DNA from: Streptomyces otsuchiensis
Lineage (GTDB): Bacteria > Actinomycetota > Actinomycetes > Streptomycetales > Streptomycetaceae
Direction of reading: 5' to 3'
Length of the DNA: 32,180 nt
NCBI RefSeq assembly: GCF_004305975.1
Contig: NZ_BHZI01000023.1
Location: forward strand, 1 to 32,180
Part shown: positions 1-32,180 of the stretch, in pieces
Position numbering within the stretch: position 1 is the stretch's first letter
How the letters are laid out: each line of letters begins with the position of its first letter
The notes under the pieces: model-generated
The model's database searches: none
Told to the model about the DNA's origin: nothing
Seen by the model: the letters and a program-made list of their open reading frames with translations, nothing else
Program-made: the position numbers and the translations under genes

Positions 1-2
1 CC

Positions 3-1037
3 TCCGGGTCGTCCCGCCCCGCCGGCTCGTTCCGGCTGACCCGTGCCGCCCTCGCCGCAGGCGGAGAGCACCAGGACGCCGGCGCCTGCGGCAGCGACGA
101 CGGCGCCGGGGACGACGGGAGGGACGCCGTCACCCTTCAGCTCAACTGGTACCCCTACGGCGAGCACGCCGCCTTCTACTACGGCGTGGAGGAGGGCATC
201 TTCGAGGACCACGGGATCTCGCTCAGCATCGAGGCCGGGCAGGGCTCCGCCCGGGTCGTACAGGCCGTCGGACAGCGGGACTTCGACTTCGGCTGGGCCG
301 ACACCCCCGCGCTGCTGGCCAACGTCGACCAGGGCGTCGACGTCCGGTCCGTCGGCGTCTTCCTCCAGTCCACGCCCTCCGCCGTCCAGTTCTTCAGCGA
401 GACCGGCATCACGGAGCCCGAGGACCTCAAGGGCAGAACGATCGCGGTCTCCGCCGGGGACGCCGTCACCCTCACCTTCCCCCTCTACCTGGACGCCGTC
501 GGGCTCTCCGAGGACGACGTGGTGCAGCAGAACCTCGACTCCGCCGGGAAGAACGCCGCGATGATGGTCGGACGCGTCGACGGACTCATCGGCTTCGCCC
601 ACGACCAGGGCCCCAAACTCGCCGACGAGAGCGGCAAGGAGGTCAGCTACCTGCGCTACACCGACGCCGGGCTGAACTTCTTCAGCAACGGCCTCCTCGC
701 CCACAGCTCCACCATCGCCGACGACCCCGACCTCGTCGAACGGATGGTGGCCGCCACCTCGGAGGCGTTCCAGGCCGCGCAGGACGCCCCCGAGGACGCC
801 GTCGCAGCCATGGCGGGCAAGGACCCGCAGATGCCCGGCGAGAACGTGCTGCTCCAGCAGTGGCAGGAGACCATCCCGCTGCTCACCACGGAGAACACCG
901 AGGGCCAGGCCCCGGGCACGACCGACGAGGACGACTGGCGAAGCACCATCGAGGTGCTGGCGGAGGCGGGACTCATCAACGAGGCCAAGCCGACCGACGC
1001 CTACTTCGACGGCTCGTTCACCCCGGAAGGCCGGTGA
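3..1037 (+). CDS. ABC transporter substrate-binding protein, NMT1/THI5-like (5' partial)
   Basis: This is the binding protein of an importer for a small nutrient. It belongs to the NMT1/THI5/SsuA/TauA class (thiamine pyrimidine, sulfonate or nitrate-type ligands); the substrate cannot be fixed from sequence. The frame is open from the window edge, so the start lies upstream. The mature fold begins at VTLQLNWYPYGEHAAFYYGV, followed by the family pattern G-(I/Y)-F-x-(D/E)-x-G-(I/L). A lipoprotein Cys is plausible in AGACGSDDG, but the residues just before it (AAGGEHQD) are polar rather than a hydrophobic signal core. Either the signal peptide is atypical or the 5' end is altered. The stop overlaps the GTG of the ATPase gene by 4 nt (GTGA), so the two are translationally coupled. 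No permease gene follows, so it is either upstream of the window or absent. Confidence 0.85.
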   Translation, partial: SGSSRPAGSFRLTRAALAAGGEHQDAGACGSDDGAGDDGRDAVTLQLNWYPYGEHAAFYYGVEEGIFEDHGISLSIEAGQGSARVVQAVGQRDFDFGWADTPALLANVDQGVDVRSVGVFLQSTPSAVQFFSETGITEPEDLKGRTIAVSAGDAVTLTFPLYLDAVGLSEDDVVQQNLDSAGKNAAMMVGRVDGLIGFAHDQGPKLADESGKEVSYLRYTDAGLNFFSNGLLAHSSTIADDPDLVERMVAATSEAFQAAQDAPEDAVAAMAGKDPQMPGENVLLQQWQETIPLLTTENTEGQAPGTTDEDDWRSTIEVLAEAGLINEAKPTDAYFDGSFTPEGR

Positions 1038-1945
1038 GCGCGGTGACGGCGACGAACAGGTTCGGACGCGGCGCGGGCCGCGCGCGGCGACGCGACGCCG
1101 AATCCCGCACCGACACGGGAACGGGCGCGGGCGCACCGGATCAGGACCCGCGGAACTCGCGGAGCGGTCCCATGGTCGGCATCCACGGGGTGGACGTCAC
1201 CTTCCGGACCAGATCCCGAACCGTCCACGCCCTCAGCGGCATCGAACTCGACGTACAGCCCGGCGAGTTCCTCAGCATCGCCGGGCCGTCGGGCTGCGGG
1301 AAGTCGACCCTGCTGCGCGTCGTCGCCGGACTCACCCAGGTGAGTGCCGGCGAGGTGACGCTGCGCGGAACCCGCGTCGCGGGCCCCCGCCGTGACGTCG
1401 GCTTCGTCTTCCAGCGTGCCGCGCTCCTCGACTGGCGCAACGCCCGCGCCAACATACTGTTCCAGGCCGAGATGCGTGGCCTGCCCAGAGCGTGGGCCCG
1501 CAAGCGCGCCGACGAACTCATCGAGATGACCGGCCTGACCGGCTTCGAGAACGCCATGCCCTTCGAACTGTCCGGAGGTATGCAGCAGCGCGTCTCCCTC
1601 TGCCGCGCGCTGCTGCACGAACCGGACGTGCTGCTCATGGACGAACCCTTCGGCGCGCTCGACGCGTTGACCAGGGAGAACATGAACGTCGAACTGCGGC
1701 GGGTCTGGGAGGCCACCGGCATGACCGTGGTGCTGGTGACCCACTCCGTCGCCGAGGCCGTCTACCTCGCCTCCCGCGCCGTCGTCATGGGACCGCGGCC
1801 CGGCCGGATCATCGAGGAGTTCACCATCGACCTCCCCGGCCACCGCGAATACGAACCAACTCTGGAAAGCCCGGAGTTCCAGCGCATCAGCGGCCGCATC
1901 CGCGAGCTCCTCGGCTCCACCGCGACCACCACCACCCCCGACTGA
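1034..1945 (+). CDS. ABC transporter ATP-binding protein, TauB/SsuB-like
   Basis: This is the cytoplasmic ATPase that powers the importer whose binding protein lies directly upstream. It has Walker A GPSGCGKST, a Q-loop in FVFQRAALLDW, signature LSGGMQQRVSLCRAL, Walker B VLLMDEPFGALD and the switch His in VTHSVAEAVYLA. The Q-loop and D-loop wording is typical of nitrate/sulfonate/taurine importers. The GTG at 1034 overlaps the upstream stop and gives 303 residues; GTG 1043 and ATG 1172 are alternatives. The first 46 residues (RGAGRARRRDAES and onward) are a low-complexity Arg/Gly/Ala stretch that the family does not have, so the ATG at 1172 (MVGIHGVDVTF) may be the true start. The operon appears to end here: no permease follows in the next 370 bp. 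Confidence 0.9.
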   Translation: MSAVTATNRFGRGAGRARRRDAESRTDTGTGAGAPDQDPRNSRSGPMVGIHGVDVTFRTRSRTVHALSGIELDVQPGEFLSIAGPSGCGKSTLLRVVAGLTQVSAGEVTLRGTRVAGPRRDVGFVFQRAALLDWRNARANILFQAEMRGLPRAWARKRADELIEMTGLTGFENAMPFELSGGMQQRVSLCRALLHEPDVLLMDEPFGALDALTRENMNVELRRVWEATGMTVVLVTHSVAEAVYLASRAVVMGPRPGRIIEEFTIDLPGHREYEPTLESPEFQRISGRIRELLGSTATTTTPD

Positions 1946-1970
1946 CGGCGTGGGAGGCCCAAAGGATGGA

Positions 1971-2015
1971 CACCCCTCCGGGCTCTGACCCGAAGGGAAG
2001 AGCGACCGGAGGGTG
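1971..2015 (+). terminator. hairpin after the importer ATPase gene
   Basis: Imperfect inverted repeat 25 bp after the ATPase stop: CACCCCTCCGG (1971-1981) pairs with CCGGAGGGTG (2006-2015) with one bulged C and a 24-nt loop. There is no T-run, as is common for terminators in high-GC actinomycetes. A regulatory hairpin is an alternative. Confidence 0.45.
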
Positions 2016-2032
2016 CCGTTGGCCGACTCTCG

Positions 2033-2048
2033 CGTGACGCACGTCACG
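2033..2048. promoter_or_regulatory. Crp-like palindrome
   Basis: CGTGACG-CA-CGTCACG is a perfect 7-bp inverted repeat with a 2-nt centre. Its core fits the Streptomyces Crp motif GTG-N6-G-N-CAC at 2034-2047. It lies about 110 bp upstream of the best promoter for the exporter operon, so a role in that operon is possible but not shown. Confidence 0.4.
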
Positions 2049-2160
2049 GACCCTCCCGGCTGCCACTCTGAGTGGCTGGTTCCGTCTGCTTTCTGGTGAT
2101 GTCGCCGCGCGTGGTGCGCGGAGCGCGCACGCGTCGTGATGGCCCGCGCGGGACGGCTGT

Positions 2161-2190
2161 TGCCCCTCCTGATGTCGCGAAGCTAGGGTC
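2161..2190 (+). promoter_or_regulatory. candidate sigma-HrdB promoter of the ABC-2 operon
   Basis: TTGCCC (2161-2166), 18-nt spacer, TAGGGT (2185-2190). The -10 matches the Streptomyces TAGRRT consensus. Transcription would start near 2197, giving a leader of about 128 nt before the ATG at 2325 that contains the dyad at 2229-2249. Confidence 0.5.
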
Positions 2191-2228
2191 GTCATCGTTC
2201 GCGGAACGTTACTGCGAGTAGCTCATGG

Positions 2229-2249
2229 TGACATCTTCGGAAAGTGTCA
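2229..2249. promoter_or_regulatory. dyad TGACA-N11-TGTCA, candidate operator
   Basis: TGACA (2229-2233) and TGTCA (2245-2249) form an inverted repeat in the leader region of the exporter operon, downstream of the candidate promoter. The position suits a repressor operator acting as a roadblock. No regulator gene lies next to it, so the binding protein is unknown. Confidence 0.35.
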
Positions 2250-2324
2250 TCTCGTGAGGTCTGGGGTGGGGCCCGGTGCAAGCGGGCGCATGCCGAGCCT
2301 GGTCAATGGAGTGGCACAAACCGC

Positions 2325-3098
2325 ATGCTTGAGATCATCGGACTCTCCCAGGGCTACCGCCGGAAGCCCGTTGTCAGTGAGCTTCATATCGCCCTGGGGG
2401 CGGGAGCGTTCGGTCTGCTCGGGCCCAACGGGGCGGGTAAGAGCACTCTGCTCCGTACGCTCGCGACCATCTCCGCGCCGGGGCGACCCGAGCAGCTGAG
2501 GCTCTTCGGGGAGCCGCTTCGCACACGCAAGCAGCTCAGAGCCGCCCGTCGGCGCATCGGGTACCTCCCGCAGAGCTTCTCCTATCCACCGGGCTTCACC
2601 GTCACGGACTTCGTCCGCCACTGCGCCTGGCTCCGCGAGTTGCCCAACGCCGAGATCGGGCGTGCCGCGGCCGAGGCCGTCGACAGGGTGGAACTCACCG
2701 AGCAGGCCGACCTGCCTTTGCGGAAGCTCTCCGGTGGGATGTTGCGGCGCGCCGGAATCGCGCAGGCGATCTGCGGCGAGCCCGATCTGATCATCCTCGA
2801 CGAGCCCACCAATGGACTCGACCCACGGCAGCGCGTCCGGCTGCGCCAACTGCTGAGAGACCTGTCGGAGAACAGCTGCGTGGTGCTCTCGACCCATCTG
2901 GTCGAGGACATCTCCCATGTCTGCGCCCGCATGGGTGTCCTGTACGAGGGCCGACTCCGCTTCGACGGCACGGCTGAAGAGCTTGCCGCGATGGGGACGG
3001 GCACGGAGGGCGGCGACACGGCACTCGAACGTGGTTACACCGCGGCGTTGGACGCCCCGCCGCTCGTCGGGCCCCCGGCGGGAGACGTTGCCCGATGA
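2325..3098 (+). CDS. ABC-2-type transporter ATP-binding protein
   Basis: This is the ATPase subunit of an exporter-type ABC system. It has Walker A GPNGAGKST (about residues 32-40), Q-loop in IGYLPQSFSYPP, signature LSGGMLRRAGIAQAI, Walker B LIILDEPTNGLDPRQR and switch His in VVLSTHLVEDIS. The start at 2325 (MLEIIGLSQGY) matches where the family begins. The frame stays open upstream but that sequence is not family-like. A GGAG lies 13 nt upstream, which is somewhat distant. The protein is 257 residues, normal for drug/lantibiotic-type exporters. Its stop overlaps the next ATG (ATGA at 3095), so it is coupled to the membrane subunit. Third-position GC is slightly lower than in the surrounding genes. 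The exported substrate is unknown. Confidence 0.9.
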   Translation: MLEIIGLSQGYRRKPVVSELHIALGAGAFGLLGPNGAGKSTLLRTLATISAPGRPEQLRLFGEPLRTRKQLRAARRRIGYLPQSFSYPPGFTVTDFVRHCAWLRELPNAEIGRAAAEAVDRVELTEQADLPLRKLSGGMLRRAGIAQAICGEPDLIILDEPTNGLDPRQRVRLRQLLRDLSENSCVVLSTHLVEDISHVCARMGVLYEGRLRFDGTAEELAAMGTGTEGGDTALERGYTAALDAPPLVGPPAGDVAR

Positions 3099-4330
3099 CA
3101 GGCTTCCGGATCGAACTACGCCGCACTCCCGTGCGTTGGTGGAGCATCCCGCTGTTGGCCGTCGCTCTGAGCATGGTGCTGTTCGTCGGCGACGACTGGA
3201 GCGTCTCTTGGCCTCGCGCGTCGGCGGCGATCACTCAGGCCGACCTGCTGTTGATGGTCGCGGCCCTCGGGCTGACGGCGCAGCGGGTCAGCGGCATTCA
3301 CCGTGGCAGGAACGAAGAGATCCTCGCCTCACGGGACCGCAGTCGGCTGGAGTTCACCTCCCTGGCGGCTGACGTGACATGGCTGGTCGCCGTGTACCTC
3401 ACGATGACGGGAATCGTGTGGGCCTTGATGTGGAGCCGGGGAGTTCCGGGCGGCCCATGGCTGGAGTATCCGGTCTTCGGCGTCTGCGGAGTGGTGTTCG
3501 CTGCGGCGCTCGGCCATACGTTCGGCCGCCTGGTGCCGGGGCGTTTCACCGGCGTCCTGGCGGCCGTCACCGGCTACCTTCTCTTCCTCGTCCTCTTTCC
3601 CAGCGGCGAGTCGCCCCTGACCGCCAGCGTCGGTTACCAGGCGATCGATGTTCGCCTCTCGGGCGCGCATCTGGGCTGGCGTCTCGCGCTGACCACCCTG
3701 ACCGTCCTCGTCGCCGTTGGTGCCGTGCACCTCGTGAGCCGCGACCGCCGTCGCCCGCTCACCGCACTGATTCCGGCGGCAGCTGTTCTCGTGGGGATCG
3801 CAGCCATGCCGTCCGGCTCCGAATCGCCGCTGGTCCAGCCCCGGGAAGCGTCCGGCCGCGCGTGCGCCGACACCGGCCACGGGGGTGAGGTGTGCGTCTG
3901 GCCCGAGCACGCCCACCGCCTTTCGGAAGCCACAGCCGCCGCCGAGCGTGTCGGTGAAGCCGCCGCGCCCGTCCTGCCGACCACGATCGCTCACCGCGAG
4001 CACGGACTGGATCGAGGGGGAGTGGGGGGCTTCACCCTGGACCACGGGCCGGGCGACACGCTGGCCACCCTCGCCGGAGAGTACGTCGACCGCGCGATCC
4101 CGTACTGCGCCGACTGGCAGGAGGAGCAGTGGGGAGCGCACTCAAGCCTTCGCCTCTGGCTCGACGCCCGCGCTCGCGGCCTGGGCACGCTCCCCGACTA
4201 CAACTACCAGTCCCTCGGAGCAAGTAGTGACTTCCGCGAAGAAGTGGAAGAGACGCTCGCCCGCCCGGAGGAGGAGCAGCGCCGGCACGTGCGTACCTGG
4301 GTCGAGACGGCGCGAGCGGTCACATGCTGA
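3095..4330 (+). CDS. ABC transporter membrane subunit with C-terminal soluble domain
   Basis: This is an integral membrane partner of the ATPase encoded immediately upstream (4-nt overlap). Hydrophobic segments are visible near residues 13-31, 42-60, 88-110, 124-143, 150-170, 198-218 and 226-243, about seven in all. They are followed by a soluble region of roughly 165 residues. That region contains paired cysteines in ACADTGHGGEVCVWPEH, which look like an extracytoplasmic disulfide or metal site, and a further Cys in IPYCADWQEEQW. An exporter permease with such a C-terminal domain is unusual, and I do not recognise the domain. The three genes 2325-4998 form one operon with overlaps at both joints. 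The transported molecule is unknown. Confidence 0.75.
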   Translation: MTGFRIELRRTPVRWWSIPLLAVALSMVLFVGDDWSVSWPRASAAITQADLLLMVAALGLTAQRVSGIHRGRNEEILASRDRSRLEFTSLAADVTWLVAVYLTMTGIVWALMWSRGVPGGPWLEYPVFGVCGVVFAAALGHTFGRLVPGRFTGVLAAVTGYLLFLVLFPSGESPLTASVGYQAIDVRLSGAHLGWRLALTTLTVLVAVGAVHLVSRDRRRPLTALIPAAAVLVGIAAMPSGSESPLVQPREASGRACADTGHGGEVCVWPEHAHRLSEATAAAERVGEAAAPVLPTTIAHREHGLDRGGVGGFTLDHGPGDTLATLAGEYVDRAIPYCADWQEEQWGAHSSLRLWLDARARGLGTLPDYNYQSLGASSDFREEVEETLARPEEEQRRHVRTWVETARAVTC

Positions 4331-4998
4331 CGGCCACTCGGCATGGGGCGCGCCTTGCGAGAGAACCGTTGCGGCGGCACCTTCTCTCCCACGCCGCACC
4401 TCTGAGCGTGGTCGTCGTCCTGGCCTGCGCTGCCGCAGCGGTCTGGTGGGGCGACACCGCCCACATGCTTCCCAACCTCGCTGGTGGCCCCGCCATCCCG
4501 GTCGAGGCGTCACACGTGCTGCCGGTTCTCGTTGCGGCCGTCGTCGTACTCTCCTCCGGCGATGGGCTCCGGGACTTCTCGGAACACGCTGCCCGTCCGC
4601 GACGTCTCATCCTGGCGGCTCATCTGGCGGCCGGTCTCGGTGTTGCCGCCGTACTCATCACTCTCGCCCTGGTGGTGGGTGGGGCCGCGGACCAGGCGGC
4701 TGTAGCTCTGCGCAACCTCGTTTCCGGAAGTGGCCTTGCGGCCCTCGGCGCGGCGCTCGTGGGTGTTCGTACCTCGTGGGCCCTCCCGCTCGCTCTGGCG
4801 ACACCGGCCCTCACCATCGCGGATCCCGCCAGCCCTTCTTGGTGGCACTGGCCGACCGCGGCCGGTACACCGCACAGCTGGTTCCCGGCCGTCCTCGTGT
4901 TCGTCGTCGGCGTCACGGCGCTGCTGCTGAGAACGGCTCCCTACGGAAGGGTGCGAGTGGCTCGGAGGGAGCGTCGGCCGTCGCATCCCGCGAGGTGA
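4324..4998 (+). CDS. membrane protein, second subunit of the ABC-2-type system
   Basis: A 224-residue membrane protein whose ATG overlaps the end of the upstream gene by 7 nt, so it is very likely made together with it. About six hydrophobic segments are visible: PLSVVVVLACAAAAVWW, VLPVLVAAVVVLSS, LAAHLAAGLGVAAVLITLAL, the weaker LAALGAALVG, ALPLALATPALTI and FPAVLVFVVGVTALLL. The C-terminus is short and basic (RRERRPSHPAR). I see no named domain. Its place and topology suggest the second half of a heterodimeric ABC-2-type channel. It converges on the minus-strand gene at 5078 with a 79-bp gap and no clear hairpin. Confidence 0.7.
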   Translation: MLTATRHGARLAREPLRRHLLSHAAPLSVVVVLACAAAAVWWGDTAHMLPNLAGGPAIPVEASHVLPVLVAAVVVLSSGDGLRDFSEHAARPRRLILAAHLAAGLGVAAVLITLALVVGGAADQAAVALRNLVSGSGLAALGAALVGVRTSWALPLALATPALTIADPASPSWWHWPTAAGTPHSWFPAVLVFVVGVTALLLRTAPYGRVRVARRERRPSHPAR

Positions 4999-5077
4999 CG
5001 CGCCAGAGGGGCGCCGGGGTGGGTGGCGTCGGGTGCCGTGGGCGGGAGGAGCGGTCGGCCGGATGTGTCGCGCCGGA

Positions 5078-5875
5078 TCAGGCGGGTTGCCTGGCTCCGT
5101 CGAAGAGCGCCAGTTCGAGGAGGTCCGGCGCGGTGGGCCAGCCGGGCAGTTCGGCCGACAGCTGGCCGGCGGCTGCCCGCATCCACCGCAGGTAGACGCC
5201 GTAGCGATGTGAGGTCCAGCCGCCGTCCGACCAGATCCGCGCGGCGATCGGCCCCGCCCACGCATGACCGGCGGCGGTCCCGACGCCCGTCGCGTGCCGA
5301 CGGAGCACCGAGGCGAGGACCCTGTCGAGGATCAGTGGTCGTTGTCCTCGCACCGACGGGAGCACCTGGCCGGCGAAGTACAGGAACTTGGTGTGGAACG
5401 CGGGCCCGAGTCCGTTCAGCGTGTTGAGCCTGTCGTAGGCCGCGGTCGCGCCCTCGTTCGCGAGCAGTGAGACCGCCGCGCGGAACGCCTCCTCCGAGCC
5501 GGGCCGGGCGAGTATCCGCCCCGTGCGGTGCGGGCCGTAGCCGGTGAGGCCGTAGCCCCACACCTGGGTGGCCACGAATGCCTCGGACCAGCTGCCGTCC
5601 CGCATCGCGGTGCCGACGGCGGCCACGACATCCTCACGGCTGACGTGGGCCCGCCCGCCCTCCGCCCGGTCGGCGAAGCCGGCGGGCCAGGGAGCGACAC
5701 CGGCCCAGCTCGACGGCCGGTAGGAGGTGGTGTGCCGACCGGTTCCGTCGGCGTAGCGCCCTCCCCGGTGCGGATCCGCGAGCCAGCCGCCGAGCGCGTC
5801 GACCGCCGCCCGGGGCAGGGCGCGGTCGAGCATCTTCGCGTCGAGGCTGTCCGCCAGGTCCTGGTCGAATCGCAT
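5078..5875 (-). CDS. 8-oxoguanine DNA glycosylase OGG-fold protein
   Basis: Predicted to bind DNA and remove oxidised guanine or a related lesion. The sign is a helix-hairpin-helix/GPD-type segment: LNTLNGLGPAFHTKFLYFAG with Lys163, then PLILDRVLASVL with Asp184. This matches the catalytic Lys and Asp of OGG-type enzymes, which lie about 19-21 residues apart. The 265-residue length fits the bacterial stand-alone OGG-fold proteins. The ATG at 5875 has CCTCC on the plus strand (GGAGG on the coding strand) 10 nt upstream. It lies 52 bp behind the putative immunity gene and runs in the same direction as the RHS toxin. It may therefore be co-transcribed with a DNase-like toxin and help repair DNA, but that link is inference. 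Substrate specificity is not known. Confidence 0.7.
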   Translation of the reverse strand: MRFDQDLADSLDAKMLDRALPRAAVDALGGWLADPHRGGRYADGTGRHTTSYRPSSWAGVAPWPAGFADRAEGGRAHVSREDVVAAVGTAMRDGSWSEAFVATQVWGYGLTGYGPHRTGRILARPGSEEAFRAAVSLLANEGATAAYDRLNTLNGLGPAFHTKFLYFAGQVLPSVRGQRPLILDRVLASVLRRHATGVGTAAGHAWAGPIAARIWSDGGWTSHRYGVYLRWMRAAAGQLSAELPGWPTAPDLLELALFDGARQPA

Positions 5876-5927
5876 CAGGTCCGCACCTCCCGCACCGGCG
5901 ATCCGGCCATTGGCATCCCGCCGGGCG

Positions 5928-6659
5928 TCATGCTCCGTACAGGGCCGCCTTGACGTGAGCGGTCAGTTCGTCGCCGGTCAGGGTGCGGGTCCGGCCGTCC
6001 TCGGTGAGGGACAGACCGTGGTCCCAGCGCACGTGCTGGACCTGCCGCCGGTAGTTCTCGAACTCGACGAACGCGCCCTCGACGCCGTCCAGGAGCTGGA
6101 GTTCCTGGAGCAGCACGGCCTCGGTCGCGACGCCGCGTTCGGAGCCGACGCTGGAGCTGCCCGTACGCGGGTTGGCGTACCGCATCCGGAGGAACGGCGC
6201 CGGATCGCGGGGGGCCACCGACCAGTCCACCATGCGTTCGCGGGCCAGGAACTCGTCCACGGTCAGGGCGTCTGGGAACTCGCAGCGGTACCCGCCGTAG
6301 ACGACGAAGACCTGGGCGTTGAACGCCTTGTCCTCGTACTCGTAGTGCTGGTGGACCTCCGGGGGAAGCGAGGCGAGCGTATCGAAGCCGTACCCGGCGG
6401 GCGCCTGCCAATCCACGGTGGTGGCCACGGCCGCCTCGCCGGTCAGCTCGTCCTCGTGGCGGCGCGCGTGTGCCAGGAGGGCCACCGCGAAGGCGTCGTC
6501 CGCGTGGTCCCGGGTGTGCAGCTGGAACAGGCGGCTGCCGTCGGCGGTCGCCGCGCCGTAGAAGTTCAGCCCCGGGGCGGGGGACCAGAACCACGCCTGG
6601 TCCAGCCCCTCCAGCGCGCGGACGGCGGGGAAGGTCTCCACGGTCGAGCGAACAGTCAC
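5928..6659 (-). CDS. putative immunity protein for the RHS toxin
   Basis: A 243-residue soluble protein with no signal peptide or membrane segment, and I recognise no family. It is rich in aromatic and acidic residues (for example HQHYEYEDKAFNAQVFVVY), and the C-terminal third has a long acidic/hydrophobic helix-like stretch (ELQLLDGVEGAFVEFENY). The start is GTG at 6659 with AAGGAG 6 nt upstream. Only 22 bp separate it from the RHS stop codon. In polymorphic toxin systems the cognate immunity gene is normally the first gene after the toxin, on the same strand. Position is the whole basis for this call. A cytosolic protein would fit a nuclease-type toxin acting in the cytoplasm. Confidence 0.5.
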   Translation of the reverse strand: MTVRSTVETFPAVRALEGLDQAWFWSPAPGLNFYGAATADGSRLFQLHTRDHADDAFAVALLAHARRHEDELTGEAAVATTVDWQAPAGYGFDTLASLPPEVHQHYEYEDKAFNAQVFVVYGGYRCEFPDALTVDEFLARERMVDWSVAPRDPAPFLRMRYANPRTGSSSVGSERGVATEAVLLQELQLLDGVEGAFVEFENYRRQVQHVRWDHGLSLTEDGRTRTLTGDELTAHVKAALYGA

Positions 6660-6681
6660 GTCTCTCCTTGTGCGGGATGTG

Positions 6682-7134
6682 TCAGCAGGTGGATTTGTAG
6701 TTCGGCCCGGTGTCCTGGCGGTAGGTGGCGGTCATCTGAGCCCCCTGGCTGGAGTTCTGGCTCAGGTTCATCGGCTCCATGTCGCCGGCGTTGTTGTAGA
6801 AGTCGAGCCGCACGGTCCTGTTGGAGTTGTAGCCGACACGGTTCCAGTGGTCGACGACGGCTTCCCTGTGTTCGTAGCTGAGCTGGTCGACGGGGATCAG
6901 CCGTCCGCGGCTGTCCCGCCAGGTCAGCTGGTCGCGGGGAATCCGCTGTCCCTGGGCGTCCACCGGGACGCCCTGCGCACGTCGGCCCTCGTCCGTCCAC
7001 TGCGTCGCCATGGCGTCGTGCGTGGTCTGACGATAGCTCCTCGGGTACTCCGAGTCCCGGTTGTGGACGATGGGCGTCGCGTTCGGGTTGGGGGCGAACC
7101 GGCCGTTCGGCCCCCGGACGCTCGGTGTCCGGAC
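6682..7134 (-). other. C-terminal toxin module of the RHS protein, HNH-like nuclease
   Basis: The 150 residues after the last DPLGL form the variable toxin tip. Near its end are YEHREAVVDHWNRVG, FYNNAGDMEPMNLSQNSSQG and YRQDTGPNY. The pattern His, then (N/D)-(L/M)-x-P-(L/M)-x(5)-N-S-S-x-G resembles the beta-hairpin/helix of HNH/endonuclease VII-fold toxins, such as the GH-E and related groups, with His and Asn as metal or catalytic candidates. I cannot assign a named subfamily. A DNase or RNase activity is inference. The module begins with a low-complexity Pro/Asn linker (RGPNGRFAPNPNAT). Confidence 0.55.
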
Positions 7135-10100
7135 CAGGCCCAGCGGGTCGATCCACCACAGCGGGTTGAACACGTACGCGTACTGGTTGGCGTCGGCGGC
7201 GAGACCGAGCGGGTCGGGCGTGAGATAGCGGGCCGTGTCGGGGTCGTAGTAGCGCTCGTAGTTGTAGTGCCAGCCGGTCTCCTCGTCGGCGTACTGCCCG
7301 GGGAACCGCAGGGGGCACTCCGGGCCCTGCCCGGTGCCGTGCCGGGCCGCTCGCCGGCCCCACAGACTCATCCGGTTGCGCCATACGACGTCTCCGTCCG
7401 GCGTCACCAGTTCGGCCGGGGCGCCGGTGAGGTCGGCGACGATGGCGTAGAACCGTTCGTCGACCGTGCCACCCGCGGCGTCCGTCGAGAACTCGCGCTG
7501 TGCGAGGGGCCGGTGCCCTCCCGGCTCGTAGTCCCAGCTCGTCACACGTCCGTCGGAGGTGACCTGCTCGATGAGATGGGTGCCGTCCCAGGTGAAGCGT
7601 GTCTCCTGGAGCGGGGCGTCGTCGTCGCCGACACGGGCCTTGCGCACGCGGCGGCCCATGGCGTCGTAGCGGTACTGCCAGCGGTCGCCCGAGTCGGTGA
7701 TCACCTGGGTGAGCCGGTTGTCGTCGTTCCAGGTGTAGTGGGAGGCCCGCTGTTGGCCGTTCAGCAGGCGGGTGGTGATGGTCACGACCCGGCCCATGTC
7801 GTCGTACTCGTAGCGGGTACGGCCGTTGCGCCGCAGCCGGTTGCCCGTGAACTCCCGCCGCTCCGGCGGCTGTTCCGGATTGTCTGCCGGTGCCGTCCCG
7901 GCAGCGGAGGGGGCGGGCCGGGCCGAGGCCGTCACCAGGTTGCCGGCGTCGTCGTAGCCGTACCGCTCGGTCCACGTCTCGGCCCGGACCGCCGTGACCC
8001 TGCCCACCGGGTCGAGTTCGAAGTGGCGTCGGCCCGTGTCGAGTTCGGTGATCTCCACCGGGGCGTCGTCCGCGCGGTAGCGGTAGGTACGCAGCTGCAA
8101 CCGCTCACGCCCGTCGGCGGAGAGCAGTTCCTGCTCGGCGAGACGGTCGGTCCCGTCCCACCGGTGGCGCAGCACGGCGCCGTCGCCCAGCCGACGCTCG
8201 ACCTCCCGGCCGGCCGCGTCGCGCACGAAGCCGATGTCGAGTGCTCCGCAGCGGACGCCGCTGCTGTCGCCCCGTATGTCGTAGCTCCAGTGCGACTCGG
8301 CGCCGGAGGGTGTGACGCGGGTGAGGGTCCGGCCCAGCGCGTCATAGGTGTACCTGGTCCGCGCGCCGTCCGTGGTCTCGGCGAGGACACGGCCGGTCAG
8401 GTCGAACTCGCGCGAGGTGGAGGTGGAGCGGCTGCGGCTCTCGGTCACGTTGCCGACGAGGTCGTAGACGAAGTGCTCCGCCTCCTCCCCGGCTTCGCGG
8501 GCGGTGACCCGGCCGCACGCGTCCCGCGTGAACCGGGTGACGTCGCCGTCCAGTTCGCGCTCAGCGAGGCGGCCGGCCCCGTCGAACCGGTAGCTCAGGG
8601 ACCGGCCCGCGAAGTCCGTCTCCCGCACCAGGCGCTTCGCGCTGTCGTACGCGTAACTCCACTGCTCACCGTGGGGGTTCTCGACCGCGAGGAGGTTGAG
8701 CTCGGTGTCGTAGGTGAAGAGGTGCGTGGTGCCGTCCGCGTCGGTGCGCCGTGTCGTCCGCCCGAACCAGCCGTGTTCCAGCTCCAGTGACAGCCCGGCG
8801 GGGTCCGTGTGCCGCAGCAGGTGCCCCTCGGCGTCCCACTGCCAGCTCTCCCGCAGCCCGTCGGGCCCCTCCTGCCAGTCGGCGAGACCGTCCACGGTCC
8901 AGCCGTAGTGGGTGCTGTCGCCCGCCGGGTCGGTGACCGAGGCGATCCGGCCCATGGGGTCGCGCCGGATCACCGTCACCTCACCGGCGGCGTCCTCCAG
9001 GGTCAGGGGCAGCCCGGCGGGATCGAGGGTCCGGCGTGCCGTCCGCCCCAGCGCGTCGGTCGAGGAGTCCCAGGCGCCGGTGACGTCGTAGCTGTGCCTG
9101 CTGGTGTTGCCGTGCGGGTCGGTCGTCGCCGTGAGCAGGCCCCGGTCGTCGTACTCGTGGAGCCAGACCGCGCCGTGGGGTTCCACCACGCGCACGGGCC
9201 GGTTGAGCGCGTTGACCTCGGTCGTGGTCGTGGCCCCGTCGGGCCGGACCAGCTCCAGCAGGTTCCCCTCGGGGTCGTGGCGGTAGCGGGTGGTGCGCCC
9301 CAGGGCGTCGGTCTGCGAGCGCAGATGGCCGTGGGCGTCCCACGCCTGCCGCAGTTCCTCGCCCTCCGGGCCGCGGATGAGGCAGAGGCGCCATTGGTCG
9401 TCGTACCGGTAGACGGTGGTGTGGCCGAGGCTGTCGGTGTAGCGGGTGGTCCGGCGGGCGGGGTCGTAGTCGATCCGGCAGTCGAGGACTCCGTGGATGC
9501 CGGTGCCGGCCACGCACCGGTCGGCGGCGTCGTAGGTGAACTCGTACCAGTCCCCGACGCGGTCCTCCCAGCGGGTGATGCGCGAGCGCTCGTCGTGGAC
9601 GTAGCGCTTGCTCAGCCCCGACTCGTTGACGACGCCCTCCAGTTCGCCCCGCACGTCGTAGGCGAAGCCGCGCAGCGGGACCGGGTGGTTCTCCGTCGTG
9701 ACGAAGGAGAGTTCGGTGACCCGGTCGCACACGGAGCCCACCCGCACGCGGTAGCCCGCGCTGTGCCGGACCTCCGTCGGCAGGCCGTCGAGGTCCCGCT
9801 CGATCTCGATGTGGTTGCCGTGGGGATCGCTGATCCCGACCAGGTAGAGCGTGTAGCGCGCCGTCCCCGCGGGGTGTCGTTCCATCGCGGCGAAGTGCCG
9901 GACGACGCCGCTGATCGGGTCCGCCAACTCCATGGCGCCGCCGGGCGTTCCGTCCCAGTTCAGCCTCAGCCGGGGGCCGCTGCGCGGCAGGACGCTCTCC
10001 GCGCCCCGGGGCACGTCGAAGACGAGCATGGTCGCCGACTCGGAGAAGAACACCGCGCCTTCGTCGTCCAGCTCCAGCCGCTCGTCCAGCGTGGACGCCC

Positions 10101-11253
10101 AGGAGGTGCCGTGGAAGCGCCCGTAGCGGTACGTGGAGAGATGCGTGCGGCGCAGCACCAGCGGGAGGACTCCGAGGAAGCTGACGTCCCGCTCCTCCAG
10201 CAGCATCTCGCCGCTGACCATGTCGACGGGGTCCCCGTTGGTGCAACGGCTCTCCGGGGGCCTGGAGGTGGCCGGGGGGTCACGTCGTGCCGCGCCCGCG
10301 CCGTCCCCGGCGACACCGCGCACGTTCTTGCCGAGGTTGCGCGCTCCGGCGGCCAGTCCGGCCGCGGTCGTCAGGCCCTTGAAGCCGGGGATGCAGTCGA
10401 GCACGGCGAACCCGACGTCCCAGAGCGAGCCGTTGCCGTTGGCGTAATCGATCAAGGTGTCGACGAGGACGATCACCGCCGCGGCGAGGACGACCCAGGC
10501 CAGCGGACCGCCGATGATCATCACCACGACACCCAGCACGGCGACGATGATCTTGGCGACGGCGACGATGGCGTCCCAGGCCTCGACCAGCCAGTCGATC
10601 AGCTTCTGCCACCACTTCTTGTTCGGGATGCCCGCGTCGGACGCCTCGTCCAGGGAGTTGGCGCAGATCGCCGCCGCCGTCTCCCGTGCCTCCTTCGCCT
10701 GCCCGGCCAGGGCCTTGGCGGCGTTGAGCGCCGACTCGGCGGAGAGCACGGCGGCTTCGGCGCCCTCGTGCGTGCTGGCCGCGCTCCGCAGGGCTTCGCG
10801 GACGCCGCCCCGGACCTCGTCCTCGTCCGGGTCCTCCGCCGCTTCCTCCGCGTCCTCCAGCTCCGCGACGGCCGTCTCCAACGCGGACTGCGCGCTGGCC
10901 AGTTCGGCTGCGGCGGACTGCCCCTCGGTGAGGGCGCGGTCGGCGTCGTGCTGGGCGTCCTCCAGCTTCGGCCAGTACGTCGCCAAGGCGGCGGCCGCCA
11001 GGTCGTAGGAGGTGTGCAGCTTGGTGAGGTTCGGCGGGACCTTCTCGAACCGCTCCTTGAAGGCGTCAGCGGTCAACCCGACGAAGGTGGCGAGGGAGTC
11101 GGACTCGACCATCCCCCGGATCGTCGACAACGCCTCCGCGGCGTCGTCCGCGAACGTCTCCAGACTCTCCGCCAACTGCCTGATCCGCTCCGGATCTCCC
11201 GGCGTCGGATCCGACGATAACCCCAACACCGACCAGTCAGATGAACGGCTCAC
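6682..11253 (-). CDS. RHS/YD-repeat polymorphic toxin, type VII-associated
   Basis: A large secreted contact-dependent toxin of about 1523 residues. Order: an alpha-helical WXG-like N-terminal region (about 1-215); a hydrophobic stretch (about 225-270); a DUF6531-type entry domain (GDPVDMVSGEMLLEERDVSF); many YD repeats of the form (Y-D-x-x-G-R) that build the RHS shell; the RHS core end with YYDPDTARYLTPDPLGL and a final WIDPLGL; then a 150-residue toxin tip. The DPLGL motif is where autoproteolysis usually frees the tip. For the start, GTG 11253 has GGGGG 9 nt upstream, while an in-frame TTG at 11262 would sit directly against that GGGGG, so GTG is preferred. Codon 12 is TTA (11218-11220), the only TTA I found in this gene, which suggests bldA-dependent translation. 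The immunity candidate follows at once. Confidence 0.92.
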   Translation of the reverse strand: MSRSSDWSVLGLSSDPTPGDPERIRQLAESLETFADDAAEALSTIRGMVESDSLATFVGLTADAFKERFEKVPPNLTKLHTSYDLAAAALATYWPKLEDAQHDADRALTEGQSAAAELASAQSALETAVAELEDAEEAAEDPDEDEVRGGVREALRSAASTHEGAEAAVLSAESALNAAKALAGQAKEARETAAAICANSLDEASDAGIPNKKWWQKLIDWLVEAWDAIVAVAKIIVAVLGVVVMIIGGPLAWVVLAAAVIVLVDTLIDYANGNGSLWDVGFAVLDCIPGFKGLTTAAGLAAGARNLGKNVRGVAGDGAGAARRDPPATSRPPESRCTNGDPVDMVSGEMLLEERDVSFLGVLPLVLRRTHLSTYRYGRFHGTSWASTLDERLELDDEGAVFFSESATMLVFDVPRGAESVLPRSGPRLRLNWDGTPGGAMELADPISGVVRHFAAMERHPAGTARYTLYLVGISDPHGNHIEIERDLDGLPTEVRHSAGYRVRVGSVCDRVTELSFVTTENHPVPLRGFAYDVRGELEGVVNESGLSKRYVHDERSRITRWEDRVGDWYEFTYDAADRCVAGTGIHGVLDCRIDYDPARRTTRYTDSLGHTTVYRYDDQWRLCLIRGPEGEELRQAWDAHGHLRSQTDALGRTTRYRHDPEGNLLELVRPDGATTTTEVNALNRPVRVVEPHGAVWLHEYDDRGLLTATTDPHGNTSRHSYDVTGAWDSSTDALGRTARRTLDPAGLPLTLEDAAGEVTVIRRDPMGRIASVTDPAGDSTHYGWTVDGLADWQEGPDGLRESWQWDAEGHLLRHTDPAGLSLELEHGWFGRTTRRTDADGTTHLFTYDTELNLLAVENPHGEQWSYAYDSAKRLVRETDFAGRSLSYRFDGAGRLAERELDGDVTRFTRDACGRVTAREAGEEAEHFVYDLVGNVTESRSRSTSTSREFDLTGRVLAETTDGARTRYTYDALGRTLTRVTPSGAESHWSYDIRGDSSGVRCGALDIGFVRDAAGREVERRLGDGAVLRHRWDGTDRLAEQELLSADGRERLQLRTYRYRADDAPVEITELDTGRRHFELDPVGRVTAVRAETWTERYGYDDAGNLVTASARPAPSAAGTAPADNPEQPPERREFTGNRLRRNGRTRYEYDDMGRVVTITTRLLNGQQRASHYTWNDDNRLTQVITDSGDRWQYRYDAMGRRVRKARVGDDDAPLQETRFTWDGTHLIEQVTSDGRVTSWDYEPGGHRPLAQREFSTDAAGGTVDERFYAIVADLTGAPAELVTPDGDVVWRNRMSLWGRRAARHGTGQGPECPLRFPGQYADEETGWHYNYERYYDPDTARYLTPDPLGLAADANQYAYVFNPLWWIDPLGLVRTPSVRGPNGRFAPNPNATPIVHNRDSEYPRSYRQTTHDAMATQWTDEGRRAQGVPVDAQGQRIPRDQLTWRDSRGRLIPVDQLSYEHREAVVDHWNRVGYNSNRTVRLDFYNNAGDMEPMNLSQNSSQGAQMTATYRQDTGPNYKSTC

Positions 11254-11285
11254 AACCGACAACCCCCACTATGTCCGACCCCGTC

Positions 11286-11314
11286 ACCGTACTGAGATCG
11301 AATCGAGGTGACAA
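11286..11314 (-). promoter_or_regulatory. promoter of the RHS toxin gene
   Basis: On the minus strand TTGTCA (11314-11309), a 17-nt spacer and TACGGT (11291-11286) match the vegetative Streptomyces promoter pattern. Transcription would start near 11279, leaving a leader of about 25 nt to the GTG at 11253. Confidence 0.55.
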
Positions 11315-11389
11315 TGCCCCAAATAGTGATCATGCAGCGGATATCGAACGGATGTGTTACTCGGCGTGCTGTGCTGTTGACGATCGCGA

Positions 11390-11454
11390 CACCGCGCGTC
11401 GGCACCGCGCGTCGGCACCGCGCGTCGGCACCGCGCGTCCGCGCCGTGCGTCCG
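11390..11454. repeat. 13-bp tandem repeat, about five units
   Basis: CACCGCGCGTCGG is repeated three times exactly (11390-11428), followed by two diverged copies (11429-11454). It lies in the 305-bp gap between the divergent RHS and malonyl-CoA synthetase genes, upstream of the RHS promoter. I see no clear promoter for the rightward gene. The reading frame of the synthetase is open through the repeat, but the ribosome-binding site at 11546-11550 puts its start beyond it. Confidence 0.85.
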
Positions 11455-11558
11455 CTCCGGGCCACCGTCGCGCGGGGTCACCGGCCGTCCGCGACCTCCC
11501 GCGCGGGCCGCCTTCCGGGATACGTTCACCGTCCCGGACGACGAGAGGAGCAGGACCG

Positions 11559-13139
11559 ATGGCGCCGTTCACGACCATCCACCGAGTCTTCGCCGAACAG
11601 GCCGAGCGGCGGCCCGGCAAGGCGCTCTTCGAGCTGCCCGACGGGCGGAGCGTCACCTACGCGGAGACCGCGGAGACCGTGCGGCGGATCGCCGCACGGC
11701 TCCTCGCCGACGGCGTCACCCCCGGCGACCGGGTCGCCATGCAGGTGGAGAAGTCACCGGAGGCCGTCGCCCTGTACCTGGCGACGCTGCGGATCGGCGG
11801 CGTACTGCTGCCGCTCAACACCGCCTACACCGCGGCGGAGACGGACTACGTCATCGGCGACGCGCGGCCACGCGTCTTCGTCTGCTCCCCGGAACGACTG
11901 CCCGGCCACGACCACCGCGGTGAAGGCGACGAGCTTGTCGTCGAGACCCTCGGCGTCTCGGGGGACGGCACCCTCCTGGGCGGCGGCGGCGGTGGTCCGG
12001 CCAGCGGCACCCTCCCGGGCGACGGCGGGCACCACTCGGAGCTCCACGACGCCGGGCCGGACGACCCGGCGTCGATCCTCTACACCTCGGGCACCACCGG
12101 CCGACCCAAGGGAGCGGTACTCACCCACGGCAACCTGGTCTCCAACTGCCGTGCACTGCTGGACGCCTGGCGGTACACCGCCGACGACCGGCTCATCCAC
12201 GCCCTGCCGATCTTCCACGTCCACGGGCTGTTCGTCGCCGTCAACATGACGCTGATGGCGGGTGCGTCCATGTACTACCTGCCGGGGTTCGACGCCGGGA
12301 CGGTCATCGACCTCCTGCCCGAGGCCACGGTGCTCATGGGAGTCCCCACCTTCTACACCCGGCTGCTGGGCGAGGACCGGCTCACCCCCGAGTCCTGCGC
12401 CTCGATGCGGCTCTTCGTCTCCGGCTCGGCCCCGCTTCTCGCCCGCGACCACCAGGCGTTCGAGGCCCGCACCGGCCACGCCATCCTGGAGCGCTACGGG
12501 ATGACGGAGACCGGGATGAACACCACCAATCCCTACGACGGCGGCCCCCGTAAGCCCGGCACCGTCGGCAAACCGCTGCCCGGCGTCGAGACCCGGGTGA
12601 CGGACCGCGAGAGCGGGCGGGCACTGCCCGACGGCGAGACGGGGATCATCGAGGTCCGCGGCCCCAACGTCTTCGCCGGCTACTGGCAGTTGCCCGAGAA
12701 GACCGCCTCCGAGTTCCGCGCGGACGGCTTCTTCGTCACCGGCGACCTCGGTCATGTGGACGAGGACGGCTACCTGTCCATCGTCGGCCGGGACAAGGAC
12801 CTGGTGATCTCCGGCGGGCTCAACGTCTACCCCAAGGAGATCGAGCAACTGCTGGACGTCCACCCCGAGGTGCTGGAGTCCGCCGTGATCGGCGTCCCCC
12901 ACCCGGACTTCGGGGAGACGGTGGTTGCCGTCGTCGTCCCGGCGCCCGGCAGCGCGCCACGGGCGGACGCCCTGCTGGACGCCGTCGCGGGGGAGTTGGC
13001 CCGGTACAAGCACCCCCGGGCGGTGCGGTTCGTCGAGGCGCTGCCCCGCAACGTCATGGGCAAGGTCCAGAAGGCCGAACTGCGGCGGTGTTACGCCGAC
13101 TTGTTCGTGGACGCCGGAGCCGGCAGCGACGCTCCCTGA
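11559..13139 (+). CDS. matB: malonyl-CoA synthetase (MatB-type acyl-CoA synthetase)
   Basis: An ANL-superfamily enzyme that should activate malonate (or a methylmalonate-like acid) with ATP and load it on CoA in the cytoplasm. It has the P-loop ILYTSGTTGRPKGA (about 173-186), the MatB-typical HALPIFHVHGLFVA (about 214-227), RYGMTETGMNTTNPYDGG, the hinge TGDLGHVDEDGYLSIVGR and the C-terminal catalytic Lys in PRNVMGKVQK. These words fit MatB much better than generic fatty-acid ligases. The ATG at 11559 has AGGAG 8 nt upstream and gives 526 residues. A Gly-rich insert (residues about 133-167, GTLLGGGGGGPASGTLPGDG) lies just before the P-loop and is unlike the family. It sits next to a GBL-controlled cluster, so a role in supplying malonyl-CoA for its product is plausible. 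It converges on the cyclase gene with a 15-bp gap. Confidence 0.88.
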   Translation: MAPFTTIHRVFAEQAERRPGKALFELPDGRSVTYAETAETVRRIAARLLADGVTPGDRVAMQVEKSPEAVALYLATLRIGGVLLPLNTAYTAAETDYVIGDARPRVFVCSPERLPGHDHRGEGDELVVETLGVSGDGTLLGGGGGGPASGTLPGDGGHHSELHDAGPDDPASILYTSGTTGRPKGAVLTHGNLVSNCRALLDAWRYTADDRLIHALPIFHVHGLFVAVNMTLMAGASMYYLPGFDAGTVIDLLPEATVLMGVPTFYTRLLGEDRLTPESCASMRLFVSGSAPLLARDHQAFEARTGHAILERYGMTETGMNTTNPYDGGPRKPGTVGKPLPGVETRVTDRESGRALPDGETGIIEVRGPNVFAGYWQLPEKTASEFRADGFFVTGDLGHVDEDGYLSIVGRDKDLVISGGLNVYPKEIEQLLDVHPEVLESAVIGVPHPDFGETVVAVVVPAPGSAPRADALLDAVAGELARYKHPRAVRFVEALPRNVMGKVQKAELRRCYADLFVDAGAGSDAP

Positions 13140-13154
13140 CCCCGGCGCCGCCGG

Positions 13155-13937
13155 TCACTGACGGTGCAGGGCGAACACCCGTGCCGGGAACCCCGATCCC
13201 TGGTGGGGCTTGGGCCAGGAGGCCACCACCAGGGCACCCGCCTCCGGGACACGGTCGAGGTGGGTCAGCAGCTCGACCTGCCACCGGTCGTATCCGAGGA
13301 CGTAGGCCTCCAGGCTGTAGTCGCCCACGGAGGTGGCCGAACCCGGGTCGGTGTCGGCCTGCTCGTGCCCGATGGCGGTGACGTCGGCCTCCTCCAGCAG
13401 GTGGCGCAGCACCTCGGCGGACCAGCCGGGCGTGTGGCTGACCCCGTCCTCGTCCCGGTTGGCCATCGCCTCCGCGTCCGGCCAGCGCCTGCTCCACCCC
13501 GTGCGCAGGGCGACGAACGCCCCGGACGGGACGGGCCCGTTGCGGTGCTCCCAGGCGGCGAGGTCGTCGAGGGTGGGGGTGCTGTCCGGGTCGGCCTCGA
13601 CCCGGGCGGTGATGTCGAGGACCACCAGGGGCAGGAACATCTCCCGCACGGGGACCCGGTCCAGGGTGCGGGCCCCGGCGACGAAGTGCGCGGGCGGGTC
13701 CACATGGGTGCCCCACTGGCCGACCAGGGAGTAGCGGTGCACGGTGAAGTCGTCGCCGTTCCCGATGTCGTAGACGGCCGTGCGGCGTTCGTCGCCGAAG
13801 CCGGGGAAGTGCGGCTGTCCCGGCCGGAAGGCGTGGGTGAGGTCGGTGTGGGTCACGCGGTCGGTCAACTCGCGGTACAGGGGCCAGAGTCCGGGTCCGT
13901 CGGCGGCGGTCTCGGCGGCGGTCTCGGCGGCGGTCAT
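13155..13937 (-). CDS. cyclase/kynurenine-formamidase-like metal hydrolase
   Basis: A member of the cyclase family (PF04199), which includes arylformamidases and other metal-dependent amide/ester hydrolases. The family metal site HxGTHxDxPxH appears as QWGTHVDPPAHF, with Gln in place of the first His; the remaining ligands are kept. GHEQADTD and a C-terminal YVLGYDRWQVELL are also family-like. The protein is 260 residues. Its ATG overlaps the stop of the EamA gene (ATGA at 13937-13934), so the two are coupled. The first residues are a 12-bp in-frame tandem repeat (AAETAAETAAD, 13900-13935). The substrate is unknown; the exporter partner hints at processing of a product or precursor that is then moved out. 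Confidence 0.8.
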   Translation of the reverse strand: MTAAETAAETAADGPGLWPLYRELTDRVTHTDLTHAFRPGQPHFPGFGDERRTAVYDIGNGDDFTVHRYSLVGQWGTHVDPPAHFVAGARTLDRVPVREMFLPLVVLDITARVEADPDSTPTLDDLAAWEHRNGPVPSGAFVALRTGWSRRWPDAEAMANRDEDGVSHTPGWSAEVLRHLLEEADVTAIGHEQADTDPGSATSVGDYSLEAYVLGYDRWQVELLTHLDRVPEAGALVVASWPKPHQGSGFPARVFALHRQ

Positions 13938-14893
13938 CGTGTCTCCTTCTCGGTCGAGGGCGCGGGGGCGCCCTGACCGGCATCGGCAGCGGCCGTCGGC
14001 GGCGCGGCCCGCCCGGCGCCGCGCCGCGTCAGCCCGACGCCCAGCATGACCACCGCCATGCCCAGCACCACGCGCACGCTCAGTTCCTCGCCGAGTACGA
14101 CGACCCCGAGCAGCACCGAGACCACCGGCAGCAGATAGCCGACCACGGCCGCGTTGGTGGCGCCCTCGTCGTTGATGATCCGGTAGGTGAGGTGGAAGGT
14201 GATCGCGGTGCAGAAGACGCTGAGCACGACGGCCGCCACGATCACCACCGGGCCGGGGTCGATCGGCGCCAGGCCGCCGCCCACCGGCATCACGACGGCG
14301 GTCAGGCCGCTCGCGGCGACCAGCTGTGCCGCTGAGAGCGAGATGGTGGGGGTGCCGCGGCGGACCAGGGTGCGTCCCATGTAGGTGAAGGCGATCGCGT
14401 AGCTCGCGGCGGCCCCGACGATGGCCAGGGCGCCCCAGCCGGTCTCGGCGCCCGACTCCCACGGTGCGAAGAGCACGACGGTGCCGACGAAGCCGAGGAG
14501 CAGGCCGGTCAGCCGGGCCGGGCGGATGCCGCGTTCCGAGCCGAGGGCCAGCGCCAGGGCGATCGACCACAGCGGGGTGGTGGCGTTCAGGACCCCGGCC
14601 ATGCCCGAGTCGACCGTCTGCTGGCCGAGGCTGAAGAGGGCGAACGGCAGCGCGTTGCAGAAGAAGGCCGCGATGGCGATGTGCCGCCAGGCGGTGCGGC
14701 CCCGGGGCAGGCGGTGCCCGCTCACGCGGCAGGCGGCGAGGAGGACGAGCGCGCCCAGGGCGCAGCGCACGAAGGTGACCTGGAGCGGGGAGAGTCCGCG
14801 CAGCGCGAGGTCGATCCAGAGGAAGGTCGAGCCCCAGAGCAGGGCGAGCAGGGCCACCCGGGCCCAGCCCCGCAGGGCGTGTGTGGTGTTCAC
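13934..14893 (-). CDS. EamA (DMT) family transporter
   Basis: An inner-membrane permease of the drug/metabolite transporter superfamily, usually an exporter of amino acids or small metabolites. The two EamA repeats are visible as about ten hydrophobic segments. The first repeat starts ARVALLALLWGSTFLWIDLA and contains LNATTPLWSIALALALGSE; the second contains ATNAAVVGYLLPVVSVLLG and VVLGEELSVRVVLGMAVVM. The start is GTG at 14893, giving 319 residues; the upstream in-frame sequence is not transporter-like. It is divergent from the LysR gene, the usual layout when a LysR protein controls its neighbour. It is translationally coupled to the cyclase. Confidence 0.87.
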   Translation of the reverse strand: MNTTHALRGWARVALLALLWGSTFLWIDLALRGLSPLQVTFVRCALGALVLLAACRVSGHRLPRGRTAWRHIAIAAFFCNALPFALFSLGQQTVDSGMAGVLNATTPLWSIALALALGSERGIRPARLTGLLLGFVGTVVLFAPWESGAETGWGALAIVGAAASYAIAFTYMGRTLVRRGTPTISLSAAQLVAASGLTAVVMPVGGGLAPIDPGPVVIVAAVVLSVFCTAITFHLTYRIINDEGATNAAVVGYLLPVVSVLLGVVVLGEELSVRVVLGMAVVMLGVGLTRRGAGRAAPPTAAADAGQGAPAPSTEKETR

Positions 14894-15007
14894 GTCGTCT
14901 CCGTTCCGGTCGGTGCTCCGGCGCCTGGGCCCCGTCTTCTGACGGTGCCTCACGTCGAGCATTGAGCACAAGCAAATGGTTCTAAGCGTTCTGTTAAGCT
15001 CCGCTAC
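14894..15007. promoter_or_regulatory. divergent promoter region between eamA-cyclase and lysR
   Basis: 114 bp with an AT-rich core (14960-15000) unlike its surroundings. It holds a TAAGC direct repeat (14983-14987 and 14995-14999). A TAAGCT hexamer ends 7 nt before the LysR ATG, so lysR may be transcribed as a leaderless mRNA; no Shine-Dalgarno is present. It is the likely binding region of the LysR protein, but I could not define an exact T-N11-A box. Confidence 0.45.
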
Positions 15008-15928
15008 ATGCTCGATGTGCGACGGCTGCAGGTGTTGCGCGCGGTGGTCACCAGCGGAACGGTCACCGCCGCCGCGGCCCATCTCGGCTACACCCCCTCG
15101 GCCGTCAGCCAGCAGGTCGCGGCGCTGGAGCGACAGGCCGGTACGGCGCTGCTGGAGCGGGTCGGTCGCGGGGTGCGGCCGACGGCCGCGGGGCTGCTGC
15201 TCACCGAGCACGCGGCGCTGATCAGTTCGGCGGTCTCCCGGGCGGAGACCGCTCTGGCCGACCTCCGGGCCGGGCGGACCGGCCGGCTGTCGGTGCGCTA
15301 CTTCGCCACCGCGGGCTCCACGCTGGTGGCTCCGGCGCTGGCCCGGCTCCGTGCCGCCCACCCCGGCGTTCGTGCCGACCTCCGGCTCACCGATCCGGAG
15401 GACCCGCTGCAGGAGGTGCTGCGGGGCCGGGCAGACCTGGCCGTCGTGGTCCATCCGCCGACCCGTGAGGTCGGGGAGGGGGTGCGCCTGGTCCATCTGC
15501 TCGACGATCCGTACGCCGCGGTGCTGCCCGCCGGTCACCGCCTCGCCGGTGCCGCGAGCGTCGACCTGCACGAGCTGGCCGCCGAGCAGTGGGTCGGCAG
15601 CGAGCCGCCGGGTCCCTGTCTGCAGCCGGTCATCGACTCCTGCGCCTCGGCCGGGTTCAGCCCGGACTTCGTGATCCAGAGTGAGGACTACGCCACCGCC
15701 CAGGGGTTCGTCGCGGCCGGTCTCGGTATCGGCCTGATGCCGGGGCTGGGGCTGCGCGCGCCGCATCCCGAGGTGGTGGTCCGTCCGGTGCGCAATCCCG
15801 AGCCGGTGCGCGTCATCTCGGCCGCCGTGCGGGTGACGGCGATGGAGCGCCCGGCGCTGCGGGATCTGCTCGCGGCGCTGCGGGAGGCCGCCGTCGGCGG
15901 TGCGTGCGATGCCGCCGGCCGGCGCTGA
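15008..15928 (+). CDS. LysR-family transcriptional regulator
   Basis: A 306-residue LysR regulator with the winged HTH at the N-terminus (GTVTAAAAHLGYTPSAVSQQ, about residues 17-36) followed by the usual linker helix and a periplasmic-binding-protein-like effector domain (from RLSVRYFATAGSTLVAPALA). It is divergent from the EamA-cyclase pair and probably controls those two genes and itself. The start ATG has no Shine-Dalgarno, and a -10-like hexamer is 7 nt upstream, so translation may be leaderless. The effector is unknown. It converges on the afsA-like gene with a 55-bp gap. Confidence 0.9.
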   Translation: MLDVRRLQVLRAVVTSGTVTAAAAHLGYTPSAVSQQVAALERQAGTALLERVGRGVRPTAAGLLLTEHAALISSAVSRAETALADLRAGRTGRLSVRYFATAGSTLVAPALARLRAAHPGVRADLRLTDPEDPLQEVLRGRADLAVVVHPPTREVGEGVRLVHLLDDPYAAVLPAGHRLAGAASVDLHELAAEQWVGSEPPGPCLQPVIDSCASAGFSPDFVIQSEDYATAQGFVAAGLGIGLMPGLGLRAPHPEVVVRPVRNPEPVRVISAAVRVTAMERPALRDLLAALREAAVGGACDAAGRR

Positions 15929-15983
15929 CCCGGCTGACCCGTCCCGGGGGCGTGCGGACCCGCGGGAGTGGCCGGGCCGTCCG

Positions 15984-16910
15984 TCAGGCGGTGGCCGGCA
16001 CCGGGATCAGGGTCACGGTGCTGTGGAAGATCTCCTGGTCGTCCTGGCGGGCGCTGACCCGGACCGTTCCGGATTCCGGGGAGCCCTCCACCTCCAGCCA
16101 GCAGGGCGCGTCCAGTTCGGCGTAGCGGACGAAGGCGGAGTCCATGCCGACCACGGCGGTCGGTGCGGGGTGGGCCGCCGCGAGCGCGGCCTGGCGGGCG
16201 CCCTCCAGCAGCAGCATGCCGGGCACATGGTCGACGAGGTGGTCGAAGAGGACCGGGTGGGCGGGGTCGACCCGCAACTGCCAGCGGCCGGGCTGGTCGG
16301 TGGCGGCGAGCACCACGTCCTCGAAGCGGTCCCGGCCGAACCGCGACCGGCCTGCCGGAGGGGGCAGCGGCACGGCCTGCGCGGTGGCGTCGGCGGCGTC
16401 GGCGTAGCGGCCCCGCAGCCGGTTGTAGACGGTGCGGTCCTGGATGGTGAAGCGGGTGCGGGCGGCGGCCAGCGGCCGGCCGTCGCGCTCCACGTCGACG
16501 TGGAGGGATATCGCCGACGCCCGGTCCCGCCGGTACTTGACGTCCTCGCAGGTGATGTGGAGTTCGAGCCCGGCCGGGGAACCGTCGGCGAGGGCGGCGC
16601 CCGGGTCCATCACCCAGTCGAAGTCCTTCCACAGCAGCTGGTGGCCCTCCGGTACCCGGTAGGCGGCGTGGGAGAGCAGGGGCAGGGTCTGGCGGACGGT
16701 CTCGCTGAGCAGCAGCGGGTCGTGCAGGCCGAGCCGGCTGACGTAGAAGGGGTGCGCGGCGGGCCACTCCGCCGTCACGGTGAAGCGGTCGGGCGCGGTC
16801 CGCCACCAGGTGCGCAGCAGCACTTCGTCACGGTTTGTCTTGTGGGTGCTAACGGGTGAAACCCTCTCAAAAAGGGTACCGGCGTCGCGCTGAGCGGGCT
16901 GGACGGGCAT
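15984..16910 (-). CDS. gamma-butyrolactone biosynthesis protein, AfsA/ScbA family
   Basis: The key enzyme of GBL autoregulator synthesis. AfsA joins a beta-ketoacyl group to dihydroxyacetone phosphate. Two AfsA hotdog repeats are visible. The first has STHKTNRDEVLL and the second has LFDHLVDHVPGMLLLEGARQ, both hallmark sequences of the family. The protein is 308 residues, as usual. The ATG at 16910 has AAGGGG 7 nt upstream; an in-frame start further up (16952) has no better signal. It is divergent from a GBL-receptor-type TetR gene, exactly as in scbA/scbR, and the shared 140-bp gap carries an AT-rich promoter/operator. It probably makes the signal that releases the receptor. Confidence 0.93.
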   Translation of the reverse strand: MPVQPAQRDAGTLFERVSPVSTHKTNRDEVLLRTWWRTAPDRFTVTAEWPAAHPFYVSRLGLHDPLLLSETVRQTLPLLSHAAYRVPEGHQLLWKDFDWVMDPGAALADGSPAGLELHITCEDVKYRRDRASAISLHVDVERDGRPLAAARTRFTIQDRTVYNRLRGRYADAADATAQAVPLPPPAGRSRFGRDRFEDVVLAATDQPGRWQLRVDPAHPVLFDHLVDHVPGMLLLEGARQAALAAAHPAPTAVVGMDSAFVRYAELDAPCWLEVEGSPESGTVRVSARQDDQEIFHSTVTLIPVPATA

Positions 16911-16999
16911 GGTGATTCCCCTTGATGCGGTGGCTCTCGAATGGGCACGCACAGGTGGAGCGAAGCGCTCGCGATGTTCGCGGTGGCGCCGATGCGAAT

Positions 17000-17029
17000 A
17001 ACATAGAGGTCATTCTCTTTCTTTGTCTA
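17000..17029 (-). promoter_or_regulatory. afsA promoter with ARE-like operator
   Basis: On the minus strand TAGACA (17029-17024), 18 nt, TATGTT (17005-17000) is a good promoter for the afsA gene. Between the hexamers lies ACATAGAG-N6-CTCTTTCT (17001-17022 on the plus strand), a 22-bp pseudo-palindrome with 6 of 8 paired positions, similar in size to GBL-receptor sites (AREs). The words ACAAAGAAA and CTCTAT (minus strand) recur at 29304-29334. Confidence 0.55.
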
Positions 17030-17050
17030 CGGGTGCAAGGGAGCTCGCCG

Positions 17051-17806
17051 ATGGCACGGCAACGGCAGGAGCGCGCGGAACGGACGAGGGCCGCGCTCAT
17101 CACAGCGGCCGCGGAGCTCTTCGACCAGGGCGGATACCACGGCGTGGGGCTTAACGCGATCCTCCAGCGGGCCGGGCTGACCACCGGCGCGATGTACTTC
17201 CATTTCAAGTCAAAGGAGGAGCTGGCCCGCGCGGTCATCGTCAACCAGGCCGACGAACTGCAGTGGACCAGGGAGAAGCAGGGCCTCCAGCAGCTCATCG
17301 ACGTCTGCCAGTACCTGGCGGCCCAGATGCGCTCCGACGTGTTGTTCCGGGCGGGCGTCCGGCTCGCCGTCGAGCAGAACGAGGCCAACCTGCTCGACTA
17401 CTCGATCTACGACTGGTGGGCCCAGCAGTTCCACGTGCACCTCGTCGAGGCCCGTGAGCTGGGACAACTGCGTCCGGAGGTGAACGAGACCGCGTTCGCC
17501 CAGGTCATGGTCGCCTCCTTCACCGGGACGCAGATCATGTCGCGGCTCGCCGACAGCTGGTCCGGTCTGCCCGAGCGCATAGAGGCGATGCTTCGCTGTC
17601 TGCTTCCCGCCCTCGCCCCGCCCGGGGTCCTCGCCACCCTGGAGCTGTCGGGGAAGCCCCTCGACGAGGTGGCGCCTCGGGGCGACGCCGCAGGTGAGAG
17701 CGCCGGGGCCGGACCCGACCCGGGCGAGGACGCCGGACGCACACCGAGTGAAGACGCCGGACACACCCCGGGCGGCGACACCGACGGCGACGGAGCGGGC
17801 CGATGA
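17051..17806 (+). CDS. TetR-family gamma-butyrolactone receptor
   Basis: A DNA-binding repressor expected to be released by the GBL made by its divergent neighbour. The N-terminal HTH (LNAILQRAGLTTGAMYFHFK) and the following KEELA match ScbR/ArpA-type receptors; the ligand domain keeps RAGVRLAVEQ. The ATG at 17051 has AAGGGAG 7 nt upstream. The protein is 251 residues, longer than the usual 215-235, because of a low-complexity acidic tail (from about residue 212) that includes a 24-bp in-frame duplication at 17726-17773 (EDAGRTPS / EDAGHTPG). The stop overlaps the next ATG (17803), so it is coupled to the epimerase-like gene. It probably binds the ARE-like sites at 17000-17029 and 29304-29334. 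Confidence 0.9.
   Translation: MARQRQERAERTRAALITAAAELFDQGGYHGVGLNAILQRAGLTTGAMYFHFKSKEELARAVIVNQADELQWTREKQGLQQLIDVCQYLAAQMRSDVLFRAGVRLAVEQNEANLLDYSIYDWWAQQFHVHLVEARELGQLRPEVNETAFAQVMVASFTGTQIMSRLADSWSGLPERIEAMLRCLLPALAPPGVLATLELSGKPLDEVAPRGDAAGESAGAGPDPGEDAGRTPSEDAGHTPGGDTDGDGAGR
17726..17773 (+). repeat. 24-bp in-frame tandem duplication in the TetR tail
   Basis: Two adjacent 24-bp copies (17726-17749 and 17750-17773) encode EDAGRTPS and EDAGHTPG in the C-terminal tail of the receptor-type regulator, outside the conserved fold. Confidence 0.75.
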
Positions 17807-18756
17807 GACCGCTCCGCGTGGTGCTGACCGGCCCCACCGGCTTCGTCGGCCGGGCGGTGCTCGGCCGGCTGCTGGACCAGCGGGACTCCGGCCGGGTGGC
17901 GGAGGTACGGGCCGTGACCCGCCGCGTTCCGGCCGACCGGCCCCCGGCGGCGGGCGTCGAGTGGTGGCCGGCGGACCTGTCCGACGCCGGGCAACTGGCC
18001 GGTGCAGCCGACGGCGCCGACGTCGTGATCCACCTCGCCTGCCGGGTCGACGGCTCGCCCGCCGACTGCGAGCGGACCAACGTCGACGGCACCCGGGCGC
18101 TGATCGCCGAGGCCCGGCGCGGCGGCGTGCGGCGCGTCGTCCAGCTGTCCACCGCCGCGGTGTACGGGCCCGGCCCGCACCGGGGCATACCCGTCGACGG
18201 AGTCGTGGCGGCGCCGGTGTCGGCGGCCAGCCGCACCCGGCTGGCCGCCGAGGGGATCGCCCGGGAGGCGGGCGCGACCGTGCTGCGGCCCGGACTCGTC
18301 CTGGGCGTGGGCGACCGCTGGGTGGTCCCCGCCCTCGCCGAGCTGCGGCGCCGGGTCCCCTCCGGCTGGGACGGCGGACGCGGCCTGCTCTCCGCTGTCG
18401 CGGTGGAGGACCTCGCCGCGCTCGTCACCACCCTGGCCACCGGGCCGGAACAGCCGCCCGAGGGCGTCCACCACGCCAGCCACCCGGAGCCGGTGCGCGC
18501 CGGCGACCTGCTGGCCGCGCTCGTCGAGCTGGACATCCTGCCCGCCGTCGACGGCGACCTGCCCTGGGAACGCTGCCTGGAACAGCTCCGCCGCACCGAA
18601 GGCCGCATCAGCGAGCGCCAGTTCGCCCTGCTGGCACGAGACCACTGGTACGAGAGCACGGCGATCTGGCGCCGTGCCGGATGCGCCCCCGGGCCCGGAC
18701 CGTTGCACCGGCTCGCCGCGGCGGCGCCCTGGTACCGGCGCGAGCTGCGCGGCTGA
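17803..18756 (+). CDS. NAD-dependent epimerase/dehydratase-like protein (active-site residues altered)
   Basis: An extended SDR with a Rossmann nucleotide site TGPTGFVG (residues 9-16) and the STAAVYG strand (residues 116-122). Genes of this family are often found beside afsA/receptor pairs, and a role in trimming or reducing the GBL is plausible. The catalytic YxxxK is not preserved: the aligned stretch reads ASRTRLAAE, with Ala142 in place of Tyr and Arg146 in place of Lys. It may have a changed mechanism, be a binding protein, or use other residues. It is 317 residues and is coupled to the TetR gene by a 4-nt overlap. The next gene starts 245 bp later. Confidence 0.8.
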   Translation: MRPLRVVLTGPTGFVGRAVLGRLLDQRDSGRVAEVRAVTRRVPADRPPAAGVEWWPADLSDAGQLAGAADGADVVIHLACRVDGSPADCERTNVDGTRALIAEARRGGVRRVVQLSTAAVYGPGPHRGIPVDGVVAAPVSAASRTRLAAEGIAREAGATVLRPGLVLGVGDRWVVPALAELRRRVPSGWDGGRGLLSAVAVEDLAALVTTLATGPEQPPEGVHHASHPEPVRAGDLLAALVELDILPAVDGDLPWERCLEQLRRTEGRISERQFALLARDHWYESTAIWRRAGCAPGPGPLHRLAAAAPWYRRELRG

Positions 18757-19001
18757 CCGGCACGGAACCGGAGTGACGAGGGAGAACCCGACTTGCCAAA
18801 GCGAGCGCGGAGTACGGCGCGAAGCGGGTTCCGGGCGAGGGGCGGCGGTACGTTCCCGGTGCAGGGTCGCCAGGGTCGCGGCCTCCGTCGTCCGCGTGAA
18901 GCGGATGACGGGGGCTCCGGCGCGACCCGTCCGGGTACCCGTGGCGTCCGCCGTCCGGTGCCGTGGAGCCAGTTCCCCCGACGGATGCCGAGGTCGAGCC
19001 C

Positions 19002-19664
19002 ATGGCGAAGCAGGTGCGAGCCGAACGCACCCGGCAGGCGCTGATCGCCGCCGCTGCCGAGGAGTTCGACCGGCGTGGCTACGCCGGCACCTCGCTGTCA
19101 GCCGTGCACCGCGGCTGCGGGGTGACGATGGGAGCACTCACCTTCCACTTCCCCACCAAGGCGGATCTGGCCGCGGCGGTCGCCGAGGAGGCCGAGACCG
19201 CGACCCGCGAGGCGCTCGCCGGAGTCCCGCCCGACAGCACCCTGCCGCCACTCGCCGCCTTCACCCTCGCCGTGGTCCGGCTGCTGGAGGAGGCCCCCGT
19301 CCGCGCGACGGCCCGGCTCGTCCAGGAACGGGCCGTGTCCCCGGGCTGGCGCGCCATCTGCCGGACCGCGCTGAGCGACCTCGCGGAACAGGCCGAGGGG
19401 CTTCCCGCCTGCGGCCCCGGCCCGCAGGAGTGGGAGCTGCTGGCCGTCTACCTGACGGCGGGCGCCGAGGCGGCCCTGCGCGCCGGGCACACCCCCGGCG
19501 AGGTGCGGGCCCAGCTGCGGCGGCTCTGGTCGCTGGCGCTGGACGGCCGCAGGGAGCCCGGTGCCGCCATGGGTGGGACCCGTCCGCGCGCGGCGTCGAC
19601 TCCGGCGGCGGGCGGCTGCCCGACCATGACCGTGAGCACATCTCAGAAAGGGGACTCCCCATGA
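19002..19664 (+). CDS. second TetR-family regulator, GBL-receptor-like (possible pseudo-receptor)
   Basis: The N-terminus MAKQVRAERTRQ and the HTH (LSAVHRGCGVTMGALTFHFP) closely resemble ScbR-type receptors, but the ligand domain is diverged. Clusters often carry such a second homologue (ScbR2-like) that binds antibiotics or other cues instead of the GBL. The ATG at 19002 is chosen because it begins the family sequence; a GTG at 18963 is in frame. The C-terminus ends in a low-complexity tail (GGTRPRAASTPAAGG). The stop overlaps the ATG of the reductase (19661). The protein is 220 residues. The 245-bp gap upstream shows no confident promoter. Confidence 0.82.
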   Translation: MAKQVRAERTRQALIAAAAEEFDRRGYAGTSLSAVHRGCGVTMGALTFHFPTKADLAAAVAEEAETATREALAGVPPDSTLPPLAAFTLAVVRLLEEAPVRATARLVQERAVSPGWRAICRTALSDLAEQAEGLPACGPGPQEWELLAVYLTAGAEAALRAGHTPGEVRAQLRRLWSLALDGRREPGAAMGGTRPRAASTPAAGGCPTMTVSTSQKGDSP

Positions 19665-20422
19665 CACGACGCTGCGCCCTCATCACCGGTGCGTCCCGGG
19701 GCATCGGGGCCGCCATCGCGGTGGAACTCGCCCGCACGGGGCACCGGGTGGCCGTGCACTGCCGAGCCGACACCGACGCCGCGAAGGCCGTGATCGACTC
19801 CCTGCCCGGCGACGGCCACCTCCTGGTCACCGGCGACATCGGCGCGCCGGAGGAGGCACGGAGAATCGTCGACACCGCCGTGGCCGGACTCGGCACCATC
19901 GACGTACTGGTCAACAACGCCGGTGTGCACGCCGGGCAGCCCGTCGCCACCACCTCCTACGAGCAGTGGCAGGCCGACTGGCGGCGGCTGCTCGCCGTCA
20001 ACCTGCTCGGGCCCGCCGACCTGATCTGGTGCGTGGTCGACCACCTGCGCGGCCGCCCGCAGGGCCCGCGCGGCGCCCGCATCGTCAACGTCGGCTCGCG
20101 CGGCGTCTACCGGGGTGAACCCGACGCCCCCGCCTACGGAGCGGCGAAGGCCGGGCTCCACTCCCTGACCCAGTCCCTCGCCCAGTCCCTGGGCCCGCTG
20201 GGCGTCGCCGTCTCCGCCGTGGCACCGGGGTTCGTCCGCACCGACCTCACCGAGCCGATGCTCGCCGGGGACGCCGAGGAACGGGTACGCGCGCAGAGCC
20301 CGCTGGGCCGCATCGCCGTCCCGCACGATGTCGCGGCGGCCGTCGCCTGGCTGAGCGGCGCCGACGCCGAGTGGTGCAGCGGCGCCGTGCTCGACGTCAA
20401 CGGCGCGTCCCACCTGCGCTGA
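19661..20422 (+). CDS. SDR-family oxidoreductase, FabG-like
   Basis: A classical 253-residue short-chain reductase. It has TGASRGIG (NADPH site), VLVNNAGVHAG, the Ser in VNVGSRG and the active-site YGAAK, all intact. VAPGFVRTDL and the C-terminal SGAVLDVNGA are also typical. It could reduce the C6 ketone in GBL synthesis, as BarS1/ScbB-type reductases do, or act on the cluster product; sequence alone does not decide. It is coupled to the second TetR gene by a 4-nt overlap, with its ribosome-binding site (AGAAAGGGG) inside that gene. The next gene follows after 107 bp. Confidence 0.9.
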   Translation: MTRRCALITGASRGIGAAIAVELARTGHRVAVHCRADTDAAKAVIDSLPGDGHLLVTGDIGAPEEARRIVDTAVAGLGTIDVLVNNAGVHAGQPVATTSYEQWQADWRRLLAVNLLGPADLIWCVVDHLRGRPQGPRGARIVNVGSRGVYRGEPDAPAYGAAKAGLHSLTQSLAQSLGPLGVAVSAVAPGFVRTDLTEPMLAGDAEERVRAQSPLGRIAVPHDVAAAVAWLSGADAEWCSGAVLDVNGASHLR

Positions 20423-20529
20423 CCGCGCCCGGCCGCGGCGCCACAGCCACCGTGCCACTGCCGCAGCGCCACTGCCGTCAGGGCAGCGCCGGGCCCGGCG
20501 GCCGACCGATCACGAGAGACGGAGCGACC

Positions 20530-21384
20530 ATGCGCGCAGCACTTCTGCAGACAGCCGTACGTCCGGAAGAGGGCGTCGACGAACGGCGGGAGAGGGTCTC
20601 CGCCCTCGTCCGCGCCCAGCACGCCGCCGACCTGGTGGTCCTGCCCGAACTCTGGACGGTCGGCGCGTTCAGCTTCGACGCCTTCCACGCGCACGCCGAG
20701 TCGCTGGACGGGGCGACGTGCCGGGCCATGGGCGAGGCCGCGGCCCACGCACGGGTGTGGCTGCACGCGGGCTCGATCGTCGAGCGGTCGGTGGAGGGGC
20801 AGTTGTACAACACCTCCCTGCTGTTCGCCCCCGACGGCCGGCTGCACCGGACGTACCGGAAGATCCACCGCTTCGGCTTCGACCGGGGCGAGGCGGCGCT
20901 GCTGAGCCGCGGGGAGGAGACCGTCACGGCGGGACTCACGGCTGTACCCACGGCGGGCGGCACGGCTGGCGTCACGGCCGGTCTCACGGAGGGCGTCACG
21001 GCGGACGTCACGGTGGGACTCGCCACCTGTTACGACCTGCGCTTCCCCGAGCAGTTCCGTCAGCTGGTGGACGGCGGCGCCGAGTTGCTGCTGGTCTCCG
21101 CCGGCTGGCCGGCCGCCCGCCGCGGGCACTGGTCGCTGCTGGCGCGGGCGCGGGCGCTGGAGTCCCAGGCGTACGTCCTTGCATGCTCGACCGCCGGCAG
21201 CCACGCCGGGGTGGCGCAGGCCGGTCACAGCGTGGTGGTGGACCCCTGGGGCGAGGTGGTGGCCGAGGCCGGCCCGGACGAGGAGACGCTCGTCGCCGAC
21301 CTCGACCTCTCGCTCGTCGCCGCGACGCGGGCGGACTTCCCCGCGCTCCGGGATCGGGTTCTCGGTGTCCCGGCGCCCGGCTGA
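20530..21384 (+). CDS. carbon-nitrogen hydrolase (nitrilase superfamily)
   Basis: A cytoplasmic amidase-type enzyme with the full catalytic set: Glu40 in LPELW, Lys111 in YRKIHRF and Cys167 in ATCYDLRFPE. It would hydrolyse an amide or carbamoyl bond; omega-amidase-like enzymes are the closest in wording. The ATG at 20530 has GGAG 5 nt upstream, giving 284 residues. Residues about 131-160 form a Thr/Gly/Val/Ala-rich run (TAGLTAVPTAGGTAGVTAG) built of short repeats (20920-21012), placed just before the strand leading to the catalytic Cys, where the family has only a short loop. A strong terminator follows 63 bp later, so this ends the operon that begins at 19002. Confidence 0.88.
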   Translation: MRAALLQTAVRPEEGVDERRERVSALVRAQHAADLVVLPELWTVGAFSFDAFHAHAESLDGATCRAMGEAAAHARVWLHAGSIVERSVEGQLYNTSLLFAPDGRLHRTYRKIHRFGFDRGEAALLSRGEETVTAGLTAVPTAGGTAGVTAGLTEGVTADVTVGLATCYDLRFPEQFRQLVDGGAELLLVSAGWPAARRGHWSLLARARALESQAYVLACSTAGSHAGVAQAGHSVVVDPWGEVVAEAGPDEETLVADLDLSLVAATRADFPALRDRVLGVPAPG

Positions 21385-21447
21385 GCGATCCGGTGCACCC
21401 AGCCTCCCCACAGGGGCGACGCCGGGTGCACCGCCCGCCGCGACCGA

Positions 21448-21482
21448 GGAAGGTGCCGTCCGCCGTGCGGACGGCACCTTCC
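21448..21482. terminator. perfect 16-bp hairpin terminator
   Basis: GGAAGGTGCCGTCCGC (21448-21463), loop CGT, then GCGGACGGCACCTTCC (21467-21482). It is a perfect inverted repeat 63 bp after the C-N hydrolase stop, with no T-run. It can work in both directions and separates the GBL operon from the next unit. Confidence 0.8.
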
Positions 21483-21658
21483 GTCGTGTCCCGGGGTCCG
21501 GCCGCACGCCTGACGCTCTTCGAACTGCCTCTGCGGCTCCCGTTGTTGGTGCTCTCCGCGCCGGTGGGGCGGCTCCCGCGCGACGGCGCCCAACTATTTT
21601 CCGGCACCCCCTTGCGGTCGGCTCCGCGACCGTGTCACACTCTTTCTCGACGGAGTAT

Positions 21659-21716
21659 GCCTTCTTCCAGAAGGCGCGGGCCGTCGTCGCGTCGCCCACC
21701 ATGGCGGCGCTTTTTT
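21659..21716 (+). ncRNA. structured leader or small RNA ending in an intrinsic terminator
   Basis: Hairpin 1: GCCTTCT (21659-21665), loop TCC, AGAAGGC (21669-21675). Hairpin 2: GCGTCGCC (21689-21696), 6-nt loop, GGCGGCGC (21703-21710), one G-U pair, followed at once by six T (21711-21716). The second is a textbook Rho-independent terminator, rare in this GC content, and lies 125 bp upstream of the gene at 21842 and 230 bp after another strong terminator. It therefore ends a separate short transcript: an attenuator leader or a small RNA. The rest of the 457-bp gap (21385-21841) shows no confident promoter; a weak TTGCGG lies at 21612. Confidence 0.6.
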
Positions 21717-21841
21717 CATGCCCCGCACCACGCGGACGCTGCGGCCGCCCGGCCTTCGCGGCGTACGGTCCGCGTGAACTCCCGCCCGTGTCACCACGTA
21801 TCCCGCATCCGAAGGCGGGTCCTCCCCAAGATGAGGCGACC

Positions 21842-22519
21842 ATGGCTGACCCGACACCTTCCGGCCCGGTACCGTGCGCCGCACAGCGCTGCCAACGGGC
21901 CGGCCGCTCCGGCGACCTGCGCCGCAGGCCGGCCGCACCCGGCTTCCGGCTCTGCGGCTCCTGCCGCCGCACCCTCGCCGCCGACCTGGCCGCGCTGCCC
22001 GAGCTCCACCGGGACAGCGAGGAACAGTCCGTCCTACCCGCCCGGAACGCGGCCGCCGTGCGGGTCACCGGTCACCTCCCGGCGGCGCCCGCGGGCGAGG
22101 TGGGGGTCGAGGTCCGGCACGACGCCGCCGTGCGGCTGGTGTTCTGGAGCCGGCTGGTGCTGGACGAGCAGACGTCCGAGCCGGCACCGCCCGGTCGCGC
22201 CGTGCCGGAGCTGGCCGAATTCCTGGCCCGGCACGTGGACTTCCTCGCCGCCCACCCGGCGGCGGGCCCGGCGGCCGACGAGATCGCCGACGTGGCGGGT
22301 GCCCTGCGCCGCCTCGTCGCCCCGCCGAGAGCGCCGCTCGTGCCACTGGGGCGCTGCGTCGAACCCGGCTGCGGCGCCGAGGTGTTGCTCCCCGGCCGCG
22401 GCGGGGACGACCTCGTCCTGCGCGGGCCGAAGTGCCGCGCCGGGCACGTACTGACACCGCGCCAATGGCTGTTGCTGAAGCGGGGATCCCCCACCACCGG
22501 GACCGAGGAGTCTTCATGA
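21842..22519 (+). CDS. Cys-motif conserved actinomycete protein, possible regulator
   Basis: A 225-residue protein with two Cys clusters that look like zinc-binding knuckles: CAAQRCQR followed by LCGSCRRTL at the N-terminus, and GRCVEPGCG followed by PKCRAGHVLTPRQW at the C-terminus. The N-terminal segment LAALPELHRDSE is a pattern common in Streptomyces proteins that sit beside a small HTH gene in antibiotic clusters. I recall ovmZ/ovmW in the oviedomycin cluster as such a pair, but cannot confirm the match here. The start has GAGG 5 nt upstream. The stop overlaps the next ATG (22516). A structured leader with a terminator lies upstream. The function is not known; a DNA- or partner-binding role is inference. 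Confidence 0.65.
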   Translation: MADPTPSGPVPCAAQRCQRAGRSGDLRRRPAAPGFRLCGSCRRTLAADLAALPELHRDSEEQSVLPARNAAAVRVTGHLPAAPAGEVGVEVRHDAAVRLVFWSRLVLDEQTSEPAPPGRAVPELAEFLARHVDFLAAHPAAGPAADEIADVAGALRRLVAPPRAPLVPLGRCVEPGCGAEVLLPGRGGDDLVLRGPKCRAGHVLTPRQWLLLKRGSPTTGTEESS

Positions 22520-22791
22520 ACGAGACCGAGGCCGAGACCGAGACCACGGCCGAGACCGGGACAGACACCTTCACCAGGGCCGGCGCCGCACGGAAGACAC
22601 GCGTCCCCACCTCGCTCGCGGCGCTGGCCCTCGGCGTCCGCGAGAGCACGATCCGCCAGTGGGCCCGTCGCGGCAAGATCACCCGCTACGGCACCCGGCG
22701 CCAGGCGCTGTACGACCTGGACGAACTGACCGCGCTGGCCGTCGGCACGACCGGCACGGACCCCGCCGCACCCGGTCCGCGCACGTCCTGA
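22516..22791 (+). CDS. small helix-turn-helix DNA-binding protein
   Basis: A 91-residue protein with a MerR/excisionase-type HTH: LAALALGVRESTIRQWARRG, then KITRYGTRRQALYDLDEL, which reads like the wing that positions a recognition helix. The first 25 residues are a Glu/Thr-rich low-complexity run (TEAETETTAETGTDT) made of 6- and 12-bp in-frame repeats. The start has GAGGAG 5 nt upstream and overlaps the stop of the Cys-motif gene, so the two are made together and probably work as a pair. Role inferred: local transcription control of the cluster. Confidence 0.7.
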   Translation: MNETEAETETTAETGTDTFTRAGAARKTRVPTSLAALALGVRESTIRQWARRGKITRYGTRRQALYDLDELTALAVGTTGTDPAAPGPRTS

Positions 22792-23009
22792 ACCTCGCCG
22801 CGCCCGGTCCGCGCACGCGCTGAGCCCTCGCGGCTCGCGAGCCCCGGCCCACCCGGCCGCCGTCGCAGTCGCCGACGCGCCGACGCGCCGGCATCCGCCA
22901 CACACCCGCACCGCTTTCCTTCCCCCCCAACCGCCCGGCCGCCGCCGGGTGGTGCCGACCCATGCCCTGATTCAGCCGGGCCGGCCCGTCCGCACCGAGG
23001 AGAGAACGC

Positions 23010-24710
23010 ATGAACACGCAGCCGACATCGCAGAACGCGCCCACGTCGCAGGACGACCAGTGGCAGAACCACTGGCAGGCACGGCGCGACCCCTTCTTCC
23101 AGGAGTGCCTCGCGGCCCGCCAGGACCTGCTCGCCGACCTCAAGGACCCGGCCGCCGCGCAGGCCCGGGTACTGGCCGACCTCATCGACATCGGGGCCGG
23201 CTCCCTGCACTGGAAGGAGCAGGGGTACGACGCGGTCGTCGCCGACCCGTCGACCTTCCGGTCCGTCCTGCCCGTGATGCGTTACGACGACTACGCCGAG
23301 CAGATCGACCGCGAGACCCGGACCAAGGGCGGCGTCCTCTCCTGCAGCCCGGTGCTGCGCTGGCTCAAGACCAGCGGGACGACCGGCACCCCCAAGCGCG
23401 TCCCGTACACCCTGCACTGGCTGCTGAAGTACCGGATACCGGCGATGAAGGCCATGTGGGGCACCTATCTGGAGCTCCACCCGGAGATCCTCGCGCACCC
23501 CTGGGCCACGCTGGACACCCAGACGGTCCGTGAGGACGTGTACGACTTCGTGCACGGGGTCGAGCACCAGGCGATCAGCAACCGGCACCCGCAGATCAAC
23601 AGCCGGGACTGGAACCCGCCCTGGTACACGTCGCCCTGGTTCGGCCCGGACACCCCCACCAGCCACTCGGGCCGGATGTACCACCGGGTGCGGCACCTGG
23701 TCGGGCGGCAGCTGCACTACATCTCGGCGATCAACCCCAGCACCCTGGTCTCGCTGCGTGACCTGATCGCGGAGTTCGGCGCCGACCTGGTCCGTGACCT
23801 GCGCGAGGGCACCCTGGAGGGCCGGCCGTACGCCGAGCCCGACGAGGTGGCGGCCCGGCACCTGGAAGGCGTCCTGGCCCAGGACGAGTTCAGCCTGGTC
23901 GACGTCTGGCCGTCGCTGACCCTGTACAGCTGCTGGCTGTCCGCCTCCGCGGAGCTGTACCGGCCGAGGCTGGAAGCCGTTCTGCCCGGTGTCGCCAAGC
24001 TGCCGTTCATGAGCTGCGGCACCGAGGGCGTCACCACCATCCCCGTGGACGACACGCTCGACAGCCAGCCGCTCGCGGTCAGCCAGGCGTACTTCGAGTT
24101 CGTCCCGGCCGAAGTGCCGCTGGGCGAACTGCTGGACGCGGGGGAGCGGATCGAGACGCTGCTGCATGACGAGGTGGAGGCGGGCCGCGACTACCACCTG
24201 ATCATGTCGCAGGGGAACGGGCACGCCCGGCTGTGGACCGGCGACATCTACCGCGTCGACCGGATCGTCGACGGCACGCCCTGGGTGCACTTCACCCACC
24301 GCGACGGCGTCTTCCACTCCTTCACCGGCGAGAAGATCACCGAGGGCCAGGTCACCCAGGCGATCCGGCAGGGTCTGGCGGCCGGCGGCCTGGACACCGG
24401 TCTCTACATGTGCGGCCCGCGCTGGGGAGGGCTGCCCTCCTACGCGGTCGTCGTCGAGGTGCCCAGCCCCGCCGAGGAACTGGACCGCGAGCTGTCCGCC
24501 GGCATCGACCGGGAACTGTCCACCATCAACATCGAGTACGCCTCCAAGCGGGACAGCAGCCGCCTCGCCGGTCTGCGGGTGCGCACGGTGCGGCAGGGCG
24601 CGATCGCCGCCTACGTCGAGTCCCGGCGGCAGCAGGGCAACTCCACCCAGTACAAGTACAAGCCCTTCCAGCGGGACAGCGACTTCGTCGAGGCGGTTCT
24701 CACCCACTGA
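23010..24710 (+). CDS. GH3-family acyl-adenylating amide synthetase
   Basis: A member of the GH3 auxin-responsive promoter family (PF03321), enzymes of the ANL superfamily that adenylate a carboxylic acid and join it to an amino acid or amine. ATP-site words are visible: LKTSGTTGTPKRVPYT (motif 1), PFMSCGTEGVTTIPV (in the place of the plant motif around Ser-Ser-Glu) and RLWTGDIYRVD (motif 3). C-terminal YASKRDSSRL and QYKYKPFQRD complete the fold. The protein is 566 residues, the normal length. The ATG has GAGGAGAG 5 nt upstream. It is the first gene of the biosynthetic run (23010-29231) and is the best candidate for an amide-forming step. Which acid and which amine cannot be told from sequence. 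Confidence 0.85.
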   Translation: MNTQPTSQNAPTSQDDQWQNHWQARRDPFFQECLAARQDLLADLKDPAAAQARVLADLIDIGAGSLHWKEQGYDAVVADPSTFRSVLPVMRYDDYAEQIDRETRTKGGVLSCSPVLRWLKTSGTTGTPKRVPYTLHWLLKYRIPAMKAMWGTYLELHPEILAHPWATLDTQTVREDVYDFVHGVEHQAISNRHPQINSRDWNPPWYTSPWFGPDTPTSHSGRMYHRVRHLVGRQLHYISAINPSTLVSLRDLIAEFGADLVRDLREGTLEGRPYAEPDEVAARHLEGVLAQDEFSLVDVWPSLTLYSCWLSASAELYRPRLEAVLPGVAKLPFMSCGTEGVTTIPVDDTLDSQPLAVSQAYFEFVPAEVPLGELLDAGERIETLLHDEVEAGRDYHLIMSQGNGHARLWTGDIYRVDRIVDGTPWVHFTHRDGVFHSFTGEKITEGQVTQAIRQGLAAGGLDTGLYMCGPRWGGLPSYAVVVEVPSPAEELDRELSAGIDRELSTINIEYASKRDSSRLAGLRVRTVRQGAIAAYVESRRQQGNSTQYKYKPFQRDSDFVEAVLTH

Positions 24711-24843
24711 CGCCCGCGAACGACCCGACCGCCCCGCACGCTCCGCAAGCTCCACCGCTTCACCCGCTCAATCCGATCCACCTGATCCACCCCCAATCCG
24801 CCGGCTGACCCGTCCGGGTCGCCCGGCGCGCGACCGAGGAGTG

Positions 24844-25731
24844 ATGAACGTGATCGAGACCATGAGGCCGCCGCAGAACATCCGCCGCGAGATCATCGAC
24901 GTGCCGTGCGACGACGCCCGGCTCGCCCTGCACGTGTGGCGTCCGCAGCACACCAAGGGCGCCGTCTTCTACTTCCACGGGCTCCAGAGCCACGCCGGAT
25001 GGCTGTGGGAGGTCGGGCCGCGGTTCGCCGACAACGACATCGCCTTCTTCGTGCTGGACCGGCGCGGCAGCGGCATCAGTCCCGGCCCGCGCCACGAACT
25101 GCCCGGCGCCGACACCCTGCTGGACGACTACGCCCGGGCCGTCGCCGCGGTGCGGCAGACCATCGGCGAGTCCACGCCCCTCACGCTGTTCGGCCACTGC
25201 CTCGGCGGCTCCTTCCTGGCCGCCCTGCTCTGCGACGACGGGTTCACCACCTCCTACGACAGCGCGGTGTTCTGCTCCTCCTGGCTGGGCCGGATGCACG
25301 CCACCCTGGGCGTGGAGGAGCGCGCGGCGCTGGCCACCGGACCCGGCACCGAACTCTGGGACGCGGGCCTGCGGTCCTCCGACTTCACCGACGAGGTCAA
25401 GTACCGGCACTTCATCGACAACGACGACCTGGCGGTACGGCAGGTGACCCGGCGCTCGCGTGCCGTGCTGCTGGACCTGGAACGCCGGTACCTGGACCCG
25501 GCCCGTCGGCCCCGGGCGGTCCCCTCGGCCACGTTCGTCTCCGGGATGACCGATCCGATCGTGGACCTCGACGCCGCGCACTCCGTCTTCCAGCAGCTGG
25601 TCTCGGGGCGTGGGGCGCAGATGAAGTTCCCCACCGACAAGCACTACCTCTTCTACACCGGCGTCAGTGACGACCTGGTCGACTGGACCTCCACGCACAC
25701 CCTGCTCCAGGGGGTGAACCGCGGTGCCTGA
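24844..25731 (+). CDS. alpha/beta hydrolase with a cysteine nucleophile
   Basis: An alpha/beta-hydrolase fold protein of 295 residues. The oxyanion strand is FYFHGLQSHAG, and the nucleophile elbow is GHCLGG, with Cys119 where most members have Ser. The acid is probably the Asp in SGMTDPIVD and the base the His in DKHYLF. A Cys triad is seen in dienelactone hydrolases and PHA synthases and favours acyl transfer or thioester chemistry over simple ester hydrolysis. The start is uncertain: a GAGGAG lies only 2 nt before ATG 24844 and 8 nt before GTG 24850. It follows the GH3 gene by 133 bp and overlaps the next gene by 8 nt. It might take up or release the GH3 acyl product (inference). Confidence 0.83.
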   Translation: MNVIETMRPPQNIRREIIDVPCDDARLALHVWRPQHTKGAVFYFHGLQSHAGWLWEVGPRFADNDIAFFVLDRRGSGISPGPRHELPGADTLLDDYARAVAAVRQTIGESTPLTLFGHCLGGSFLAALLCDDGFTTSYDSAVFCSSWLGRMHATLGVEERAALATGPGTELWDAGLRSSDFTDEVKYRHFIDNDDLAVRQVTRRSRAVLLDLERRYLDPARRPRAVPSATFVSGMTDPIVDLDAAHSVFQQLVSGRGAQMKFPTDKHYLFYTGVSDDLVDWTSTHTLLQGVNRGA

Positions 25732-26899
25732 GGCAGGACGGGCCCGGCTCTACCACGTAGAGCTGCCCATGCGGACCTCCTTCGACCACCCGGCGGCCCG
25801 GCGCCGCACCTCCGACAGCCTGCTGCTGAGCCTGTCGGTGGGCGGAGTGACCGGCCTGGGGGAGTGCGCTCCCCGGTCGTACGTCACCGGCGAGACCACG
25901 GCCAGCGTGCGCACCGCGCTGCAACGGGTCGACCTCCCGGCGCTGTTCGCCCGGCTGACCGGGCGGCCGCCGCAGGAGTGGCCCGGTCTTCTGCACCGGC
26001 TCGGCTTCGCCCGCTGCTTCGGCGTCGACGGCGGCAACAACCTGCTCTGCCTGCTGGAGACCGCCGTACTCGACTGGCTCGGCCGCCGCCTGGGAGTCCC
26101 TGCGGGACGGCTGCTGCCCGGCACGCCCGGCATGGTCGGCACGCCCGGCATGGCCGGCGCGCTCGGCGGCGAGCGGGAGACCGGAACCCTCCCGGTCTCC
26201 CAGGTGCTCGATCTCAGCCTGGAGACCGACGAGTTCCTGGCGACCCGTGGCCCCTTCCACTTCGTGAAGATCAAGGCGTCGGACGATCTGGAGCGCGACG
26301 CCCGCACCGTGCGCACCATCCGCGAGAAGCTCGGCGACGACCTGCCGATCATGGTCGACGCCAACATGAGCTGGACCGCCGCGGAGGCGATCGGCCACGC
26401 CCGCCGCCTGCGGACGGCCGGGGTCGACTACGTGGAGGAGCCGCTGCCCAAGGGCTCCTGGGAAGGGCTGCGCGCGCTGCGCCGGGACGGGGCGGTGCGC
26501 GTGATGCTGGACGAGTCGGTCTGCACGTCCCGGGACGCCCGGAACGCGATCGCCGCCGAGGCGTGCGACGCGTTCAACATCCGGGTGTCGAAGAACGGCG
26601 GGCCGCTCCCGGCGGCCCGGCTCGCCGCCCAGGCCCGGGAGCACGGGCTCCGGTTCCAGTTCGGGGTCCAGGTCGCCGAGGTGGGACCGCTGATCAACGC
26701 CGGCCGGGCGGTGGCCTTCGGCCACCCGGACGCCATCACCGTCGAGGCCGGCCAGTCCGACCGCTTCTTCCCGGAGATGGTCGTCGTGCCGCCACCGGCC
26801 GTCGACCGTCACTCCAACACCCTTGCTCCGGCGGCCGGTTCGGGCTGGGGCATGGAACTGGCCGACCACGCGGAGCGCTGGGCCGTCAGCGACCTCTGA
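25724..26899 (+). CDS. enolase-superfamily enzyme, muconate-lactonising/dipeptide-epimerase type
   Basis: A TIM-barrel enzyme that abstracts a proton next to a carboxylate. The MLE-subgroup residues are present: KIK (Lys182, Lys184), metal ligands Asp212 (VDAN), Glu238 (VEEPL) and Asp263 (LDES), and Lys290 in NIRVSKNGG as the second acid/base. With Lys on both faces it could be a racemase/epimerase, a lactonising enzyme or a dehydratase. The GTG at 25724 overlaps the upstream stop by 8 nt and has GGGGG just before it. The protein is 391 residues. An 18-bp tandem duplication (26120-26155) adds GTPGMVGTPGMAG to the loop before the barrel. It works between the Cys-hydrolase and the FAH-type enzyme. 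Confidence 0.87.
   Translation: MPEAGRARLYHVELPMRTSFDHPAARRRTSDSLLLSLSVGGVTGLGECAPRSYVTGETTASVRTALQRVDLPALFARLTGRPPQEWPGLLHRLGFARCFGVDGGNNLLCLLETAVLDWLGRRLGVPAGRLLPGTPGMVGTPGMAGALGGERETGTLPVSQVLDLSLETDEFLATRGPFHFVKIKASDDLERDARTVRTIREKLGDDLPIMVDANMSWTAAEAIGHARRLRTAGVDYVEEPLPKGSWEGLRALRRDGAVRVMLDESVCTSRDARNAIAAEACDAFNIRVSKNGGPLPAARLAAQAREHGLRFQFGVQVAEVGPLINAGRAVAFGHPDAITVEAGQSDRFFPEMVVVPPPAVDRHSNTLAPAAGSGWGMELADHAERWAVSDL
26120..26155 (+). repeat. 18-bp in-frame tandem duplication
   Basis: Two adjacent 18-bp copies differing at one base (26120-26137 and 26138-26155) within the enolase-superfamily gene, encoding GTPGMV and GTPGMA. Confidence 0.8.
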
Positions 26900-26961
26900 C
26901 CGGTGCCCGGCCGTACACCACCCCGTACCCGGAGTTCCCATCACGGAAAGGCACCAGAACC

Positions 26962-27849
26962 ATGACCGTACTCTTCGAATGCACCTACCGGGGGCGCCGC
27001 CACATCGGCCTCGGACTGCCGCGCGACGGTGAGCCGTTGACCCTCACCCCGCTGGGTGAACGCGACCTGCTGACGCCGCTGGCCGCCGGCGAGGACATCA
27101 CCGAACTGCTGGCCGACGCCGAGTGGTTGACCGTGGCCCCCGCCGAGCGCGACGCGGTCGGGTACCGCCCGCCGCTGCTGCCCGAGCGGCCCGGCGACGC
27201 GCTCGTCGGCGGGTTCATGCAGACCCACAACGTCAAGGTGGACGCGGAGACACCGGCCCAGCCCGCCTGGTTCCTCAAGGGGCTGGGTGACGTCCTGCGC
27301 ACCCCCGGGCAGGAGTTGCGCGCCCCGGCGTCCGCCGTCGCGCTGACCGAGGAGGCGGAGATCGTCCTGGTGTACATCGGCGACGCGGACGGTCTGCCCC
27401 GCTACGTCGGCTACACCTTCGGCAACGACCTCACCGACATCGGCCGCTTCCGTAACCACCGCGGCCACCTCTCCTACGCCAAACTCTGCGACGCGGGAGT
27501 GGCGCCCTGGCTGTTCCTCGGCGAGCCGCCGCACGAGGTCACCGGCCGCGTGACCGTGGAGCGTCATGAAGCCCTCTGTTGGCAGGGGGAGTTCACCACC
27601 GGCACCAAGGCGCTGCACTACGGCCTGGACGCCATCACCGACGAACTCTTCTCCCACCACACCCTGCTCGCCCCGGGCCGGGTGCACTACGTCTACATCG
27701 GCGCCGACCGCAGCAGCTTCCACGACGGCTTCCGGATCGCCGACGGCGACCGCGTCACGCTGGACTTCGAGAGCCACGGCGTCACCGTCTCCAACCCCGT
27801 TCGCCGCGCCTCCCCGGGACCGGCGCCCGCCGCGCGTGAGACGCCGTGA
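26962..27849 (+). CDS. fumarylacetoacetate hydrolase (FAH) family protein
   Basis: A 295-residue protein with a FAH-type C-terminal domain. WFLKGLGDVLRTPGQE and the acidic run LTEEAEIVLVYIG provide the metal-binding strand, and YTFGNDLTDIGRFRNH provides the next Asp. Members cleave C-C bonds of beta-diketones, decarboxylate, or hydrate and tautomerise keto acids. The N-terminal half resembles the small cap domain of the family. The ATG at 26962 has GGAAAGG 11 nt upstream. It is 62 bp after the enolase-superfamily gene and its stop overlaps the GTG of the next gene. The pairing with an enolase-superfamily enzyme suggests work on a keto acid or a lactone (inference). Confidence 0.83.
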   Translation: MTVLFECTYRGRRHIGLGLPRDGEPLTLTPLGERDLLTPLAAGEDITELLADAEWLTVAPAERDAVGYRPPLLPERPGDALVGGFMQTHNVKVDAETPAQPAWFLKGLGDVLRTPGQELRAPASAVALTEEAEIVLVYIGDADGLPRYVGYTFGNDLTDIGRFRNHRGHLSYAKLCDAGVAPWLFLGEPPHEVTGRVTVERHEALCWQGEFTTGTKALHYGLDAITDELFSHHTLLAPGRVHYVYIGADRSSFHDGFRIADGDRVTLDFESHGVTVSNPVRRASPGPAPAARETP

Positions 27850-29231
27850 CGGGCCCCGGTGACATCGTGCGCGGCCTGAGCGGTACCGAGGCCGCGGCCG
27901 CCTACGCCCATCTGCTGACGCGCGGCGGGGGCCGGCTCACCACCGGTTTCACCGTGGACCGCCCGTTCTCGCCCGCACGGGTGGAGCGGTCGGTGCGCAC
28001 CTGGCTGGAGCGGTCGCCGATGCTGTCGCTCCGGATCGAGGAGACCGCCGACGGGCTGCTGTTCCGGCGGCCCGGCCCGGCCGACCGGGACGCCACCGGC
28101 TGGGCGGGCGCGAGCCGGGCGTCGCCGGGCGGGCGGCTGTGGCGGCTGCGTGCCCGGCCCGACCCGGGCGGCGGGACGCGGTTCTCGCTCGGCCTGCACC
28201 CGGCGATCTGCGACGGCTACACCTCCAGCCGCCTGGTGCGCTCGCTGCTGGCCGCCCTGCTGGACGGCGATCCCCAGGTGGCTGCCGCGCCTCGGGAGTT
28301 GTCGCCGGAGGTGCTGCCGCCGGACACCGACGAGCTCACCTACGCGGGGTCGGACGCGTGCGGGTGCGGCGCGTGCGGCCGGCGCCGGCCGCCGCGCTAC
28401 GCGGGGAGTTCGGAGCGCATCTCCCCGCCGGAGTACGCCGCGCCGCCGGAGTACGCCGCGCCTTCCGAGTACACCGCGACTCCGGACCGCACCGTGCCGC
28501 CGGAGGGCACCGAACCCGTGCGACGCCGGGAGCTGTCGGGACGGGCGCGGCCGGCCGGTCTCGCCCCGCCGGGGCTGCCCCGGGTCGAACGTGACGACGG
28601 CCCGCTGGTGCTCTCCCTGCCCGCCCGGGAGAGCCGAAGGCTGCGCGAGTGGTGCCTGGCGCGGCGCCTGACGGTGAGCGGGTTCCTCACCAGCGTTCTG
28701 GCCGAGGCGCTGGCGCGGCGCACCGAGCACACCGAGGTCGCGGTGGCGACGGCCATGTCGCTGCGTCGGCGTTACGCGGAACGGACACTGATCGCCGAGC
28801 CCGGCTGTGTGCTGACGATGGTGGACGCCCGGCTGCGGGCCGTCCCCGGCGGCGAGCCGTCGGCGAGGGCGCGGTCGGACGCCGCCGCGCTCTGCGCGGC
28901 CGGACGGGAGTGGCGTCCCGACAGGCGTGGGCACGCCGCGATCCGCCGGTCCGCCGCGGAGCGCGCGGCGCACGTCAGGGTCCCGGAGCTGCGGGTCCTC
29001 GACGCCGGTGCGGTGGACGCCGCGCTCGGCCCGTACGCCGCTCGGGTGACCCGGCTGCGGACCGTCGCCGCACGGGGTGCCGGGCCGCCGGGTGTCTCGC
29101 TCCATCTGTCGTCGTTCCGGGGCGAGTTGACGGTCACACTCGCCTCGGGGGAGCTGGGGAGGGAGTGGGCTGCGGCGGCCGGGCACGAGCTGGCGGCGGC
29201 CGTCCTGCCGAGTGACGCGCACCACGCCTGA
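27846..29231 (+). CDS. condensation/acyltransferase-like protein with altered HHxxxDG
   Basis: A 461-residue protein related to the condensation/CAT-like acyltransferase superfamily. The opening (LSGTEAAAAYAHLLTRG and the TGFTVDRPFSPARVERSVRT strand) and the motif GLHPAICDGYTS (His118 to Asp123) fit this fold. In the usual HHxxxDG the second His is catalytic; here the motif reads HPxxxDG, so that His is replaced by Pro119. It may use another base, be inactive, or have a structural role. Residues about 175-240 are a low-complexity insert with a Cys cluster (ACGCGACG) and an 18-bp triple repeat. GTG 27846 overlaps the FAH stop (GTGA). It is the last gene before the 29.3-kb promoter. Confidence 0.65.
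   Translation: MTGPGDIVRGLSGTEAAAAYAHLLTRGGGRLTTGFTVDRPFSPARVERSVRTWLERSPMLSLRIEETADGLLFRRPGPADRDATGWAGASRASPGGRLWRLRARPDPGGGTRFSLGLHPAICDGYTSSRLVRSLLAALLDGDPQVAAAPRELSPEVLPPDTDELTYAGSDACGCGACGRRRPPRYAGSSERISPPEYAAPPEYAAPSEYTATPDRTVPPEGTEPVRRRELSGRARPAGLAPPGLPRVERDDGPLVLSLPARESRRLREWCLARRLTVSGFLTSVLAEALARRTEHTEVAVATAMSLRRRYAERTLIAEPGCVLTMVDARLRAVPGGEPSARARSDAAALCAAGREWRPDRRGHAAIRRSAAERAAHVRVPELRVLDAGAVDAALGPYAARVTRLRTVAARGAGPPGVSLHLSSFRGELTVTLASGELGREWAAAAGHELAAAVLPSDAHHA
28425..28478 (+). repeat. 18-bp tandem repeat, three copies, in frame
   Basis: Three 18-bp units (28425-28442, 28443-28460, 28461-28478) encode PPEYAA, PPEYAA and PSEYTA inside the condensation-like gene, in the insert between its two halves. 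Confidence 0.85.
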
Positions 29232-29303
29232 GACGACGCCGCAGGTCGCGGCGGTGCGCTCGGCCGGACTCCGCAAAGTCGTCAACGGAGGTGGGAGGCG
29301 CGA

Positions 29304-29334
29304 TTGAAAACAAAGAAATCACTCTCTATTGTTT
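29304..29334 (+). promoter_or_regulatory. strong promoter overlapped by an ARE-like dyad
   Basis: TTGAAA (29304-29309), 17 nt, TATTGT (29327-29332) is close to the bacterial consensus. The dyad AAACAA (29308-29313) / TTGTTT (29329-29334) covers the whole spacer and the -10, so a bound repressor would block the promoter. It shares ACAAAGAAA and CTCTAT with the afsA promoter at 17000-17029. This makes it a candidate operator for the GBL receptor, driving the two genes that follow. Confidence 0.6.
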
Positions 29335-29440
29335 CACGTGGATCGGGACGCAGGCCCTTCCGGGGGCACCCACCCGTCGTCGACGGGCGCCCCGATCCCG
29401 AAAGTTCGGCCCGCCCGTAGACGAGGAAGGGACACGAGCC

Positions 29441-30868
29441 ATGGCGAGGGTGTTATCCACGACCGGCGCACCGGCAGCGGCGCGGCCGTCGCGCGACCGT
29501 GCCACCACCGGTGCCGACCACCCCGCCTTCGGCGCGTTCGTGGCGGAGCTGTTCGCCGGGCTTCCTCGCGCCGACCAGCGCCGCTGGGCCCACGCCTACA
29601 CCCGCGGCCTGCTCGTCACCCCCGGCCGGAAGACGACGCGACGGATCGCGGCCCGGGTCTCCGACTCGGCCACCGCCGCGCAGGCGCTGCACCAGTTCGT
29701 CAACGCCAGCCCCTGGGAGTGGCAGCCGGTGCGCGCGCTGCTGGCCGACTGGGTGGTGCGCCGTGCCGCTCCGCGCGCCCTGGTCCTCGGCGCCACGGTG
29801 CTGCCCAAGCGTGGGGACCGCTCCTGCGGAGTGCACCGGCGTTTCGTCCCGGGCGACGGCCGCACGGTCAACTGCCAGCTGGGGTTGGGCGCGTTCCTCA
29901 CCGGACCCGCCGCGGCCGTCCCGGTCGACTGGCGGCTGCTGCTGCCCGGCCCGTGGTCCGACGACCCGCAGGCCCGGAGCCGGGCCCGTATCCCCGGCGA
30001 TGCTCCCGGGTCGGCACGGTCGGCCACCGCGCTGGCGCTGGATCTGGTCGACTCGGCCGGCTCACTGCTTCCCGCCGGAGACGTACGGGCGTTGCCGGTC
30101 CTCGCGGACCTCGACGGCTTCGCGGAGCCGTCGGCCCTGGTCGAAGGGCTCGCCGCGCGAGGCCGGTTCGTGGTGCGGGTGCGCGAAGACCTCGCGCTGC
30201 TGCCCGACCGCCCGGCCGCCGGCCGCTCCGGCGCCGGCCCTCTCCCCGCGCGTGATCTGCTCGGGGCGCACTCGTCCCGGCCCCACCAACTTCCCGCGCC
30301 GACCGGCATCGCGATGGCGCTGGTCCGGCTCCCCGGTACCCCGGCCACCGTCCGGCTGGTCGGCGAGCGACTGCCGGACGGCGCGCTGGGACGGCTCTGG
30401 CTCACCGACCTGACGGACCGCCCACCCCGCGAGCTGGCGGAGGCCGTCCGGCTGGGCACGGCCACCGCCGAGGCGGTGAAGCAGCTCGACGACGTGGGGC
30501 TGCGCGCCTTCGAAGGGCGCTCCTACCCGGGCTGGCACCACCACATGACGCTGGTGTCCGCCGCCCTGGCCTACCGCGCGCTCGGTCACCTCACCCCGCC
30601 GCGCGAGGCCGCACCGCCGCGCGAGGCCACCTCACTGCGCTGGGCCATGCCGCCCCGCGACAGCGCCCGGGGTGTCCGGCGCCCCGCCGCGGACCGGCCG
30701 CCGCGCGGCGGCCAGCTCAGACCGTCGCCCCCGCACACCCGTGCGGCGACGAATCCGGCCAGGCAGCCGGCGATGGCCATGGCCGGGCAGCCGGCGACGA
30801 CTCCGGCAGGGGCCCCGGCGGCCCCACGGCCGGCCCCCGCGACTCCGAGACGAACAGGATGCTCCTGA
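29441..30868 (+). CDS. IS701-transposase-like protein lacking the DDE triad (domesticated?)
   Basis: A 475-residue protein whose fold words match IS701-family transposases: LPKRGDRSCGVHRRFVPGDG followed by NCQLGLGAFL, and the C-terminal DVGLRAFEGRSYPGWHHHMT. The catalytic residues are gone. Where the family has an Asp-Asp-Thr, this has Gly117-Ala118-Thr119. The region that should hold the catalytic Glu reads GTATAEAVKQLD, without the expected W-x-I-E pattern. No terminal inverted repeats or target duplications flank the gene. Residues 381-475 are a Pro/Ala/Arg-rich tail. The ATG at 29441 has GAGGAAGGG 9 nt upstream. Codon 5 is TTA (29453-29455), implying bldA control. It is coupled to the MFS gene (TGATG). 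It is more likely a host-recruited DNA-binding protein of the cluster than a mobile element. Confidence 0.75.
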   Translation: MARVLSTTGAPAAARPSRDRATTGADHPAFGAFVAELFAGLPRADQRRWAHAYTRGLLVTPGRKTTRRIAARVSDSATAAQALHQFVNASPWEWQPVRALLADWVVRRAAPRALVLGATVLPKRGDRSCGVHRRFVPGDGRTVNCQLGLGAFLTGPAAAVPVDWRLLLPGPWSDDPQARSRARIPGDAPGSARSATALALDLVDSAGSLLPAGDVRALPVLADLDGFAEPSALVEGLAARGRFVVRVREDLALLPDRPAAGRSGAGPLPARDLLGAHSSRPHQLPAPTGIAMALVRLPGTPATVRLVGERLPDGALGRLWLTDLTDRPPRELAEAVRLGTATAEAVKQLDDVGLRAFEGRSYPGWHHHMTLVSAALAYRALGHLTPPREAAPPREATSLRWAMPPRDSARGVRRPAADRPPRGGQLRPSPPHTRAATNPARQPAMAMAGQPATTPAGAPAAPRPAPATPRRTGCS

Positions 30869-32157
30869 TGGCCCTTCCCAAGGCGTTCTGGCTGCTGTGG
30901 TGCGGGCAGACCGTAGGCAGGCTCGGCATGCTCGCCCCCGCCTTCCTCGTCCTGTACCTGGAGCAGGAAGGGCTGGTCGAGCCCGGTACGACCCCGCTGG
31001 TCGTCGGCTTCTTCGGCGCCGGAATCCTGCTGTCGGGACTGGTCGGTGGCGCCGTCGCCGACCTGATCGGGCCACGCCGCACGATCATCGCCGCCCAGCC
31101 GGTGACCGCCGTGATGGCGCTCCTGTTCATCGTCTCCGAGAACGTGGTGGCGCTGTGCGCCCTGGCGCTGGCCACCGGTCTGCTGTCGGCCATCGACCGG
31201 CCCGCCGGCGCCGGACTGATCTCCACGATCGTGCCGAGGAAGGACTTCACCAAGGCGTACAGCCTCTTCCTGGTCGGCTTCAACACCGGTATGTCGCTGA
31301 GCCCGATCCTCTCCGGCTTCCTGCTCGAGGTCAGCCCCACCGCCCTCTTCGTGGTCTGGGCGGCGTCCTGCCTGCTCTACGCCGCCCTGGTGTGTGCCGT
31401 GCCCGCCGACGCGCCGCGCCCCGCGGGCCGGCCGACGAGCGCGACGGCCGCGATCAAGTCCGCCGCACGCGGAGTCGCCGAACCCTTCCGCACCCCGGTC
31501 CTGGTCGGCTTCCTGCTGCTGACCTTCCTGCTCGGCTGCGTCTACCTCCAGGTCAACTCCACGCTGCCGCTGGACATGCGGGACAGCGGTCTCACCCCCG
31601 CCAACATCGGCTTCGTCCTGGCGGTCAACGCGGTGCTCTCCATCCTGCTGCTGCCCCTGGTGCCCCGACTGGTCGGCGGCATGCGGGCACACATCCCGCT
31701 GATGCTGGCGGGCGGCCTCATCGCCCTCGGTTTCGGCAGCAACGTCTTCGCCAACGGACTGGTCGCCTTCACCGCCGCGACGCTGATCTGGACGCTCGGG
31801 GAAGTGCTGTGGGCACCGATGTCCGCCACCTTCATCGCCGACCGGGCACCGGCCGACCGCGTCAGCACCTACCAGGGCTCCTACTTCTTCGCCTGGAACG
31901 CGGCGTTCGTGGTCGGCAGCCCGGCCGGACTCGCCCTGGCCCACTCCCAGGGCTACCCGACGCTGTGGATCTCCGTCCTCGGCGTGGGCGTGGTGGTGGT
32001 GATCGGGTTCGCCCTGCTGCCACGGCTGCGGGGGTTCACCCGGGAAGCGGGCGCCGCGCAGGCTCCCGAGACCACCGGCCCCCACGGCGACTCCGTCACC
32101 GGGCCGGACGCCGCGCCCGAACCGCTCACCGCCTCCGCCGAAGCGCCCAGGCCCTGA
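30868..32157 (+). CDS. MFS transporter, probable exporter of the cluster product
   Basis: A 429-residue major facilitator with about twelve hydrophobic segments. GFFGAGILLSGLVGGAVADLI and GPRRT correspond to the loop 2-3 motif; AIDRPAGAGLISTIVP is the motif in TM5. MFS proteins of this type pump out antibiotics and small metabolites by proton antiport. The start ATG at 30868 shares its A with the upstream stop (TGATG) and has AGGA 8 nt before it. The in-frame ATG at 30859 has no ribosome-binding site in front. The C-terminal 45 residues are a hydrophilic Pro/Ala tail. Being coupled to the transposase-like gene, it shares the 29.3-kb promoter, so export may be released by the GBL signal. It ends 23 bp before the window edge. 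Confidence 0.88.
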   Translation: MALPKAFWLLWCGQTVGRLGMLAPAFLVLYLEQEGLVEPGTTPLVVGFFGAGILLSGLVGGAVADLIGPRRTIIAAQPVTAVMALLFIVSENVVALCALALATGLLSAIDRPAGAGLISTIVPRKDFTKAYSLFLVGFNTGMSLSPILSGFLLEVSPTALFVVWAASCLLYAALVCAVPADAPRPAGRPTSATAAIKSAARGVAEPFRTPVLVGFLLLTFLLGCVYLQVNSTLPLDMRDSGLTPANIGFVLAVNAVLSILLLPLVPRLVGGMRAHIPLMLAGGLIALGFGSNVFANGLVAFTAATLIWTLGEVLWAPMSATFIADRAPADRVSTYQGSYFFAWNAAFVVGSPAGLALAHSQGYPTLWISVLGVGVVVVIGFALLPRLRGFTREAGAAQAPETTGPHGDSVTGPDAAPEPLTASAEAPRP

Positions 32158-32180
32158 CCCACGACCCCCACGACCCCCAC

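Follow-up and report, generated by a model that had tools for sequence, protein, structure and literature searches.

One gamma-butyrolactone (GBL) hormone most likely switches on both its own synthesis and an operon consisting of a retired transposase gene and an export pump gene in Streptomyces otsuchiensis. We arrive at this from two related sites, S1 and S2, in a stretch of 32,180 nt of its genome, which was analysed as a whole and is called the window below. S1 lies between an afsA homologue and the gene of an ScbR-family receptor. For S2 the best reading is a second conserved operator within the GBL cassette, placed over the promoter of an IS701-derived gene and the MFS exporter gene coupled to it. 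We consider it quite probable, with some room left for doubt, that the two are copies of a single ScbR-family operator, in its letters a variant of the GBL autoregulatory element (ARE), and that the receptor represses both and the GBL releases both. The two sites, the dyad that they share, their specificity in the genome, their conservation as a pair and the families of the genes around them are established. The features are as follows.

15984-16910, minus strand: afsA homologue, a GBL synthase of the ScbA/BarX family (NF041195, 333.9 bits against a cut-off of 200; PF03756)
16999-17004, plus strand: possible -10 box TAACAT of the receptor-led operon, touching S1, proposed from the sequence and its orthologs
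17000-17029, minus strand: putative afsA promoter, TAGACA (17024-17029), 18 nt and TATGTT (17000-17005), enclosing S1
17003-17020, minus strand: operator S1, 18-bp core dyad AAAGAGAATGACCTCTAT, between afsA and the receptor gene (model match 16996-17027)
17051-17806, plus strand: ScbR-family receptor (NF041196, 194.6 bits against a cut-off of 150; TetR N-terminal domain PF00440)
17803-18756, plus strand: NAD-dependent epimerase/dehydratase (PF01370), in the same position in the plasmid cassettes L112 and L115
18963-19664, plus strand: TetR2, a second ScbR-like regulator (NF041196, 107.1 bits, below the cut-off of 150)
29304-29309, plus strand: putative -35 box TTGAAA of the S2 promoter
29312-29329, plus strand: operator S2, 18-bp core dyad AAAGAAATCACTCTCTAT, at the IS701-like/MFS promoter (32-nt model match 29305-29336)
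29327-29332, plus strand: putative -10 box TATTGT of the S2 promoter, into which the 3' half of the dyad extends
29441-30868, plus strand: IS701-like protein (NF033540, 269.7 bits against a cut-off of 150)
30859-32157, plus strand: MFS exporter (PF07690; start at 30859 or 30868)

Searching genome contigs with the cluster's GH3 protein (23010-24710) retrieved 26 loci. The complete cluster, running from afsA through to the MFS gene, is found in L016 (S. pseudovenezuelae), L027 (Streptomyces sp. NBC_01481), L081 (genome G052) and L082 (genome G091), and L010 covers its afsA/receptor end. S2 is kept in all four of the orthologous clusters that extend to its position. It lies between the -35 and -10 boxes of the IS701-like/MFS promoter, as this promoter can be read from the sequence alone. 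Both boxes and their 17-nt spacing had been named in a preliminary description of the window and are present in the sequence; the four orthologs have TTGAAA-17-TATTTT, and their IS701 promoter reads TTGAAAACAAAGA(G/A)(T/G)TCGTTCTCTATTTTTT. The 5' half of S2, AAAGAAA, deviates from the consensus. On the other side of the cluster, the presumed afsA promoter reads TAGACA-18-TATTTT and the candidate -10 box of the receptor operon TAAAAT in L010, L016 and L027. The preliminary description assigned S1 to afsA. The site does lie within the afsA promoter, but it also ends about 24 nt 5' of the receptor start and is thus more than an element of the afsA promoter alone.

The same description had started from a word, ACAAAGAAA, followed by CTCTAT in two AT-rich patches, and from a dyad, AAACAA/TTGTTT, laid over the promoter at 29304. 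All strings it named are found at their positions. ACAAAGAAA occurs in the window only at 17018-17026 (minus strand) and 29310-29318 (plus strand), where dinucleotide shuffles of the window lead one to expect 0.01 occurrences, and no further place in the window pairs it with CTCTAT. A motif search of the whole own genome (6,150,387 bases, 752 contigs) returned ACAAAGAAA with CTCTAT within 3-12 nt only at these two places, and in 294 other genomes of the genus the combination has one match, between afsA-like and receptor genes (L003 in G065). Two receptor loci that are more distant, L003 and L051, also have the word itself at the position of S1. When the two AT-rich patches are shuffled with their own composition kept, however, 31 of 3000 pairs (about 1%) share a word of nine or more letters. 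By itself the word therefore proves little, and relatives must decide.

The relatives decide against the word and the outer dyad. ACAAAGAAA falls out of register once S1 and S2 are aligned on the conserved -10 box and dyad, and it is missing from the five orthologous afsA sites, which read ACAAACAAAAAG (in a longer form, GACAAACAAAAAGAACGACCTCTATTTTATTC). S2 of the window has AAACAA/TTGTTT, whereas its four orthologous counterparts lack it and read TATTTTTT; the conserved dyad is, on this comparison, the inner 18 bp. With neither string conserved in orthologs and a shared 9-mer arising in about 1% of shuffled pairs, both were rejected as the common element. A spacing difference of about 4 nt, which had seemed to weaken the match, vanishes upon alignment on CTAT: S1 has two AAAG words, of which the wrong one had been paired with S2, the second being its true partner. 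The underlying observation of two real and related sites holds.

To describe the sites independently of the window, we collected 38 regions upstream of receptor homologues. In 34 of them a site was found (the exceptions, with no site in the receptor-upstream region, were L063, L011, L022 and L019), and 23 of the sites were used for an alignment, A1, and a sequence-only model, R1. Sites were left out of A1 as identical (L010, L027, L036 and L037 to L016; L050 to L049), as near-duplicates (L057 near L061; L055 and L059 near L058), or for other reasons (L060, weak at 27.2 bits; L025, with its best site at an IS701 promoter; L005, 9.4 bits). All training sites stand beside ScbR-type receptor genes of other genomes, and they include no site from the own genome, from an IS701 promoter or from an MFS promoter. 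Applied to the window as a position weight matrix (PWM), the model gives S1 48.8 bits and S2 31.7 bits, and everything else scores below 12 bits. None of 20,000 shuffles of the S1 patch or of the S2 patch attains the real score. Since the model had seen no S2, this supports the earlier claim that both sites are elements of one kind. They are identical at just 17 of 32 positions in register, and another offset scores equally.

As expected of a dyad, S1 still gives 18.8 bits and S2 17.5 bits when the opposite strand is read. The best dyad centre, at column 16.5 with an 18-bp core, is the same in three separate sets of sites (23 receptor-side sites, 7 S2/MFS sites and 12 IS701-promoter sites), and this common centre sets the cores of S1 and S2 at the positions listed above. 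When R1 was run over the own 6.15-Mb genome at E<=10, it returned exactly two matches: S1 (16997-17026, minus strand; 25 bits, E 1.4e-4), which is the best in the genome, and S2 (29307-29331, plus strand; 12.3 bits, E 1.6). S2 is not significant genome-wide by itself; its weight comes from its being the sole other match, 12 kb from S1, in the same cluster and conserved.

The pairing of S1 and S2, as detected by the models, recurs in other Streptomyces. In L016, L027, L081 and L082 the PWM finds the same two sites and no others at 12 bits or more (19.5-21.7 kb examined), with S2 at 38.8 bits in L016, L027 and L082 and at 31.5 bits in L081. Seven further genomes were scanned with R1 at E<=1. Those of L016 and L027 and G091 have exactly two matches each, namely S1 and S2; G052 and G135 have one match each; the genome of L025 has four within 18 kb, and that of L011 two, on separate contigs. 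In G052 the S2 site missed by R1 is recovered by the PWM at 31.5 bits. L011 and L025 represent more distant clusters, in which the exporter has the operator directly, with no IS701 gene in front; elsewhere in L025 an IS701-like gene has an operator site of its own. Over the 512,765 nt of the 26 related loci, all nine matches of at least 20 bits are at afsA/receptor, IS701 or MFS promoters. Four further matches of 15-20 bits are all in the Burkholderia/Pseudomonas loci L030 and L032; the stretch examined in these gave no match to afsA or the receptor. These two loci also have the set of GH3, alpha/beta hydrolase, enolase-like and AraD1-like genes that occupies 23010-27849 in the window.

Several other arrangements were encountered along the way. 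Streptomycetaceae bacterium MP113-05 carries the operator four times within 18 kb, at the promoters of afsA, IS701-like, MFS and receptor genes (L083: 7348-7379, 16162-16193, 6484-6515; L084: 4391-4422). In the genome of L011 (G298), a receptor gene on a different contig has three PWM matches of 22-29 bits in its vicinity (L085: 7476, 8269, 9176). The divergent afsA/receptor promoter of L019 and L022 has a different strong palindrome, AATATACCTTCCCGCAGGTATATT; both loci also have the GH3 gene set.

Across the genus, the same two kinds of target appear. R1 was run over 41 genomes, the own included, with stricter filters (E<=0.3), and gave 14 matches in 10 genomes; six of these belong to the training set or duplicate one of its members, and S2 of the window is absent from the list at this setting. 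All 14 are intergenic, 11 between afsA and receptor genes (S1 of the window among them) and 3 between a second ScbR-like gene of the TetR2 kind and an IS701-like gene. IS701-like genes were present in 19 of 81 genomes at E<=1e-60. From this sample and the plasmid, syntenic and own loci, 34 such genes were compared. An operator of at least 20 bits stands just 5' of the gene in 24 of the 28 cases with ScbR/AfsA-type genes nearby and in none of the 6 without (Fisher p 1.6e-4, kinship of the loci being ignored). The counts are 12/15 against 0/4 (p 0.009) in the 81-genome sample without the own genome and G052, and 6/7 against 0/2 in the nine plasmid loci alone, which is not significant (p 0.083). 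The four exceptions have 19.8 bits (L143), 17.0 bits (L144), no site at 15 bits (L145) and, farther up on a plasmid, 15.1 bits (L113). The target had been described earlier as an export operon. An MFS exporter is indeed there, but in other genomes the second operator goes with the IS701-like gene, whether or not there is an exporter.

The plasmid loci, ten of which were compared, present the association in a compact form. Five of them (L108, L109, L112, L115 and L117) have the order ScbA, ScbR, SDR/epimerase, TetR and "transposase". L110 keeps this order from ScbR onward with another insertion sequence in between, and L114 and L116 have ScbA, ScbR, TetR and "transposase" genes in a different order. 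L111 and L113 have no annotated ScbA or ScbR, and L113 has a TetR2-like gene. An operator of at least 23 bits precedes the transposase gene in 8 of the 10 loci, that is in all except L111 and L113. DUF1702 genes are found near the IS701-like gene in 6 of the 10 (L108, L109, L111, L112, L113 and L115), and CRTAC1 or P450 genes in some.

The product of the gene at 29441 is probably a domesticated transposase that is catalytically dead, as judged from its sequence and from a structural model. It is a single-copy gene (one match in the own genome at E<=1e-10), and no inverted repeat pair of 14 nt or more flanks it in the three loci searched (about 180-490 nt on each side); neither sign of mobility is thus present. 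The D-D/E-T motif, which we take to hold the first catalytic Asp of IS701, is present in 6/6 reference IS701 proteins. The protein of the window reads LGATVLPKRG there, with G-A-T in place of the motif, and the motif is kept in 0 of the 37 Streptomyces IS701-like proteins compared, the own included. Nine of these retain the first D, E replaces it in two, and E occupies the second position in two (L046 and L099); the protein of the window has neither. A different segment, FEGRS..PGWHHHMTLVSAA, is highly conserved in IS701-like proteins. The AlphaFold2 model, built from four sequences, has a mean pLDDT of 57.8, with 178 of 475 residues at 70-90. Because of this low overall confidence we use only its Foldseek match to Tn5 transposase (E 8.2e-9, probability 1.00, TM 0.44-0.50). 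Further, the stop of the IS701-like gene overlaps the MFS start in a TGATG junction in the window and in the four orthologs, which fits one operon.

It is conceivable, although we would bet against it, that the dead IS701-derived DDE protein is a third core component of the GBL switch in Streptomyces, one that binds DNA. Its gene would be retained next to those of receptor and pseudo-receptor in many Streptomyces genomes and transcribed from the second conserved operator of the cassette, and the hormone would release the protein to act on DNA. It might then serve as a second-tier regulator, for example of the neighbouring cluster or of sites resembling transposon ends. A literature search on IS701 or transposase genes under GBL control in Streptomyces, whose coverage mostly did not extend to subscription papers, found no report. 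The operator would be a variant of something known, and what is presumably new is its recurrent target, the IS701-like gene.

In the usual GBL scheme, the receptor represses without ligand and lets go with ligand. Synthase and receptor of the window both score over their family cut-offs, so we apply this scheme here. The nearest solved relative of the receptor by sequence is AvaR1 (6wp7, E 4.6e-36), and the 17051 receptor is the likely binder of S1 and S2. In the absence of signal it would occupy both sites and keep RNA polymerase out; the 18963 protein perhaps joins or replaces it there. When the GBL made by AfsA builds up, the receptor would leave S1 and S2, and signal synthesis, the receptor-led operon and the IS701-like/exporter pair would rise jointly. 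Given that S1 lies in the afsA promoter at the edge of the receptor -10 box and S2 between the boxes of the IS701/MFS promoter, one signal would open all three. We deduce the binder, the repression, the release by ligand and the transcript starts from these arrangements. What stays of the interpretation first offered for the window is the shared ScbR/GBL-receptor-type operator at both promoters; its letters, its dyad, its canonical ARE, an S1 reserved to afsA and a plain export target do not.

TetR2 is itself ScbR-like, which makes the binder at the operators uncertain. Rather unlikely, but to be taken seriously, is the reading in which TetR2 is the main binder of S2, a pseudo-receptor answering perhaps to the product of the cluster rather than to the GBL. 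It is a divergent ScbR-family protein (107 bits) that shares 30 of 54 residues with the receptor in the DNA-binding domain, and its relatives in the four syntenic clusters are 62-66% identical to it. A gene of its type adjoins the operator-IS701 pair in 19 of the 24 operator-bearing loci, the other five being the window and its four orthologs with the gene about 10 kb away, and the three genome-wide R1 matches between TetR2 and IS701 genes point in the same direction. Moreover, receptor and pseudo-receptor occupy the same sites in S. filipinensis (available part of PMC7480387), and so do AvaR1 and AvaR2 in S. avermitilis (available part of PMC5744401). However, S2 fits a motif learned beside the receptor gene, and S1 carries the same motif at the receptor's own promoter. 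TetR2 is possibly a pseudo-receptor that acts as rival or partner binder of S1 and S2, next to the 17051 receptor that we favor.

S2 could also be a relic of an ancestral cassette in which the IS701-like gene was regulated, without importance in the present cluster. Its score in the window is lower than in L016, L027 and L082, although equal to that in L081. We hold this to be improbable, as S2 is conserved in four orthologous clusters and as the exporter of two distant clusters has the site with no IS701 gene directly in front.

Very doubtful is the version drawn from the preliminary description, in which AAACAA/TTGTTT would be the dyad of a canonical ARE covering the promoter (29308-29334). 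The letters are present, and their centre is within half a base of the conserved one. Yet the outer arms are lost in the four orthologs, and neither S1 nor S2 has the published half-site letters AAACVGNNBVNNCSGTTT (SfbR) or AWWCCRBBHDDNMSGTWT (AvaR1). The fewest mismatches at constrained positions are 4/14 and 4/17, respectively, for S1 and 4/14 and 5/17 for S2. With at least four mismatches to both 18-bp consensuses, the sites do no better than chance places in the window, the best of which have 3 and 2 mismatches to the SfbR and AvaR1 consensuses. A canonical ARE was therefore rejected for both.

Scarcely credible is the notion that S1 and S2 are merely AT-rich promoters of the sigma-70 type which resemble each other by base composition: both have usable -35/-10 boxes and shuffled patch pairs do yield 9-mers, but it was rejected since composition-keeping shuffles never attained either score, the dyad scores on both strands, whole-genome matches are confined to GBL loci and all strong matches in the 26 loci are at the promoters named above.

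If the shared receptor operator is real, genes under GBL control become readable from sequence, since the model is specific enough to match just two places in the own genome and two in each of three relatives. A gene that carries a transposase annotation, and is easily overlooked for that reason, would turn out to be a regular hormone-controlled member of GBL loci. The letters of the operator would, in addition, separate GBL systems that coexist in one cell, because the same genome has a perfect canonical ARE at another locus. This second afsA/ScbR locus (contig C2, L005, about 18.6-21 kb) contains AAACCGCCCGGCCCGTTT, with 0 mismatches, and the own-genome scan with R1 at E<=10 found no match in it. 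The cell thus seems to contain two GBL systems whose operators differ in their letters, and this difference would keep them apart.

In comparison with known systems, S1 and S2 have the architecture of the ARE but not its letters. The AREs of SfbR/SfbR2, AvaR1/AvaR2 and ScbR are likewise AT-rich dyads at promoter boxes of a GBL locus; the published dyad is 18 bp long for SfbR and AvaR1, and one type of site serves several promoters (available parts of PMC7480387, PMC5744401 and PMC4595836). The core of S1 and S2 is an 18-bp dyad with the published spacing of half-sites, and it is located at the promoters of synthase, receptor and target, insofar as promoters were recognized by sequence. The letters are AAArnGA..(C)TCTATt, against AAACnG..CnGTTT in the published ARE. 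Table 1 of PMC4595836, in its available part, has 13 possible ScbR binding sites of S. coelicolor. Ten of them, with soyB1, afsK and narG3 left out of the scoring, reach at most 6.1 bits on the core model, against 29.4 bits for S1 and 22.6 bits for S2.

The closest counterparts of the window are the GBL cassettes of Streptomyces plasmids (L108, L109, L112, L115 and L117), which have the same gene order and two operators. The window differs from them in two ways: its second TetR gene (18963) is separated from the S2-IS701 unit by other genes over about 9.6 kb, and its IS701-like gene has an MFS gene coupled to it. With IS701 family transposases (NF033540, DDE_5), finally, the 29441 product shares the family score, the Tn5-type fold and the FEGRS..GWH(H/R)H motif. 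Unlike them, its gene is present in a single copy, has lost D-D/E-T, shows no inverted repeats in the flanks searched, has an operator at its promoter and adjoins GBL genes.
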